Source: Microbacterium sp. cf332 (lineage in GTDB: Bacteria; Actinomycetota; Actinomycetes; Actinomycetales; Microbacteriaceae). From it: a stretch of DNA of 64,000 nt. Of the stretch, positions 1 to 64,000 are shown piece after piece. Location: the NCBI RefSeq assembly GCF_900102175.1, contig NZ_FNKN01000001.1:682001-746000 (forward strand), read 5' to 3'. Both the position numbers and the translations under genes were made by a program. The notes beneath the pieces were generated by a model, which searched no databases, was not told the DNA's origin, and was given only the letters and a program-made list of their open reading frames with translations. Position 1 is the stretch's first letter; each line of letters starts with the position of its first letter.

Positions 1-1696
1 GGTCGAGTCGCTCGGCCCCCGCCGGACCGGTCTCGTCGTCACCGAGCTGCCCTACATGGTCGGGCCCGAGCGCATCATCGAGAAGATCAAGGATGCCGTC
101 AACGCGAAGAAGCTCACCGGCATCTCCGACGTCCAGGACTTCACCGACCGCAACCACGGGCTCCGTCTCGTCATCACCATCAAGACGGGCTTCGACCCGA
201 ACGCCGTGCTCGAGCAGCTCTACCGGCTCACGCCGCTCGAGGACTCGTTCGGCATCAACAATGTCGCGCTCGTCGAGGGACAACCGCAGACGCTCGGTCT
301 GAAGGAGCTGCTGCGGGTCTATCTCGACCACCGCATCGAGGTCGTCACCCGGCGCAGCCGGTACCGCCTCGCGCGCAAGCAGGAGCGCCTACACCTCGTC
401 GAGGGCCTGCTCATCGCCATCCTCGACATCGACGAGGTCATCCAGGTCATCCGCGCCTCCGATGACGGCGAGCAGGCCCGTGGCCGCCTGATGGACGTCT
501 TCGACCTCTCGCAGCCGCAAGCCGAATACATCCTCGAGCTGCGCCTGCGCCGGCTGACGAAGTTCTCACGCATCGAGCTCGAGACCGAGCGCGACCAGTT
601 GAAGGCCGAGATCGCGCACCTCGAGGAGCTGCTCGCGAGCGACGTGCTCCTGCGTGCGCAGGTCGCGCGCGAACTCGAGGCGGCCTCCGACACCTACGGC
701 ACCCCGCGCCGCACCCTCCTCCTCAACGGCGGGCCCGTCACGGCCCGCTCGGGCAAGAAGGCCGGCGCAGACCTGCAGATCGCCGACGCCCCCTGCCGGG
801 TGTTCCTCTCGGCGACGGGGCGGATGGTCCGGGCAGAGCTCGGCGACGATCTGCTCAGCAGCGGGATCGTTCCCCCGGCGCGCCGCAGCAAGCACGACGC
901 CATCCGTTCCGCCGTCGACACCACGGTGCGCGGCGACCTCGGCGCGGTCACCAGCTCCGGCCGTCTCGTGCGCTTCTCCCCCGTCGACCTGCCCTCGGTC
1001 CCCGGCAACAGCGTGCAGCTCGCCGCCGGCTCGAAGGCCGATCAGTACCTGGGCCTCGGGGCCAACGAGCACGTCGTGGCGATCGTGCCGCTCACCGGCG
1101 AGCCGCCGGTCGCGGTGGGAACAGCGCAGGGCGTCGTCAAGCGCGTCTCGGCCAGCGAGCTCGCCCCGGGCAAGCCCGACGCCGAGATCATCTCGTTGAA
1201 GCCCGGCGACCGTGTCGTCGGAGCGGCTCCGGCCGCGGACGGCAGCGAGCTCGTCTTCGTCACCTCCGACGCTCAGCTCCTGCGCTTCGACGCTGCGGCC
1301 GTGCGGCCGCAGGGACGCGCCGCGGGAGGTATGGCAGGGGTGCGCGTGACCGACGGAGAGCGCGTCGTCGCGTTCACGGCCGTCGCCGCATCCGACGACA
1401 CCGTCGTGGTGACGATCGCCGGATCGACGCAGTCGCTCGCGGGAGCGGATGCCGGCAGCGGCAAGGTGTCTGCGTTCGCGGAGTTCCCCCCGAAGGGGCG
1501 GGCGACCGGCGGTGTCCGCGCGCAACGCTTCCTGCGCGGCGAGGACACGCTGACGCTCGCCTGGGTCGGCGACTCACCGCGTGCCGTGGGCCCCGACGGC
1601 GCCACGCGCGCTCTGCCCGAGGCGGGCGCGAAACGCGACGCGTCGGGACAGCCCCTCGAGGGCGTCATCGGCGCCATCGGCACCGTCGTCGGCTAG
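1..1696 (+). CDS. parC: DNA topoisomerase IV (gyrase-type) subunit A, 5' truncated by the window
   Basis: C-terminal part of a type IIA topoisomerase A subunit; the coding frame is already open at base 2, so the start and the catalytic tyrosine lie outside the window. The visible part begins in the core domain (TGLVVTELPYMVGPERIIEK), passes through the coiled-coil and dimerisation region (QAEYILELRLRRLTKFSRIE) and ends in a beta-pinwheel domain with repeated blades such as FLSATGRMVRAEL, VTSSGRLVRFS and GTAQGVVKRV. It converges on the B subunit gene. In Streptomyces, as I recall, the parE/parC homologues also lie near the principal sigma factor gene, which favours topoisomerase IV over gyrase; that assignment is inferred. 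Confidence 0.85.
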   Translation, partial: VESLGPRRTGLVVTELPYMVGPERIIEKIKDAVNAKKLTGISDVQDFTDRNHGLRLVITIKTGFDPNAVLEQLYRLTPLEDSFGINNVALVEGQPQTLGLKELLRVYLDHRIEVVTRRSRYRLARKQERLHLVEGLLIAILDIDEVIQVIRASDDGEQARGRLMDVFDLSQPQAEYILELRLRRLTKFSRIELETERDQLKAEIAHLEELLASDVLLRAQVARELEAASDTYGTPRRTLLLNGGPVTARSGKKAGADLQIADAPCRVFLSATGRMVRAELGDDLLSSGIVPPARRSKHDAIRSAVDTTVRGDLGAVTSSGRLVRFSPVDLPSVPGNSVQLAAGSKADQYLGLGANEHVVAIVPLTGEPPVAVGTAQGVVKRVSASELAPGKPDAEIISLKPGDRVVGAAPAADGSELVFVTSDAQLLRFDAAAVRPQGRAAGGMAGVRVTDGERVVAFTAVAASDDTVVVTIAGSTQSLAGADAGSGKVSAFAEFPPKGRATGGVRAQRFLRGEDTLTLAWVGDSPRAVGPDGATRALPEAGAKRDASGQPLEGVIGAIGTVVG

Positions 1697-1844
1697 CCCG
1701 GGGGCATGCCGTATTCCGGAGCACGGCGCCGGCCTCGGAAGCTCGGCCGGGAACTCCCCCGAGCTCGCGTCATCCCCGGCGTCCGCGTCATCCCCCGAGC
1801 TTCGTGCGTGCCTCCGCGTCGTCGTGGCCGCGACGCCGGGCGGG

Positions 1845-3914
1845 TCAGGCGTCGATTGCCTCGCGCGAGAGCCGGTCGCTCGACGTGACGATGAAGTCGC
1901 GACGCGGGGCGACCTCGTTGCCCATCAGCAGCTCGAATACGGCGTTCGCGGCGTCGGCGTCTTCGACGCGGACGCGGCGAAGCGTGCGGCCCGCCCGGTC
2001 CATCGTCGTGGTCGCGAGCTGATCGGCGTCCATCTCGCCGAGGCCCTTGTACCGCTGCACGGGCTCCTGCCACTTGCGCCCCGATTTGCGGAGCTTTGCG
2101 AGCAGGCCGTGCAACTCACCCTCGGAATACGTGTAGATGGTCTCGTTCGGCTTCGAACCGGGGTTCATCACGACGACGCGGTGAAGCGGGGGCACCGCGG
2201 CGAAGACGCGACCCTCTTCGATCAGGGGGCGCATGTACCGGAAGAAGAGCGTCAGCAGGAGCGTGCGGATGTGGGCGCCGTCGACGTCGGCGTCGCTCAT
2301 CAGGATGACCTTGCCGTAGCGCGCGGCGCTGAGATCGAACGAGCGTCCCGATCCGGCGCCGATGACCTGGATGATCGCGGCGCACTCGGCGTTCGAGAGC
2401 ATGTCGCTCACCGACGCCTTCTGCACGTTGAGGATCTTGCCGCGGATGGGGAGCAACGCCTGGTACTCGCTGTTCCGCGCGTGCTTAGCGGTGCCCAGCG
2501 CCGAATCGCCCTCGACGATGAACAGCTCCGACTCGGCGACGTCGTTGCTTCGGCAGTCCGCGAGCTTCGCGGGCAACGACGACGACTCGAGAGCGGTCTT
2601 TCGCCGCTGCGTCTCTTTGTGGGTGCGCGCCGAGATGCGCGCCTTCATCTCGGAGACGACCTTCTCGAGCAGCTGACCCGTCTGCGCCTTGTCGTCGCGC
2701 CGGGTGGACGCGAACAACGCGCCCATCTCTCGGTTCACGACGGACGCGACGATCTGTCGCACCGCCGGCGTGCCGAGGATCTCCTTCGTCTGCCCCTCGA
2801 ACTGCGGCTCGGGAAGACGCACCGTGAGCACGGCGGTGAGACCGGCGAGGATGTCGTCCTTCTCGAGCTTGTCGTTGCCGACCTTCAGCCGCCGCGCGTT
2901 CTGCTCGACCTGGCTGCGAACGACCTTCATGAGGCCCTGCTCGAAGCCCTGCTGGTGCGTGCCGCCCTTGGGCGTCGCGATGATGTTGACGAACGACCGT
3001 GTGACCGTCTCGTAGCTGGTCCCCCACCGCAGCGCGATATCGACCTCGCACGTGCGCTCGACCTCGGTGGGCACCATCGCGCCGTTCGCCTGCAGCACCG
3101 GCACCGTCTCGGTGAACGTGCCGTCGCCGGTCAGGCGCCAGGTGTCGGTGATCGGCGCGTCGGGCGCGAGGAACTCCGCGAACTCCGAGATGCCGCCGTC
3201 GAAGCGATAGGTCGTCTCGACCCGCTCCTCGCCCCGGTCGTCGGCGATGACGATCTCGAGCCCCGGAACGAGGAAGGCGGTCTGCCGAGCGCGCTGCACG
3301 AGTTCGTCGAGGTGGAACGCGGCATCCTTCGTGAAGATCTGCCGATCGGCCCAGTAGCGGATGCGGGTGCCGCTCGTGCCCCGCGGTGCCTTGCCGACGA
3401 TGCGCAGCTCGGACGAGCGCTCGAACGGGGTGAACTCGGAGTCGGGCGTGTCTCCGGCGAAGAGCCCGGGCTCGCCGCGGTGGAAGGACATCGCGTAGGT
3501 CTTGCCCGCGCGGTCGACCTCGACGTCGAGGCGCTCGGACAGCGCGTTGACGACCGAGGCGCCGACGCCGTGCAGGCCTCCGGACGCGGCGTAGGAGCCG
3601 CCGCCGAACTTGCCTCCCGCGTGCAGCTTGGTGAACACGACCTCGACGCCCGTCAGACCCGTGCGGGGCTCGACGTCGACGGGGATGCCGCGGGCGCGGT
3701 CGCGTACCTCGACGCTGCCGTCGGCGTGCAGGACGATGTCGATGCGGCTGCCGAACCCGCCGAGGGCCTCGTCGACGGAATTGTCGATGATCTCCCACAG
3801 GCAGTGCATCAGACCCCGGGAGTCGGTCGAGCCGATGTACATGCCGGGACGTTTGCGGACGGCCTCGAGCCCTTCGAGCACCTGGAGGTGGTGGGCGGAA
3901 TACTCAGCTGTCAC
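1845..3914 (-). CDS. parE: DNA topoisomerase IV (gyrase-type) subunit B
   Basis: ATPase subunit, 689 aa from a GTG start (VTAEYSAHHLQVLEG). GHKL ATPase motifs are clear near the N-terminus: GLEAVRKRPGMYIG, EIIDNSVDEAL and GGLHGVGASVVNAL. The Toprim domain shows LFIVEGDSALG and LMSDADVDGAHI, and the C-terminus has the conserved YKGLGEMDADQL. The frame stays open upstream of the chosen start, but that extension is unlike the family, whose proteins begin shortly before the YSAHHLQVLEGLEAVRKRP segment. It pairs with the convergent A-subunit gene. Gyrase itself is presumably encoded elsewhere, so paralogy with gyrB cannot be excluded from this window. Confidence 0.88.
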   Translation of the reverse strand: MTAEYSAHHLQVLEGLEAVRKRPGMYIGSTDSRGLMHCLWEIIDNSVDEALGGFGSRIDIVLHADGSVEVRDRARGIPVDVEPRTGLTGVEVVFTKLHAGGKFGGGSYAASGGLHGVGASVVNALSERLDVEVDRAGKTYAMSFHRGEPGLFAGDTPDSEFTPFERSSELRIVGKAPRGTSGTRIRYWADRQIFTKDAAFHLDELVQRARQTAFLVPGLEIVIADDRGEERVETTYRFDGGISEFAEFLAPDAPITDTWRLTGDGTFTETVPVLQANGAMVPTEVERTCEVDIALRWGTSYETVTRSFVNIIATPKGGTHQQGFEQGLMKVVRSQVEQNARRLKVGNDKLEKDDILAGLTAVLTVRLPEPQFEGQTKEILGTPAVRQIVASVVNREMGALFASTRRDDKAQTGQLLEKVVSEMKARISARTHKETQRRKTALESSSLPAKLADCRSNDVAESELFIVEGDSALGTAKHARNSEYQALLPIRGKILNVQKASVSDMLSNAECAAIIQVIGAGSGRSFDLSAARYGKVILMSDADVDGAHIRTLLLTLFFRYMRPLIEEGRVFAAVPPLHRVVVMNPGSKPNETIYTYSEGELHGLLAKLRKSGRKWQEPVQRYKGLGEMDADQLATTTMDRAGRTLRRVRVEDADAANAVFELLMGNEVAPRRDFIVTSSDRLSREAIDA

Positions 3915-4108
3915 GATCTCCAAGCGTATCCGGCGCCACCGACACGACGGGGAGGACACACGCTCCTCGTCATGACCGCACGCCTCGTGCGGGCGCTGAG
4001 CGTACGCGTAGAGCGAAATGATCGTCAAATGGGGCATACCCCGGGCTGGTCATGGTTGTATCGAAGGCACTCAGTTGCACGACCCGATCGACCGAGGAGG
4101 CACCCGTC

Positions 4109-4327
4109 ATGACCACGAACACTTCCGAGAGCACCGCCGTCCTCGATCACCGCCTGACCGCGGCCGATCGCTGCGATTCGTGCGGCGCCCAGGCCTACAT
4201 CGCCGCCGAGGTCAACGGCAGCGAGCTTCTCTTCTGCGCCCACCACGGTCGCAAGTACGAGGAGAAGCTCCGCGCCGTGGCCACGAGCTGGCACGACGAG
4301 ACCTCGCGTCTCGTCGCCGCGGGCTGA
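4109..4327 (+). CDS. DUF7455-type small zinc-ribbon-like protein
   Basis: A 72-aa protein starting MTTNTSESTAVLDH, with a strong ribosome binding site (GAGGAGG at 4094-4100) nine bases before the ATG. The core LTAADRCDSCGAQAY followed by LLFCAHHGRKYEE gives a C-x2-C ... C-x2-H pattern, probably one metal-binding site. This matches a small actinobacterial family of unknown function, commonly found near sigA. A very strong hairpin terminator follows the stop codon, so it appears to be a single-gene transcript. Confidence 0.75.
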   Translation: MTTNTSESTAVLDHRLTAADRCDSCGAQAYIAAEVNGSELLFCAHHGRKYEEKLRAVATSWHDETSRLVAAG

Positions 4328-4343
4328 ACCAGCGGCTTCACGA

Positions 4344-4376
4344 CGAAAGCCCCGAGCATCGCGCTCGGGGCTTTCG
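4344..4376. terminator. Bidirectional hairpin terminator
   Basis: A perfect 14-bp stem (4344-4357 with 4363-4376) around a 5-base loop lies between the DUF7455 gene and the convergent ATP-grasp gene; it can serve both strands. Confidence 0.8.
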
Positions 4377-4394
4377 CGTTGCCGCGGATGCGTC

Positions 4395-5402
4395 TCAGAA
4401 GCCGACGGCGGCCTGGTAGACGGGCAGCAGTCCCGTACGCACGCCCGAGGCGGACGGCTTGGGCTGGAAGACGCTCGAGTTGTGGTTGCCCTCGATGACG
4501 ACGGGGCCGTTCGGCGTGATCGCGAGATCCCAACCGACGTAGGGCGCCTCGGGGGTGCGGCGGGCCAGAGACTCCGTCAGCGCCAGCACCTGATCGAACA
4601 GCGGCACCGTGAAGCCCACGATCGGGGTGCCCGTGACCGGATGCTCGCGATAGACGTTGGAGTTCTTGTCGACGCCCGGGTACAGCGCCACACCGTGCTC
4701 GTCGAGCATCGTGAACATGCCGCCCGAGGCGAAGTTGTCGATGACGTCGCCGTTCCCGATGCGAAGCACACCGGCGAGGAGGCGGACGTCGCCCTCCGGG
4801 GTGAGGAACGTGATCATCCGCACCGTGTTGACGCTGTCTGGGTACAGCGACGCCATGTCGGGGTGCTGCACGATGAACTCGTCGACGATCGATTGGCCGG
4901 CAGCGGTCGCCTCGGCGCGGAAGGCCGCGGCATCCGTCACGTTCTCGTGCAGGGTGATCCCGCCGCCGCCGTGGCCGTCGAGCGGCTTGGCGAGGACCTT
5001 GGGGTGGCGCTCGAGGAAGGCGCCGAGCTCCACGTCGTCGACGTCGCGCAGGTCGAGCGTCTCGCGACCGAGCAGGTCGGCGTACTCACGGGCGAACCGG
5101 CGCTTGTCCTCGAGCTTGGCGCGCCCCTCGGGCGTGTTGTGCATGCGCGTGATCCGGAACGACTTGGGATGCGTCATCCACGTGGCCCGCTCGCGGGCGT
5201 TGAGCAGGCGGATGTCCCACACGGCGTAGTCGCGGAACCCCATGTCGTACTTGACGGAACACCACAGCATGTCGGCGACGATGACCGGCAGCGGCGCCTT
5301 CGACACCTTCTGCACCTGTCGACCGAACTCGACGAGATTGCCGACCCGCACGTTGCGGGCGCGGTCGAGGAGGTAGCCCAGCCGGACGCGTGATCGACCC
5401 AT
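4395..5402 (-). CDS. ATP-grasp family ligase (sugar-transfer-associated ATP-grasp type), copy 1
   Basis: A 335-aa protein (MGRSRVRLGYLLDRAR...). ATP-grasp features are the nucleotide-binding strand and glycine-rich loop VLAKPLDGHGGGGI, the SVNTVRMITF strand, and the metal-binding end VVIEGNHN. ATP-grasp enzymes activate a carboxylate as an acyl phosphate and join it to an amine or thiol; the substrate here is unknown. It is the last gene of the sigA - CofE-like - ATP-grasp - ATP-grasp unit, 47 bases after its paralogue, with which it shares the near-identical C-terminal pattern NHNxxVFQxKPSxSGxRxGLLP. The duplication is tandem. Family membership resembles PF14397; this is from motif recall and not a search. 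Confidence 0.75.
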   Translation of the reverse strand: MGRSRVRLGYLLDRARNVRVGNLVEFGRQVQKVSKAPLPVIVADMLWCSVKYDMGFRDYAVWDIRLLNARERATWMTHPKSFRITRMHNTPEGRAKLEDKRRFAREYADLLGRETLDLRDVDDVELGAFLERHPKVLAKPLDGHGGGGITLHENVTDAAAFRAEATAAGQSIVDEFIVQHPDMASLYPDSVNTVRMITFLTPEGDVRLLAGVLRIGNGDVIDNFASGGMFTMLDEHGVALYPGVDKNSNVYREHPVTGTPIVGFTVPLFDQVLALTESLARRTPEAPYVGWDLAITPNGPVVIEGNHNSSVFQPKPSASGVRTGLLPVYQAAVGF

Positions 5403-5449
5403 TGCTCGTTTCTCCGTGTTCTCCGTGGTGGGGGTGGCGGAGCGACCGC

Positions 5450-6472
5450 TCAGAAGCGCATCGCGGCGCGGTAGCGCGGCAGCAGTCCGCGCCGGATCCC
5501 CGACACCGACGGCTTCGATTGGAACACACCGGTGTTGTGGTTGCCCTCGATGACGACGGGACGTTCCGGCGTGATCGCGACGTCCCAGCCGATGTAGGGC
5601 ATCTCGGGAACCCGCCGCGCGAGGCGGTCGACGAGCTCGAGCACCTCGGGATACAACGGCACCTGGTAGCCCGTGATGGCGACGCCGGTGATGGGATGCG
5701 TCTCGAAGGGATGCCCCTCCTCATCGCTCGCCGCGTGCAGCGCACGACCGTCCGCGTCGAGCATCGTGTACATGCCGCCGTTGGAGAAGTTGTCGATGAC
5801 GCCGCCGTTGCCGACCTTCAGCACCGCTGCGAGGACGTGCACGACGTCGTCGGGATCGCGGTAGGTCACGACGCGCAGCGAGTTGACGCTGCCCGGGTAC
5901 AGACGAGCCATCTCGGGGTGCTGCTCGAGCACCTCTTCGACGAGCGTCTCCCCCGTGCGCAGCAGCTCCTCGCGGAACGCCGCCGTGTCGCCGACGGTCG
6001 CGACGTCGCGCATCGTGATGCCGTTGCCCCCGACACCGCCGGGGTTCTTGGTGATGACCCGTTCGCGCCCCTCGAGGAATGCCGCGAGCGCCGCCACGTC
6101 GGTCGCCGTGACGTCGAGCCAGGCGCGACCGAGCTCGTCGCCGAAACGGTGTGCGAACTGCAGCTTGTCGTCGAAGACGCCGCGGATCGAGTCGTCGTTC
6201 AGGCGACGCGAGAGATGGAACGACTTCGGGTCGGTCATGTACGTCCGACGTTCGCGACCACGGAGGATGCGGAAGTCCCACTCCGAGTAGTTCTCGAAGG
6301 TCGTCTCGTAGCGGACCGCACACCACGCCATGTCGGCGGCGACCCACCAGACGGGAGCCTTCGACAGCGTCGCGGACTGGCGCGCGAACTGCATCACTCG
6401 CTCGCGGTCGAAGGAGGTGACGCGGCGGACGAAGAAGCGCGCACGGCGATAGAGCCGGTTCACCGCCCCCAC
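5450..6472 (-). CDS. ATP-grasp family ligase (sugar-transfer-associated ATP-grasp type), copy 2
   Basis: About 340 aa from the GTG one base after the stop of the CofE-like gene (VGAVNRLYRRARFF); a second GTG three codons later (6463) is possible. The longer open frame upstream lies inside the CofE-like gene and is rejected. Diagnostic segments are VITKNPGGVGGNGITM (glycine-rich ATP loop), SVNSLRVVTY and VVIEGNHN. It is a tandem paralogue of the next gene downstream. Nearly zero spacing from the CofE-like gene implies translational coupling and a shared pathway. Substrate unknown; joining of amino acids or peptide-like units is plausible given its neighbour. Confidence 0.72.
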   Translation of the reverse strand: MGAVNRLYRRARFFVRRVTSFDRERVMQFARQSATLSKAPVWWVAADMAWCAVRYETTFENYSEWDFRILRGRERRTYMTDPKSFHLSRRLNDDSIRGVFDDKLQFAHRFGDELGRAWLDVTATDVAALAAFLEGRERVITKNPGGVGGNGITMRDVATVGDTAAFREELLRTGETLVEEVLEQHPEMARLYPGSVNSLRVVTYRDPDDVVHVLAAVLKVGNGGVIDNFSNGGMYTMLDADGRALHAASDEEGHPFETHPITGVAITGYQVPLYPEVLELVDRLARRVPEMPYIGWDVAITPERPVVIEGNHNTGVFQSKPSVSGIRRGLLPRYRAAMRF

Positions 6473-6473
6473 G

Positions 6474-7168
6474 TCAGGCCTCGCGGATGACGCCGAGCGG
6501 CGTCGACTGGTGACCTTGGCCCAGCGGGTTGTCGCGCAGGATGCGCACCAGCCGCTGCTCCCCGGCCCTGTCGAGCGTCGAGCCGAGGATGTTGCCGCCG
6601 ATGTCGTTGATGTCGACCACCGCCACCTCGGCGCCACCACCGAGCTGAGCCTTGATGCTCGACGCGACGCCGCCGGGGTCGGCGGGACCGAGGACGACCG
6701 CCTTGTTGTACGGCGGGATCGTCCCCGACGTCGGGCCGTCGATCGCCCGCGCCTTGTCGCCCGCCACGCGGTAGAAGTCGCCGCGCCGGCCGAGCACCTT
6801 GGTGACGGCGCTGACGGCCGCCGCCAAGAGGATGCGCGGGGTGCCGCACTCGCGCAGCGCCATCTCCATCGTCTCGGGCATGCCCAGACCGATGCCGTAG
6901 GGCGTGCGCGTGACGTACTTCGACAGGAGACGCGCCAGCGGGCGCACCCGGATCTCGTCGAGGGTGAACGAGCGACCCTGCGTGATCGCGACGATCTTCT
7001 CGGTGACGAACAGCAGGTCGCCCGGCTGGACGACGGCCGCGGCGTACTCCGAGATGATGCTCCCGAGATCGTCGCCGGGCATCACCACGCGCGTGCGGAT
7101 CGGGATACGCGCATATGCGGTGCCGTCGACGACGACCTCGAGGGCCTTGCCCTCGTTCGCGGCGGCGG

Positions 7169-7172
<4 letters not shown>
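6474..7172 (-). CDS. CofE-like (coenzyme F420-0 gamma-glutamyl ligase family) protein, divergent
   Basis: A 232-aa protein that resembles the F420-0:gamma-glutamyl ligase fold, with [16 protein letters not shown] and [17 protein letters not shown] in the N-terminal third. CofE adds glutamate to F420-0 using GTP. Several segments I associate with true CofE, around HGFVxANAGVD and DTFGRPWR, are not present; the equivalent places read [16 protein letters not shown] and [13 protein letters not shown], so another ligation reaction is likely. Its GTG start overlaps the sigA stop by four bases (GTGA), and two ATP-grasp genes follow at once. No other F420 synthesis gene is in the window. Confidence 0.65.
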
Positions 7173-8497
<1,325 letters not shown>

Positions 8498-8731
8498 GGT
8501 TAGCCTCTCACCGGCGCGAACGCACCGGGTTCTCGGACACTAGTAAGACCCTTGTCAAGTCCCCGCCTCTCGAACGAACGAGGTGCACAGGATCGACAAC
8601 GGGTCAGGTCCTTCATTGTCTCATATCTCGTGCGCTGTTCCTGCGCAAGCATTCATTCCTATGAGAACGCCGACGGCGCGCGTCGCATTCCCCCGGCGGT
8701 CGGAGGGCGAGGGGCGGGAGGGGCGCCGGGC

Positions 8732-9658
8732 TCAGGCCCGGCCGCGCTTGTCGTCGTCGCCCGGGGGACGCGAGGCGAGGAAGCGCTCGAGCTCGGCCGC
8801 GAGCTCGTCCGCGCTCGGAAGATCACCCGTATGGATGATGGGCTGCCCGAGGGCCGATCCCGCCATGTACGAGTCGTAGCGCTCCTCGAGCGTGTGCAGC
8901 ATCGTCGTCAGCTCCTCGCTGCCCGACACCTGGTCCTGGACCTTCTCGAGGTAGTCGCGGTTCTCGTTGCGGAGCGTGTCGCTGTCGAAGACCAGACCCG
9001 TCGCGACGCTCAGGCTGTCGAGACCGGCGATCGCCGCGGCGGGGTACTCGGTGTCGCCCAGGTAGTGCGGCACGAGCAGCGCGAATCCGGCGACACGGGC
9101 ATCCGCCTCGGCGAGACGGAGCTCGAGCAGGTGCCCGGCCGTCGCGGGGATCTGCGTGCGGGGCTGCCAGACCGAGTGCGCCGCGGTCAGCTCCGAGCGC
9201 GTCCCGCTGACGGTCGCGCCGATCGGACGGGTGTGCGGTACCGGCATCGGGATGGCGTGCACCCACGTGATCGAGGCGACCTGCATGCCCTCGGCGAGAC
9301 CCACGACCGTCTCGGCGAACGCCTCCCACGCGAAGTCGGGCTCGTACCCCGCCAGCAGGACGAACGGCTGCCCGAGCGAATCGTGCGCGAGCGACAGCTC
9401 GAGCCGGGGAGCGCGATAGTCGGTCAGATGGTCTTCGTCGAAGGTGACGACAGGCCGACGTGCGCGGTAGTCGAAGAGGACGTCGTTGTCGAACGCGACG
9501 ACCGCGGTGGGGTCCAGCTCGCCGCGGAAGTACTCCACGATGCGGGTCACGGCACCGCCCGCGTCGGTGAACCCGGTCAGCGCGATGACGAGCGGCAGCC
9601 CGGCCGGGACGGGCGGCGACCCGGCGGCACGTGCGTAGAGCGGTCCGGACAGTGGCAT
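8732..9658 (-). CDS. PAC2 family protein (proteasome assembly chaperone-like)
   Basis: A 308-aa protein matching the PAC2 family common in actinobacteria, with PLVIALTGFTDAGGAV near the N-terminus, VTFDEDHLTDYRAPRLEL and the later FALLVPHYLGDTEYPAAA segment. The family resembles eukaryotic proteasome-assembly chaperones, but its bacterial role is unsettled. The ATG lies six bases after a TAGAGT -10 element (9665-9670, minus strand), which suggests a leaderless mRNA and fixes the start. The C-terminus is charged (RPPGDDDKRGRA). Confidence 0.8.
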   Translation of the reverse strand: MPLSGPLYARAAGSPPVPAGLPLVIALTGFTDAGGAVTRIVEYFRGELDPTAVVAFDNDVLFDYRARRPVVTFDEDHLTDYRAPRLELSLAHDSLGQPFVLLAGYEPDFAWEAFAETVVGLAEGMQVASITWVHAIPMPVPHTRPIGATVSGTRSELTAAHSVWQPRTQIPATAGHLLELRLAEADARVAGFALLVPHYLGDTEYPAAAIAGLDSLSVATGLVFDSDTLRNENRDYLEKVQDQVSGSEELTTMLHTLEERYDSYMAGSALGQPIIHTGDLPSADELAAELERFLASRPPGDDDKRGRA

Positions 9659-9664
9659 GTCACA

Positions 9665-9670
9665 ACTCTA
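9665..9670 (-). promoter_or_regulatory. -10 element of the PAC2 gene, leaderless type
   Basis: TAGAGT on the minus strand ends six bases before the ATG at 9658, so transcription should begin at or beside the start codon. Confidence 0.6.
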
Positions 9671-9737
9671 CGAGCCCCTCCCCCTCGCGGACGCGGCTCG
9701 CCCCTCGCTGACAGCGAACGCCGACGGCGGGCGAACC

Positions 9738-9743
9738 TAGGAT
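9738..9743 (+). promoter_or_regulatory. -10 element of pepA, leaderless type
   Basis: TAGGAT is followed by GGGAGG and then the ATG. The GGGAGG touches the start codon and is too close to act as a normal ribosome binding site, so the leaderless reading fits better. Confidence 0.6.
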
Positions 9744-9749
9744 GGGAGG

Positions 9750-11213
9750 ATGCCGTTCCCCGAGATCGCGCACAGCAGCGCGCCCGTCACCGAATCCGAC
9801 GCCGACGCCCTGGTCCTCGCCCTGCCGCCGCTCGACGAGCAGTCCGCACCCGCCGACTGGCCGGGTCTTCGCGAGATGCTGGCGGCCGTCGGCTTCACCG
9901 GCGCGCGGGGATCCGTGCACCGCCTCTTCCTGCCCGCCGTCGCTGCCGCACCCGTCATCGTCGTCGGCACAGGCGACGCCCCCGACGACCACGCACTGCG
10001 GGATGCCGCCGGCGCCGCCGTGCGCGTCACGACCGGGTTCTCTTCGCTCGCCGTCGCCGCCCCTCTCGCCCCCGAGTCATGGCGGGCGCTCGCGGAGGGC
10101 GCCGTCATCGGCGGATATCGCTTCGCGGGATACAAGGGCGGGACCCCCAAGACACGGGCGGAGCGGATCACCGTGCACACCTCCGCGGCACCGTCCGCAG
10201 ACGAGGTGGCGGGGGTGGCGGCAGTGGGACGCTCGCTCGCGCTGGTCAAGGATCTCGTGAGCACCCCGGCCGAATGGCTGTCGCCCGCCGACCTCGCGGA
10301 ACGCGCCGTGGAGGCCGTCGCCGGGCTCCCCATCGAGATCGAGGTGCTCGACGAGGCCGAACTGGAGCGCCAGGGCTTCGGCGGCGTCCTCGGGGTCGGG
10401 CAGGGCTCGGACCGCCCGCCGCGCGTGGTCCGGGTGGACTACTCCCCCGCCGGTGCGGATCGCCACGTCGCGCTGGTCGGCAAGGGCATCACCTTCGACA
10501 CCGGTGGCCTCTCGCTCAAGCCCGCGGCCAGCATGGTCGGCATGAAATACGACATGGCCGGTGCCGCGACAGTGCTCGCCGTGGTCCAGGCGGCCGCCGC
10601 GCTTGCGCTTCCGACGCGCGTCTCGGCCTGGCTCTGCGTCGCCGACAACATGCCGTCGGGGCGCGCGACGCGGCCGGGCGACGTCCTGCGGATGCTCGAC
10701 GGCACGACGGTGGAGGTGCTCAACACCGATGCCGAGGGCCGTCTCGTCCTGGCGGACGGCATCGTCGCCGCGAGCCGGACGCAGCCCGACGCCATCATCG
10801 ACGTCGCCACGCTCACCGGTGCCGTCATCGTCGCTCTCGGGCACCGTCACACCGGCGTCATGGGCGATGACGACGCGGTGTCGGAGTATCTCGCCGCGGC
10901 CGGTCGCGCCGGGGAGGCGGCCTGGCAGCTCCCGCTGCCTGCGCACATGGCCGACGAGCTCGATTCGCCCATCGCGGACATGCAGAACGCCAAGATCGGC
11001 GACCCCTCGGGCGGCTCCCTCTTCGCGGGCCTCTTCCTCCAGCGCTTCGTCGGTCGTTCCGGCGACGGCGACGATGCGCCGCGCATCCCGTGGATACACC
11101 TGGACATCGCCGGCTCCGGCACGACCAAGACGCCGTTCGGCGGCACCGACAAGGGCCCCACGGCAGCCACGGTGCGCTCCCTCGTCGAGTACCTGCGGGG
11201 TTCGCAGCGATGA
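9750..11213 (+). CDS. pepA: Leucyl aminopeptidase (M17 family)
   Basis: A 487-aa cytosolic metalloaminopeptidase that releases N-terminal residues from peptides. The M17 signature NTDAEGRLVLADG is present, preceded by the metal-binding segment GKGITFDTGGLSLKP and KYDMAGAATV; the N-terminal regulatory domain occupies about the first 160 residues. Length is normal for the family. Its stop codon overlaps the ATG of lpdA (ATGA), so the two are translationally coupled, and sucB follows, making a probable pepA-lpdA-sucB unit. It seems to be transcribed from a leaderless promoter. Confidence 0.93.
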   Translation: MPFPEIAHSSAPVTESDADALVLALPPLDEQSAPADWPGLREMLAAVGFTGARGSVHRLFLPAVAAAPVIVVGTGDAPDDHALRDAAGAAVRVTTGFSSLAVAAPLAPESWRALAEGAVIGGYRFAGYKGGTPKTRAERITVHTSAAPSADEVAGVAAVGRSLALVKDLVSTPAEWLSPADLAERAVEAVAGLPIEIEVLDEAELERQGFGGVLGVGQGSDRPPRVVRVDYSPAGADRHVALVGKGITFDTGGLSLKPAASMVGMKYDMAGAATVLAVVQAAAALALPTRVSAWLCVADNMPSGRATRPGDVLRMLDGTTVEVLNTDAEGRLVLADGIVAASRTQPDAIIDVATLTGAVIVALGHRHTGVMGDDDAVSEYLAAAGRAGEAAWQLPLPAHMADELDSPIADMQNAKIGDPSGGSLFAGLFLQRFVGRSGDGDDAPRIPWIHLDIAGSGTTKTPFGGTDKGPTAATVRSLVEYLRGSQR

Positions 11214-12580
11214 CCGACCACGACGTCGACCTGGTCGTCCTCGGTGGCGGCAGCGGCGGCTACGCGGCTGCGTTGCGCGCGGCGGAACTCGGATCCTCGG
11301 TCGTGCTGATCGAGAAGGACAAGGTGGGCGGGACCTGTCTGCATCGCGGCTGCATCCCCACCAAGGCACTGCTGCACTCCGCCGAGGTCGCCGACAGCGT
11401 GCGCGCGTCCCAGCACGTGGGCGTGCGCGCCGCGTTCGAGGGCATCGAGGTCGCAGCGGTGCACGCCTACCGCGAGGGGATCGTCGCCAAGAAGCACAAG
11501 GGTCTCGAGGGGCTCCTCGCCGCCCGCCGGATCACCGTCGTGAGCGGAGCCGGCCGGCTCCTCGACGACGGTCGGGTCGCCGTCGGCGACGACCGCTACC
11601 GCGGGACGAACGTGATCCTCGCGACGGGGTCCTACAGTCGCTCGCTCCCCGGTCTCGAGCTCGACGACCGCGTCATCACGAGCGAGCAGGCGCTCGCGCT
11701 GCCCGTGGTGCCCCGACACGCCGTGATCCTCGGCGGAGGCGTCATCGGCGTCGAGTTCGCCAGCATCTGGCGATCGTTCGGCGCCGAGGTGACGGTGATC
11801 GAGGCACTCGACCGCCTGCTCCCGACCGAGGACACCGCGATGAGCAAGGCCATCGGACGCGCGTTCCGCAAGCGTGGCATCACCGCGCGGACCGGTGTGC
11901 GCTTCGCGGGAGCCGAGAGCCACGCCGACGGCGTGCGCGTGTCGCTGGAGGACGGGAGCGTCCTCGACGCGGACGTGCTGCTCGTCGCCGTCGGTCGCGG
12001 GCCCGCGACCGCAGATCTCGGGTTCGAGGCCGCGGGCGTCGAGCTCGACCGCGGATTCGTCCGCGTCGACGAGCGGCTGCGCACGACCCGCGACCACGTC
12101 TGGGCCGTCGGCGACATCGTGCCCGGGCTGCAGCTCGCACACCGCAGCTTCCAACAGGGGATCTTCGTGGCGGAGGAGATCGCCGGCCTGCGGCCCACGG
12201 TCGTCCCCGACAGCCTCGTACCCCGGGTGACCTACAGCAGCCCGGAGGTCGCCTCCGTCGGGTTGACCGAGGACCAGGCGCGAGCCGCCCACGGCGATGC
12301 GATCGTCGTGCGGGAGTACAACCTCGCCGGCAACGGCAAGAGCGAGATCCTCGGGACCGCCGGCCTCGTGAAGGTCGTGCGCCGTCTCGACGGCCCGATC
12401 ATCGGGGTCCATCTGGTGGGCGATCGTGTCGGCGAGCTCATCACCGAAGGACAGCTCGCGGTCGGCTGGGAGGCCCACCCCGAGGACATCGCACCACTCA
12501 TCCACGCCCATCCGACGCAGAGCGAAGCTCTCGGAGAAGCATTCCTGGCGCTGGCGGGCAAACCGCTGCATGCGCTCTGA
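11210..12580 (+). CDS. lpdA: Dihydrolipoyl dehydrogenase (E3)
   Basis: A 456-aa flavoprotein disulfide reductase that reoxidises dihydrolipoyl groups of 2-oxo acid dehydrogenase complexes with NAD+. The FAD-binding motif is VVLGGGSGGYAAALRA at the N-terminus, the redox-active disulfide is GGTCLHRGCIPTK, the NAD-binding motif is VILGGGVIGVEFAS, and the C-terminal dimer domain carries the active-site pair HAHPTQSE. The ATG overlapping the pepA stop is chosen because the protein then begins directly before the FAD motif. It lies upstream of sucB, its E2 partner. Confidence 0.95.
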   Translation: MTDHDVDLVVLGGGSGGYAAALRAAELGSSVVLIEKDKVGGTCLHRGCIPTKALLHSAEVADSVRASQHVGVRAAFEGIEVAAVHAYREGIVAKKHKGLEGLLAARRITVVSGAGRLLDDGRVAVGDDRYRGTNVILATGSYSRSLPGLELDDRVITSEQALALPVVPRHAVILGGGVIGVEFASIWRSFGAEVTVIEALDRLLPTEDTAMSKAIGRAFRKRGITARTGVRFAGAESHADGVRVSLEDGSVLDADVLLVAVGRGPATADLGFEAAGVELDRGFVRVDERLRTTRDHVWAVGDIVPGLQLAHRSFQQGIFVAEEIAGLRPTVVPDSLVPRVTYSSPEVASVGLTEDQARAAHGDAIVVREYNLAGNGKSEILGTAGLVKVVRRLDGPIIGVHLVGDRVGELITEGQLAVGWEAHPEDIAPLIHAHPTQSEALGEAFLALAGKPLHAL

Positions 12581-12602
12581 CCGGTCGACCGATGCAGATC
12601 AG

Positions 12603-12608
12603 TAAGCT
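12603..12608 (+). promoter_or_regulatory. Possible -10 element of sucB
   Basis: TAAGCT lies 36 bases before the sucB ATG, with a ribosome binding site (GAAGGAGA) in between. It may give sucB its own promoter in addition to read-through from lpdA. No convincing -35 was identified. Confidence 0.4.
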
Positions 12609-12644
12609 AGACGGACATCGGCATTTCTTGAAGGAGACAGATTC

Positions 12645-14366
12645 ATGAGCACTTCCGTGGTCCTCCCCGCGCTCGGAGAGAGCGTCACCGAGGGTACGGT
12701 GACCCGCTGGCTCAAGAAGGTCGGTGACACCATCCAGGAAGACGAAGGTCTTCTCGAGATCTCGACCGACAAGGTGGACACGGAGATCCCGTCGCCCGTG
12801 AGCGGCGTCATCGAAGAGATCCTCGTCCAGGAGGACGAGACCGTCGAGGTCGGCGCCGTCCTGGCGAAGATCGGCGATGGATCGGGCGCGCCCTCCAGCG
12901 ACGCCCCGTCCGAGCAGGCTCCGGCCGAGGAGGCCGCCGCGCCCGCGCAGGAGGCCCCGGCCGCCGAGGCCCCCGCCGCCCCCGCACCCCAGCAGTCGGC
13001 GCCCGCCGCATCCGGCGACGCGAAGGACGTCGTGCTCCCCGAGCTCGGCGAGAGCGTCACCGAGGGCACGGTCACCCGCTGGCTCAAGCAGATCGGCGAC
13101 GATGTCGCGGTCGACGAGCCCCTCCTCGAGATCTCGACCGACAAGGTCGACACCGAGATCCCCGCGCCCTTCGCCGGCACGCTCGTCGAGATCCTGGTGC
13201 AGGAGGACGAGACCGTCGAGGTCGGGTCCGCGCTCGCCCGCATCGGCTCGGGCGCTCCTGCCGCTGCCGAGGCCCCCGCGGCGCCGGCTCCCGCAGCCGA
13301 GGCTCCCGCGCCCCCGGCTCCCGCAGCCGAGGAGCCCGCACCGGCTCCCGAGGCTCCGGCAGCGGCTCCCGCCCCCGCGCAGCAGTCGGCTCCCGCCCCG
13401 GCGCAGCAGTCGGCTCCCGCCGGCGACTCCACCGCCTCCTCCGACAACGACGGTGTGACCTACGTCACCCCGCTCGTGCGTCGTCTCGCGCAGCAGCAGG
13501 GCGTCGACCTCGCGTCGGTCACCGGCACGGGCGTCGGCGGTCGCATCCGCAAGGAGGACGTCCTGAAGGCCGCCGAGGCCGCTTCGGCGCAGCCGACCGC
13601 CGCGGCCCCCGCCGAGGCCCCTGCGGCACCCGCCGCGGTCGAGGTCTCGGAGCTCCGCGGTACGCGCGCCCCTATGTCGCGTCTGCGCAAGGTTCTCGCC
13701 AAGCGCGCCGTCGAGTCGATGCAGCAGACCGCTCAGCTGACGACCGTGGTCGAGGTGGACGTCACCAAGCTGTCGTCGTTCCGCGACAAGGTCAAGGTCG
13801 AGTTCAACGAGAAGACGGGCGCGAAGCTGTCGTTCCTGCCCTTCTTCGCGCTGGCCGCCGCCGAGGCACTGCAGACCTTCCCGATCGTCAACTCGACGGT
13901 CGACGGCGAGGAGATCGTCTACCCCGCGAGCGAGAACATCTCGATCGCGGTCGACACGGAGCGCGGTCTGCTCACGCCGGTCCTGCGCGACGCGGGCTCG
14001 AAGAACCTGGCTCAGATCGCGCAGGACATCGCCGACCTGGCCGCTCGGACGCGCGACAACAAGCTGAAGCCCGACGAGCTCGCCGGCGGCACGTTCACGA
14101 TCACCAACACGGGTTCGCGCGGCGCGCTGTTCGACACCCCGGTCGTGTTCCTCCCGCAGTCCGCCATCCTCGGCACCGGCATCGTCTACAAGCGCCCCGG
14201 CGTCGTGACCGTGGACGGCAAGGAGGCGATCTCGGTGCGCTCGTACGTGTACCTCGCCCTCTCGTACGACCACCGCACGATCGACGGCGCGGATGCCGCA
14301 CGCTTCCTGAGCGCCATGAAGGCCCGCCTCGAAGGCGCCCAGTTCGAGGGGCAGCTCGGCTACTGA
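12645..14366 (+). CDS. sucB: 2-oxo acid dehydrogenase E2, dihydrolipoamide succinyltransferase type
   Basis: A 573-aa E2 protein with two tandem lipoyl domains (about residues 1-80 and 125-205), each carrying the lipoylation motif EISTDKVDTEIP. Long Ala/Pro/Glu linkers join them to an E3-binding domain (YVTPLVRRLAQQQGVDL, about residue 270) and a C-terminal catalytic domain with SYDHRTIDGADAARFL. Acyl groups are passed from E1 through the swinging lipoyl arm to CoA. E3 (lpdA) is immediately upstream. In actinobacteria this E2 may serve pyruvate as well as 2-oxoglutarate dehydrogenase; which applies here cannot be decided from sequence. Confidence 0.92.
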   Translation: MSTSVVLPALGESVTEGTVTRWLKKVGDTIQEDEGLLEISTDKVDTEIPSPVSGVIEEILVQEDETVEVGAVLAKIGDGSGAPSSDAPSEQAPAEEAAAPAQEAPAAEAPAAPAPQQSAPAASGDAKDVVLPELGESVTEGTVTRWLKQIGDDVAVDEPLLEISTDKVDTEIPAPFAGTLVEILVQEDETVEVGSALARIGSGAPAAAEAPAAPAPAAEAPAPPAPAAEEPAPAPEAPAAAPAPAQQSAPAPAQQSAPAGDSTASSDNDGVTYVTPLVRRLAQQQGVDLASVTGTGVGGRIRKEDVLKAAEAASAQPTAAAPAEAPAAPAAVEVSELRGTRAPMSRLRKVLAKRAVESMQQTAQLTTVVEVDVTKLSSFRDKVKVEFNEKTGAKLSFLPFFALAAAEALQTFPIVNSTVDGEEIVYPASENISIAVDTERGLLTPVLRDAGSKNLAQIAQDIADLAARTRDNKLKPDELAGGTFTITNTGSRGALFDTPVVFLPQSAILGTGIVYKRPGVVTVDGKEAISVRSYVYLALSYDHRTIDGADAARFLSAMKARLEGAQFEGQLGY

Positions 14367-14387
14367 CCGACTGAGGCCTCCGCCTCA

Positions 14388-15797
14388 TCACGGCTGGTCC
14401 GCGACGTCGTACACGTCGCGGACCAGCCGTTCGTCGTCGTGGGCGACGATCACGACGATCTGGTCCGCGTATCGACCGGCGGAGTCCGAGACGCGCACCA
14501 CACGGACGCCGCCGAGGTCGTCGACGAGCGTGACCTCGCGCGACGCCGCGACGGTCGCCGCCCCCTTCGGGAGCGGGGCATCGGGACGCTCCAGCACGGC
14601 GGCCCGGCACGCCCCCTCCGTGCTCGAGAGGCAGCTCGCGAGTTCGTCGAGGAGGTGCCGGTCGGCCCGCGACCCATCACTCTCGTCGGCGTCCGACATC
14701 ATCTCGGGATCGTCGTGCGAGACGGTGTCTCCGACTTCGACGGGAGTCTCGGCGCGCTCACCGCGGTCGAGCTCGTCACCTCCCCCGGCGTCGTCGGCTC
14801 GCGGCGTGCCGGCGATGACACGGCCGCCCGTGGCGCTCGGGGACGGGGCCGGCGCACCGTCCGGCCAGAGGAGGCCCAGACCGAGCGTGACCGCCAGCGC
14901 GGACCCCGCCACGACGATCAGGCGCCGCCGGGGATGCGACGAGGAGCGATCGACCGAGCTCCGCGTGGCCGGCGCGGGCGCCCGGTCGGGCGCCCGGCGT
15001 TCGCGTCGGCGGACCACGTGCGCGGCGACGGCTGCGAACGCGCGCGATGCCATGGGCCGCGTCCGGGCGAGACCAGCTGTCACCCGAGCGAGGATGTCCG
15101 CATCGACGAGCCCGTGCACCGCGGTGCGCGCGGCGTCCGCCACGGCCCCGCGGGCGGCGTCATCCTCTCCGGCTGGCTGGACCGCCGTGCGAGTCCCCCG
15201 ACCCGTCGGCGTCGGAGACGCGCTGTCGAGCGGGGCCGGCGTCGCGACTGCGAACAGCTCGTCCTCGAGCGTCGGAACCGCGAACGGGAGCGTTGCCGTG
15301 TCGTCGACCGCGGCGACGGCCAGCGCGCGCAGATCGGGTGCGATCGCCGTGTCGGGGATGCGTTCGAGGAGTCGGATGGTCGATCGGCCCCACGACCGAT
15401 CACCCACGGGTACGAGAACGGGTCGGCCGGCCGTGGTCAGCCACCACTCGCCCTCGCCCCATTGCGCATCCGCAGCCTCGACGCAGCCGCGCAGCGCGCT
15501 CACGGCGAGCGTGACCGCCTGGCCGGGCGAGAGGTCCAATGCCGCCTCCCCGCCGCACAGTCTCGCGGTCAGTCGCGGGAGCGCCACGATGGTCCTGCCG
15601 TCGACGCGGTCGAGGTCGGTGGCCGCGAGCAGATGACCGTCGGGATCCGCTCGCCACACCCCGGGCGGCAGATCGTCGGCGACGACCCGGTAGGAACGAG
15701 CCGACGGCCCCGGGACGAGCTCGCCCGCGAACGGCGCTTCGGGCGGTCCGACGGTCCGGAGCGCGGCGGGCGTCGAGGGGGTGCCGGTGCGGTGCAT
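14388..15797 (-). CDS. Membrane-anchored protein of unknown function
   Basis: About 469 aa from the ATG giving MHRTGTPSTPAALRT; a start 11 codons upstream (MRLDDARD) is possible. The N-terminal ~250 residues form a globular region (VVADDLPPGVWRADPDGHLL, QAVTLAVSALRGCVEAAD, EGEWWLTTAGRPVLVPVGD) that faintly recalls the C-lobe of a degenerate protein kinase; that resemblance is weak. A basic stretch (RRRERRAPDR) precedes one membrane segment (LIVVAGSALAVTLGLGLLWP), followed by an acidic extracytoplasmic part ending in VVRVSDSAGRYADQIVVIVA. The frame carries a terminator-like hairpin at its very end. Confidence 0.6.
   Translation of the reverse strand: MHRTGTPSTPAALRTVGPPEAPFAGELVPGPSARSYRVVADDLPPGVWRADPDGHLLAATDLDRVDGRTIVALPRLTARLCGGEAALDLSPGQAVTLAVSALRGCVEAADAQWGEGEWWLTTAGRPVLVPVGDRSWGRSTIRLLERIPDTAIAPDLRALAVAAVDDTATLPFAVPTLEDELFAVATPAPLDSASPTPTGRGTRTAVQPAGEDDAARGAVADAARTAVHGLVDADILARVTAGLARTRPMASRAFAAVAAHVVRRRERRAPDRAPAPATRSSVDRSSSHPRRRLIVVAGSALAVTLGLGLLWPDGAPAPSPSATGGRVIAGTPRADDAGGGDELDRGERAETPVEVGDTVSHDDPEMMSDADESDGSRADRHLLDELASCLSSTEGACRAAVLERPDAPLPKGAATVAASREVTLVDDLGGVRVVRVSDSAGRYADQIVVIVAHDDERLVRDVYDVADQP
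14391..14429. terminator. Long hairpin inside the 3' end of the convergent gene, probable bidirectional terminator
   Basis: A perfect 17-bp stem (14391-14407 with 14413-14429) and 5-base loop lies 24 bases after the sucB stop and within the last codons of the gene on the other strand. Confidence 0.65.
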
Positions 15798-15906
15798 CCT
15801 CCCAGTGTCGCGAGCGTCGTCGAGCCGCATCCGTGAGTGAACGCGCGGGTGTGCACACCGGGCGTCGCGACGTCGCTGTGCAGGCGGAGCGGTGCGGCCG
15901 AAAAGG

Positions 15907-15912
15907 TAGGCT
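15907..15912 (+). promoter_or_regulatory. -10 element of the DUF4191 gene, leaderless type
   Basis: TAGGCT ends six bases before the ATG at 15919. Confidence 0.6.
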
Positions 15913-15918
15913 GTGAGC

Positions 15919-16629
15919 ATGTCGTCCCGCAGCACCGCACCCGAGAAGCGCCCCGGATTCTTCTCCCAGCTCCGCTCCCTCTTCACCTTCACGAAGGAGT
16001 ACTACAGCTGGCTCCCCTGGCTGCTCATCGCGATCGTCGTCGTCGGCGTCGGTCTCGGCGTGCTCGTGGGCTTCCTCATTCCGCCCGGCGCGATCTGGAG
16101 CATCATCCTGTGGGGTGTCACGGGTCTGCTCTTCGGCGTCCTGGGCGCCATGATCACGATGACCCGGCTCGCGACGCGCGCGATGTACAAGCGCATCGAC
16201 GGGATGCCCGGCGCGACAGGCCACATCATCTCGACCAACCTCGGCCGCCGGTGGCAGGCGTCCGAGATGCCGGTCGGTGTCAACCCGAAGACCCAGGAGG
16301 CGGTCTACCGCGCCGTCGGCCGCGGTGGCGTCGTCATCATCGGCGAGGGCGCCCGCGGGCGTCTCACCCGACTCATCAACGACGAACGGGGCAAGGTCAA
16401 GCGCGTCGCGTCCGGCGTCCCCGTCCACGTGCTCTACGTGGGCCACGGCGACGACGAGGTCCCGATCGCCAAGCTCGCCCCCACGATCAAGGCGCTGCCG
16501 AAGGCTATCGACCGCACGACGATGGCCGCCGTCATCAAGCGCATCGAGTCCGTCTCGCAGTCGGTGACATCGTTGCCGATCCCGAAGGGCGTCGACCCGA
16601 TGAAGGCCCGGGCGCAGCGCCCGCGCTGA
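15919..16629 (+). CDS. DUF4191 family membrane protein
   Basis: A 236-aa protein with two membrane segments close together (WLPWLLIAIVVVGVGLGVLV and IILWGVTGLLFGVLGAMI, about residues 30-95), then a cytoplasmic domain with the family-typical GVNPKTQEAVYRAVGRGGVV and GRLTRLINDERGKVKRV. The family is conserved in actinobacteria and its function is unknown. The ATG is placed by a TAGGCT -10 element six bases upstream; an in-frame GTG two codons earlier would begin before the expected transcription start. It converges on the RDD gene with a 14-base gap. Confidence 0.8.
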   Translation: MSSRSTAPEKRPGFFSQLRSLFTFTKEYYSWLPWLLIAIVVVGVGLGVLVGFLIPPGAIWSIILWGVTGLLFGVLGAMITMTRLATRAMYKRIDGMPGATGHIISTNLGRRWQASEMPVGVNPKTQEAVYRAVGRGGVVIIGEGARGRLTRLINDERGKVKRVASGVPVHVLYVGHGDDEVPIAKLAPTIKALPKAIDRTTMAAVIKRIESVSQSVTSLPIPKGVDPMKARAQRPR

Positions 16630-16643
16630 TCCCCCGCTCTCCG

Positions 16644-17078
16644 TCAGGCGCGGACGAGGATCGTTCCCGCAGCCTTGTCGTGCAGTCCTCGCTGGTCGGG
16701 GTCGAACACGACCGCCGGCAGCACCAGCACGAGCAGCAGCGTGCGGACGATCGGACGCCACAGACCGGTCCAGCCGCCGTGCACCAGCTCGAGGCGCAGT
16801 CCGACGATGCGGTGGCCGGGACTGCCGGCGATCACCGGGATGAAGACGACCTGCAATGCCGCGAACACCGTGATGGGCGCGAACTGCGACAGGCCGGCCT
16901 CGCCCGGGAGGGCGAACTGGTCGAAACCGAAGAACGCGGTGGCGATCAGGGTGGCGGCTGCGTAGTCGATCGCCAGCGCCGCGATTCGGCGCCCGAGACG
17001 GCCGACGCTTCCCGGACCCCGTTCGGGCCTTCCCAACCGCTCGCCGGGGTAGGTGTTCTCACGCAGGGATTCGGGCAC
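16644..17078 (-). CDS. RDD family membrane protein
   Basis: A 144-aa integral membrane protein. The RDD signature appears as RRIAALAIDYAAATLI near residue 30, with further hydrophobic segments ITVFAALQVVFIPVIAG and PIVRTLLLVLVLPAVVF, and the C-terminal RGLHDKAAGT typical of the family. Transport of an unknown solute has been proposed for some members. The GTG start follows a TAGGCT -10 element by six bases, again a leaderless arrangement. Confidence 0.8.
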   Translation of the reverse strand: MPESLRENTYPGERLGRPERGPGSVGRLGRRIAALAIDYAAATLIATAFFGFDQFALPGEAGLSQFAPITVFAALQVVFIPVIAGSPGHRIVGLRLELVHGGWTGLWRPIVRTLLLVLVLPAVVFDPDQRGLHDKAAGTILVRA

Positions 17079-17084
17079 CTCCCC

Positions 17085-17090
17085 AGCCTA
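17085..17090 (-). promoter_or_regulatory. -10 element of the RDD gene, leaderless type
   Basis: TAGGCT on the minus strand ends six bases before the GTG at 17078. It lies just upstream of the GlnR-type operator that serves glnA on the other strand. Confidence 0.55.
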
Positions 17091-17105
17091 AGCGGGGGCC
17101 GCTCC

Positions 17106-17143
17106 GTAACATCCCGGAAACATCCGAGATACTGCCGAGCAAC
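17106..17143 (+). promoter_or_regulatory. GlnR-type operator upstream of glnA
   Basis: Four 5-base elements GTAAC, GAAAC, GATAC and GCAAC occur with exactly six bases between each, at 17106, 17117, 17128 and 17139. This matches the actinobacterial GlnR box (GTnAC-n6-GAAAC repeated). It ends 10 bases before a TAGGTT -10 element, a position suited to activation under nitrogen limitation. Confidence 0.8.
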
Positions 17144-17153
17144 TGGATGCCGA

Positions 17154-17159
17154 TAGGTT
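17154..17159 (+). promoter_or_regulatory. -10 element of glnA
   Basis: TAGGTT lies downstream of the GlnR-type operator; transcription would begin near 17166, leaving a 5' leader of about 45 bases. No good -35 is seen, as expected for an activator-dependent promoter. Confidence 0.5.
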
Positions 17160-17211
17160 CGAAGAGGCCCGGACCATCTCGGGCTGTTCCTCACCCGATC
17201 TTGGAGACTCC

Positions 17212-18636
17212 ATGTTCAAAGATTCTTCCGAGGTGCTCAAGTTCATCCAGGACGAGGACGTCAAGTTCCTCGACATCCGTTTCACGGATCTCCCCGGTGT
17301 GCAGCAGCACTTCAACATCCCGGCCTCGACCGTCGACGAGGAGTTCTTCACGGTCGGTCAGCTCTTCGACGGCTCGTCGATTCGCGGCTTCGCGAACATC
17401 CACGAGTCCGACATGCAGCTGATCCCGGACGTCTCGACGGCATATCTCGACCCGTTCCGCGAGGCGAAGACGCTGGTCATGATCTTCGACATCTACAACC
17501 CGCGCAACGGCGAGATCTACGCGAAGGACCCCCGCCAGGTCGCGAAGAAGGCTGAGAAGTACCTCGCCTCGACCGGAATCGCCGACACCGCGTTCTTCGC
17601 GCCCGAGGCGGAGTTCTACATCTTCGACGACGTCCGCTACGAGGTGAAGCAGAACTCGAGCTTCTACTCGGTCGACTCCGAAGAAGGCGCGTGGAACACC
17701 GGCCGCGTCGAAGAGGGCGGGAACCTCGCGAACAAGACCCCGTACAAGGGTGGCTACTTCCCCGTCTCGCCTGTCGACAAGACGGCGGACCTGCGCGACG
17801 ACATCTCGCTCAAGCTCATCGAGTCGGGCCTCGTGCTCGAGCGCGCCCACCACGAGGTCGGCACCGGTGGACAGCAGGAGATCAACTACCGCTTCGACAC
17901 CATGGTGCACTCGGCGGACGACATCCTGAAGTTCAAGTACATCGTCAAGAACACGGCGGAGCTGTGGGGCAAGGTCGCGACCTTCATGCCCAAGCCCCTC
18001 TTCGGCGACAATGGCTCGGGCATGCACACCCACCAGTCGCTGTGGCTGAACGGCGAGCCCCTCTTCTACGACGAGAAGGGCTACGGCGGTCTGTCCGACA
18101 TCGCGCGCTGGTACATCGGCGGTCTGCTCAAGCACGCTGCCGCCGTGCTCGCGTTCACGAACCCCACGCTGAACTCGTACAAGCGTCTGGTCAAGGGCTA
18201 CGAGGCCCCGGTGAACCTCGTCTACTCGGCCGGCAACCGCTCGGCGGCCATCCGCATCCCGATCACGGGCACCAACCCGAAGGCCAAGCGCATCGAGTTC
18301 CGCGCTCCCGACGCGTCGGGCAACCCGTACCTCGCGTTCGCCGCGCAGATGATGGCGGGCCTCGATGGCATCAAGAACCGCATCGAGCCGCACGAGCCGG
18401 TCGACAAGGACCTGTACGAGCTGCCGCCCGAGGAGGCCCGGAACATCCCGCAGGTTCCGAACTCGCTGCTCGACTCGCTCGAGGCACTGCGCAATGACCA
18501 CGAGTTCCTGCTGGCCGGCGGCGTGTTCACGCCCGAGCTGATCGAGACCTGGATCGAGTACAAGATCGAGAACGAGATCCAGCCGATCAACGCCCGTCCT
18601 CACCCCTACGAGTACGAGCTGTACTTCGGCGTCTGA
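17212..18636 (+). CDS. glnA: Glutamine synthetase, type I
   Basis: A 474-aa cytosolic enzyme that makes glutamine from glutamate, ammonia and ATP. Conserved blocks include [43 protein letters not shown] and [11 protein letters not shown]. The adenylylation site is visible as [14 protein letters not shown] near residue 400, and the matching adenylyltransferase glnE is 3 kb away. The ATG has GGAG four bases upstream. The upstream GlnR-type operator points to nitrogen control at transcription in addition to adenylylation. Confidence 0.96.
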
Positions 18637-18645
18637 CTTCTGGAC

Positions 18646-18700
18646 CACGACGAGCCCCGTCGCTCCCCTCTCGCGAGGGGGTCGGCGGGGCTCCGTCGTG
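18646..18700 (+). terminator. Hairpin terminator after glnA
   Basis: Nested inverted repeat: an outer, slightly imperfect pair CACGACgAGCCCCG / CGGGGCTcCGTCGTG encloses an inner CCCTCTCGCGAGGG-like hairpin, starting 10 bases after the glnA stop. Confidence 0.65.
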
Positions 18701-18767
18701 CGGGGTTCCGCCCGTCTGCCGCGCTCGGGGGCTTGCGAGCGCAGCAGCCCGCGGGGATGCTGATGGC

Positions 18768-19175
18768 GTGGATCTCCGCGACATCCCCGGGCCGTTCTAC
18801 CACGGCACCAAGGCCGCGCTGCGCGTGGGCGAGCTCGTGAGACCGGGCTGCCCCTCGAATTACCGCCCGGAGATCACCATGAACCACGTCTACTTCACGG
18901 CGGTGAAGGATGGTGCCGGGCTCGCGGCCGAGATCGCGCCCGTCGATGGTGAGCCGCACGTCTACGTCGTCGAGCCGCTGGGGACCTTCGAGGACGATCC
19001 CAACGTCACGGACAAGAAGTTCCCCGGCAATCCGACACGCTCCTACCGCAGCTCGGCTCCCCTGCGCATTGTCGGAGAGGTCTCGGACTGGACGCGCCTC
19101 TCCGCCGAGGCGCGCGAGACGTGGCGGGCGCGGCTGACGCGGATGTCGGCGGAGCGGGCAGGGATCATCAACTGA
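18768..19175 (+). CDS. arr: Rifamycin ADP-ribosyltransferase
   Basis: A 135-aa enzyme of the Arr family, which inactivates rifampicin by transferring ADP-ribose from NAD+ to its ansa-chain hydroxyl. The protein matches the family almost end to end: GPFYHGTKAALRVGEL, NHVYFTAVKDGAGLAAEIA, YVVEPLGTFEDDPNVTDKKF and PGNPTRSYRS. Length is normal. It starts at a GTG with only a weak ribosome binding site, and no clear promoter was found between it and the glnA terminator. Base composition matches the host and no mobile sequence is adjacent, so it looks like a resident intrinsic gene. Confidence 0.92.
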   Translation: MDLRDIPGPFYHGTKAALRVGELVRPGCPSNYRPEITMNHVYFTAVKDGAGLAAEIAPVDGEPHVYVVEPLGTFEDDPNVTDKKFPGNPTRSYRSSAPLRIVGEVSDWTRLSAEARETWRARLTRMSAERAGIIN

Positions 19176-19181
19176 CGAGCG

Positions 19182-19853
19182 TCACTCCGCGAGGCGCACG
19201 ACCTCGGCGATGACTCGCGGATGCGCGAGGATGCGGAAGTGGCCGCCGGTCTCGAGCCGGACGTTCCGGGCACCGGCGAGTTCGCTGCCACCCGGGATGT
19301 GCGGGTCGAACGTGCCGTAGACCGAGACGATCCGCTCGTTCGGCGCGAGCTCCCGCGACAGGGCCCGGATGCCGGGGTCGTTCGGCGAGAATGCCCGCAA
19401 CGCGGGTGTCAGCATGAGCCGTCCGTAGAACGATCCGGCGAACGGACTCGCGACCGCCACCATGCCGCGGATGCGCCCACCGGCCTCCGTGTCCGCCATG
19501 ACCTGTTTGCCGACCAGCCCGCCCTTGCTGTGCGCGGCGACGACGACGTCGGACAGGCCGTGCTCCCGCAGGTAGGCGGTGACGTGACGCGCCGCACGAG
19601 GCACGGGCCAGCGGTTGCGGCCGAGGGCGGCGATCACGTGCACCGGATGCCCCCGGCCGTGCAGCTCGGTGATCAGCGGCTGAAGGAACCGCCAGGTCTC
19701 GTAGATGCCGGGCAGCACCACGATGGGCACGCCGTCACCCGTGACGAAGTCCTCGGGGTCGGTACGGGAGACGAAGGCACGGACCTGCCAGATCACCGCG
19801 TAGGTGTAGTCGGCGACCCACCATGCGGCCTCCCGGAGCAGGCGCCGGATCAC
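19182..19853 (-). CDS. Alpha/beta hydrolase, lipase-like
   Basis: A 223-aa hydrolase starting at a GTG that overlaps the stop of the upstream hydrolase by four bases (GTGA). The strand before the nucleophile elbow is VVVAAHSKGGLVGKQ, with Ser in HSKGG as probable nucleophile; GGHFRILAHP near the C-terminus supplies the catalytic His. The opening segment VPIVVLPGIYETWRFLQPL resembles the oxyanion region of triacylglycerol lipases. An N-terminal amphipathic region precedes it, but no clear signal peptide. Substrate unknown. Confidence 0.75.
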   Translation of the reverse strand: MIRRLLREAAWWVADYTYAVIWQVRAFVSRTDPEDFVTGDGVPIVVLPGIYETWRFLQPLITELHGRGHPVHVIAALGRNRWPVPRAARHVTAYLREHGLSDVVVAAHSKGGLVGKQVMADTEAGGRIRGMVAVASPFAGSFYGRLMLTPALRAFSPNDPGIRALSRELAPNERIVSVYGTFDPHIPGGSELAGARNVRLETGGHFRILAHPRVIAEVVRLAE

Positions 19854-20671
19854 GACTCCCGCTCCCGCCCCGGTGCCCTCCCGGCGGGGTCGCCGACCGG
19901 GGCCGAGAAGGAGAGGATGCCGCATGCCACGGCCCCCGGGTCGGTGCGCGCCGCGTGGTGCGGCGCCCCCGGCACCACCAGCGGCGCCCGGCGCGACGTC
20001 CGTGCCGCGAGGCGGTCGACCCGGGCCTGCTCGGCCACCAGATCTCGGGATCCCCAGATGATGAGCGATGCCGCTCCGAGGCGGGCCACGCGTTCTTCGA
20101 TCGGATACGCGAGCATGTGTCGCACCTGCGCCAAGAACCACGGGACGCCGGTGCGAAGGTAGTCGGCGATGACGCGCGCGTTGGTCCGGGGCGGCTCGCG
20201 CAGGCCGTCCCGTGCCAGCGCGAGGGCCTGCGCGATGAGGCTGCGCCGATGATCGTCCACGACGGGTCCGATCAGCGCGACAGCGTGCACCGAGGACGGA
20301 TGCCGCAACGCGCACTCGACGGCCCACTGGGCTCCCATCGAGTGCCCGACGAGCACTACGGGCCGCTCGGACAGCTGCCTGAGGAGGACGGCGACGGAAT
20401 CCGCCATCTGCCGCACCGTGAGGTCCCGCCGCGGCGACGGCAGCCCTGCGAACCCCGGAAGGTCGAGGCTGTGGACCCGCGCCGATGCGGCGAGCACCGG
20501 CTGCAGACGACGGAAGGAGCGGTGCGACATCCCCACGCCGTGCAGCAGGACGACGGTGGCGTCGGCATCGTCCGGGCCGGATGACCACACCCGGAACGAC
20601 AGGTCGCCGACGGACGTCCGAACCGGTCGGGGTTCGGCCCGGGGAAGCCCGTGCGGCGTCGTGAGCGTCAC
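19850..20671 (-). CDS. Alpha/beta fold hydrolase
   Basis: A 273-aa protein with the standard hydrolase order: VVLLHGVGMSHRSF (oxyanion region), VVLVGHSMGAQWAVE (nucleophile elbow, Ser in GHSMG), LIIWGSRDLVA (catalytic Asp) and VVPGAPHHAAR (catalytic His). The substrate is unknown. The GTG start lies six bases after a TAGCCT -10 element, consistent with a leaderless mRNA. It is translationally coupled to the lipase-like gene that follows. Confidence 0.78.
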   Translation of the reverse strand: MTLTTPHGLPRAEPRPVRTSVGDLSFRVWSSGPDDADATVVLLHGVGMSHRSFRRLQPVLAASARVHSLDLPGFAGLPSPRRDLTVRQMADSVAVLLRQLSERPVVLVGHSMGAQWAVECALRHPSSVHAVALIGPVVDDHRRSLIAQALALARDGLREPPRTNARVIADYLRTGVPWFLAQVRHMLAYPIEERVARLGAASLIIWGSRDLVAEQARVDRLAARTSRRAPLVVPGAPHHAARTDPGAVACGILSFSAPVGDPAGRAPGRERES

Positions 20672-20677
20672 GGCCTC

Positions 20678-20683
20678 AGGCTA
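20678..20683 (-). promoter_or_regulatory. -10 element of the hydrolase pair, leaderless type
   Basis: TAGCCT on the minus strand ends six bases before the GTG at 20671. Confidence 0.55.
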
Positions 20684-20767
20684 TGACCCCGCTGCGGCGG
20701 AGATAGGCGACTTGACTTCGCGTCGACCGTCGTGACGGCATCCCCGGCGCGACCCCGTGACGCGGGA

Positions 20768-21670
20768 TCAGTGCGCTCCGGCCTCGTCGGCGTGCTGCGG
20801 ATCGCCGTTCCGCAGACGCCGGATCACCGTCAGGACGCCGACGATGACGAGCCCCGCAAGCAGTCCCGCCACCGCGGAGACGGCGGTCTCCCCGATCCAC
20901 GCGACGACTCCCCCAGCGGGCTCGAGCGCATGCTCGATGCCGTGCAGCAGGTCGAGGGTGAAGGCCACGCCGACCTCCCCGAGGTTCGCGAGCACGAGGT
21001 GACCGCCGACCCACAGCATCGCGACCGTGCCGACGACACTGATGACGCGGAACACCGCAGGCATCGACCGGACGATGCGGGTGCCGGTGTGGCGAACCCG
21101 CGAGGACGGGCTCTTCGCCATCCGCAGCCCGATGTCGTCGATCTTGACGAGCAGGGCGACGGCGCCGTAGACGACGCCCGTCATCAGCAGCGCGATGACC
21201 GCGAGCACGGCGAGCGTCTGCCAGATGCCCATACCGTCGTCGAGGTTCGACAGGGAGATGAGCATGATCTCGGCCGACAGGATGAGATCCGTGCGCACGG
21301 CCCCCAGCACGAGCTTCTTCTCGTCGCGCGGCCCGTCGTCACCGGCTCCGTGGTGCACGCCGAACCACTCGAGCACCTTCTCCGCGCCCTCGTAGCAGAG
21401 GAACAACCCGCCGAGGATCAGGAGGAAGGGCAGGACGACGGGCGCGAACGCGGTCAGCAGCAGGGCGACCGGGATGATGATCAGGAACTTGTTGGCGATC
21501 GAGCCCAGCGCGATCTTCGCCACGACGGGCAGCTCGCGCGCGGGAGTGATGCCCTGAACGTACTGCGGGGTGACCGCCGCGTCGTCGATGACGACGCCCG
21601 CGGACTTCGCGGATGCGCGCAGCGCCGCGCTCAGGATGTCGTCGACGACAGCCAGCAGACCAACCGACAT
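20768..21670 (-). CDS. DUF808 family membrane protein
   Basis: A 300-aa inner membrane protein starting MSVGLLAVVDDILS, with several hydrophobic segments, among them FLIIIPVALLLTAFAPVVLP and the C-terminal LAGLVIVGVLTVI. The DUF808 pattern SKSAGVVIDDAAVTPQYV and GGLFLCYEGAEK is clear. Function unknown; the E. coli relative is YedI. It starts nine bases after the glnE stop codon and has an AAGGGG ribosome binding site, so it is probably the last gene of the glnA2-glnE unit, though no functional link to nitrogen metabolism is evident. Confidence 0.82.
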   Translation of the reverse strand: MSVGLLAVVDDILSAALRASAKSAGVVIDDAAVTPQYVQGITPARELPVVAKIALGSIANKFLIIIPVALLLTAFAPVVLPFLLILGGLFLCYEGAEKVLEWFGVHHGAGDDGPRDEKKLVLGAVRTDLILSAEIMLISLSNLDDGMGIWQTLAVLAVIALLMTGVVYGAVALLVKIDDIGLRMAKSPSSRVRHTGTRIVRSMPAVFRVISVVGTVAMLWVGGHLVLANLGEVGVAFTLDLLHGIEHALEPAGGVVAWIGETAVSAVAGLLAGLVIVGVLTVIRRLRNGDPQHADEAGAH

Positions 21671-21678
21671 GTTTCCCC

Positions 21679-24669
21679 TTAGCCGTAGAAGAGCTTCTCG
21701 AACACGCGTCGGGCTTGGCGCGCGGCGCGCATCCAATCCTCCTCCACGGCGGTCGCGGAACGTGCCGGATAGCCCAGCAGACGACCGATCCCGTCGAGGC
21801 GCCCGCGATCGGTCGGCAGGACGTCGCTCGTCTGGCCCGACAGCAGCGTGTTGGCCGAGCGCAGCCGGCTGGCCAGCCGCCAGGCCGCGGCGAGCTTGTC
21901 GGCTGCCTCCCCCGGGATGAGCTCGGCCGAGACCGCCGCCTGCAGCGCTCCGACGGTCGAGGTGGTCCGCAGGCCCGGCACCCGGTGGCCGTGCTCGAGC
22001 TGCACGAGCTGGACGAGCCACTCGACGTCGCTGAGCCCGCCGGGGCCGAGCTTGAGGTGACGCGATCGATCTTGTCCCTGCGGCAGCCGCTCGTTCTCGA
22101 CGCGCGCCTTGATGCGGCGGATCTCGCGCAGACCCTGCGGGTCGGCCGTGACGGGGTACCGCAGGTCGTCGGCGAGCGCGAGAAACCGCGTGATGAGCGA
22201 CACGCTCCCGGCGACGCCGCGGGCCCGCAGGAGCGCTTGCGCCTCCCAGGAGAGCGACCAGCGGCGGTAGTACTCGGCGTACGAGTCGAGCGAGCGCACG
22301 AGGGGGCCGTTCCGTCCCTCGGGGCGCAGCCCGGCATCGAGCTCGAGCGGCAGTCGGTGGTCTTCGGAGTACCGCCGGATCCCCTGCACGAGAGCGAGCG
22401 CGAGCTCTTGGGCCCGCTGCGCGGGAACGCCGTTGGCGTCGTAGACGTAGATGATGTCGGCGTCCGAGCCGAAGCCGAGCTCGGCGCCGCCGAAGCGGCC
22501 CATCGCGATGACCGAGAAATCGAGACGCTCGTCCTCGGGCGGGACGATCTCGCGACGGACCGCGCGCAGCGTCGCCTGGATGGTCACCTCGGTGATGGTC
22601 GTCAGCCCCTCGGCGAGCTGTTCGATCGACAGCTCCCCCACCACCGCCGCCATCGCCAGGCGCAGGAGCTCGCGTCGGCGCAGCGCGCGCACCGCCGACA
22701 TGGCGTCGTCGATCGACGCGTGGCGGGTCTGGATCGCCCGCGCCTCCTCCTGGAGGACGATGCCGGGCCGGGGTCGCAGCTGATCGTCGGAGTCGAGCCA
22801 GGCGATGGACTCGGGGATCCACTCCATCAGCTCGCCGACGTATCGCGAACCCGAGAGCAGCCGGGTCAGGCTCTCGGCCGCTCCCGACGAGTCGCGGAGC
22901 ATCCGGAGGAACCAGGGCGTGTTCCCGAGTCTCTCGCTGACGCGCCGGAAGGCGAGCAGCCCGTAGTCGGGATCGACGCCGTCGGCGAACCAGCGGATCA
23001 TGACGGGCATCAGGTGTCGCTGGATGACCGCCTTGCGGCTGAGCCCGCTCGTCAGCGCCCCCATGTGGCGCAGCGCGCCCGCGGGGTCGCGGAACCCGAT
23101 GGCGGCCAGGCGCGCCTTCGCCTGCTCCGGCGAGAGGGTGTGCTCATCGGCCGGGAGCGCGGCGACCGCCGACAGCAGCGGCCGGTAGAAGAGCCGTACG
23201 TGGATCTCGCGCACCTCGCGCTTGATCTCCTCCCACGCCGCGACGACGCGGTCGCCGCCGTCGCCGACACGGGACGATCGAGCGAGGGTGCGCAGCGAGG
23301 CGCCGTCCTCGGGCATGAGGTGGGTGCGCCGCAGCTCGCGCAGCTGCAGACGGTGCTCCATGACGCGCAGCCGCCGGTAGTCCAGCGCGAAGCGCGCGGC
23401 ATCCTCCCGGCCGATGTACCCCTCGGACACGAGCGCGTCGAGGGCGTCGAGCGTGGACCGCTCCCGGATGCGCTCGTCCGACGCCCCGTGCACGAGTTGC
23501 AGCAGCTGCACGGTGAACTCGATGTCGCGGATGCCACCCGGCCCCAGCTTGAGCTGGCGGGCGACCTCGCCCGACGGGATGTGGTCGGTCACGCGCTCGC
23601 GCATCCGCTGCACGCTCTCGACGAAGTTGTCGCGCGCCGAGCTCGCCCACACCTTCGGCTGCACCGCCTCGACGTACTGCTCGCCGAGCTCGACGTCGCC
23701 CGCCAGCGGCCGGGCCTTCAGCAGAGCCTGGAACTCCCAGCTCTTCGCCCACCGGTCGTAGTAGGCGATGTGCGATTCGAGCGTGCGGACGAGGGCACCC
23801 TGCTTCCCCTCGGGACGCAGGTTCGGATCGACCTCCCAGAGGGGGGGCTCGATCTCGACCTCGGAGATGCCGCGCATCGTCTGGATCGCGAGTCGCGTCG
23901 CGATCTCGATCGCGCGGGCCTCCGGCGCAGCGGCGTCGTCGGCCGTCCCGCCGACGAAGATGACGTCGACGTCGCTCACGTAGTTGAGCTCGCGCGCCCC
24001 GGACTTGCCCATGCCGATGATGGCGAGCCGGGTCGCGGCGACCGCCTCGCGGTCGAAACGCCCGGCGCCGGGCACCCCGGCCACGAGCCGGCTGCGCGCG
24101 ACTGCGAGCGAGGCCTCGAGGGCGGCTCCCGCGGCGTCGGCGAGGGCGGCCGCGACGGCGTGGAGCACGAGCGTCGGATCGGACGACGAGAGGTCGAACC
24201 GCGCGATCCGCGCCAGCATGCGGCGGTACCGGACCCGAAGCGCGACCCAGGCCTCGTCGCCCGATCCGGTGGCGAAGCCGTCACGCGCGCCGACCGCCTC
24301 GAGCATCGACGTGGCGAGCTCGTCGCGGGTCGGGAGCCCGTCGCCCTCCGACGCGAGGTCGGCCAGTTCCGCCGGGTGGCGGAGGTAGAAGTCGGCGAGC
24401 CCCGTCGAGGCGCCGAGGACCGTCCACACCGCTTCCGGCCGACGGCGCAGGGCGTCACCGACGACGGATGCATCCCGGCGGGCGATGCGCAACAGTGCGG
24501 CGACCGCGCCGTCGGGGTCGGCAGCGACCTCGGCCGCACCCACCAGCTCGTCGCGGTCGACACCCGTCAGCTCCGCGAGCTCGACGAGGTCGGCATCCGC
24601 CCGCCCGAGATCGTCGAACCCCGCTCGCGCCAGCCCCGTCAGTCCGGTCGAACGAAGTGACCGGGTCAT
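21679..24669 (-). CDS. glnE: Glutamine-synthetase adenylyltransferase / deadenylylase
   Basis: A 996-aa bifunctional nucleotidyltransferase that adds AMP to and removes it from a tyrosine of glutamine synthetase. The two nucleotidyltransferase domains are seen in their usual order: an N-terminal one with LNYVSDVDVIFVGG and a C-terminal one with ELGFGSDADIIYVYDANG. Each is followed by a GGIRDIEF or GGLSDVEW block (LKLGPGGIRDIEF, LKLGPGGLSDVEW). The gene starts four bases after the glnA2 stop and both run with DUF808, indicating one transcript. Its target Tyr motif is present in the nearby glnA. Confidence 0.95.
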   Translation of the reverse strand: MTRSLRSTGLTGLARAGFDDLGRADADLVELAELTGVDRDELVGAAEVAADPDGAVAALLRIARRDASVVGDALRRRPEAVWTVLGASTGLADFYLRHPAELADLASEGDGLPTRDELATSMLEAVGARDGFATGSGDEAWVALRVRYRRMLARIARFDLSSSDPTLVLHAVAAALADAAGAALEASLAVARSRLVAGVPGAGRFDREAVAATRLAIIGMGKSGARELNYVSDVDVIFVGGTADDAAAPEARAIEIATRLAIQTMRGISEVEIEPPLWEVDPNLRPEGKQGALVRTLESHIAYYDRWAKSWEFQALLKARPLAGDVELGEQYVEAVQPKVWASSARDNFVESVQRMRERVTDHIPSGEVARQLKLGPGGIRDIEFTVQLLQLVHGASDERIRERSTLDALDALVSEGYIGREDAARFALDYRRLRVMEHRLQLRELRRTHLMPEDGASLRTLARSSRVGDGGDRVVAAWEEIKREVREIHVRLFYRPLLSAVAALPADEHTLSPEQAKARLAAIGFRDPAGALRHMGALTSGLSRKAVIQRHLMPVMIRWFADGVDPDYGLLAFRRVSERLGNTPWFLRMLRDSSGAAESLTRLLSGSRYVGELMEWIPESIAWLDSDDQLRPRPGIVLQEEARAIQTRHASIDDAMSAVRALRRRELLRLAMAAVVGELSIEQLAEGLTTITEVTIQATLRAVRREIVPPEDERLDFSVIAMGRFGGAELGFGSDADIIYVYDANGVPAQRAQELALALVQGIRRYSEDHRLPLELDAGLRPEGRNGPLVRSLDSYAEYYRRWSLSWEAQALLRARGVAGSVSLITRFLALADDLRYPVTADPQGLREIRRIKARVENERLPQGQDRSRHLKLGPGGLSDVEWLVQLVQLEHGHRVPGLRTTSTVGALQAAVSAELIPGEAADKLAAAWRLASRLRSANTLLSGQTSDVLPTDRGRLDGIGRLLGYPARSATAVEEDWMRAARQARRVFEKLFYG

Positions 24670-24673
24670 GGCG

Positions 24674-26011
24674 TCAGAGCATCTCCAGGTTGCTCTTGAG
24701 CTCGAACGGCGTCACCTGGGCGCGGTAGTTCTGCCACTCGCGACGCTTGTTGAGCAGGACGTAGTTGAAGACCTGCTCGCCCAGGGTCTCGGCGACGAGC
24801 TCGGACTCCTCCATGTACTCGAGGGCGTGGTCGAGGCTCGCGGGCAGCGGCGCGTAGCCGAGGGCGCGACGCTCGGAGTCCGTCAGCGACCAGACGTTGT
24901 CCTCGGCCTCGGCGGGCAGCTCGTATCCCTCCTCGATGCCCTTGAGCCCGGCAGCGAGCAGCAGCGCGTACGCGAGGTACGGGTTGGCCGCCGAGTCGAG
25001 GGCGCGGTACTCGACGCGCGACGACTGGCTCTTGTTGGGCTTGTACATCGGCACGCGCACGAGGGCCGAGCGGTTGTTGTGGCCCCAGGTGATAAAGCTC
25101 GGGGCCTCGTCGCCGCCCCACAGCCGCTTGTACGAGTTGACGAACTGGTTCGTCACGGCCGAGATCTCGTTCGCGTGGCGCAGGAGGCCGGCGATGAAGT
25201 GCCGGCCGGTCTGCGACAGCTGGTACTGGCCGCCCTCCTCGTAGAACGCGTTCACGTCGCCCTCGAAGAGCGACATGTGCGTGTGCATGCCGCTTCCCGG
25301 GTGGCCGCTGAGGGGCTTCGGCATGAAGGTCGCGTACACGCCCTGCTCGATCGCCACCTCCTTGATGACCGTGCGGAAGGTCATGATGTTGTCGGCTGTG
25401 GCGAGGGCGTCCGCGTAGCGCAGGTCGATCTCGTTCTGGCCGGGACCGCCCTCGTGGTGGCTGTACTCGACGGAGATGCCCAGGTCTTCGAGCATCCGCA
25501 CCGAGCGACGTCGGAAGTCGTGCGCCGTGCCGCCGGGGACGTTGTCGAAGTAGCCGGCCGAGTCGACCGGCTCGGGCCCGTCGGGCCCGTAGGACGACGA
25601 CTTCAGCAGGTAGAACTCGATCTCAGGGTGCGTGTAGAAGGTGAAGCCCGCGTCGGCCGCCTTCGCGAGCGTGCGCTTGAGGACGTGGCGCGGATCGGCG
25701 ACCGCGGGCTGACCGTCGGGCGTCGTGATGTCGCAGAACATCCGGGCGGTCGGGTCGATCTCACCGCGCCAGGGCAGCAGCTGGAACGTCGACGGATCGG
25801 GATGGGCCAGCAGGTCGGACTCGTAGCTGCGGGTCAGCCCTTCGATGGCCGAGCCGTCGAAGCCGAGCCCCTCGGCGAACGCCCCCTCGACCTCGGCCGG
25901 CGCGATGGCCACCGATTTGAGGGTTCCGATCACATCGGTGAACCAGAGCCGGACGAACTTGACGCCCCGCTCCTCGATCGTTCGCAGTACGAAGTCCCGC
26001 TGCTTGTCCAT
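24674..26011 (-). CDS. glnA2: Glutamine synthetase family protein, second copy
   Basis: A 445-aa type I glutamine synthetase. Catalytic blocks are FYTHPEIEFYLLKS, HHEGGPGQNEIDLRY, GHPGSGMHTHMSLFEG and HNNRSALVRVP. It is shorter than glnA, lacking part of the insertion typical of the beta subtype, and no GlnR-type operator was seen in the short upstream region. Actinobacterial GlnA2 proteins can be accessory glutamine synthetases or gamma-glutamyl ligases, so the true substrate is uncertain. It precedes glnE by four bases. Confidence 0.9.
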   Translation of the reverse strand: MDKQRDFVLRTIEERGVKFVRLWFTDVIGTLKSVAIAPAEVEGAFAEGLGFDGSAIEGLTRSYESDLLAHPDPSTFQLLPWRGEIDPTARMFCDITTPDGQPAVADPRHVLKRTLAKAADAGFTFYTHPEIEFYLLKSSSYGPDGPEPVDSAGYFDNVPGGTAHDFRRRSVRMLEDLGISVEYSHHEGGPGQNEIDLRYADALATADNIMTFRTVIKEVAIEQGVYATFMPKPLSGHPGSGMHTHMSLFEGDVNAFYEEGGQYQLSQTGRHFIAGLLRHANEISAVTNQFVNSYKRLWGGDEAPSFITWGHNNRSALVRVPMYKPNKSQSSRVEYRALDSAANPYLAYALLLAAGLKGIEEGYELPAEAEDNVWSLTDSERRALGYAPLPASLDHALEYMEESELVAETLGEQVFNYVLLNKRREWQNYRAQVTPFELKSNLEML

Positions 26012-26043
26012 CGCGTCCTCTCCGAGACAGGGTCGGTTCCAGA

Positions 26044-26265
26044 CTACTGGCGGCGAGCGTCCTCCGACGGCGGCGTGCCCCAGTCGTCCTCCTGGGCTTC
26101 GTCCTCGCGCCAGGCCTGCGCGCGATCCGCCATGAGCTGCGGAGCCCGCGCCGCCTCGTCGGCGGAGCGGAACGGGCCGGCTCGGTCGGCCCCCGGGGAC
26201 TGCTTGCCGTGCTCCACCTCGTGCGTCACGAGGTTGTACCAGAACTCGCCGTCGGCATCGGGCAT
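26044..26265 (-). CDS. Small SPOR-like protein
   Basis: A 73-aa soluble protein starting MPDADGEFWYNLVTHEVEHG. The order FWYNLVTHEVEHGKQS, GPFRSADEAARAP and a charged tail matches small actinobacterial proteins annotated as SPOR-domain proteins; the match is by recall. It has an AGGAGC ribosome binding site and ends 33 bases before the glnA2 start, so co-transcription is possible. Function unknown. Confidence 0.65.
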   Translation of the reverse strand: MPDADGEFWYNLVTHEVEHGKQSPGADRAGPFRSADEAARAPQLMADRAQAWREDEAQEDDWGTPPSEDARRQ

Positions 26266-26331
26266 GATCGCTCCTGACTTGCGCCTGCGCCGGCGCTCAG
26301 CCCGAGCCTAATCGGCGGGGCGGACGGTCGA

Positions 26332-26337
26332 TAGGCT
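26332..26337 (+). promoter_or_regulatory. -10 element of ppgK, leaderless type
   Basis: TAGGCT ends seven bases before the ATG at 26345. Confidence 0.6.
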
Positions 26338-26344
26338 GGGTCGC

Positions 26345-27169
26345 ATGAGTGCGAGTGCGACGCGGGCCGTCGGGGTGGACATCGGGGGAACCGGGATCAA
26401 GGGAGCCGTCGTCGACCTGTCGACGGGCGACCTGCTGACCGACCGCATCAAGGTCGCGACGCCGAAGGGCGCCGTACCCGAAGACGTGCTGGACGCCGTC
26501 AAGGTCGTGCTCGACCGGCTCGAGGTGACCGACGCGGGCGACGTGCCGCTGGGAGTCGCGTTCCCCGCGATCGTCAAGAACGGACGCACGCTCTCAGCCG
26601 CGAACGTCGCCGACACCTGGATCGACTTCGAGGCGGAGCGCTTCTTCGAGAAGGGCCTCGGGCGTCAGATCCATTTCGCCAACGACGCGGACGTCGCCGG
26701 TGTCGCCGAGCTGCGCTACGGCGCCGCTCGCGACCGCGACGGCCTGGTGATCCTGACGACGCTCGGCACCGGCATCGGCTCGGCCATGATCTACAACGGC
26801 GTGCTCATCCCGAACTCCGAGCTCGGTCACGTCCACCGCGCCAAGCACGGCAAGGATGCCGAGGCGTGGGCCGCGTACTCGGCGATGGAGCGCGACGAGC
26901 TCGACTGGGCCGAGTGGGCCGAGCGGCTGCAGTGGTACTACAGCCACATCGAGTTCCTCTTCTCCCCCGACCTGTTCGTGGTGGGGGGCGGCGTCTCGAA
27001 GCACGCCGACAAGTTCCTGCCCCTGCTCGACCTGAAGACGCCCATCGTGCCCGCCGTCCACCGCAACAACGCCGGCATCATCGGCGCGGCCGCGCTCGCG
27101 CTCGCGGGCGAACGTCCCGGTGTCCTGGACGAGACCACGGAGGACCTCGCCGGCACCACGGCGCACTGA
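26345..27169 (+). CDS. ppgK: Polyphosphate glucokinase (ROK family)
   Basis: A 274-aa kinase that phosphorylates glucose with polyphosphate (or ATP). The ATP/phosphate loop is VGVDIGGTGIKGAVVD; other family blocks are FANDADVAGVAELRYG, LTTLGTGIGSAMIYNG and the polyphosphate-glucokinase-typical NSELGHVHRAKHGKDAE. Length is normal. It has a leaderless-type promoter and ends in a hairpin that overlaps its stop codon. It is the last host gene before the genomic island. Confidence 0.93.
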   Translation: MSASATRAVGVDIGGTGIKGAVVDLSTGDLLTDRIKVATPKGAVPEDVLDAVKVVLDRLEVTDAGDVPLGVAFPAIVKNGRTLSAANVADTWIDFEAERFFEKGLGRQIHFANDADVAGVAELRYGAARDRDGLVILTTLGTGIGSAMIYNGVLIPNSELGHVHRAKHGKDAEAWAAYSAMERDELDWAEWAERLQWYYSHIEFLFSPDLFVVGGGVSKHADKFLPLLDLKTPIVPAVHRNNAGIIGAAALALAGERPGVLDETTEDLAGTTAH

Positions 27170-27192
27170 CGGCGCGTCGGTCGAGCGCCGTC
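27168..27192. terminator. Hairpin between ppgK and the island
   Basis: Perfect 8-bp stem (27168-27175 with 27185-27192), 9-base loop. It includes the last two bases of the ppgK stop codon. Confidence 0.5.
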
Positions 27193-27201
27193 GGATATGG
27201 G

Positions 27202-27234
27202 GGCGAATGGGCCGGCCTGTACGCCGGGTTCTGT
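27202..27234 (-). repeat. Left attachment site: displaced copy of the rnpB 3' end
   Basis: Thirty-three bases identical to 33997-34029. On the minus strand this is the RNase P RNA 3' end, including ACAGAACCCGGCGTACAGG. Sequence identity stops abruptly on both sides (G versus A before it, G versus C after it), as expected for a site-specific recombination core. Confidence 0.85.
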
Positions 27235-27336
27235 GGCGCAACATGTAGGCCCTGTATGGCTTTTGCGACTGAGTAATGTTCTTCCCGGTCAGCGGCCAGG
27301 ATCTGACGATGGGGGTACCAGTGTGCTGACGGCGTC

Positions 27337-27364
27337 TGCGGGCACTTCTGCGGACTCTTTGCGG
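27337..27364 (+). repeat. Three short spaced TGCGG repeats inside the left end
   Basis: TGCGG at 27337, 27349 and 27360, two of them continuing as TGCGGACT, spaced 11-12 bases apart. They could be arm-type sites for the lost integrase; the motif is short and may be chance. The remaining sequence from 27235 to 27504 shows no convincing gene. Confidence 0.3.
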
Positions 27365-27504
27365 ACTGCGTTGCCGCCAGGAACCGCCAAGATGAGACCC
27401 CCGCCGGCAGATCACTTAGGCCCTGCTTTCGGATTGCGTGCCGGCCGGCCTCGCCGCAGCATCTAGTTCGCCCGAGGGAGGGGGTTTCCGCGCTCCATCC
27501 CTTG

Positions 27505-27577
27505 CCCTCTGTAGCTCAGTGGATAGAGCAGCGGTCTTCTAAGCCGCTGGTCGCAGGTTTGAACCCCGTCAGAGGGA
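27505..27577 (+). tRNA. tRNA-Arg(TCT), carried by the island
   Basis: All arms fold: acceptor CCCTCTG/CAGAGGG (perfect), D stem GCTC/GAGC, anticodon stem GCGGT/GCCGC with loop CTTCTAA and anticodon TCT at positions 34-36, T stem GCAGG/CCCGT. The T stem contains one A-C mismatch and one G-T pair, and the T loop reads TTTGAAC in place of the usual TTCRANY, so the gene may be diverged. CCA is not encoded. It would decode AGA/AGG, codons rare in the host but likelier in the lower-GC island genes. Confidence 0.85.
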
Positions 27578-27639
27578 CTGTAACGAGCGAAGAGCGCCGC
27601 GCGCACGACGCACACGCGCACACTGGCTCGAAGAGGCGC

Positions 27640-27645
27640 TAACGT
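27640..27645 (+). promoter_or_regulatory. -10 element of the first island protein gene, leaderless type
   Basis: TAACGT ends six bases before the GTG at 27652. Confidence 0.5.
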
Positions 27646-27651
27646 GCGGGG

Positions 27652-28233
27652 GTGGAGACTTTCCTCAGAGGACTCGCCATCGTTGCAGATGTGCTGACAG
27701 TGATGGCCGCTATCGTCACCTTTGCGACCGTTTTCTCTTACTGGCGCAGCAGGCCACGCCTTGAGTTTCAATCCTTGCCAAGTAACCGTCCATATCCCCC
27801 ACAAAACACTTTCGTGAACGTCAGCAATCGCGGCACAGGACGGCCGGTCCGACACATCTCAATCGGCTGGGCTTGCCTAGACGCCGATGGGAGAGCCATC
27901 CACGGGACCGGGGCGGATCCATGGATAGATGAACTTGCTCCACGTCGCGAAGCCTTGATCGAGATAAACCAAACGCCAGTTTTCGGCGCCATCCCTTCCC
28001 CCACGCGTTACGAGATCCGTCTCGAAGGTGATGACGCCGGGGCGCTGTGCGAGATTTACGTCGCTGGTTCGCTGGTGACCTGGCGGCGTCATCGGCACTT
28101 CGTCTGGTGGACCTATGCCGATCGCATGGCCGGCCACGCCCCATCAGTTCTTTCCGGGAAGCGGATTTCGGCCCACTACGACGCAGTCGTCAACGGTCAG
28201 CAGACAGCCAAGTCGCAAGCCGAATTAACCTGA
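27652..28233 (+). CDS. Island protein of unknown function with an N-terminal membrane anchor
   Basis: A 193-aa protein. Residues about 5-30 (IVADVLTVMAAIVTFATVFS) form one membrane segment followed by WRSRPR, so the rest is probably cytoplasmic (N-out/C-in). The remainder looks beta-rich and soluble (RPVRHISIGWACLDADGRAI, YEIRLEGDDAGALCEIYVAG). I do not recognise the family. Lower GC and AT-rich codon choice differ from host genes. It lies between the island tRNA and an HNH-like gene; the setting suggests accessory or defence cargo, but nothing in the sequence proves a function. Confidence 0.6.
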   Translation: METFLRGLAIVADVLTVMAAIVTFATVFSYWRSRPRLEFQSLPSNRPYPPQNTFVNVSNRGTGRPVRHISIGWACLDADGRAIHGTGADPWIDELAPRREALIEINQTPVFGAIPSPTRYEIRLEGDDAGALCEIYVAGSLVTWRRHRHFVWWTYADRMAGHAPSVLSGKRISAHYDAVVNGQQTAKSQAELT

Positions 28234-28321
28234 CGGGTTTGCTGCCCTACCTTTTCACGGCGGGCACAGCATAACGAGCGCGTCGGCGAGTTCGGTGGTT
28301 GGTCATCATGGGAGGATGCTT

Positions 28322-29128
28322 GTGACCACAGGAAAACGGAGGTGCGTGTTCTGCGGGGCAGGCGAACCCACCAAGGAACATGTGCTTCGGCGGAAGTTCC
28401 AGGATCTTCTGAAGTCCAAGCCGGAAACCATCACGTTTACGTCAAATCGGACGACGGCGTTCGGAAACCGAGAGCTGGACTTCCGCTCTCATAGAGGTAA
28501 ACCGTTCGACTGGCAAGTAAGAGCTGCTTGTGGCGCCTGTAACAACGGTTGGATGAACGCGCTCGAAAACGCCGTCGAAGACGATCTCCTCGCCATGGTC
28601 GAGGGGCGGCACCGGGTCATACCCCCCGACCGCGCACGGACGCTAGGGAGATGGGCGCTCAAGACCGCGCTGATCCGTCAACTCATGAACGGCACGAGTA
28701 TCGCAGATTGGACGACGCCCCGGTTTCATGAGATCTACCAAGACGATCTCAGCGGACCCGTTTGGGTGGCTGTCGGCTCGGTTCCCGACTCGACCAAGTG
28801 GCCCCAAATGCCCTCGGCTGTGTACTACCAGCGCGATGCCTTCGGCGAATTTCGAGTGCTTCACAGCACCACTCTGATGAAGCGACTCGTGGTCCACTCC
28901 GCGATGGCGCTCGACCGCGGCGGACCACCTACGAGATACCCGGAACTTGGTTCGCTTCACAGCGAAGGCCACCATCGGAATATGTTGCGGTCTCTCGTGC
29001 CGTCGGCGTCCTCGACCACATGGCCGATCGAGCCGCCCCTGTCAGACTGGCGGTACGCGGTCAACATCACGCCCCACCTGTTGTTGGCATCCGGATTGGT
29101 CTCGCTCAGCGAGGCGACCTTCGTATAG
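28322..29128 (+). CDS. HNH-like zinc protein, island cargo
   Basis: About 268 aa from the GTG (TTGKRRCVFCG...), chosen because GGGAGG lies six bases before it; the ATG two codons earlier touches that site. The N-terminal ~90 residues show CVFCGAGEPTKEHVLRR and AACGACNNGWMNALE, that is C-x2-C, a Glu-His pair, a second C-x2-C and Asn-Asn, the layout of zinc-structured HNH/beta-beta-alpha-metal nucleases. The C-terminal two thirds are unassigned. No methylase or other restriction partner is adjacent. Nuclease activity is inferred from the motif order only. Confidence 0.55.
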   Translation: MTTGKRRCVFCGAGEPTKEHVLRRKFQDLLKSKPETITFTSNRTTAFGNRELDFRSHRGKPFDWQVRAACGACNNGWMNALENAVEDDLLAMVEGRHRVIPPDRARTLGRWALKTALIRQLMNGTSIADWTTPRFHEIYQDDLSGPVWVAVGSVPDSTKWPQMPSAVYYQRDAFGEFRVLHSTTLMKRLVVHSAMALDRGGPPTRYPELGSLHSEGHHRNMLRSLVPSASSTTWPIEPPLSDWRYAVNITPHLLLASGLVSLSEATFV

Positions 29129-29224
29129 CCGACAGCGACCCGGTAACGTCATATGGACAAGCTGTACCGCATCCCCGCCAGCGGCAGCGGGTCGTGATCG
29201 GGTCAGCGTCGAGTGGCTCATCGC

Positions 29225-29374
29225 TCATCGACGCACGAAACGCAGTGTGCACCGCGCCATTGACGACGGCGCAGCTGACGAGCAAAAGCAGCCGACTTTC
29301 TGGCCTTGGCGGGTTTCCCACGTCATCGGCATGCCGCGGGCCCGCCAGTACTCAATGGCTCGACGTTTCCGCAT
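29225..29374 (-). CDS. Possible 49-aa small protein
   Basis: MRKRRAIEYWRARGMPMTWE begins at an ATG with GAGG eight bases upstream, 26 bases after the end of the phosphoribosyltransferase gene and in the same direction. It has no recognised family, and coding is uncertain; the rest of the 29129-29400 gap shows nothing else. Confidence 0.3.
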   Translation of the reverse strand: MRKRRAIEYWRARGMPMTWETRQGQKVGCFCSSAAPSSMARCTLRFVRR

Positions 29375-29400
29375 CAGAATCACCTCGCTGACGGGTCGCG

Positions 29401-30162
29401 TTAGGCCGGACAGTCCGCTCCGGTCACGGGGCACACATCGACAGACCACGCACGTTCGCTGAGGAACTGCAGGAGCGATACAGCGGCCGAGTAAGAGGTA
29501 TTGACGATGCGGCCAACGGGAATCACTGTGACCTCAGACGCCCCCTCTCGCCGCGCGGCCATTACTACGCCCTCGGCTTTCGACCCGGTGGTCCATGCAT
29601 CGTCCAGAACCACGAGGTGCCGTCCCTCGAGACTTCCTACGTTCACGAAACCCACAGAGTCGGGATCGCACTCGCGTCCGATCTCGTAGCGACGTTCCGT
29701 CTCCACCCGCTCCCAGCTAGCAGGAGCGAACTGAGCGACCCGTTCAAACGGATGCGACCCCTCTCTCGGGTGCCCGGACGGCACGACCGCTACCGCCGTC
29801 GGCTCACTCTGCGACACCGCGCTGAGGCACTCGCTGTGATGATAGCTGAAAGACCACATCAGCGCCTGGAGATTGCGGAGCGCAGGAGTCTGACCGCTCG
29901 GACGCGCCGCATCCTTATACGCTCGCAGCTCCAGCCTGAACTGCGTGTTGTAGATCGCGTAGGCCAACGGCAGGACTCTGGCGGCCTCGCCACCTCGCAT
30001 CGTCCACTCGCGGCACTTGTAGCACATGCCGTCTTCAGCACCCGAGCAGCGGGGGCACGTGATTCCCGCGATCTTGACGGGATTATGAATACGTGCGCCG
30101 AGCTCCGTGAGTGCTTGCCGACGAACCGTGAGGTTCACATCGAGGCGCTTCGCCTCAAGCAA
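29401..30162 (-). CDS. ComF-like phosphoribosyltransferase, probable ShosT-type toxin/effector
   Basis: A 253-aa protein from a TTG that overlaps the end of the DprA-like gene by eight bases and has GGAG seven bases upstream; a GTG at 30138 is an alternative start. A zinc-finger-like CPRCSGAEDGMCYKC lies near residue 35. The phosphoribosyltransferase core has the loop HLVVLDDAWTTGSKAEGV (Asp-Asp and Thr-Thr-Gly of the PRPP site) and AVVPSGHPREGSHPFERV, where ComF proteins have their VP-xHP segment. Pairing of this domain with a DprA-like protein is the hallmark of ShosTA, a toxin-antitoxin system reported to act against phage (from memory). Housekeeping comF is normally not paired this way. 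Confidence 0.7.
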   Translation of the reverse strand: MLEAKRLDVNLTVRRQALTELGARIHNPVKIAGITCPRCSGAEDGMCYKCREWTMRGGEAARVLPLAYAIYNTQFRLELRAYKDAARPSGQTPALRNLQALMWSFSYHHSECLSAVSQSEPTAVAVVPSGHPREGSHPFERVAQFAPASWERVETERRYEIGRECDPDSVGFVNVGSLEGRHLVVLDDAWTTGSKAEGVVMAARREGASEVTVIPVGRIVNTSYSAAVSLLQFLSERAWSVDVCPVTGADCPA

Positions 30163-31048
30163 ACGCCAGCTCCGACGGGCCAGCTGTCAGCCGTGTGGAT
30201 GCGAGGTTCGCCGCCTCATCGGCAGACCCGAACTCCTGCGCGAGACACCTGCTCACCATGTCCCGCCCCCAGCTCGTTCCTGAAGCGACGCTCTCATGCA
30301 GCAATACATGATGACCGTGATGTACTGCTGCCTGAGCCTGGTGGCGCGTGCCACTTGCCTCAGCCGCCTCCACGATGATTGTGATGCCGCTAAGTCCGCT
30401 CATGGTGACGTTGCGCATTGGAAAGGTCTGCTTCGTAGGCGGGCTCCCCGGCCAGAACTGTGTGAGAATCTCACCGCCGCGAGTGCGGATTCGCTCGAGA
30501 AGAGGCGCGTTCTCCCGAGGATAGATCTGCCCGGCACCGTGACCGAGCACCGCCACCGTCCGCCCACCCACTCGAAGCGCCGCCTCATGAGCCGCCGTGT
30601 CGATACCCCTCGCGAGTCCCGAGGCGATGGTTACTCCCTGAGCCGCAAGTGTGGCGCTCAGCTCCGAAGCCATCTGGACGGCACGGGGGCTTGCATTGCG
30701 AGACCCGACGACCGCCACCGTGCACTCGTCCGCCGCACGGGTACCGGTTCCGAAAAGCACCAGCGGGTAGTCGTACACGTTCCGCAGTGACTCCGGATAG
30801 TCCGGACTAGACGAGAACATCACCCTGATACCCGATGCCCGCCATCCCTCGATCTCGGTCGAGATGGCTTCGAGGGCGGACGGGTCGACCTCGATGAGAC
30901 CGGTGATGCGACTGAAGTACACACCTGTCGGCAGCTCACCGTCTTCGAGCCGAGCCCGCAGATCCTTCGGCCGCATCTTCGTGACATCCGCTGTTCCGCG
31001 GAGGAGGGCGACGATCGCCGCTTCCTCCCGAGAGTCGTGAAGAGGCAT
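30155..31048 (-). CDS. DprA/Smf-like DNA-processing protein, probable ShosA-type antitoxin
   Basis: A 297-aa protein starting MPLHDSREEAAIVALLRG. The Rossmann-like DprA core is clear: VAVVGSRNASPRAVQMASEL, IASGLARGIDTAAHEAAL, VAVLGHGAGQIYPREN and IIVEAAEASGTRHQAQAA. The start is set by a TAATAT -10 element seven bases upstream; the frame remains open for 98 more codons, but that part lacks recognisable sequence. The C-terminal DML1-like winged helix of housekeeping DprA is not evident, which fits a specialised paralogue. It overlaps and precedes the phosphoribosyltransferase gene. Confidence 0.75.
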   Translation of the reverse strand: MPLHDSREEAAIVALLRGTADVTKMRPKDLRARLEDGELPTGVYFSRITGLIEVDPSALEAISTEIEGWRASGIRVMFSSSPDYPESLRNVYDYPLVLFGTGTRAADECTVAVVGSRNASPRAVQMASELSATLAAQGVTIASGLARGIDTAAHEAALRVGGRTVAVLGHGAGQIYPRENAPLLERIRTRGGEILTQFWPGSPPTKQTFPMRNVTMSGLSGITIIVEAAEASGTRHQAQAAVHHGHHVLLHESVASGTSWGRDMVSRCLAQEFGSADEAANLASTRLTAGPSELAFA

Positions 31049-31055
31049 GTTGCCC

Positions 31056-31061
31056 ATATTA
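31056..31061 (-). promoter_or_regulatory. -10 element of the DprA/phosphoribosyltransferase pair
   Basis: TAATAT on the minus strand ends seven bases before the ATG at 31048, indicating a separate leaderless transcript for the pair. The rest of the 31049-31310 gap shows no gene I can support. Confidence 0.55.
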
Positions 31062-31310
31062 GGCAACCGGGTCAGACATTCATACGGAGCCACGACGACG
31101 CGCGGGAGCATCACACTCGGTCCCGCCCACCCTCGTGGGCTGACCACCCCGTCGGCAGAACGTCGCGGCGCCAGGGGCGAATGATGCTCCGCGAGCGACC
31201 CACTCTCCGTGCCGGTTCTCGGTAGGTCAGCTCCTTCATCACTCGTGCAGGGGATGCTCTGACTCCAGTTACTCGTCCAGACGCTCGAAGGTGTCGCGCG
31301 GGCACCGTGC

Positions 31311-31469
31311 TCACGGGGAAGACCGCTCGACGAGCTCAGCACCCGCAGCCGTCAGCCTGCGCTGCATCGCAGGGCGATCCTGGATCACGGCCTTCACCTT
31401 CGCAGCGAGAGCGTCGCCCTCGCCAGCGTCGTGCAGTCTCCCGATTTCGCGGAGATCCTCCTCGGGCAT
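31311..31469 (-). CDS. Small 52-aa island protein
   Basis: MPEEDLREIGRLHDAGEGDA continues to AAGAELVERSSP with helix-forming, charged composition and good coding character. It has a GGAGG-type site upstream and follows the 88-aa gene by 18 bases in the same direction. It may be the last gene of the replication operon. No family recognised. Confidence 0.5.
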   Translation of the reverse strand: MPEEDLREIGRLHDAGEGDALAAKVKAVIQDRPAMQRRLTAAGAELVERSSP

Positions 31470-31487
31470 CTGAAACCACTCCTCCCC

Positions 31488-31754
31488 CTAGATCCGGCTC
31501 GCGACCTCATGGCCGCGGTAGGCCCAGCTCTCGGCACGGGCCGCGACGGCCCGGCAACGGCGATTGATGTCGGCGATCATGACGAAATCGCGGGACTCCG
31601 CGTAGTGCGCGACGACTGCGGCGGACGCCTCGGAGAGTGTGATGTTGCTGTCGATCCCTGCCTGCCACGCCATCTCGGTAGTGAGGCCGGGGTCGTGACG
31701 GTTGTCACACCCCATGATTACGACGAACAACGAACGGATCTCCTCGATACTCAC
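31488..31754 (-). CDS. 88-aa protein of the island replication operon
   Basis: MSIEEIRSLFVVIMGCDNRH begins at a GTG overlapping the stop of the replication-initiator-like gene by four bases (GTGA), so it is translationally coupled to it. It is soluble and alpha-helical in appearance, with LSEASAAVVAHYAESRDFVM in the middle. Similar small proteins follow initiator-like genes in actinobacterial phages and islands; I cannot name the family. Confidence 0.6.
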   Translation of the reverse strand: MSIEEIRSLFVVIMGCDNRHDPGLTTEMAWQAGIDSNITLSEASAAVVAHYAESRDFVMIADINRRCRAVAARAESWAYRGHEVASRI

Positions 31755-32508
31755 GACGCCTCCCTCCGAGCAAGAGCCTCCAGCTCGGCGATGCCCTGCA
31801 TCTGCTCTCGTTCGCTTCGTGCGTTTCTGGCCAGGATGGTCCGAGCCTTCTCATCGGCGTTGGTGACGCGGCCTGGCCGTCCCGCGCCGGCTCTGCGTAT
31901 CCAGTTCCGATGGGTAGCCGCCCAGTCGACCTTGCGCCCCCTCTGCCCGGGCTGAGCGATCCAGTAGTCCGTGAACTTCGCATGCTCCGCCTTCTGATCG
32001 ACACCAGGGAACTGCGCTCGCAGACGCTCGACCTCTTCTGTCGCCGGCATCCACCCGTCAGGCAGTCGAGTTCCCCTACTGAGTGATCCTCTGGATGATC
32101 TCTGGTGATCTCTTCTGCTACCGCTGGCGTCTGGGTAGGTCCGTGCTCTGAGCGGGTTAGGTCGACGCTGTCGGCCTTATTGGCTACGCGCCTAGTTGGC
32201 TCCTGGCCTACTTGGCTACGGGCGGTAAAGGCGTGGTTGACGGTGATGAGATCCGACGACCGATAGCCGCCAGCACCAGACCGCCGTTCGCGGACGATCG
32301 CTCCGACCTTCTCGAGCTCACGGAGAGCTCGCAGAACATAGTCCGTCGACGCACCCAACATGGTGGCCAGGGTCGCCTGGGACACGAATACGAATGTCTG
32401 GTGCGAACGGTCGTCAGTTCGGAAGCAGAGAGCTGCTAGAACCGTCCTCTCGCGCATCTTCAGGTCGCCAAGCCCGTAGGCCCACTCCGCATCGTGAAAC
32501 CCCATCAC
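31751..32508 (-). pseudogene. Replication-initiator-like helix-turn-helix protein, split by a frameshift
   Basis: The 5' part (MGFHDAEWAYGLGDLKMRER, then FVFVSQATLATMLGASTDYV and LRALRELEKVGAIVRERR) is a winged helix-turn-helix domain like those of phage and plasmid initiators. The typical C-terminal part (TRLPDGWMPATEEVERLRAQ, FTDYWIAQPGQRGRKVDWAA, THRNWIRRA) is in another frame. That second frame is open only after a TAA near 32183, so the break lies between about 32055 and 32183, most likely near 32140-32170. The gene is either inactivated, mis-sequenced or read by frameshifting; no classical slippery site stands out. The start overlaps the stop of the preceding gene. Confidence 0.65.
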
Positions 32509-33047
32509 CGGTTCCACCTGACCAAAGCCAAGACTCGATCCGCGACGGCCGCGGCTGTCACTTTGTCGAGACGAGAGGAATCAGGCAGATCGAGATGGAC
32601 CGCGACAGTCTTTCCTCTCTCGAAAATGGGGTCGACGATGTCCTCGGCGCGGTCCACCGCCGCATCTGCCTCCTCGAATCCCGGCGTCGACATTGCGCGT
32701 TCGGTCCCCCATTCGGGACGTTCCGCCTCCACGACATCGCGATGAGCAGCACCGAGCACATCCGCCAGCCAGAAGCCTTCGGATCGCCCGAGTTCCCGCG
32801 TGAGAAGGGAACTCGCGATGAACATCCGACTTCGGTGATAGTCCCCGATCTTCCCAACATAATCACCACTCGCCGCGACGCGTACGGTGACCACCTGGCA
32901 CGCATAGGCGCAGACAACTCCATCGCCACGGGCGTCATGCTCCTCGCCACGGAACTCGATCCAGACCTCCCCATCGCTCAGCGGGCCCCGTATGACCCTC
33001 ACCGCCCACTCCGGAACTGCAGAGCGAGGCAGGACAGGCACTGGCAC
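32505..33047 (-). CDS. 180-aa island protein of unknown function
   Basis: Starts at a GTG (MPVPVLPRSAVPEWAVRVIR). It is soluble, with a beta-rich first half (GEVWIEFRGEEHDARGDGVV, YACQVVTVRV) and a helical second half (FEEADAAVDRAEDIVDPIFE). It lies directly upstream of, and overlaps, the initiator-like gene, suggesting a role in the same process. No family recognised. Confidence 0.55.
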   Translation of the reverse strand: MPVPVLPRSAVPEWAVRVIRGPLSDGEVWIEFRGEEHDARGDGVVCAYACQVVTVRVAASGDYVGKIGDYHRSRMFIASSLLTRELGRSEGFWLADVLGAAHRDVVEAERPEWGTERAMSTPGFEEADAAVDRAEDIVDPIFERGKTVAVHLDLPDSSRLDKVTAAAVADRVLALVRWNR

Positions 33048-33100
33048 CGCACCAACCCCGCCCGCCCCATCGTCAGGTCGCGAAAGATCCCGCTCCTGGC

Positions 33101-33760
33101 TCAGCTCCGCCTCCAGATGCTCAGCCTAGGTGGGCCGCCGGCTGACCGCGCCCCTCGCCCTGACGATCTCATTCCCGTAGATGGTCGCCCATTCACGCAG
33201 AGCCTCCCGCACCTCGTCCGGTTCCCGGGACGCGTCGGCGTTCTGATCGTTCCTGCGGCCCCTGCTTTCACTCTGGCGAGAGCCATGCCCACAGTTCCTT
33301 GATGCGCAGACACAGCCTCCACGGTCGGGCGCAGCGTGTCGTCGTGGATGTCGACATAGATCTGGGTCGTCGCCGGCGACGCGTGACCGAGTAGACGCTG
33401 AACGGTGAAGGTGTCTTGCTCGACGTTGTACGCAATCGTCGCGAACCGACGCCGAAGCATGTGCATTGTGACACCGGCCGGCAGAAGGTGGTTCACCCGC
33501 TTGCCGAGGTAGTGCGGGCTGATGTGTCCGTTGTAGTCCCCGGGGAACAGGAATCCGGCGCCTCTGACTCGGATCGCCCGAGCGAGGTCGGCCGGCACCA
33601 GCACGATCCGCTCCATAGAGCCCTTCCCACGCACGCGGAGCGAGTGCTCCTCATCGCGCTCCCGCAGGTCCGTGCTGTGCAGCCCCGCGACCTCCGCATA
33701 ACGGAGCCCGAGGTCCGCCGCTCGAGCCGCGCAGCTCACCGACGCGACAGGGACGAGCAT
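33101..33760 (-). pseudogene. Tyrosine recombinase, catalytic domain only (5' truncated)
   Basis: The frame encodes only the C-terminal catalytic domain: first Arg in LGLRYAEVAGLHSTDL, the H-x-L-R box in MHMLRRRFAT, the Gly-His box in LLGHASPATTQIYVDIHDD with the candidate Tyr. The arm-binding and core-binding N-terminal domains (~150-200 residues) are missing; upstream the sequence runs directly into a second recombinase fragment on the other strand. The last ~60 residues (after SAHQGTVGMALAR) look like random high-GC translation. Probably the int gene of a second element or a rearranged copy. Confidence 0.65.
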
Positions 33761-33974
33761 GCACGCCCTCCGGCACTACTACGCGAGCCTGCTGATCCGG
33801 TACGGCGAGTCGGTGAAGACCGTGCAGGGGCGTCTCGGGCACAAGTCCGCGGCAGAGACGCTGGACACCTATGGCCACATGTGGGCAGACTCCGACGACC
33901 GCACGCGCGAGACCGTGGACAGCGTTCTCGCGCGTGCGGTCTCCTCGCGGACCGCGGACGGCACGAACGCCTGA
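33759..33974 (+). pseudogene. Tyrosine integrase, C-terminal fragment next to the right attachment site
   Basis: MHALRHYYASLLIRYGESVK and VQGRLGHKSAAETLDTYGHM give the H-x-L-R, Gly-His and Tyr motifs of a phage-type integrase C-terminus. In-frame residues before the ATG (QLTDATGTS) also fit an integrase, so the gene once extended further 5'. It ends 22 bases from the right repeat and reads toward it, the normal place for the integrase that made the insertion. Most of the gene has been lost. Confidence 0.7.
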
Positions 33975-33996
33975 AAGGGCAGATCAGAGGCGATAA

Positions 33997-34029
33997 GGCG
34001 AATGGGCCGGCCTGTACGCCGGGTTCTGT
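33997..34029 (-). repeat. Right attachment site within the functional rnpB 3' end
   Basis: Perfect copy of 27202-27234. On the minus strand it forms the 3' strand of RNase P RNA helix P1 and the neighbouring conserved ACAGAACCCGGC, so insertion restored an intact rnpB. Confidence 0.85.
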
Positions 34030-34362
34030 CCGGGGGCGTGAGCCCCGTGGACGGCCATCTCTCTCGGCGACACGTTGCCGTGCCGCTCCAGCGGTCTACC
34101 CGGGGACTCGGCGGACCGCGTCTGCATCCCCTGTCTGACCTTGCTCCGGACGAGGTTTACCGTGCGGGCCGTGTCACCACGACCCCGGTGGTCTCTTACA
34201 CCACCCTTTCACCCTTACCGGCGCGGACGCCGGCGGTCTGCTTTCTGTGGCACTATCTCGCGGATCACTCCGGGTGGGCGTTACCCACCGTCCTGTCCTG
34301 TGGAGCCCGGACGTTCCTCGGTGCGGTCTCCCGCCACGCGACCGTCCAGCCGACCCATTCGC
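33998..34362 (-). ncRNA. rnpB: RNase P RNA
   Basis: About 365 nt, bacterial type A. Hallmarks on the minus strand in order are the 5' end CGAATGGGTCGGC (pairs with the 3' end GCCGGCCCATTCG), GAGGAACGTCCGGGCTCC, an AGAGACCACCGG-like segment and the 3' ACAGAACCCGGCGTAC. It is the catalytic RNA that matures tRNA 5' ends. The 5' end is placed seven bases after a TAGACT -10 element. Its 3' end is the target of the island. Confidence 0.93.
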
Positions 34363-34368
34363 CCGTCG

Positions 34369-34374
34369 AGTCTA
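34369..34374 (-). promoter_or_regulatory. -10 element of rnpB
   Basis: TAGACT on the minus strand, placing transcription start near 34362, which agrees with the RNA 5' end deduced from helix P1. Confidence 0.55.
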
Positions 34375-34399
34375 CCGGCGGGTCGCCCATCCTCCGTCG

Positions 34400-36088
34400 T
34401 CAGCTCTTGTCGGCCGACTCCGCGATGCGCACGTCGAGCAGGAAGTCCAGCGGGAACGAGCCGAACAGCAGGCGTCCGGCGGCATCGGCCGCATCGCCGA
34501 CTGCCTCAGCCGCGGCCTCGGCCTGATCGGCGGGGACGTGGACGATGATCTCGTCGTGCAAGAAGAACGCCAGGTGCGCGCGCCCCGTCACGGGGTGGTC
34601 GCCGACGGCCGGGAATCCGACGAGCCGCCGACGGAGATCGGCGAGCCAGGCGAGCGCCCATTCGGCGGCCGTCCCCTGCACGACGAAGTTGCGGGTGAAG
34701 CGGCCGCGCTCCCGCGCCCGCGACCGGGCGAGCGAGCTCACGGCGTCGGAGGCCTCGGACTCGGCGGCATCCGCCTGCAGGTCGCGCCAGGCGGCGGAGG
34801 GCGCGGGGCTCGTGCGGCCCAGCAGGGTCCGGACGGATCCGCCCTCCTCGCCCACCCGCGCCGCGTCGTCGACGAGCGCCATGGCCCGCGGGTACGCCCG
34901 CCGCAGGGTCGGCACCAGACGGCCGCTGTCTCCGGTCGTGGCACCGTACATCGCCCCGAGCAGTGCCATCTTCGCCTCCTGCCGCGAGGGCACGGTGCCC
35001 CGGGCGACGATGCCCTCGTAGAGGTCGCGCCCGCGTGCCGCCTCCGCGAGGGCGAGGTCGCCGGACATGGCGGCGAGGATGCGGGGTTCGAGCTGCGCCA
35101 CGTCGGCCACGACGAGGCGCCACCCGTCGTCGGCACGGACGGCGGGACGCAGCATCCGGGGCAGCTGCAGAGCTCCCCCACCGGACGATGCCCACCGCCC
35201 GGTGACGACGCCGCCGGGCACGTACACCGGACGGAAACGGTCGGCCGGGATCCACTCGTCCATCCAGGCCCAGCCGTTGGCGCTGAGCAGACGCATGGCG
35301 CGCTTGTACGCGAGCAGCGGTTCGATGACGGGATGCTCGTGCCGCCGGAGCTCCCACTTGCTCGTCGACTCGACGAGAACACCCACGCGATGCAACGAGC
35401 GCAGCAGACGCGGCTGCGAGTCGAGGCTGGCGGCGGGATCGGCGAGCTCGACGCGTACGGCCTCGGCCAGCTCGCCCACCCGGCTCGGCAGCTCGCCGGG
35501 TCGGGGCCGCGGCCCGAGGATGCCGGCGAGGATCGCGTCGTGCGTGTCGCGGCTCCAGGGCACGCCTGCATGATGCAGCTCCACCGCCACGAGCGCCCCC
35601 GCCGATTCCGCCGCCGTCAGCAGACGCAGCCTGCCGGGATCGGCGGATCCGCGGATCGCCTCGACCTGGCGCGCGTACTCGGCCACCGTCGCGTCGAGGT
35701 CGTGCGGGATCGCGTCGGGTGCGGGCTCGAGCGCGAACAGCGCATCACTGTCATCGGCGGGGGCGGCGGACGCCGCGTCCCAGACCGTCGCGGAGCGGAG
35801 CCCCGTGGCGTCGGCGACCAGCGAGCTGTCACGCAGGATCGCGTGGCAGAGGCGGACGTCGTGGCAGCGCGCGATCCGGACACCGGCGGCGAGCACGTCG
35901 TGGTACCAGGCCGTCGTGTCGGACCAGATCCAGCGCGTGTCGGGATCGTCGGCGAGCTCGGCCGCGAGTCGCTCGCGGGCGATCGTGCGTCGTTCGAGCA
36001 CCGCTCCGCCGGCGTCGACGACCGCGACGTCGACCGCACCGTCGCTCCGACGCCCGACTGCGCGCCACGGGGCGCGCGCGTCGGTCAT
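34400..36088 (-). CDS. Family A DNA polymerase-like protein (3'-5' exonuclease/polymerase)
   Basis: A 562-aa protein of the type annotated in actinobacteria as bifunctional 3'-5' exonuclease/DNA polymerase. Polymerase motifs are VVADVAQLEPRILAAMSGD (motif A), RQEAKMALLGAMYGATTGDS (motif B region, O-helix) and FFLHDEIIVHVP (motif C). The first ~170 residues are exonuclease-like but I cannot confirm its metal ligands. It is shorter than PolI and has no 5'-3' nuclease domain. It ends 38 bases from the rnpB 5' end and follows the zinc-ribbon gene by seven bases. Confidence 0.8.
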   Translation of the reverse strand: MTDARAPWRAVGRRSDGAVDVAVVDAGGAVLERRTIARERLAAELADDPDTRWIWSDTTAWYHDVLAAGVRIARCHDVRLCHAILRDSSLVADATGLRSATVWDAASAAPADDSDALFALEPAPDAIPHDLDATVAEYARQVEAIRGSADPGRLRLLTAAESAGALVAVELHHAGVPWSRDTHDAILAGILGPRPRPGELPSRVGELAEAVRVELADPAASLDSQPRLLRSLHRVGVLVESTSKWELRRHEHPVIEPLLAYKRAMRLLSANGWAWMDEWIPADRFRPVYVPGGVVTGRWASSGGGALQLPRMLRPAVRADDGWRLVVADVAQLEPRILAAMSGDLALAEAARGRDLYEGIVARGTVPSRQEAKMALLGAMYGATTGDSGRLVPTLRRAYPRAMALVDDAARVGEEGGSVRTLLGRTSPAPSAAWRDLQADAAESEASDAVSSLARSRARERGRFTRNFVVQGTAAEWALAWLADLRRRLVGFPAVGDHPVTGRAHLAFFLHDEIIVHVPADQAEAAAEAVGDAADAAGRLLFGSFPLDFLLDVRIAESADKS

Positions 36089-36095
36089 CGCCCGG

Positions 36096-36827
36096 TCACA
36101 GGCCGGATTCGTCGGTGCGCACCAGGATGCAGCCGCACTGCGGGCACGTGACGACGTCGTCGTCCGCGGCCCGCGCGATCGTGCTCAGATCGGTCCCCGA
36201 CAGCTCCATGTTGCAGCCGCCGCACGTGCGCCGCTGCAGGAGGCCCGCGCCCGGCGAACGCTCGGCGAGGGCGTCGTAGCGGGCCAGGAGGTCGGCCGGG
36301 ATCCGGGCGGCCACGGCAGCGCGATCGCGGGTGGCCGCGTCGAGGCGGGACTGCGCGTCGGCGACGGCTGCCTTTCCCTCGGCGCTGAGCCGTCCGCCCT
36401 CGTCGTTGACCTCGGCGATGAGGGCCTGCTGCGCGGAGATCGCCGCCTCCGCGATCTCCAGACGCTCCATGGCCTCGAGCTGACCGTCCTCAAGCTCGCT
36501 CTTGCGACGGGCCAGAGACGCGATCTCGTGCTCGAGCCCCTGAGCGTCCTTCGGGTTGGCGGTCGACGCGAGCCGCTCGACATCGCGGGCGGAGCGCGCG
36601 TCGACCACGGCGACGTCGGAGGCGATGCGCTTGAGCTCGGCCTCGATGTCGTCACGGGTGCCGAGCAGGCCCGTCAGTTCGACGGACAGCGCCTGGCGCC
36701 GTGCGAGCAGCTCGTTCACGCGCGCGGCCTGAGCCGGATTGCGCTTCGCCGCCTCCGCACCGCGCGCCTGCGCGTCGAGACGGGCGATGTCGAGCAGCAG
36801 CAGCTGATCTGCGGGGGTGGCTTTCAT
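36096..36827 (-). CDS. Coiled-coil protein with C-terminal C4 zinc ribbon
   Basis: A 243-aa protein. Residues ~5-180 are an almost continuous coiled-coil hairpin (LLLLDIARLDAQARGAEAAK, ARRKSELEDGQLEAMERLEI). The C-terminus holds two pairs of cysteines, RRTCGGCNMELSG and VVTCPQCGCILVRTDE, forming a C4 zinc ribbon. The family (CT398-like) is widespread and is thought to bind nucleic acid or act as an adaptor; function unproven. The ATG begins one base after the 3' end of tRNA-Val, so tRNA processing would leave a leaderless mRNA. It precedes the polymerase gene. Confidence 0.8.
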   Translation of the reverse strand: MKATPADQLLLLDIARLDAQARGAEAAKRNPAQAARVNELLARRQALSVELTGLLGTRDDIEAELKRIASDVAVVDARSARDVERLASTANPKDAQGLEHEIASLARRKSELEDGQLEAMERLEIAEAAISAQQALIAEVNDEGGRLSAEGKAAVADAQSRLDAATRDRAAVAARIPADLLARYDALAERSPGAGLLQRRTCGGCNMELSGTDLSTIARAADDDVVTCPQCGCILVRTDESGL

Positions 36828-36828
36828 G

Positions 36829-36902
36829 TGGGCCCAGAGAGACTCGAACTCCCGACTCCCTCGGTGTAAACGAGGTGCTCTAACCAACTGAGCTATAGGC
36901 CC
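36829..36902 (-). tRNA. tRNA-Val(TAC)
   Basis: 74 nt with acceptor GGGCCTA/TGGGCCC, D arm GCTC/GAGC, anticodon stem CCTCG/CGAGG with loop TTTACAC (anticodon TAC), T arm GGGAG/CTCTC and T loop TTCGAGT. CCA is not encoded. Confidence 0.95.
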
Positions 36903-36944
36903 CCGCTCTCAGTGTACGAGAGCGCCGACTCGTCCGAGCGTGGG

Positions 36945-36950
36945 TAGGCT
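36945..36950 (+). promoter_or_regulatory. -10 element of aceE
   Basis: TAGGCT predicts transcription from about 36957, giving a leader of ~83 bases before the GTG at 37040. An in-frame GTG at 36959 would give a 27-residue extension, but that segment looks non-conserved. Confidence 0.5.
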
Positions 36951-37039
36951 GTCGTGCGGTGCTTGTGCGCGCCCGACAACGCCCGCGCACTGCCCGTGGT
37001 GATTACCTGGCACGATCTGCCATACGAGAAAGGTCGCCC

Positions 37040-39769
37040 GTGACTGTCAACGATCAAGACCCCTACTCCCAGGACGCCCTGGACAGCGACCCGGAAGAGA
37101 CCGGTGAATGGCAGGAGTCGCTGCGCCAGCTGGTCGACGCGAAGGGCTCGGGTCGCGGTCGCGAGATCATGCTGAGTCTGCTGCAGGCGTCGCACGAGCT
37201 GCAGCTGAACGTCCCGCAGGTGCCGGTGACGGACTACATCAACACCATCGCGCCCGAGAACGAGCCGGAGTTCCCGGGTGACGAGGAGCTCGAGCGCCGG
37301 TATCGCCGGTGGATCCGCTGGAACGCGGCCGTCACGGTGCACCGCGCGCAGCGCCCCGGCATCGGCGTCGGCGGTCACATCTCCACGTACGCCTCCTCGG
37401 CATCCCTCTACGAAGTCGGCTTCAACCACTTCTTCCGCGGCCCCGACCACGCGTCGGGCGGCGACCAGATCTTCATCCAGGGCCACGCGTCGCCGGGCAT
37501 CTACGCGCGCTCGTACCTCGAGGGTCGTCTGAGCGAGAGCCAGCTCGACGGATTCCGCCAGGAGGCGTCGAAGGCGCCCGACGGCATCCCGTCGTACCCG
37601 CACCCGCGCCTCATGCCCGACTACTGGCAGTTCCCCACGGTCTCGATGGGCCTCGGCCCGATCAACGCCATCTACCAGGCGATGAACAACAAGTACCTGA
37701 CCAACCGGGGCATCAAGGACCTCTCCGACTCGCACGTCTGGGCCTTCCTCGGCGACGGCGAGATGGACGAGGTCGAGAGCCGCGGTCAGCTGCAGGTCGC
37801 GGCGAACGAGGGACTCGACAACCTCACCTTCGTGATCAACTGCAACCTCCAGCGGCTCGACGGCCCGGTGCGCGGCAACGGCAAGATCGTCCAGGAGCTC
37901 GAGGCCTACTTCCGCGGTGCCGGCTGGAACGTCATCAAGGTCGTCTGGGGCCGCGGGTGGGACGAGCTGCTGTCGCAGGACGACGACGGCGCGCTCGTCC
38001 GCCTCATGAACACCACGCCGGACGGCGACTTCCAGACCTACCGCGCCGAGGACGGCGCCTTCATCCGCGAGCACTTCTTCGGGCGCGACGAGCGCACCGC
38101 GTCGCTCGTCAAGGACTGGTCGGACGATGACATCTGGGGCAAGCTGCGCCGCGGCGGCCTCGACTACCAGAAGGTCTACGCCGCGTACAAGCAGGCGATG
38201 GAGCACAAGGGACAGCCGACCGTCATCCTCGCGAAGACGATCAAGGGCTACGGTCTCGGTCACCACTTCGAGGGCCGCAACGCGACCCACCAGATGAAGA
38301 AGATGACGCTCGAGAACCTCAAGCAGTTCCGCGACTCGATGCGCATCCCCATCACCGACGCGCAGCTCGAGGAGAACCCCTACCTGCCGCCGTACTACCA
38401 CCCCGGCGCCGACGACGAGACGATCCGCTACATGCTGGACCGCCGTCGCGACCTGGGCGGCTTCCTGCCCCAGCGCCGCACGGAGCACGCGCCTCTCACG
38501 CTCCCGGGCGACGAGTCGTACGCGCTGCCGAAGAAGGGCTCCGGCACGCAGGAGATCGCCACCACCATGGCGTTCGTCCGCCTGCTCAAGGACCTGCTGC
38601 GTTCGAAGGACTTCGGCCACCGGATCGTGCCGATCATCCCCGACGAGGCCCGCACGTTCGGCATGGACGCCTACTTCCCGACCGCGAAGATCTACAACCC
38701 GCACGGCCAGAACTACACCTCGGTCGACCGCGAGCTGCTCCTGGCGTACAAGGAGAGCCCGCAGGGTCAGATCCTGCACGTCGGCATCAACGAGGCCGGC
38801 GCCCTCGCCGCGTTCACCGCGGTGGGCACCTCGTACGCGACCCACGGCGAGCCGCTCATCCCCGTCTACGTCTTCTACTCGATGTTCGGGTTCCAGCGCA
38901 CGGGTGACGCTCAGTGGGCGGCGGGCGACCAGATGGCGCGCGGCTTCATCATGGGCGCGACCGCGGGTCGCACCACGCTGACGGGCGAGGGCCTGCAGCA
39001 CGCCGACGGACACTCGCACCTCCTCGCGTCGACGAACCCGGCCACGGTCTCGTACGACCCCGCGTACGGGTACGAGATCGCGCACATCGTCCGCTCGGGC
39101 ATCGAGCGCATGTACGGCGGCAACCACCCGGATCCGAACGTCATGTACTACATCACGCTCTACAACGAGCCCCTGGTGCAGCCCAAGGAGCCCGAGGATG
39201 TCGACGTCGAGGGCATCGTCCGCGGCATCCACCGCGTCAGCGTCGGCGAGGGCGACGGCCCTCGTGCCCAGCTGCTCGCGTCCGGCGTCGGTGTGCCGTG
39301 GGCGTACGAGGCCCAGAAGCTCCTCAAGGAGGACTGGGGCGTGATCGCCGACGTGTGGTCGGTCACGAGCTGGACCGAGTTGCGCCGCGACGGCCTGACG
39401 GCCGACGAGCACAACTTCCTGCACCCGACCGAGGAGCCGCGCACCGCGTTCGTCACCGAGAAGCTCAACGACTCCGAGGGTCCGGTCGTCGCCGTCAGCG
39501 ACTTCATGCACGCCGTGCAGGACCAAATCCGACCGTGGGTGCCCCGTCGCTTCGCAACGCTGGGCGCGGAGGGCTTCGGCTTCTCCGACACGCGTCCCGC
39601 TGCGCGCCGGTTCTTCAAGATCGACGGACCCTCGATCGTCGTCCGGACGCTGCAGGCGCTGGCCGAGGACGGTGTCGTCGACCGCGGTCTGTCGGCGCAG
39701 GCGATCGAGCGCTACCGCCTGCACGACGTGACCGCAGGAACGAGCGGAAACGCGGGCGGCGAGAGCTGA
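37040..39769 (+). CDS. aceE: Pyruvate dehydrogenase E1 component (homodimeric type)
   Basis: A 909-aa thiamine-diphosphate enzyme that decarboxylates pyruvate and acetylates the lipoyl arm of E2. The ThDP motif is [20 protein letters not shown] followed by [11 protein letters not shown]; other AceE blocks are [32 protein letters not shown] and FSMFGFQR-like [20 protein letters not shown]. The GTG has GAAAGG six bases upstream and yields [20 protein letters not shown], the normal start for actinobacteria. E2/E3 are encoded at 11-14 kb. The fatty-acid regulator follows seven bases later, linking acetyl-CoA supply to lipid synthesis. Confidence 0.95.
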
Positions 39770-39776
39770 CACGTCG

Positions 39777-40979
39777 GTGACCGACGACAGCTCGAAGGCG
39801 GAGACGCTCGCGTGGCTCCGCCGGATCTCGGGTGATCTGGCGACGGCCACGATCAATCGGCTCGAGGAGACGCTGCCCTGGTACGCCGAGATGCCGCCTG
39901 CGCGCCGGTCCTCCGTGGGACTGGTCGCGCAGGCGGGCATCACCTCGTTCATCCAGTGGTACGAGGATCCGACCTCGACGCCGCGGATCGCCGCCGACAT
40001 CTTCGCGGCGGCGCCGCGCGAGCTGCTGCGGAGCGTGAGCCTGACGCAGACGCTGCAGCTCGTCCGCGTGACGGTCGAGGTCACGGAGGAACGCGTCGCC
40101 CACCGTGGTGACGACGTGCGCGAGGCGATCCTGAAGTACTCGCGCGACGTCGCCTTCGCCGCCGCCGACGTCTACGCGCGGGCGGCCGAGGCTCGCGGAC
40201 TCTGGGACGCCCGTCTCGAGGCCCTGGTCGTCGATTCGATCCTCACGGGCGAGACCGACGAGGAGCTGCCGAGCCGCATCGCTGCCCTCGGCTGGCACGG
40301 CCACGGCGCAGTCGCGGTCCTGGTGGGAACCGCGCCCCCGCAGTTCGACGTCGACCAGCTGCGTCGCGCGGCACGGAAGATGGGCGTCGACGTGCTCGTC
40401 GGCGTGCAAGGGCTGCGTCTCGTGCTGGTGATCGGGCGCGCCGAGCTGCCGGGGCGCATCGAGCCCGTGCCGGAGCTGACCTTCCTCGAGATCGCCGCGC
40501 GCCTCGAGCCCGGCTTCGGCGCCGGGCATCTCGTGCTGGGGCCCACGGTGCCGGCGCTCGTCGACGCGAGCCAGAGTGCTCGCGCAGCTCTCGCCGGATT
40601 CGCCGTCGCCGGCGCGTGGCGGCACGCCCCGCGCCCGGTCGACGCCGACGACCTGCTGCCCGAGCGCGCCCTTGCGGGCGATCCGGTCGCGAAGGCGACC
40701 CTCGTCGAACGGATCTACCGGCCGCTCCTCGCCCACTCGGCAGACCTCGTGGCCACCCTCTGGAGCTACCTCGACAACGGGCGCTCGCTCGAGGCCACCG
40801 CCCGCGAGCTGTTCGTCCATCCCAACACCGTGCGCTACCGCCTCAAGCGCGTCTCGGACGTCATCGGATGGGATGCCACCGGACCCCGCGAGGCGCTCAT
40901 CCTCCAGACGGCGCTGATCCTGGGCTCGATCGGCAACGACCTCACCCGACGCCGCAGCCCCCAGTCACGCCGCGGCTGA
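39777..40979 (+). CDS. fasR: PucR-type transcriptional regulator of fatty acid synthesis
   Basis: A 400-aa regulator with a C-terminal PucR helix-turn-helix: DNGRSLEATARELFVHPNTV and RYRLKRVSDVIGWD. The N-terminal two thirds is a sensory-type region (TLQLVRVTVEVTEERVAHRG). A PucR-like protein directly upstream of fabD-fabH-acpP-fabF corresponds to FasR of Streptomyces, reported to activate this operon. The symbol rests on that synteny. The GTG start is seven bases after the aceE stop, so it is co-transcribed with aceE. The 126-base gap before fabD probably holds its operator, though I cannot identify it. Confidence 0.75.
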   Translation: MTDDSSKAETLAWLRRISGDLATATINRLEETLPWYAEMPPARRSSVGLVAQAGITSFIQWYEDPTSTPRIAADIFAAAPRELLRSVSLTQTLQLVRVTVEVTEERVAHRGDDVREAILKYSRDVAFAAADVYARAAEARGLWDARLEALVVDSILTGETDEELPSRIAALGWHGHGAVAVLVGTAPPQFDVDQLRRAARKMGVDVLVGVQGLRLVLVIGRAELPGRIEPVPELTFLEIAARLEPGFGAGHLVLGPTVPALVDASQSARAALAGFAVAGAWRHAPRPVDADDLLPERALAGDPVAKATLVERIYRPLLAHSADLVATLWSYLDNGRSLEATARELFVHPNTVRYRLKRVSDVIGWDATGPREALILQTALILGSIGNDLTRRRSPQSRRG

Positions 40980-41105
40980 CGAGCCTCGCGGCGGGTCGGC
41001 CCCCTCTCACCCGCTCCGTCGGCTGTACGGTCGACACAAAGGTTCACCGCATTGTTGTGACGTTGTCGCCAGCGGACGAACTGCTGAACTTGGAAGGATG
41101 TAACA

Positions 41106-42023
41106 GTGATCATCGCCGTGTTCCCCGGGCAGGGTTCCCAGACCCCCGGCTTCCTCGCCCCGTGGCTCGAGCTGGACGGAGCGCGAGAGCGCCTCGAACG
41201 ATTCTCCGACCTCGCAGAGGTCGACCTCGTCGCCGCGGGCACCGAGTGGGATGCCGATCGCATCCGCGACACCGCGGTCGCGCAGCCCCTCATCGTCGCG
41301 GCGAGCCTGCTCTCGTACGACGCGCTCAGCCGCACCGGCGCGCGCCCCGCCGGCGTCGCTGGACACTCGGTCGGCGAGATCGCGGCCCTCGCCGCGGCGA
41401 ATGTCCTCGACACCGACGACGCACTGCGTCTGGTCGGCCTGCGCGGGCGGGCGATGGCGGATGCCGCGACCCGCGAGCAGACCGGCATGAGCGCTGTCAT
41501 CGGCGGCGACCAGGATGCCGTCGTGGCGCGGCTCGACGAGCTCGGCCTCACCCCTGCGAACTACAACGGCGGCGGACAGATCGTCGCCGCCGGGGCGCTC
41601 GAGGCTCTCGCCGGGCTGGCAGCCGAGCCCGTCACGGGTACCCGCGTCATCCCCCTGCAGGTGGCAGGCGCCTTCCACACCCGGTACATGGCGCCCGCTG
41701 TCGAGGTGCTCACGAGCGCGGCCGCCGACACCGAGGTACGCGACCCCGAGGCGACCCTCTGGTCGAACCGCGACGGCGCCGTCGTGTCCGACGGGCGCGA
41801 CGCGCTCGACCGGCTCGTGGCACAGGTCGCCTCCCCCGTGCGCTGGGACCTGTGCATGGCGTCCTTCGCCGAGCACGCGGTGACGGGGATCATCGAGTTC
41901 GCACCCGCGGGCACCCTCGTGGGCCTCGCGAAGCGGGCGCTGCGCGGCGTTCCCGCGGTCGCCGTGAAGACCCCCGACGACCTCCTCGCCGCATCCGCTC
42001 TCATCTCCGGAGGTGCCGCATGA
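41106..42023 (+). CDS. fabD: Malonyl-CoA:ACP transacylase
   Basis: A 305-aa enzyme that loads malonyl groups on acyl carrier protein. Motifs are IAVFPGQGSQTPGF at the N-terminus, the nucleophile elbow GVAGHSVGEIAALAA (Ser in GHSVG) and the downstream His region QVAGAFHTRYMAPA. It starts at a GTG with GGAAGG seven bases upstream. First gene of the type II fatty-acid operon; its stop overlaps the fabH ATG (ATGA). Confidence 0.94.
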   Translation: MIIAVFPGQGSQTPGFLAPWLELDGARERLERFSDLAEVDLVAAGTEWDADRIRDTAVAQPLIVAASLLSYDALSRTGARPAGVAGHSVGEIAALAAANVLDTDDALRLVGLRGRAMADAATREQTGMSAVIGGDQDAVVARLDELGLTPANYNGGGQIVAAGALEALAGLAAEPVTGTRVIPLQVAGAFHTRYMAPAVEVLTSAAADTEVRDPEATLWSNRDGAVVSDGRDALDRLVAQVASPVRWDLCMASFAEHAVTGIIEFAPAGTLVGLAKRALRGVPAVAVKTPDDLLAASALISGGAA

Positions 42024-43021
42024 CCGCCGCCATCCGCCAGGCCACGGGCCCGGCTCACACCCGCATCTACGCCTACGGCGCCGCCCGCGGCGAGAACGCG
42101 GTGCCGAACGACGACCTCATCGGCCCGATCGACTCGAGTGACGAGTGGATCCGTCAGCGCACCGGCATCGTGACGCGCGTGCGCGCCGACAAGGACACCA
42201 CAGTCATCGACCTCGCCGCCGACGCCGTCGCCGAGGCGATCGCGCGCAGCGGCGTGCCGGCCGACCAGGTGGACGCGGTCATCGTCTCGACGATCTCGAA
42301 CCCGAAGCAGACGCCCTCGGTGTCCGCCATCGTCGCCGACCGCGTCGGCGCGAACCCCGCGGCGGCGTACGACGTGAACGCGGCGTGCGCAGGCTTCTCA
42401 TACGGCGTCACGCAGGCCGACGCGCTCGTCCGCGCGGGAGCGGCCCGCTACGTCGCGGTCGTGGGCGCCGAGAAGCTCAGCGACATCGTCGACCCGACTG
42501 ATCGGACGATCTCGTTCCTGCTCGGAGACGGCGCCGGCGCGGTCATCGTCGGACCCAGCGACACCCCCGGCATCGGCCCGACGGTGTGGGGCTCGGACGG
42601 ATCGAAGGCGGACGCCGTCGGCATGAACCACACGCTCGTGGAGTTCCGCGACGGCACCGCACCCTGGCCCACGCTTCGTCAGGAGGGCCCCACGGTCTTC
42701 CGGTGGGCGGTCTGGGAGATGGTCAAGGTCGCGCGACGCGCGATCGAAGAGGCCGGCATCCAGGCGACGGATCTGGCCGCCTTCATCCCCCATCAGGCCA
42801 ACATGCGCATCATCGACGAGTTCGCGAAGCAGCTCGGTCTGCCCGAGAGCGTCGCGATCGGTCGCGACATCGAGACGACCGGCAACACGTCCGCCGCGTC
42901 CATCCCGCTCGCGACCCACCGCCTGCTCGAGGAGCAGCCCGAGCTCAGCGGCGGCCTCGCCCTGCAGATCGGCTTCGGTGCCGGTCTCGTGTTCGGCGCG
43001 CAGGTCGTCGTCCTTCCCTGA
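42020..43021 (+). CDS. fabH: 3-oxoacyl-ACP synthase III
   Basis: A 333-aa condensing enzyme that starts fatty acid chains from acyl-CoA and malonyl-ACP. The catalytic triad is visible as Cys in VNAACAGFSYG, His in FIPHQANMRII and Asn in ETTGNTSAAS. The start at the ATG overlapping fabD gives MTAAIRQATGPAHTRIYAYG. In actinobacteria FabH often prefers branched acyl-CoA primers, but the pocket cannot be judged here. Confidence 0.94.
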   Translation: MTAAIRQATGPAHTRIYAYGAARGENAVPNDDLIGPIDSSDEWIRQRTGIVTRVRADKDTTVIDLAADAVAEAIARSGVPADQVDAVIVSTISNPKQTPSVSAIVADRVGANPAAAYDVNAACAGFSYGVTQADALVRAGAARYVAVVGAEKLSDIVDPTDRTISFLLGDGAGAVIVGPSDTPGIGPTVWGSDGSKADAVGMNHTLVEFRDGTAPWPTLRQEGPTVFRWAVWEMVKVARRAIEEAGIQATDLAAFIPHQANMRIIDEFAKQLGLPESVAIGRDIETTGNTSAASIPLATHRLLEEQPELSGGLALQIGFGAGLVFGAQVVVLP

Positions 43022-43040
43022 TCCGGCGAGCCCCCGCACC

Positions 43041-43046
43041 TAGACT
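43041..43046 (+). promoter_or_regulatory. Possible internal -10 element before acpP
   Basis: TAGACT lies in the 74-base gap between fabH and acpP, 49 bases before the acpP ATG. It could provide extra acpP and fabF transcript. No clear -35. Confidence 0.4.
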
Positions 43047-43095
43047 GAACAGCGGCCCGCGTCCGGGTCGGTCCAGAGATAACAAGGAGAATCCC

Positions 43096-43344
43096 ATGGC
43101 ATTCAGCAACGACGAGGTCCTCGCAGGACTCGCCGAGCTCATCACCGACGAGACCGGCATCTCGGCCGACGAGGTCGCCCTGGAGAAGTCGTTCACCGAC
43201 GACCTCGACATCGACTCCATCTCGATGATGACGATCGTCGTCAACGCCGAGGAGAAGTTCAGCGTCACCATCCCCGACGAAGAGGTCAAGAACCTCAAGA
43301 CCGTCGGCGACGCCGTCACCTACATCACGTCCAACCAGGCGTAA
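43096..43344 (+). CDS. acpP: Acyl carrier protein
   Basis: An 82-aa acidic carrier protein. The phosphopantetheine attachment site is the Ser of DDLDIDSISMMTIV; the rest forms the usual four-helix pattern (EVKNLKTVGDAVTYI at the end). A good AAGGAG ribosome binding site lies six bases before the ATG. It shuttles acyl chains between the Fab enzymes encoded around it. Confidence 0.95.
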   Translation: MAFSNDEVLAGLAELITDETGISADEVALEKSFTDDLDIDSISMMTIVVNAEEKFSVTIPDEEVKNLKTVGDAVTYITSNQA

Positions 43345-43395
43345 CCCGCACCGGCGGGGGCGCACGCCCCCGCCGGGGTTCCACCGAGGAGATCC

Positions 43396-44634
43396 ATGAG
43401 CACCCCGCGTATCGTCGTCACCGGCATCGGCGCGTCATCGCCCCTGGGCGGCACGGCGCCCGAGAGCTGGGAGGGCCTGCTGGCCGGCCGATCCGGCTCC
43501 CGCACACTCGAGCACGAGTGGATCGAGAAGTATCAGATCCCGGTCCACTTCGCCGCTGAGGCGATCGTGCGTCCCGAGAGCGTGCTCGAGCGTCCCGTCG
43601 CCAAGCGCCTCGATCCGGCCTCGCAGTTCGCGATGGTCGCCGCGATGGAGGCCTGGGCGGATGCCGGCAGCCCCGATGTCGACCCCGAGCGCCTCGGCGT
43701 CGACTTCGCGACCGGCATCGGCGGCGTGTGGACGCTCCTCGACGCGTGGGACACCCTGCGCGAGAAGGGTCCGCGCCGGGTGCTCCCGATGACGGTGCCG
43801 ATGCTCATGCCCAACGCGGCCGCCGGCAACCTCTCGCTGCACTTCCGCGCCCGGGCGTTCGCGCGCACCGTGGCCAGCGCGTGCGCGTCGAGCACCGAGT
43901 CGATCGTCAACGCGATCGAGCACCTGCAGGACGGCCTGGCCGACATCGTCATCGCGGGCGGCACCGAATCGGCCATCCACCCCATCACGATGGCGTCGTT
44001 CGCGTCGATGCAGGCGCTGTCGCGTCGAAACGACGACCCCGCGACCGCATCGCGTCCGACGAGCGTCGACCGCGACGGCTTCGTCATGGGCGAGGGTGCG
44101 GGTGTGCTCATCCTCGAGACGGAGGAGCACGCTCGGGCTCGCGGCGCCAAGATCTACGCCTACGCCGTCGGCGGCGGCGTCACCGCAGACTCGTACCACA
44201 TCACCGCGAACGATCCCGAGGGCGCGGGTGCCTCCCGCGCCGTCCGCGCAGCGCTCGAGCAGGCCGACGCCTCTCCCGACGAGGTCGCGCACATCAACGC
44301 GCACGCCACGTCGACGCCGGTGGGCGACCCGAACGAGTACCAGGCGCTGCGCAGCGTCTTCGGCGACCGGGTCGACGAGATCCCGGTCTCGGCGACGAAG
44401 GCGTCCACCGGTCACCTGCTCGGCGGCACCGGAGCGCTCGAGGCGATCTTCACGATCCTGGCGCTCCGCGAGCGCATCGCGCCGCCGACCATCAACATCA
44501 CCGAGCAGGACCCCGCTGTCCCGTTCCGGGTGTCGGGCGAGACGCAGAGCCTCGGCGAGGGCGACCTGCTCGCCATCAGCAACTCGTTCGGTTTCGGCGG
44601 CCACAACGCCGTCGTGGCGTTCCGATCGGCCTGA
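43396..44634 (+). CDS. fabF: 3-oxoacyl-ACP synthase II
   Basis: A 412-aa elongating condensing enzyme. The nucleophilic Cys is in TVASACASSTESIVNA, the two His are in NAHATSTPVGDPNE and TKASTGHLLGGTGALE, and the glycine-rich end is SNSFGFGGHNAVVAF. GAGGAG precedes the ATG. Last gene of the operon, followed by a strong terminator. Length is normal. Confidence 0.95.
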   Translation: MSTPRIVVTGIGASSPLGGTAPESWEGLLAGRSGSRTLEHEWIEKYQIPVHFAAEAIVRPESVLERPVAKRLDPASQFAMVAAMEAWADAGSPDVDPERLGVDFATGIGGVWTLLDAWDTLREKGPRRVLPMTVPMLMPNAAAGNLSLHFRARAFARTVASACASSTESIVNAIEHLQDGLADIVIAGGTESAIHPITMASFASMQALSRRNDDPATASRPTSVDRDGFVMGEGAGVLILETEEHARARGAKIYAYAVGGGVTADSYHITANDPEGAGASRAVRAALEQADASPDEVAHINAHATSTPVGDPNEYQALRSVFGDRVDEIPVSATKASTGHLLGGTGALEAIFTILALRERIAPPTINITEQDPAVPFRVSGETQSLGEGDLLAISNSFGFGGHNAVVAFRSA

Positions 44635-44654
44635 TCGACGCACGCGGCACGAAG

Positions 44655-44690
44655 GAACCCCCGGGGACGTCCCCGGGGGTTCTGTTCTTT
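44655..44690 (+). terminator. Terminator of the fab operon
   Basis: A perfect inverted repeat of 13 bp (44655-44667 with 44670-44682) is followed by TGTTCTTT, so it has both a very stable stem and a T-rich tail. Confidence 0.8.
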
Positions 44691-44790
44691 CTTCGGTCAG
44701 CCGGTGCCTACGTGCTCTCGTCCCCCGGGATCGCGCCACCGGGGTCCGGTACGGACGCACGCATCGGCTGAGGCCAGTGCGGTGGCGGCG

Positions 44791-45294
44791 TCAGCCCACC
44801 TTGTGCAGCCAGACCACTGCGGCGTCATCACCCGCGTGGCGGAACGGCTCGAGCTCCTCGTCCCAGGCCGCGCCCAACGCGACGTCGAGCTCGCGCTGCA
44901 GCTCGCGCACATCGCCCGCCGCGATCTCCATCGCGTATCGGATGCGATCCTCGGCGATGACGACGTTGCCGGAGGCATCCGTCTGCGCGTAATGGATGCC
45001 GAGACTCGGGGTGTGCATCCACCGCCCGCCGTCGCTTCGCGGCGTCGGGTCTTCGGAGACCTCGAAGCGAAGGTGCTCCCACCCGCGGATGGCGGTCGCG
45101 AGGGCTGCGCCCGTACCCGCCGGGCCCTCCCAGTAGAACTCCGCGCGGCGGCTGCCGTCGAGCACCGGCTGGTCGTCCCAGTCGAAGCTGACGGCGCGTC
45201 CGAGAGCGCGTCCTGCCGCCCACTCGAGGTGCGGGCACAACGCGCGCGGCGCGGAGTGGATGAAGATCACTCCACGCGCTTGTGGTGTCGCCAT
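44791..45294 (-). CDS. DUF3145 family protein
   Basis: A 167-aa soluble protein found throughout actinobacteria. Characteristic pieces are GVIFIHSAPRALCPHLEWA, FYWEGPAGTGAALATAI, WEHLRFEVSEDPT and GDVRELQRELDVALGAAWDE. Function unknown. GGAGAAG precedes the ATG, and a promoter with both -35 and -10 is found upstream. Confidence 0.85.
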   Translation of the reverse strand: MATPQARGVIFIHSAPRALCPHLEWAAGRALGRAVSFDWDDQPVLDGSRRAEFYWEGPAGTGAALATAIRGWEHLRFEVSEDPTPRSDGGRWMHTPSLGIHYAQTDASGNVVIAEDRIRYAMEIAAGDVRELQRELDVALGAAWDEELEPFRHAGDDAAVVWLHKVG

Positions 45295-45371
45295 GACTTC
45301 TCCGTTTCATCAGGTACGTCTTCCCCTACGACCTGTGACCGGATGCCGGCGATTGTTCGGTTATGGCGTCG

Positions 45372-45401
45372 ATTATCGCCTACGAAGCTGAAGAATCACA
45401 A
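45372..45401 (-). promoter_or_regulatory. Promoter of the DUF3145 gene
   Basis: On the minus strand TTGTGA (45396-45401) and GATAAT (45372-45377) are separated by 18 bases, giving a transcript with a leader of about 70 bases. Confidence 0.6.
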
Positions 45402-45492
45402 GCGTGTCACGGTTTCGCATCCGAGCCGCTGTCAAGCGGGTTATGCGCGCCTGCGGAGACGGCCATCGTGGGCGGGGACGAAAGGATGCATC

Positions 45493-45669
45493 ATGACCGA
45501 CAGCACTCCCCACCACCGCGATGCCGACGACGCCCACGCCGATGACGGTGCCCCCACCGATGCCGTGAGCGACGAAGTAAAGACCGACGCTGCTCTCGCG
45601 GAGACCGACCTGGCCGGGTCGGACGACGACCCCGACCTGCCCGAGGAGCCCGCCCTCACGCACCCGTGA
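45493..45669 (+). CDS. Small very acidic protein
   Basis: A 58-aa protein, MTDSTPHHRDADDAHADDGA onward, made largely of Asp, Glu, Ala and Thr, probably disordered. AAAGGA lies six bases before the ATG and a strong hairpin follows its stop, supporting a real gene. The long open frame upstream is not coding. No family recognised. Confidence 0.5.
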   Translation: MTDSTPHHRDADDAHADDGAPTDAVSDEVKTDAALAETDLAGSDDDPDLPEEPALTHP

Positions 45670-45689
45670 CCGCGGCGCCCGGACCTGCG

Positions 45690-45717
45690 CGAATGGCCGC
45701 CCGCGGGCGGCCATTCG
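45690..45717. terminator. Hairpin terminator between the acidic protein and tRNA-Met
   Basis: A perfect 13-bp stem (45690-45702 with 45705-45717) with a tiny loop; both converging units, including the tRNA six bases away, could use it. Confidence 0.65.
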
Positions 45718-45722
45718 TCGTG

Positions 45723-45796
45723 TAGGGCGGGTGGGACTTGAACCCACGATCGTCGGGTTATGAGCCCGCTGCCTTGACCAGCTTGGCCACCGCCCC
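45723..45796 (-). tRNA. tRNA with CAT anticodon, probably elongator tRNA-Met
   Basis: Acceptor GGGGCGG/CCGCCCT (with a G-T closing pair), anticodon stem GCGGG with loop CTCATAA (anticodon CAT), T stem GTGGG/CCCAC with TTCAAGT loop. CAT could also belong to tRNA-Ile modified at C34 or to initiator tRNA; I cannot separate these with certainty. CCA not encoded. Confidence 0.85.
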
Positions 45797-45844
45797 CTGC
45801 GATGACGAGCCTATCGCGCGGCGTCCGCCGGCCGCGCGTGGGGC

Positions 45845-46834
45845 TCAGTCGTCGATCGGGCGGCCCTTGCTCCCCCGCGGTATCGGCAGCTGCTGGCTGT
45901 CGAGGATGACCTGCGGGTGGTTGCGCGCGAGCGACGTGACACCGTAGACCGCGACCGCACCGGCCACGACGAATCCGACGAACGCCGGCCACGGAGCGGT
46001 CGCCGCCTCACGGAGGATGGCGATGCCGATGATCACGGCGACGATCGGGTCGATGACGGTCAGCCCGGCGATGACGAGGTCGGGCGGTCCGACGGAGTAC
46101 GCCGTCTGCACGAAGTACGCGCCCACAGCCGTCGCGGCGATGAGCCCGACGAGGCAGAGCAGCGTCAGCCACTCGAAGTCGCCGTTCTGGATGCGCGAGA
46201 TGACGACCTTGGCGAGCGTCGCGACGAAGCCGTAGATGATGCCCGACGCAGCGATGTAGAAGAGCGGCTTGGCCCCCTTGCGGACGAGCAGCCACACACC
46301 CCCCGAGATGACGAGGACGCCCGCCAGGAGGGCGAGGATCGTGATCAGCTGCCCCTCGTCGATGGGCTCCTCCGTCGCGACCAGCGCCGCGACGGTGACG
46401 AAGGCGAGGATGCCGCCGACGCACAGGATGATGGAGCGGACCGAGCGCCGCGTGGGCTTGACTCCCGTGATGCGTGTGTTGAGGAGTGTCGTGATCACGA
46501 GCGAGATCGCGCCGAGCGGCTGCACGAGGATGAGCGGCGCGAAGGTGAGCGCCGCGAGCTGGCACACGATGGCGAGGCCGAGCATCACGGTGCCGGCGAC
46601 CCAGGACGGGCGCGCGAGGAGGCTCTTGAGCTGAGCGCCGCTCAGGCCTGCGCTCCCCGACGAGTTGGTGAGACGTTCGACCTTCTGCACTCCGCGGTGC
46701 TGGTACAGCGCGCCGAACGACATGAACACGGCGCCGAGCAGTGCCAGCGGGATGCCGATGAGGATCCTGGGTTCGCGGAAGACGCCGATCAGCTGATCGG
46801 TGACGTCATCGAGGGACGCGACAAACGGAATCAC
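45845..46834 (-). CDS. DMT-superfamily membrane transporter
   Basis: A 329-aa polytopic membrane protein with about nine or ten hydrophobic segments in two repeated halves, for example LIGIPLALLGAVFMSFGALY, SWVAGTVMLGLAIVCQLAAL and AFVGFVVAGAVAVYGVTSL. The overall pattern is that of drug/metabolite or NIPA-like magnesium transporters; substrate unknown. The GTG follows a TATGGT -10 element by six bases, divergent from def and only 43 bases from its start codon. Confidence 0.75.
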   Translation of the reverse strand: MIPFVASLDDVTDQLIGVFREPRILIGIPLALLGAVFMSFGALYQHRGVQKVERLTNSSGSAGLSGAQLKSLLARPSWVAGTVMLGLAIVCQLAALTFAPLILVQPLGAISLVITTLLNTRITGVKPTRRSVRSIILCVGGILAFVTVAALVATEEPIDEGQLITILALLAGVLVISGGVWLLVRKGAKPLFYIAASGIIYGFVATLAKVVISRIQNGDFEWLTLLCLVGLIAATAVGAYFVQTAYSVGPPDLVIAGLTVIDPIVAVIIGIAILREAATAPWPAFVGFVVAGAVAVYGVTSLARNHPQVILDSQQLPIPRGSKGRPIDD

Positions 46835-46840
46835 CTCTCG

Positions 46841-46846
46841 ACCATA
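46841..46846 (-). promoter_or_regulatory. -10 element of the DMT transporter gene, leaderless type
   Basis: TATGGT on the minus strand, six bases before the GTG at 46834. Confidence 0.5.
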
Positions 46847-46865
46847 ACGGCGAAGCAGGCTCGAT

Positions 46866-46871
46866 TAGGCT
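46866..46871 (+). promoter_or_regulatory. -10 element of def, leaderless type
   Basis: TAGGCT ends six bases before the GTG at 46878; back to back with the transporter promoter. Confidence 0.6.
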
Positions 46872-46877
46872 CGCAAC

Positions 46878-47444
46878 GTGCCCGTTCTTCCGATTCGCAT
46901 CATGGGCGACCCCGTGCTGCACGCCCCCGCCGAGCCCGTCACCGAGATCACGGACGAGGTCCGCCGGCTCGTGGCGGACATGTACGAGACGATGGATGCC
47001 GCTCCCGGCGTCGGGCTGGCCGCCCCGCAGGTCGGCGTGGGCCTGCGCATCTATGTGTACACGTACCAGGACGACGACGGCGCGCCGTGGCGCGGCGAGA
47101 TCATCAATCCGGAGCTCTGGATCCGGCCGCTCGAGCCGGGAGCCCCCGACCCCGACGAGGAGTCCGAGGGGTGCCTGTCGTTTCCCGGCGAACGGTTCCC
47201 GCTGCGGCGGTCGGAGGAGGTTCTGGTAACGGGAACGGATCTCGAGGGCTCCCCCGTCGAGATCCGTGTCGACGGGTGGCGCGCTCGCATCATGCAGCAC
47301 GAGTTCGATCACCTCGACGGCATCCTGTACATCGACCGGCTCGACGACTCCGACTGGAAGACGACGCAGAAGATCGCTCGCAAGCGCGGGTGGGGCCGGC
47401 CGGGGAGCGCGTGGATGCCCGGCGTCGACGACCTGGACGCCTGA
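46878..47444 (+). CDS. def: Peptide deformylase
   Basis: A 188-aa metalloenzyme that removes the formyl group from nascent proteins. The three motifs are present: GVGLAAPQVGV, EGCLSFPGE (metal-binding Cys) and QHEFDHLDGI (two metal-binding His and the catalytic Glu). It begins at a GTG directly downstream of a -10 element. glsA follows six bases after the stop. Confidence 0.95.
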   Translation: MPVLPIRIMGDPVLHAPAEPVTEITDEVRRLVADMYETMDAAPGVGLAAPQVGVGLRIYVYTYQDDDGAPWRGEIINPELWIRPLEPGAPDPDEESEGCLSFPGERFPLRRSEEVLVTGTDLEGSPVEIRVDGWRARIMQHEFDHLDGILYIDRLDDSDWKTTQKIARKRGWGRPGSAWMPGVDDLDA

Positions 47445-47450
47445 GACTCC

Positions 47451-48377
47451 GTGGGCACCGCCATCGACCCGCGAGGGTACGACATCGATGCGCTGCGCGA
47501 GCGCGTCCTGCCCGAACGCGCCGGTGAGCGGGCGACCAGCATCCCGCAGCTCGCCGACGCCGACCCCGAGCTGTGCGCCATCGCGCTCGCACTCCCCGAC
47601 GGTTCGGTACGTTCCACGTCCGGTGGCCGCACCCCGTTCAGCATCCAGTCGGCGGTGAAGCCCTTCCTGTTCGCGCTCGCTCTCGCCGACACCGATGGCC
47701 GAGCGCTCGAGCGGGTCGGCATCGAACCGACGGGTGAGGCCTTCGACGCGATCAAGCTCGAGAGCGACACCGGTCGCCCGCCGAATCCGATGGTCAACGC
47801 CGGCGCGATCCTCACCTGCGCCCTCGTGCAGGGAGGAAGCCCCGACGCGCGGACCGACCGCATCCTGACGGGTCTGTCGCGCTTCGCGGGGCGCCGGCTC
47901 GACATCGACGACGCCGTCGCGCGCAGCGAGCATCTGCTCGGCGACCGCAACCACGCCCTGGCCCATCTGATGCGAGCGGAGGGCACCCTCGCCGTCTCCG
48001 CCGACGACGCCGTCGCCGTGTACGCGAGCGCCTGCGCCGTCCTGGTGGACGCCGAGACCCTCGCCGTGATGGGCGCGACCCTGGCCCTCGGCGGTGTGAA
48101 CCCGGTCACCGGCGAGCGCGTGGTGTCTGCGGAGATCGCGCGCGACACGGTCGCGGTGATGGCGACGTGCGGTGTCTACGACGGCTCCGGCCGGTGGATG
48201 CGCGCCGTCGGGGTGCCCGCGAAGTCCAGCGTGTCGGGTGCCATCGTGCTGTCGGCACCCGGCTCCCTCGGGGCGGCACTGGTCAGCCCGCCGCTCGACG
48301 AGCAGGGGACGAGCGTTCGCGGTCGCATCGCGGCGGCGGAGCTGAGTGCCGGCCTCGGGTTGCACGTCTTCGGCTGA
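47451..48377 (+). CDS. glsA: Glutaminase
   Basis: A 308-aa enzyme of the serine-dependent beta-lactamase-like glutaminase family, converting glutamine to glutamate and ammonia. The catalytic S-x2-K is in FSIQSAVKPFLFALAL; other conserved parts are PPNPMVNAGAILTCALV and YDGSGRWMRAVGVPAKSSVS. GTG start, six bases after def, so co-transcribed. A hairpin terminator follows. Confidence 0.92.
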   Translation: MGTAIDPRGYDIDALRERVLPERAGERATSIPQLADADPELCAIALALPDGSVRSTSGGRTPFSIQSAVKPFLFALALADTDGRALERVGIEPTGEAFDAIKLESDTGRPPNPMVNAGAILTCALVQGGSPDARTDRILTGLSRFAGRRLDIDDAVARSEHLLGDRNHALAHLMRAEGTLAVSADDAVAVYASACAVLVDAETLAVMGATLALGGVNPVTGERVVSAEIARDTVAVMATCGVYDGSGRWMRAVGVPAKSSVSGAIVLSAPGSLGAALVSPPLDEQGTSVRGRIAAAELSAGLGLHVFG

Positions 48378-48434
48378 GCGACTCCCCGCCGTGCACCCCG
48401 AGCGGCTCGGGCACCGCGCGGCCCGGGCAGGAAA

Positions 48435-48461
48435 AAGGCCCGGGGTGGAAGCCCGGGCCTT
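48435..48461. terminator. Hairpin terminator after def-glsA
   Basis: A perfect 10-bp stem (48435-48444 with 48452-48461), 7-base loop, preceded by GAAAA, so it can also stop transcription of the opposite strand beyond tRNA-Asn. Confidence 0.7.
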
Positions 48462-48496
48462 AGGTGAGAGCCGCGGTAGATAACGCGGGTCTCTCG

Positions 48497-48569
48497 CTCC
48501 CCGGCTTGGACTCGAACCAAGAACCTATCGGTTAACAGCCGATTGCTCTGCCAATTGAGCTACCGAGGA
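48497..48569 (-). tRNA. tRNA-Asn(GTT)
   Basis: 73 nt: acceptor TCCTCGG/CCGGGGA, D arm GCTC/GAGC, anticodon arm ATCGG/CCGAT with anticodon GTT, T arm CTTGG/CCAAG with TTCGAGT loop, discriminator G. CCA not encoded. Confidence 0.95.
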
Positions 48570-48662
48570 TCAGTCACCCGCTCGCGCTGGGCAACCCGTC
48601 CATATTAGCAAAGCTCGGGGGGTGCTCACGACACGGGATGCGTGCCGGGCGGGTCGCACCGC

Positions 48663-49439
48663 TCACGACGCGCGCGAGCGGCCATCCGGCGTCCAGACGA
48701 CATCCGACGCACTCTGCCCGTACCCCACCGGGCGACCGGCGTGCAGAACGAGCGCGGCGGCGTCCAGCTCGTCCGCGGTCTCCGCGTCGTTCGTCGCGAT
48801 CACGATCGCCATGCCCGTGTCGTCGCGGCGAGAGAGCAACGCCTCGCGCGCCGCTATCCGCACCTCGATGTCGAGGTTCGCGTAGGGGTCGTCGCCGATG
48901 AAGATCTTCGGGTCGAGGACGAGCGCACGTGCGAGCGCGACGCGCTGGCGCATGCCTGCGCTGAGCTCGTACGGATACTGCGAGGCGACCCCGAGCGGCA
49001 GGTGCAACTCGTCGAGGAGCGACGCGACGCGCAGCGACAGCGCTCGCTGGCTCACCCGCCGATCGCGCGCCGTGATGGGCTCGGCGATGACCTCCGAGAC
49101 GGTGAGGCGGGCCGGCAGGGCAGCACCCGCCGCCTGCGGCATGTGGCCCGCGTAGTACGTGAGCATGCGACGGGAACGACCGCCCTTGCGCACCGACAGC
49201 CCCGCGACCTCGGCGGAGCCGCCCACGACGCCCACGTCGGACGGCGCCGTGCCCGCGAGGACGGCGAGCAGGGTCGACTTGCCCGACCCGGTCGCGCCCA
49301 TGACCGCGAGCGCTTCGCCGGCCCGGACCGTCAGGCTGACCCCCTCGACCACGCGATCGGAGTCGCCCGTCCGCGCGATCGAGAGATCGTCGCAGCGGAC
49401 CGCGATTTCCGCGTCGGGGCGTCGAGACATGCGCTTCAT
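48663..49439 (-). CDS. Orphan ABC transporter-type ATPase with altered catalytic residues
   Basis: A 258-aa ABC ATPase starting MKRMSRRPDAEIAVRCDDLS (a second ATG three codons later is possible). Walker A is VMGATGSGKSTLL and the signature region is YELSAGMRQRVALARALV. The Walker B end reads FIGDDPYANLD, with Asp where the catalytic Glu is normally found, and the H-loop reads VIATNDAETA, with Asn in place of His. No permease gene is adjacent. It may hydrolyse ATP poorly or act in a regulatory role; the membrane partner is unknown. Confidence 0.75.
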   Translation of the reverse strand: MKRMSRRPDAEIAVRCDDLSIARTGDSDRVVEGVSLTVRAGEALAVMGATGSGKSTLLAVLAGTAPSDVGVVGGSAEVAGLSVRKGGRSRRMLTYYAGHMPQAAGAALPARLTVSEVIAEPITARDRRVSQRALSLRVASLLDELHLPLGVASQYPYELSAGMRQRVALARALVLDPKIFIGDDPYANLDIEVRIAAREALLSRRDDTGMAIVIATNDAETADELDAAALVLHAGRPVGYGQSASDVVWTPDGRSRAS

Positions 49440-49483
49440 CCTGCCTGTTTCGTCCCTCGACCGCTACTCGGACGAGACCGTGC

Positions 49484-51379
49484 CTATTCGGCTTCCATGA
49501 GCTGGCGGAGGCGCAGATCGAGATCGCGGATGGCGACACCGATCGACCGGAAATCGGGCGAGCCGGGCTCCAACCGCTGCTGCGCACTCCGGAGCTCCGC
49601 CTTCTCGCGCTCGAGCGCTCGCTGCCGCAGCTTGCGCAGCGACTCCATCGCGGTCGTCTGAGCGATGCGCTCCGTGCCCGCGGGGAAGTCCGCCGTCAAC
49701 AGCTCGATGGCGAGCGTGCGGTACGGCTCGCGCGTCGCGTCGACGGCGGCGGAGGTCCAGCCGGGCCGGGTCATGTCGGATTGCATCGACACCGCCTGAC
49801 GCACCGCCTCGAGCGCGGGATGCGGCATCGGGAGCCCCAGGGCGATGTCGACCGCCTGCTTGTCGAGGAGGTGCCCGTACTGCAGCACCCCCATCAGGGC
49901 GCGCTTCTCGAGCTCGAGGGCCGGCGGCAGCGATGCGAGAGTCACCCGGACCGACGCCGGGGCGGAGTCGGTCGACGGCGCGCCCCCGCCCGGAACACCA
50001 CCGCCGGTGGTGGGCGACGTCTCCCCGCGTCCGCGCTCGGCCGGGCCCGCAGGGGCCGCCGAACGACGTGCCGCGCGCTCGACCTCGGGCTGCACCTCGG
50101 CGAGGTCGAGCCCGAGCTTGCCGGCGAGCACGCGGGTGTACCCCGGCCGCAACGCGGCATCGCGGATGTCGGCGACGATCGGCGCCGCCGCGCGCAAGGC
50201 CCCGATACGGCCCTCCACCGTCGACAGGTCGAAGGTCGACAGCCGCTGGTCCATGACGAACTCGAACATCGGGGCCTTCGCCTCGACCAGAGCACGGACG
50301 GCGGCATCGCCTCGGTTCAGCCGGAGGTCGCAGGGGTCGTAGCCGTCGGGCGCGACCGCGACGTACGTCTGAGCGGCGAAGCGCTTCTCGTCGCCGAAAG
50401 CGCGCAGCGCGGCCTTCTGGCCGGCAGCATCCGGATCGAAGGTGAAGACGACCTCGCCCGAGCTCCCCTCGCTGTCGCCCATCACCCGCCGGAGGACGGT
50501 GATGTGGTCGGAGCCGAAGGCGGTGCCGCACGACGCGATCGCGCCGGTGACACCGGCGAGGTGACAGGCCATGACGTCGGTGTACCCCTCGACGACGACC
50601 ACGCGGTGCTCGCGCGAGATCGACTTCTTGGCGAGGTCGAGCCCGTATAGCACCTGCGCCTTCTTGTAGATCGGCGACTCCGGCGTATTCAGGTACTTCG
50701 GGCCTTGATCGTCGTCGTAGAGCCGCCGGGCGCCGAAGCCGATCGTCTGCCCGGCGACGTCGCGGATGGGCCAGACCACGCGCCCGCGGAAGCGGTCGTA
50801 CACCCCGCGCTGGCCCTTGGAGACCAGTCCCCCCGTGAGCAGCTCCTCGTCGGTGAAGCCCTGCGAGCGCAGCGCATCGCGCAGCGCCGACCACCCCTGG
50901 GGTGCGTAGCCGACACCGAAGTGCGCCGCCGCCCCCGCGTCGAAGCCCCGCTCGCCGAGGAACTGACGGGCGGCCTGCGCGTCGGGGGACGACAGCTGCG
51001 AGCGATAGAACTCCGCCGCAGCGGTGTGGGCGGCGTACAGGCGCGACCGGCCGCTCGTCTCGGGGGCGGCCGCCCCGTCCTCGTAGTGCAGCTGGTAGCC
51101 GATCCGCGCCGCGAGGCGCTCGACCGCCTCCGTGAACGACAGGTGGTCCATCGCGCGCAGGAACGAGTAGACGTCGCCCGACTCGCCGCATCCGAAGCAG
51201 TGGTAGTACCCGACCTGCGGGCGGACATGGAAGCTCGGGCTGCGCTCGTCGTGGAACGGGCAGAGGCCCTTGAGCGACCCGACGCCGGCCGTCTTCAACG
51301 CGACACGCTCGCCGACGATGTCGCCGATGTTGATGCGTGCCTTGACCTCTTCGATGTCGGTCTGTCGGATCCGCGCCAT
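49484..51379 (-). CDS. dnaG: DNA primase
   Basis: A 631-aa primase that makes RNA primers at replication forks. The N-terminal CHC2 zinc finger is CPFHDERSPSFHV with YYHCFGCGESGDVYSF; the Toprim catalytic core has VVVEGYTDVMACHLAG and FTFDPDAAGQKAALRAF; the C-terminal helicase-binding region follows a Pro/Gly-rich linker. Its ATG overlaps the dgt stop (ATGA). It is the third gene of a dus-dgt-dnaG unit, an order common in actinobacteria. Confidence 0.95.
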   Translation of the reverse strand: MARIRQTDIEEVKARINIGDIVGERVALKTAGVGSLKGLCPFHDERSPSFHVRPQVGYYHCFGCGESGDVYSFLRAMDHLSFTEAVERLAARIGYQLHYEDGAAAPETSGRSRLYAAHTAAAEFYRSQLSSPDAQAARQFLGERGFDAGAAAHFGVGYAPQGWSALRDALRSQGFTDEELLTGGLVSKGQRGVYDRFRGRVVWPIRDVAGQTIGFGARRLYDDDQGPKYLNTPESPIYKKAQVLYGLDLAKKSISREHRVVVVEGYTDVMACHLAGVTGAIASCGTAFGSDHITVLRRVMGDSEGSSGEVVFTFDPDAAGQKAALRAFGDEKRFAAQTYVAVAPDGYDPCDLRLNRGDAAVRALVEAKAPMFEFVMDQRLSTFDLSTVEGRIGALRAAAPIVADIRDAALRPGYTRVLAGKLGLDLAEVQPEVERAARRSAAPAGPAERGRGETSPTTGGGVPGGGAPSTDSAPASVRVTLASLPPALELEKRALMGVLQYGHLLDKQAVDIALGLPMPHPALEAVRQAVSMQSDMTRPGWTSAAVDATREPYRTLAIELLTADFPAGTERIAQTTAMESLRKLRQRALEREKAELRSAQQRLEPGSPDFRSIGVAIRDLDLRLRQLMEAE

Positions 51380-52752
51380 CAGAGCCCTTCGATGGGCTCG
51401 GGCAGCGCGAAATGGCTCGGCGCGGTGGCCCGGGGGTCGGACGACCACAGCCCGAGTTCGCGCAGGTCGACCGGACCCACCAGGCGTCCGTGCCACTCGA
51501 TGGCGAACCGGTCGGTCAGCGTCGCCACCTGATCGACGATGACACGACGACGAGCGGCATCCGTCACGGCCGCCGCGAAGTCCTCGGCGTGCAGCGCGTC
51601 GAGGTGCTCGGGGCGGTCCCACAGCGCGTCCGCGAGACGCCGCAGCACGCGGCGCTGCTCCTTGTAGAGACCCTTCCGCCCCTCGATCGATACCACGAAG
51701 GCGCCGATGACGCCCTTGAGCACCGCCATCTCGACCTCGATCACGCGCGGGACGATGACGCGGCCGCGGAAACGCGTCAGAACGGGGATGTCGTAGTGCT
51801 CGCGGGTCGCCGCCGTGGCGGCGCGAGCGAAACGTCCGATGAGGTCCGACGTGAGGTTCTTCAGGCGCGCCATGGCGGACCGCGAGCCGTCGTACGACGT
51901 GAGCCATTCGGGCAGGCGGGTGAGGCGGTAGAGCGCGTCGCCGAGCTCGTCCTTCGTGAACCCGTACCCGACCCAGCTCTGGATGGCGGTCAGCAGCGCC
52001 TCGCGCTCCCTCGGGTCGGCGAGACGCGCGGGGTCGAGGTAGCCGTTCAGCACGGCGTCCTCGAAGTCGTGCACGGAGTAGGCGATGTCGTCGGAGAGGT
52101 CCATGACCTCCGCCTCGATGCATCGCAGCCGGCCCGGCGCGCCCTCGCGCATCCACCGGAACACCGCCTCGTCCTCGGGGTAGACGCCGAACTTCTGGCG
52201 CCCACCGGGGTCGGGAATGGCGTGCTCGACGGTCCAGGGGTACTTGCACGTCGCGTCGAGACTCGCGCGCGTGAGATTCAGACCCGCGCTCTGACCGAAC
52301 GCGTCGACGACCTTCGGCTCGAGCCGCGAGAGGATGCGCAGCGATTGCGCGTTGCCCTCGAACCCCCCGATGTCCTCGGCCCAGTCGTTGAGTGCCCGCT
52401 CACCGTTGTGACCGAACGGCGGGTGGCCCAGGTCGTGGCACAGGCACGCCGTGTCGACGACATCGGGCGAGAGTTCCAGGGCGATCGCGAGCTCGCGCCC
52501 GACCTGTGCGACCTCGAGCGAGTGCGTCAGCCGGTTGCGGGCGAAGTCGGCGGGGCTCGCGGGGCTCAGCACCTGCGTCTTCGCGGCGAGACGGCGCAGG
52601 GCGCCGGAATGCAGCACACGCGCACGGTCGCGGGCAAAGCTGTCGCGGTGCGAGCGGTGCTCCTCGTGGTGGAAGCGGGCGGCGTCGTGGTCGGCGTAGC
52701 CGGTGGGCCGTCCCGCCGAGACGCCGACACCGCTCGTGATCTCAGCCCCCAC
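51379..52752 (-). CDS. dgt: Deoxyguanosinetriphosphate triphosphohydrolase-like protein
   Basis: A 457-aa HD-domain enzyme that removes triphosphate from dNTPs. Metal ligands are seen in RNRLTHSLEVAQVG and CLCHDLGHPPFGHNGE, with a further HD-type DLSDDIAYSVHDFEDA. The GTG chosen overlaps the dus gene by 11 bases and gives VGAEITSGVGVSAGRP, ahead of the conserved GYADHDAARF. It overlaps dnaG at the other end, so the three genes are translationally coupled. Confidence 0.9.
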   Translation of the reverse strand: MGAEITSGVGVSAGRPTGYADHDAARFHHEEHRSHRDSFARDRARVLHSGALRRLAAKTQVLSPASPADFARNRLTHSLEVAQVGRELAIALELSPDVVDTACLCHDLGHPPFGHNGERALNDWAEDIGGFEGNAQSLRILSRLEPKVVDAFGQSAGLNLTRASLDATCKYPWTVEHAIPDPGGRQKFGVYPEDEAVFRWMREGAPGRLRCIEAEVMDLSDDIAYSVHDFEDAVLNGYLDPARLADPREREALLTAIQSWVGYGFTKDELGDALYRLTRLPEWLTSYDGSRSAMARLKNLTSDLIGRFARAATAATREHYDIPVLTRFRGRVIVPRVIEVEMAVLKGVIGAFVVSIEGRKGLYKEQRRVLRRLADALWDRPEHLDALHAEDFAAAVTDAARRRVIVDQVATLTDRFAIEWHGRLVGPVDLRELGLWSSDPRATAPSHFALPEPIEGL

Positions 52753-53905
52753 TGTTCTCGATCTCCGCTGCGGCGATGGCCGACGACTCCGCCGCGTCGA
52801 CGTCGCGCGACTCGAGCCAGCGATCGGGGAGTGCGGGCCGCTTCGGCGTGCCCGCACGGCCGCGCTGCCCTTCGGCCGCCGCACCGGGGTACGGGGCTGA
52901 CATATCGAGGGTCGCGAAGATCTCGTCGATCTCGGCGAGGCTCGAGGCGGTGGCCAGACGCGCCCGGGTGTCGCCGCCCACCGGATAGCCCTTGAAGTAC
53001 CAGGCGACGTGCTTGCGGATGTCGCGACACCCGCGCCCCTCGTCCTCGAAGAACTCCACGAGCAGCTCCGCGTGCCGGCGGAACGCCTGCGCGACGAAAC
53101 CGAGGGTGGCGTCGACCTCCGGGCCGGCGGAACCGGGCTCGCCGAGTGCGCGGGCGAGATCGCCGAACAGCCACGGGCGTCCGAGGCACCCACGGCCGAC
53201 GACGACTCCGTCGCAGCCGGTCTCGGCCATCATCCGCACCGCGTCGTCAGCCGACCAGATGTCGCCGTTGCCGAGCACCGGCACGCTCGTCACGGCCTCT
53301 TTGAGAGCGGCGATCGCCGACCAGTCGGCGTGACCCGAGTAGAACTCCGCCGCGGTCCGGGCGTGGAGGGCGACGGCGGACACTCCCGCGTCCTCGGCGA
53401 TGCGCCCGGCGTCGAGATAGGTGAGGTGGTCGGAGTCGATGCCCTTCCGCATCTTGACGGTGAGGGGGACGTCACCCGCCGCCCGCGCGGCGCGGGTGAC
53501 GATGTCGCGGAAGAGGTCGAGCTTCCAGGGCAGGGCCGCTCCCCCGCCCTTGCGCGTCACCTTGGGCACGGGGCAGCCGAAGTTCAGGTCGATGTGGTCG
53601 GCGCGGTCCTCCTCGACGAGGAGGCGGACGGCCGCCTCGGTGGTCGCGGGGTCGACGCCGTACAGCTGGATGGATCGCGGCTTCTCGGACTCATGGTGCG
53701 TGATCAGACGCATCGTCGTCGCGTTGCGCTCGACCAGCGCGCGCGTCGTGATCATCTCGCTCACGTACAGCCCGGCTCCGTACTCGCGGCACAGACGCCG
53801 GAACGCGGTGTTCGTGATCCCCGCCATGGGAGCGAGGACGACGGGGGTGTCCAGGGCGATCGGGCCGATCCGCAGGGGCGGGGAGGCGGACAGGACGGTA
53901 CTCAC
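52742..53905 (-). CDS. dusB: tRNA-dihydrouridine synthase
   Basis: A 387-aa flavoenzyme that reduces uridines in tRNA. FMN-barrel motifs are VVLAPMAGITNTAFRRLC, HIDLNFGCPVPKVTRKGGGA (with the catalytic Cys), and VLGNGDIWSADDA. The GTG start is six bases after a GAGAAT sequence that may be a weak leaderless-type -10. First gene of the dus-dgt-dnaG unit. The choice of symbol dusB is by general similarity. Confidence 0.88.
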   Translation of the reverse strand: MSTVLSASPPLRIGPIALDTPVVLAPMAGITNTAFRRLCREYGAGLYVSEMITTRALVERNATTMRLITHHESEKPRSIQLYGVDPATTEAAVRLLVEEDRADHIDLNFGCPVPKVTRKGGGAALPWKLDLFRDIVTRAARAAGDVPLTVKMRKGIDSDHLTYLDAGRIAEDAGVSAVALHARTAAEFYSGHADWSAIAALKEAVTSVPVLGNGDIWSADDAVRMMAETGCDGVVVGRGCLGRPWLFGDLARALGEPGSAGPEVDATLGFVAQAFRRHAELLVEFFEDEGRGCRDIRKHVAWYFKGYPVGGDTRARLATASSLAEIDEIFATLDMSAPYPGAAAEGQRGRAGTPKRPALPDRWLESRDVDAAESSAIAAAEIENSGG

Positions 53906-53950
53906 CCGACCATTCTCCCAGAAGGACGACGACCGGAAGGCGGCCGGGCG

Positions 53951-53956
53951 TAGCCT
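53951..53956 (+). promoter_or_regulatory. -10 element of the glutathione peroxidase-like gene, leaderless type
   Basis: TAGCCT ends six bases before the GTG at 53963. Confidence 0.55.
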
Positions 53957-53962
53957 GGGGAC

Positions 53963-54463
53963 GTGACCGAAGCGACCACCGACATCCGATCGATCCCGTT
54001 CTCCGCAGCAGACGGCAGCGCGACCACGCTCGGCGACCTCGGCGACGGTGTCCTGCTCGTCGTCAACGTCGCATCCAAGTGCGGTCTCACCCCGCAGTAC
54101 GAGCAGCTCGAGCAGTTGCAGCGCACCTACGGCGAGCGGGGCCTGCAGGTCGTGGGCTTCCCCTGCAACCAGTTCATGGGCCAGGAGCCGGGGACGATCG
54201 ACGAGATCCTCGACTACTGCGCGATGACGTGGGGCGTCAGCTTCCCCGTGATGGACAAGATCCGGGTGAACGGCTCGCACGCGGCTCCGCTCTACAAGGC
54301 GCTCAAGAAGATCCGCAACGCCGAGGGCGCGCGAGGACCGGTCATGTGGAACTTCGAGAAGTTCGTCGTCACCCCGGACGGCGACGTCCACCGCTTCCGC
54401 CCGCAGACCAAGCCGGACGCTCCCGAGATCGTCTCGGTGATCGAGGCGAATCTGCCTCGCTGA
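53963..54463 (+). CDS. Glutathione peroxidase family protein
   Basis: A 166-aa thiol peroxidase of the GPx family. The peroxidatic Cys is in VVNVASKCGLTPQYEQL (Cys in the selenocysteine position); the second conserved Cys is in VVGFPCNQFMGQEPGT and the Trp/Asn pair is in VMWNFEKFVV. Such Cys enzymes usually accept thioredoxin (or mycothiol systems) in place of glutathione. It converges on the DsbA-like gene. Confidence 0.9.
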   Translation: MTEATTDIRSIPFSAADGSATTLGDLGDGVLLVVNVASKCGLTPQYEQLEQLQRTYGERGLQVVGFPCNQFMGQEPGTIDEILDYCAMTWGVSFPVMDKIRVNGSHAAPLYKALKKIRNAEGARGPVMWNFEKFVVTPDGDVHRFRPQTKPDAPEIVSVIEANLPR

Positions 54464-54473
54464 CGACGTCGCG

Positions 54474-55151
54474 TCAGCCCGCGGCCTCGACGGAGCTGCG
54501 CTCGGCCCAGACCTGGCGGGCGATCTGGGCGAACGCTTCGGCGGGCTGAGCGCCGGACACGCCGTAGCGACCGTCGATGACGAAGAACGGCACGCCGTTG
54601 ATGCCGTAGGCGCGAGCCTGGTCCTGATCGGCGCGCACCGCTGCGAGGTGCTCGCCCGACTCGAGCGCGGAGCGCGTCGCGTCGGGGTCGAGACCGACCT
54701 CCGCCGCGAGCTCCACCAGGTCGTCGATGCGACCCACGTGCCGGCCCTCGGTGAAGTAGGCCGCCATGAGACGTTCGGCCATCTCGTGCTGGCGTCCCTG
54801 CTCCTTGGCTGCGTGGAGCAGCTCATGGGCCTTGACGGTGTTGGTGTGCTTGAGGATGTCGAAGTGGTAGTCGAGTCCGGCGTCCTTCGCGACGCCGGTG
54901 ACGTTCTCGAGCATCTGCTGCACCTGCTCGCGGGGCATGCCCTTATGGGTCGACAGGAAGTCGAGCTCGTCGCCCTCGAAGTCGACGGGGGTGTCGGGCG
55001 ACAGCTCGAACGAGTGGAACGTCACCTCGACGCGCGGGGCGTCGTCGTCGTCCGCCGTCGCCGCGAGGCCCGACTCGAGGTTGCGCTTGCCGATGTAGCA
55101 CCACGGGCAGGCGATGTCGCTCCACACGTCGATCTTGATTGCGTCCGTCAC
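54474..55151 (-). CDS. DsbA family oxidoreductase (FrnE type)
   Basis: A 225-aa thioredoxin-fold protein beginning at a GTG (MTDAIKIDVWSDIACPWCYI). The redox motif is CPWC; the cis-Pro region is INGVPFFVIDGRYGVSGAQP. There is no signal peptide, so it acts in the cytoplasm, as the FrnE-like subgroup does. Substrate unknown. The uppS gene lies upstream in the same direction after a 42-base gap. Confidence 0.85.
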   Translation of the reverse strand: MTDAIKIDVWSDIACPWCYIGKRNLESGLAATADDDDAPRVEVTFHSFELSPDTPVDFEGDELDFLSTHKGMPREQVQQMLENVTGVAKDAGLDYHFDILKHTNTVKAHELLHAAKEQGRQHEMAERLMAAYFTEGRHVGRIDDLVELAAEVGLDPDATRSALESGEHLAAVRADQDQARAYGINGVPFFVIDGRYGVSGAQPAEAFAQIARQVWAERSSVEAAG

Positions 55152-55193
55152 ACCCGGTGCAACGTCCGCGTCGCCGCGAGGTATTCCCGCCGC

Positions 55194-55997
55194 TCAGGCC
55201 GTGGGCGCGTCGATCGCTCCGCCGAATCGGCGGTCCCGCGAGAGGTACAGCTGGATCGCCCCCCACAGGTCGGTGCGCGAGAAGTCGGGCCACAGGGTGT
55301 CGAGGAACACCATCTCGGCGTAGGCGGCCTCCCACAGCAGGAAGTTCGACGTGCGCTGTTCGCCGCTCGAACGGATGAACAGGTCGACATCCGGCATGTC
55401 GGGCACGTACAGGTGACGTCGTAGCACCTTCTCGGTGATGGCCGACGGCTTCATCCTGCCCGCCGCGATCTGCTCGCCCATCGCCCGCATCGCGTCGATG
55501 ATCTCGTGACGTCCCCCGTAGTTGACGCACATCGTCAGGGTCAGCGTGTCGTTGCCCCGCGTGAGCTGCTCGGCGAACTGAAGCTCCGAGATGACCGAAC
55601 CCCACAGGCGCGGCTTGCGCCCGGCCCAGCGGACGCGCACACCCCACTCGTTGAGCTGATCGCGACGCCGGTGCAGCACATCGCGGTTGTAGCCCATGAG
55701 GAAACGGACCTCGTCGGGAGAACGCGACCAGTTCTCGGTCGAGAACGCGTAGACGCTCAGATGCTTGACCCCCGCCTGGATCGCCCCGGCCACGACGTCG
55801 AGCAGGACCTCCTCGCCCGCACGGTGCCCCTCGATACGCGTGAGGCCGCGGCGGTTCGCCCACCGACCATTGCCGTCCATCACGATCGCGACGTGGTTCG
55901 GCACCCCGCCTCGCGGGAACGTCGGCGGGTGCACCCCGGTCCAGTCGAGGGGGCGATAGGGAACCGCGTCGCGGTGCGTGTACGGCTGGGGACTCAT
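55194..55997 (-). CDS. uppS: Isoprenyl transferase (cis-prenyltransferase)
   Basis: A 267-aa enzyme making undecaprenyl- or decaprenyl-type diphosphate, the lipid carrier of cell wall synthesis. The catalytic Asp is in [17 protein letters not shown]; the C-terminal substrate residues are in [20 protein letters not shown], with the usual DRRFGG end. TAGGCT seven bases before the ATG indicates a leaderless transcript. recO lies upstream with a 42-base gap. Confidence 0.93.
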
Positions 55998-56004
55998 CGG
56001 TTCG

Positions 56005-56010
56005 AGCCTA
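56005..56010 (-). promoter_or_regulatory. -10 element of uppS, leaderless type
   Basis: TAGGCT on the minus strand, seven bases before the ATG at 55997. Confidence 0.55.
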
Positions 56011-56039
56011 GGCCGTCGAACCGCGCGCCATCACAGCGT

Positions 56040-56768
56040 TCAGCGTGCCGCGCCGATGTGACCGAGCGAACGGATGCCGCGCTCGAGATGCCACTGCGCG
56101 TAGGCCGCGATGAGCCCGGACGCCGCGTTCGCGGTGCCGGGGCTCGCAGCGTCGACGGTCTCCCACTCGCCGGCGATCAGCGCGCGCAGACGCACTCCGG
56201 TCTCGGGAGCGATGCGGGCCGAGCCGGCCGGGGCGCATGCGTTGCAGACCGATCCCCCGAGCGGCGCGACGAATCCGTCGTGCGGTCCGGGTCGGCCGCA
56301 GCGGGCGCAGGCATCGAGCGACGGCGCCCATCCGGAGAGCGCCATCGCACGCAGCAGGTACGAGTCGAGCACGGCGCGGCTGTCGTGGTCGCCGCGGGCG
56401 AGCGCGCGCAGCCCGCCCACGAGCAGCAGGTACTGCTGCGGGGTGGTCTCGGCCTCGTTGAGGCGATCGGCGGCCTCGACCATCGCCGACGCCGAGGTGT
56501 AGCGGTCGTAATCGGTCGCGATGTCGGCGCCGTAGGAGCCGAGCGACTCGGCCTGCTGCACGATGTCGAGGCTGCGCCCTTTGTACATCTGCACGTCGGC
56601 GACCATGAAGGGCTCGAGGCGCGCGCCGAACCGGGACGACGTGCGACGGACGCCCTTCGCGACGCCTCGGAGCTTGCCGTGACGACGACTGAGCATCGTC
56701 ACGATGCGATCCGCCTCGCCCAGCTTGTGGGTTCGCAGGATCACGACCTCGTCGCGGTAGGTGGGCAC
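56040..56768 (-). CDS. recO: DNA repair protein RecO
   Basis: A 242-aa recombination mediator that helps RecA load on single strands. The N-terminal OB fold begins [20 protein letters not shown]; the zinc finger is [11 protein letters not shown] with [10 protein letters not shown]. The GTG is preceded by GATAAT at six bases, and the TRIC gene starts divergently 37 bases away. The longer frame running antisense through the TRIC gene is rejected. Confidence 0.92.
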
Positions 56769-56774
56769 GCATCG

Positions 56775-56780
56775 ATTATC
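56775..56780 (-). promoter_or_regulatory. -10 element of recO, leaderless type
   Basis: GATAAT on the minus strand, six bases before the GTG at 56768. Confidence 0.5.
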
Positions 56781-56792
56781 CCGCCGACCGAC

Positions 56793-56798
56793 GACAAT
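56793..56798 (+). promoter_or_regulatory. -10 element of the TRIC-family gene, leaderless type
   Basis: GACAAT, six bases before the GTG at 56805; its partner on the other strand serves recO, and the two elements are 12 bases apart. Confidence 0.5.
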
Positions 56799-56804
56799 GG
56801 ACCC

Positions 56805-57491
56805 GTGACGCAGTCTCAGTTCGTGATCCCCCTCTGGGCGGACCTGACCGCGGTCGGACTCGGCGGCGTCCAGGGCGCGCTCTTCGCCTCCGGATTCGTC
56901 GGCAAGCGACGGCTCGATCCGTTGGGGGTCGTCATCATCGGCATCCTCATCGGCATGGGCGGCGGACTCATCCGCGACCTGCTGCTCGGACTGCCGCCGG
57001 TGACCCTGCAGAGCAACTGGTACCTCATCACCGCGACCACGGCCGCTCTCATCGGCATGCTGCTGTCGAACCTGTTCCAGCGGCTGAATGCCGTCATCAT
57101 CGGCCTCGACGCGGTCGTGATCGGCCTCTTCGGCGCCTTCGGCACGAGCAAGGCGCTCGTCCTGGGCGTGCCCGTGGTGCCGGCGATCTTCATCGGGTCG
57201 TGTGCCGCGGTGGGCGGCAGCATGCTGCGGGACGTCATCCTCGGCCTGCCGGTCGCGATCATGCATGTCGGCTCGCTCTACGCGGTCGCGGCCGCCGCCG
57301 GATGCGCCGTGCTCGCGGGAGCGGCGTCGCTGGGTGCACCGATCGTCGTCGCGGCCGTCGTGGGCATCGCCGTCACGACCGTCATCCGGCTCCTCGCCGT
57401 CGTCTTCGACATCTCCCTGCCGGAGCAGCGCGCGCTGCACCGTCGGAAAGTCGCCGTCGAGACGGCCGCCATCCCGATCGTCAAGCCCTGA
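56805..57491 (+). CDS. TRIC-type cation channel family (UPF0126) membrane protein
   Basis: A 228-aa protein with about seven membrane segments in two repeats. The repeat signature occurs twice: [17 protein letters not shown] and [17 protein letters not shown]. Bacterial members form trimeric potassium-permeable channels; the physiological role is not known. GTG start with leaderless-type promoter. Confidence 0.82.
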
Positions 57492-57515
57492 CGTCCCGCA
57501 CGGCGCAACGACGAA

Positions 57516-57535
57516 GGCCCCGCCGAAGCGGGGCC
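57516..57535. terminator. Hairpin terminator for rpmE2 and the TRIC gene
   Basis: A perfect 8-bp stem (57516-57523 with 57528-57535). Read on the minus strand, as rpmE2 is, the loop is TTCG, an exceptionally stable tetraloop. Confidence 0.75.
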
Positions 57536-57551
57536 CTGATCGAAGAACGGC

Positions 57552-57803
57552 TTACTTGGAGCCGAAGTTCTTGAAGCGCTGGTTGAACTTCTCGACGCGG
57601 CCGGCCGAGTCCATGATGCGCTGCTTGCCCGTGTAGAACGGGTGCGAGGCCGACGAGATCTCGACGTCGATGACCGGGTAGGTCTCGCCGTCCAGCTCGA
57701 TCGTCTTGTCGCTCGAGACCGTCGAACGGGTCAGGAAGGTGTCGCCGGAGCCAAGGTCGCGGAAAACGACGGCACGGTACTCGGGGTGGATGTCAGTCTT
57801 CAT
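57552..57803 (-). CDS. rpmE2: 50S ribosomal protein L31, type B
   Basis: An 83-aa ribosomal protein, [20 protein letters not shown] onward, with [20 protein letters not shown] and FNQRFKNFG at the end. It lacks the C-x2-C zinc site of type A L31, so it is the zinc-independent paralogue, which in many bacteria is induced when zinc is scarce. AAGGA precedes the ATG. A leader hairpin upstream may regulate it. Confidence 0.93.
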
Positions 57804-57820
57804 GGGATTCCTTACGTGGT

Positions 57821-57840
57821 GCCCTGGATTTTGCCAGGGC
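57821..57840 (-). promoter_or_regulatory. Leader hairpin upstream of rpmE2
   Basis: A 7-bp perfect inverted repeat GCCCTGG / CCAGGGC around 6 bases, ending 17 bases before the rpmE2 ATG. It could be a ribosomal-protein leader (autoregulation by L31); no Zur box was recognised with confidence. Confidence 0.45.
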
Positions 57841-57887
57841 GAGGGAAGTCTGTGGCGCGTCTGCACCAAGGAGCGATCTTATCAGGT

Positions 57888-58673
57888 TCAGGATGCCGCC
57901 CGAGCCGCGTAGCGACCGGCGTCCTCCGTGAGGGTGATCGGCATGCCGAACGTCTCGGTGAGACTCTCGGCCGTGAGCGTCTGCGCTAGGGGCCCGGCGG
58001 CCACGACACGGCCCTCGCGCAGCAGCAGCACGTGCGTGAAGCCGACCGGGATCTCCTCGACGTGATGCGTGACCATGATCATCGCGGGCGTCGTGGGCGC
58101 CTGAGCGTAACCGCCGAGCAGCGCGAGCAGCTCTTCCCGGGCTCCGAGATCCAGGCTCGCTGTCGGCTCGTCCAGGAGCAGCAGCTCCGGGTCCGTCATG
58201 ACGGCGCGCGCGATCTGGACCCGCTTCTGCTCACCGTCCGACAGCGTGCCGAACGTGCGCTCCGCGAGCCCCTCGAGCTTCCACTCGGCGAGCACCCGCA
58301 TCGCGCGGCGCTCGTCGATGTCCTCGTAGTCCTCGCGCCAGCGGCCGACGACCGCGTAGGCGGCGGTCAGGACGACGTCGAGCACGGTCTCCTCGGCGGG
58401 GATCCGACGGGCCATCGCGGACGACGCGAACCCGATGCGCGGGCGGAGCTCGAACACGTCCGTACGCCCCAGCCGCTCCCCCAGGATGCCGACGGAGCCG
58501 GACGTGGGGTGCAGCAGGCTCGCGGCGAGCTGCAGGACCGTCGTCTTGCCCGCACCGTTGGGTCCGAGGACCACCCAGCGCTGGTCGTCGGTGACGGACC
58601 AGTCGACCCGGTCGACGATGTTCCGGGCGTTTCGGCGGACGACGACGTCGGAGAACTCCAGAACCTGCGGCAT
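57888..58673 (-). CDS. ABC transporter ATP-binding protein
   Basis: A 261-aa intact ABC ATPase: Walker A VLGPNGAGKTTVLQLA, signature GTLSDGEQKRVQIARAVM, Walker B LLLLDEPTASLDLG and H-loop MIMVTHHVEEIP. It has no permease gene beside it. Similar actinobacterial proteins are annotated as iron or molybdate-like ATPases, but the substrate cannot be told. TAGGCT lies six bases before the ATG, a leaderless arrangement. Confidence 0.85.
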   Translation of the reverse strand: MPQVLEFSDVVVRRNARNIVDRVDWSVTDDQRWVVLGPNGAGKTTVLQLAASLLHPTSGSVGILGERLGRTDVFELRPRIGFASSAMARRIPAEETVLDVVLTAAYAVVGRWREDYEDIDERRAMRVLAEWKLEGLAERTFGTLSDGEQKRVQIARAVMTDPELLLLDEPTASLDLGAREELLALLGGYAQAPTTPAMIMVTHHVEEIPVGFTHVLLLREGRVVAAGPLAQTLTAESLTETFGMPITLTEDAGRYAARAAS

Positions 58674-58679
58674 GCTGTC

Positions 58680-58685
58680 AGCCTA
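58680..58685 (-). promoter_or_regulatory. -10 element of the ABC ATPase gene, leaderless type
   Basis: TAGGCT on the minus strand, six bases before the ATG at 58673; it overlaps the stop codon region of glgA. Confidence 0.55.
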
Positions 58686-59876
58686 GCGGCCGTGCCCGGC
58701 GACGCTGGCGTACAGCGCCGCCGTCTCATCGGCGATGGCACGCCAGCTGAACGCGCTCGCGGCCCGTTCGCGCCCGGCTGCACCGTAGCGACGCGCGGTC
58801 TCGGGATCGGACACGACCTCGGTGAGCGTCGCCGCGAGATCGGCCACGAACTTCTCGGGGTCGAGCGGCGTTCCGGTGCCGTCGTCCGACTGCTCGATGG
58901 GGACCAGACGTCCCGTCACGCCGTCGACGACGACCTCCGGGATGCCACCGGTGGCGGTGCCCACGACCGCCGCGCCGCAGGCCATCGCCTCGAGGTTGAC
59001 GATGCCGAGCGGCTCGTAGACCGAGGGGCAGACGAAGGTGGTCGCCGAGGTGAGGATCGCACACAGCTCGTCGCGCTGCAGGAACTCCTCGATCCACACG
59101 ACGCCCGAACGCTCGGCCTGCAGCTCGCGGACGAGACCCTGCACCTCCGCCATGATCTCGGGGGTGTCGGGCGCGCCCGCGCAGAGGACGACCTGCACGT
59201 CGGCGGGGAGGAGCCGCGCCGCGCGGAGGAAGTACGGCAGCCCCTTCTGCCGCGTGATCCGTCCCACGAAGACGACGGACGGACGCGCGGGATCGATGCC
59301 GTGGCGCTCGAGCACGTCGGGGTCCTCGACCGGACGCCACGTCTCGACGTCGATGCCGTTGTAGATGACCGACACCTTGCCGGGGTCGAGCTTCGGGTAG
59401 CTGCGCAGGATGTCGCGGCGCATCCCGTCGCTGACGGCGACGATGGCCGCCGCGTTCTCGTAGGCGGTCTTCTCGATGTAGCTCGACACCGCGTAGCCGC
59501 CGCCGAGCTGCTCCGCCTTCCACGGCCGGAGCGGCTCGAGCGAGTGCGCGGTGATGACGTGCGGGATGCCGTGCAGGAGCGACGCGAGATGCCCCGCGAA
59601 GTTCGCGTACCAGGTGTGACTGTGCACGACGTCGGCGCCGGCGACGTCTCCCACGATCTCGAGGTCGGTCCCCAGCGTCTGCAGGGCGGCGTTGGCGTCG
59701 GCGAGGCCCGCGGGCGTGCCGTACGACGTCGTGTCGGGCTCATCGCGGTCGTCGCCGAAGGCCCTCACCTGCACCTCGATGCTCTCGCGCAAGGCCCGGA
59801 CGAGCTCGGTGACGTGCACCCCCGCTCCCCCATAGATCGCGGGAGGGTACTCCTTCGAGACGATGTCTACACGCAT
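58683..59876 (-). CDS. glgA: Glycogen synthase, GT4-type (GlgA/GlgM)
   Basis: A 397-aa glycosyltransferase. The N-terminal SKEYPPAIYGGAGVHVTELV is the sugar-nucleotide synthase signature, VHSHTWYANFAGHLASLL follows, and the GT4 E-x7-E region is VCPSVYEPLGIVNLEAMACG. This is the short actinobacterial type; its mycobacterial relative (GlgM) makes maltose-1-phosphate from ADP-glucose, so the product may be that and not glycogen directly. It is divergent from glgC, which supplies ADP-glucose; the two start codons are 47 bases apart. Confidence 0.9.
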   Translation of the reverse strand: MRVDIVSKEYPPAIYGGAGVHVTELVRALRESIEVQVRAFGDDRDEPDTTSYGTPAGLADANAALQTLGTDLEIVGDVAGADVVHSHTWYANFAGHLASLLHGIPHVITAHSLEPLRPWKAEQLGGGYAVSSYIEKTAYENAAAIVAVSDGMRRDILRSYPKLDPGKVSVIYNGIDVETWRPVEDPDVLERHGIDPARPSVVFVGRITRQKGLPYFLRAARLLPADVQVVLCAGAPDTPEIMAEVQGLVRELQAERSGVVWIEEFLQRDELCAILTSATTFVCPSVYEPLGIVNLEAMACGAAVVGTATGGIPEVVVDGVTGRLVPIEQSDDGTGTPLDPEKFVADLAATLTEVVSDPETARRYGAAGRERAASAFSWRAIADETAALYASVAGHGR

Positions 59877-59883
59877 GGCTCGA

Positions 59884-59889
59884 ACGCTA
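59884..59889 (-). promoter_or_regulatory. -10 element of glgA, leaderless type
   Basis: TAGCGT on the minus strand, seven bases before the ATG at 59876. Confidence 0.55.
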
Positions 59890-59911
59890 GTACAGGAGCG
59901 TTCGGCGGGCC

Positions 59912-59917
59912 TAGTGT
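59912..59917 (+). promoter_or_regulatory. -10 element of glgC, leaderless type
   Basis: TAGTGT ends six bases before the ATG at 59924; back to back with the glgA promoter, allowing joint control. Confidence 0.55.
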
Positions 59918-59923
59918 GGTGCC

Positions 59924-61168
59924 ATGCCAGCAGCGCCCAAGGTCTTCGGAATCGTTCTCGCCGGCGGCGAGGGAAAGCGCCTGATGCCGTTGACGGCCGA
60001 CCGCGCGAAGCCCGCCGTTCCCTTCGGCGGTCAGTACCGTCTCATCGATTTCGCGATCTCGAACCTCATCAACTCGGGCCTGCGCCAGGTCGTCGTCCTC
60101 ACCCAGTACAAGTCGCACAGCCTCGACCGCCACGTCTCGCAGACGTGGCGGATGTCGGCGCTCCTCGACTCGTACGTGGCCTCGGTCCCGGCACAGCAGC
60201 GTCTCGGCAAGCGCTGGTTCTCGGGGTCGGCCGATGCGATCCTGCAGTCCCTGAACCTCATCAACGATGAGAAGCCCGACATAGTCGTCGTCATCGGCGC
60301 CGACCACGTCTACCGCATGGACTTCCGCCAGATGCTCGACGCGCACATCGCCTCGGGCGCCCGCGCCACCGTCGCCGGCATCCGTCAGCCCATCGGCCTC
60401 GCCAACCAGTTCGGCGTGATCGACGTCGACCCGGCGGACGAGACCCGCATCCGCGCCTTCCTCGAGAAGCCGCAGGACCCGACCGGGCTGCCCGACTCGC
60501 CGCACGAGGTCCTCGCCTCGATGGGGAACTACATCTTCGACACCGACGCGCTGATCGAAGCCGTCGAGGCCGACGGCGAGCTCCCCACGTCGAACCACGA
60601 CATGGGCGGCGACATCGTCCCCTACTTCGTCGATCGCGGCGAGGCGGCGGTGTACGACTTCAAGCGCAACGACGTGCCGGGGTCGACGCCGCGCGACCGC
60701 AACTACTGGCGCGACGTCGGCACGATCGAGTCGTTCTTCGACGCCCACATGGACCTCATCTCGACCCTGCCCATCTTCAACCTCTACAACACCGACTGGC
60801 AGATCCACTCGCAGGCCGTCAACTCTCCGCCGGCCAAGTTCGTGCGCGACAGCGTCGGGCGCATGGGGAACGCGATCGACTCGATCGTGTCGCTGGGCTC
60901 CGTCCTGTCGGGCACGCATCTCGAACGCAGCGTCGTGGGTCCCTGGACCCTCTCGGGCGGAGGGGCGACGATCACCGACTCGGTGCTCTTCGACTACGTC
61001 AGCGTCGGGGCCGGCGCACGTGTGCACCGCGCGATCCTCGACAAGAACGTCGTGCTCGAGGACGGCGCGACGGTCGGCGTCGACCGCGAACGAGACCTGG
61101 CACGCGGCTTCACCGTCACCGACACCGGCATCACCGTCGTGGGCAAGAACGCCCGCGTCGAGCGCTGA
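59924..61168 (+). CDS. glgC: Glucose-1-phosphate adenylyltransferase
   Basis: A 414-aa enzyme making ADP-glucose for glycogen synthesis. The nucleotide-binding motif is [20 protein letters not shown], followed by [19 protein letters not shown], the catalytic-region block [19 protein letters not shown], and a C-terminal left-handed beta-helix ([18 protein letters not shown]). Normal length. Divergent from glgA. Confidence 0.95.
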
Positions 61169-61181
61169 CCGGCGCGCCCGC

Positions 61182-61187
61182 TAGCGT
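61182..61187 (+). promoter_or_regulatory. -10 element of serB, leaderless type
   Basis: TAGCGT ends seven bases before the ATG at 61195. Confidence 0.5.
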
Positions 61188-61194
61188 GGGTGTC

Positions 61195-61830
61195 ATGCCC
61201 GACGCGCGTTTCCTGGTCGTCTTCGACGCCGACTCGACCCTCCTCCGCAACGAGGTGATCGAGCTCATCGCCGACGAGGCCGGCCGCGGCGCCGAGGTGG
61301 CGGCGGCGACCGAGGCGGCGATGCGCGGCGAAGTCGACTTCGCGGCGAGTCTGCGATCGCGCGTCGCCGAGCTCTCCGGCGTCGCGCTCGACGCCTTCGC
61401 CCGCGTGCGCGCCCGCGTGGAACCGACGCCGGGGGCGCGCGAGCTCATCGCGACGATCCACGAGCGCGGCGGTGTCGCCGCAGTCGTGTCGGGCGGCTTC
61501 CACGAGATCCTCGACGAGATCGCGCCGGCGCTCGGCGTCGACGTCTGGCGCGCGAATCGGCTCGGCCATGACGGACGTGTCCTCGACGGCACGGTCGACG
61601 GCGACATCGTCGACGCCGAGGCCAAGGCCGCCTCGCTGCGCGGGTGGGCCGCCGAGCGCGGCATCCCGCTCGCGCGGACGATCGCGGTCGGCGACGGTGC
61701 GAACGATCTGCGCATGATGGCCGCCGCCGGCCTCGGCGTCGCCTTCAACGCCAAGCCGGCCGTGAGGCGGCAGGCCGACCTCGTCGTCGGGCCGATCGAT
61801 CTCCGCGAACTCGTCCCCCTCCTGCCCTGA
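61195..61830 (+). CDS. serB: Phosphoserine phosphatase (HAD family)
   Basis: A 211-aa HAD phosphatase for the last step of serine synthesis. Motif I is VVFDADSTLLRNEVIE (Asp nucleophile), motif II is AAVVSGGFHEILDEIAP, and motif III/IV is TIAVGDGANDLRMMAAAGLG. It lacks the N-terminal ACT domains present in some SerB proteins, so it is a single-domain form. It begins 26 bases after glgC but has its own -10 element. Confidence 0.88.
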   Translation: MPDARFLVVFDADSTLLRNEVIELIADEAGRGAEVAAATEAAMRGEVDFAASLRSRVAELSGVALDAFARVRARVEPTPGARELIATIHERGGVAAVVSGGFHEILDEIAPALGVDVWRANRLGHDGRVLDGTVDGDIVDAEAKAASLRGWAAERGIPLARTIAVGDGANDLRMMAAAGLGVAFNAKPAVRRQADLVVGPIDLRELVPLLP

Positions 61831-61882
61831 CGCCCGCGCGGCGCATCTCGGACGCCCCCTGCCGGGTGTCGGCGACCGGGAC

Positions 61883-61888
61883 TACCGT
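61883..61888 (+). promoter_or_regulatory. -10 element of the 61895 hydrolase gene, leaderless type
   Basis: TACCGT ends six bases before the ATG. Confidence 0.5.
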
Positions 61889-61894
61889 CGAGCC

Positions 61895-63856
<1,962 letters not shown>

Positions 63857-63898
63857 TCCCGGCCATGCCGCATCCGGCGGGCGTATCCTGTATGCACC

Positions 63899-64000
63899 GT
63901 GAAGCACCACTCCGCCACCCCGTCGGCGACCTCGCTCCCGCGAGCCCCGCGCGACGACTCGACCCGCCGCATGACGAAGTACTTCATCATGATGGCGGTG
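63899..64000 (+). CDS. Start of a further gene, cut by the window end
   Basis: A GTG opens a frame reading VKHHSATPSATSLPRAPRDD and then RRMTKYFIMMAV to the window edge, where a membrane segment seems to begin. A TATCCT element ends nine bases before the GTG. It could be a small actinobacterial membrane protein of the DUF3099 kind, but too little is visible. Confidence 0.4.
   Translation, partial: MKHHSATPSATSLPRAPRDDSTRRMTKYFIMMAV

Follow-up and report, generated by a model that had tools for sequence, protein, structure and literature searches.

A predicted GlnR operator at a fixed distance from the glnA -10 hexamer in Microbacterium sp. cf332

The four short repeats at 17106-17143, directly upstream of the glutamine synthetase gene glnA of Microbacterium sp. 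cf332, are almost certainly an operator for the nitrogen regulator GlnR at the glnA promoter, where GlnR is predicted to bind and to activate transcription. That the element is an ordinary regulatory site of a known kind, correctly read, is strongly supported; the GlnR box and its consensus have long been established, as the available text of two sources makes clear (PMC10704036; PMC3662644). The site lies in a window of 64,000 nucleotides (the whole stretch of DNA that was analysed), in which the following features are of concern.

16644-17078, minus strand: gene for an RDD-family protein (144 aa; Pfam PF06271), divergent from glnA
17085-17090, minus strand: TAGGCT, predicted -10 hexamer of the RDD gene, 6 bp from the GTG
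17106-17143, plus strand: GlnR operator, four head-to-tail 5-bp half-sites with an 11-bp period
17154-17159, plus strand: -10 hexamer TAGGTT of glnA, 10 bp 3' of the operator
17166-17211, plus strand: predicted glnA leader, with the transcription start at about 17166 inferred from the -10 hexamer
17212-18636, plus strand: glnA, type I glutamine synthetase, 474 aa, ATG at 17212 (NCBIfam TIGR00653)
21679-24669, minus strand: glnE-type adenylyltransferase gene, no GlnR box upstream
24674-26011, minus strand: glnA2-type glutamine synthetase gene, no GlnR box upstream

The half-sites are a1 (GTAAC, 17106-17110), b1 (GAAAC, 17117-17121), a2 (GATAC, 17128-17132) and b2 (GCAAC, 17139-17143), and each of the three spacers between them is 6 bp. 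A 10-bp stretch, TGGATGCCGA, separates the operator from TAGGTT. The first-pass annotation had described GTAAC-n6-GAAAC-n6-GATAC-n6-GCAAC with spacers of exactly six bases and TAGGTT ten bases further on, and this is what is found at 17106-17143 and 17154-17159. The operator sits on the coding strand at the predicted promoter of a nitrogen gene and agrees, except for its a2 and b2 variants, with the published GlnR consensus gTnAc-n6-GaAAc-n6-GtnAC-n6-GAAAc given in the available part of PMC10704036. It shares the a-b-a-b order, the 6-bp spacers and the presence of a GlnR gene with the glnA box of Streptomyces coelicolor and other actinomycetes (Tiffert et al. 2008, as cited in that part of PMC10704036); it differs from the S. 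coelicolor box in having GATAC and GCAAC as a2 and b2 in place of GtnAC and GAAAc, and in that no PII protein was found here. Written as an IUPAC pattern of four half-sites, the box has one exact match in the whole genome (3,269,659 bases), and the same pattern read backwards has none. With a 38-position weight matrix trained on 167 glnA sites, from which the window was excluded and in which close relatives were kept, the operator scores 52.1 bits, and the second-best independent site of the window reaches -12.4. The product of the gene that follows matches the GlnA equivalog family (NCBIfam TIGR00653) at 651.6 bits against a cut-off of 429.15 and is 99% identical to GlnA of M. thalli.

The genome also encodes the regulator. 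The first-pass annotation had named the absence of any glnR homologue as the result that would speak against its reading; a GlnR orthologue, P0001, was found on contig C5 (locus L002), matching Pfam GlnR_1st (PF21695) at 145.7 bits (cut-off 27) and Trans_reg_C at 99.9 bits, and it is one of 15 matches to the OmpR-type DNA-binding domain in the genome. NCBIfam returned OmpR-family matches below cut-off only, among the 25 of 39 matches listed. The best PDB sequence matches are 8hih_O (E 7.9e-75), 8hig_A (2.3e-73) and 8hml_A, whose table entries call them regulators only and which we take to be GlnR, followed by 4o1i_A and 4o1h_A; the last is named Transcription regulator GlnR and matches at E 2e-25. 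In the alignments shown, the recognition-helix region of P0001 is identical to that of the PDB chains, and its FVDARHDL segment aligns with VDAR, so that Asp-x-Arg is kept. This pair would correspond to D50 and R52, residues whose roles in the atypical GlnR receiver are described in the available text of PMC10704036. Autoregulation of glnR was considered and rejected: the 3.2 kb around the gene hold no box-like site (best score -22.7 with a 27-position matrix).

The box and its position are highly conserved at glnA. Eighty named glnA loci were compared, the best 80 of at least 586 relatives found and thus skewed to close ones, from Microbacterium, Leifsonia, Agromyces, Curtobacterium, Herbiconiux, Rathayibacter and others. 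GTAAC-n6-GAAAC (a1 and b1) is identical in 80/80, with two looser half-sites then in phase, and TANNNT stands exactly 10 bp 3' of the box in all 80. Among these loci a1 and b1 hardly vary whereas a2 and b2 do; this constancy cannot be read from the 89 further upstream regions described below, as a1 and b1 were prescribed by the pattern used to find them. Box and ATG are 60 to 84 apart in the named loci, and since this distance varies while the distance from box to -10 hexamer is fixed, the constraint acts on the operator together with the -10 hexamer. Such a fixed distance would follow from a need for bound GlnR to contact RNA polymerase in one set position. One named locus, L037, lies on a contig labelled Stenotrophomonas maltophilia; its glnA is of Microbacterium type (94% identity) and has the same operator, probably because the assembly is contaminated.

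The spacing holds in a wider sample, to which 80 glnA-looking places among those listed in a scan of the family and 30 loci from the scan were added. A 27-base pattern, with identical contexts removed, reduced 191 loci to 180 distinct boxes; 168 of these precede a glnA called by its start-codon motif (79 from the named set or the window, 89 others), and the -10 hexamer was taken as the first TANNNT from offset 8 onward. The gap is 10 in 166/168 distinct glnA upstreams and 9 in the remaining 2. Among the 12 boxes not counted as glnA, several of which probably belong to a glnA with another start, the hexamer is found at 10 in 8 cases, at 11 in 2 and not at all in 2. In a draw of 394 genomes from the class, the strict box was found in 80, against 4 for the backwards control (counted from the listing). 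Of the strict-box loci, 29 were fetched (part of the places listed); 27 precede glnA, 14 from the organism's own family and 13 from other families, and the gap is 10 in 26 of them and 11 in L134. The operator-to-promoter spacing is thus constant enough in the loci examined to be used as a rule for annotation. The strict four-half-site pattern is missing from 314/394 class genomes, most of which seem, by their E-values, to have GlnR, so the exact form is not universal among GlnR bearers; a class-level GlnR count at E <= 0.001 is uninformative, because OmpR paralogues give matches in 394/394 genomes.

Within the family genomes examined, operator and GlnR are present and lost together. The box pattern occurs in 174/229 family genomes, against 3 for the reversed control (counted from the listing), and among the 55 genomes without it, 14 lack GlnR and 41 have it. 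This division was set by a gap in the best matches, which run from 6.2e-18 to 2.8e-27 (a level shared by other OmpR proteins) in genomes counted as GlnR-less and are 2.7e-59 or better in those counted as GlnR-bearing. Upstream regions of glnA were taken from 30 of the 55 genomes, comprising all 14 GlnR-less and 16 of the 41 GlnR-bearing ones, and 28 were scored; the two unscored are incomplete GlnR-less genomes, G581 (59% complete, no glnA match) and G543 (88%, ending within glnA). None of the 12 scored GlnR-less genomes has a box at glnA; their best score is -18.3, in G408, a 0.9-Mb genome that looks AT-rich, set against a rough null derived from the window with a 95% level of -25.3. In 13 of the 16 scored GlnR-bearing genomes without the strict pattern, a relaxed box is found at glnA (26.6 or higher), with TANNNT at 10 in 12 of the 13; the other three (L259, L262 and L264) have only a degenerate site although GlnR is present. 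Conversely, GlnR was found in 78/78 of the box-bearing family genomes tested out of the 174 (worst E 9.5e-69), in some of which the box was found in the genome and not placed at glnA.

Two genera hold both states. In g157, G413 has GlnR and a box at glnA, and G490, G548 and G596 have neither; in g209, G465 and G574 encode GlnR and contain the pattern at some place in the genome, and G525 has neither. Family genomes are related, so these counts are not independent, and the 12 scored GlnR-less genomes amount to six genera. These 12, without a box at glnA, are G398, G408, G420, G443, G478, G490, G510, G525, G538, G548, G587 and G596, several of them of 0.9-2 Mb. Genomes in which both GlnR and its site have been lost in nature provide a built-in control.

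Conservation in 80/80 loci, the GlnR gene and a box that tracks GlnR together indicate a GlnR-controlled glnA promoter. The first-pass annotation had recognised the GlnR box architecture, and its reading is borne out by the fit to the consensus, the GlnR gene and the joint occurrence and loss. GlnR, an OmpR-type orphan response regulator of actinomycetes, would act at this promoter, which has a good -10 hexamer in TAGGTT and probably no recognisable -35; by eye no TTGACA-like -35 hexamer of glnA was recognised, and a2 and b2 occupy that position. Four GlnR DNA-binding domains may occupy the four half-sites head to tail, from about -60 to -23, and on nitrogen shortage the bound array would recruit RNA polymerase, replacing the -35 contact and raising glnA transcription. 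Occupancy, tetrameric binding and activation, including its direction, are proposed here by analogy with published GlnR work. In the available text of PMC3662644, M. smegmatis GlnR represses some targets too, so the site alone is no proof of activation. The sequences support GlnR control of glnA across much of the family to which Microbacterium belongs.

Two other origins of the repeats were weighed. The probability that GC-rich DNA produced this series of GNNAC words by chance is negligible. Looser forms of the pattern do arise in this way: at up to 3 mismatches the window gives 2 matches, one of them an 11-bp shift of the glnA site, against 0.99 expected, which leaves only the exact form informative, and a slightly stricter pattern, when 3 mismatches or fewer are allowed, gives 7 matches in the genome against 6 for the backwards control, which indicates that weak operator matches are mostly noise. 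The intact operator behaves otherwise, as its 52.1 bits compare with maxima of -10.4 to -23.6 in ten Markov sequences of 64 kb, and its conservation in 80/80 named loci refutes chance.

It is also improbable, if less so than chance, that an OmpR-type regulator other than GlnR, one that uses 11-bp direct repeats such as PhoP, binds here and that the link to GlnR is incidental. PhoP binds 11-bp repeats, and its PHO box reads G(G/T)TCAYYYR(G/C)G; the half-sites appear to fit GlnR and not this repeat, and inspection by eye revealed no PHO-box repeats in the operator region. A regulator of this kind could be drawn from the 15 OmpR-type DNA-binding domain matches in the genome, and at glnA of S. coelicolor PhoP competes with GlnR for overlapping sites (PMC10704036, available text). 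However, the glnA box is absent from the 12 scored GlnR-less genomes, in which other OmpR-type proteins do match. PhoP may nevertheless bind at this site in addition to GlnR.

A related question is whether the operator also serves the divergent gene, with GlnR activating glnA and either repressing or activating the promoter of the RDD gene, whose product matches Pfam PF06271 at 30.3 bits (cut-off 24.1). The RDD transcript is probably leaderless, since TAGGCT lies six bases before the GTG. The first-pass annotation had placed the operator 16 bases from this hexamer; the two do adjoin, but 15 bases lie between them and 16 is the difference of the coordinates. It had added that GlnR could affect the RDD gene, which holds as a steric possibility: the -35 region of the RDD promoter falls within the box, which extends over about -28 to -65 relative to the start predicted for RDD. 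RDD and glnA are divergently arranged in 76/80 named loci, and in the available text of PMC3662644 GlnR of M. smegmatis controls 6 pairs of divergent genes. In 109/168 glnA upstreams a leaderless promoter-like site with its -10 hexamer at most 18 bp from the box is seen on the RDD side, where sites were called by pattern and open frame and not by homology.

The geometry on that side speaks against shared control. Among the 168 upstreams the gap between box and RDD-side hexamer is 14-16 bp in 68, 11 in 31, another value up to 18 in 10 and 24-136 in 43, with no RDD-side promoter detected in 16; the full range among relatives is 6 to 136 bp. By contrast, the glnA-side gap varies by no more than one base in this set. 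The RDD gene is moreover reversed, onto the same strand as glnA, in L041, L071, L077 and L095, and the box is kept. Gaps of 15, 26 and 36 bp in the first 80 loci had suggested that the RDD promoter might be in helical phase with the box; the gaps show no phasing by eye, and the idea was rejected when the larger set added 24, 27, 30, 33, 41, 44, 47, 54 and more. The operator is tied to glnA rather than to RDD; given the varying distance and the flipped gene in 4/80, GlnR control of RDD is possible, and an operator serving both genes is rather unlikely. Steric interference at the RDD promoter is plausible in most of the 168 loci.

The two other nitrogen genes of the window, which we take to be glnA2 (24674-26011) and glnE (21679-24669), had been described as lacking such a site, and the matrix agrees: no GlnR box was found upstream of glnA2 (25990-26420, best score -39.5) or of glnE (24640-24900, best score -47.3). 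The arrangement has points in common with the GlnR regulon of M. smegmatis as the available text of PMC3662644 presents it, namely a site at glnA1, a site at amtB (here predicted) and divergent neighbours. It differs in that, according to the same text, glnA2 of M. smegmatis is bound or under GlnR control, whereas glnA2 here is without a site, and in that M. smegmatis has an amtB-glnK-glnD operon, whereas glnK was not found here by Pfam search.

Further sites in the genome are predictions from sequence, and the matches are in part noise, as the scans behind them gave 7 matches against 6 for the control and, with a second pattern, 7 against 0. A candidate with two mismatches lies just before amtB (C8:658847-658884, minus strand; gene named by eye); it keeps GTAAC-n6-GAAAC and has no TANNNT at 10 bp. 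After this amtB no glnK-like frame was recognised by eye, and a hairpin-like repeat is seen 3' of the gene. Another candidate (C6:666332-666369, minus strand) precedes a gene that looks by eye like one for a solute-binding lipoprotein; here TAGCTT follows the box at a distance of 11 bp. It is about 12 kb from frames that resemble, by eye, allantoinase and allantoin/hydantoin racemase, and the neighbourhood is possibly a nitrogen-scavenging cluster. A candidate match to three half-sites (C6:365516-365542, minus strand), with TACGCT at the 10-bp position, precedes a gene resembling by eye an XRE-type regulator with a cupin-like tail.

The genome has GlnR, AmtB and a glnE-type gene, but no PII (GlnK/GlnB) was found. 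A search with PF00543, which could miss a distant or split PII, returned no match in this genome, rated 100% complete, and matched 13/14 control genomes. Such a system appears workable, since in the available text of PMC10704036 the GlnE-dependent control of glutamine synthetase in S. coelicolor is independent of GlnK and GlnD. We tentatively suggest, at somewhat less than even chances, that in this lineage GlnR controls glnA, and probably also amtB and a small number of scavenging genes, in the absence of PII, the signal arriving by a PII-independent route; modification of GlnR, or contact with glutamine synthetase itself, would be examples. If this is true, Microbacterium would be a minimal model for how GlnR senses nitrogen, and, with PII apparently absent from the genome, the function of GlnR would be set apart from signalling through PII.

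The contrast that the first-pass annotation had drawn with the AmtR system of corynebacteria is less secure than the rest of its reading. Clavibacter michiganensis presumably belongs to the same family as Microbacterium. It has both GlnR and AmtR (PMC4222082, available text), and GlnR in this family has therefore already been noted. AmtR of Corynebacterium glutamicum has the nitrogen control of transcription in common with GlnR; the AmtR operator differs from the GlnR operator. AmtR is also a TetR-type regulator in the available text of PMC8864220, unlike the OmpR-type GlnR. Among the open-access papers listed in a literature search, none describes, by title and the start of the abstract, the operator in Microbacterium or the constant spacing.

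Downstream of the promoter, the predicted glnA leader includes a ribosome-binding site (GGAG, 17203-17206). An RNA element in the leader was considered and rejected, as Rfam gave no match up to E 1 in 16500-17400. A G+C-rich inverted repeat at 18653-18691, 3' of glnA, is by its sequence probably a transcription terminator, and just beyond it, at 18768-19172 on the plus strand, is a gene for an Arr-type rifampin ADP-ribosyltransferase (Pfam PF12120, 155.7 bits, cut-off 25).
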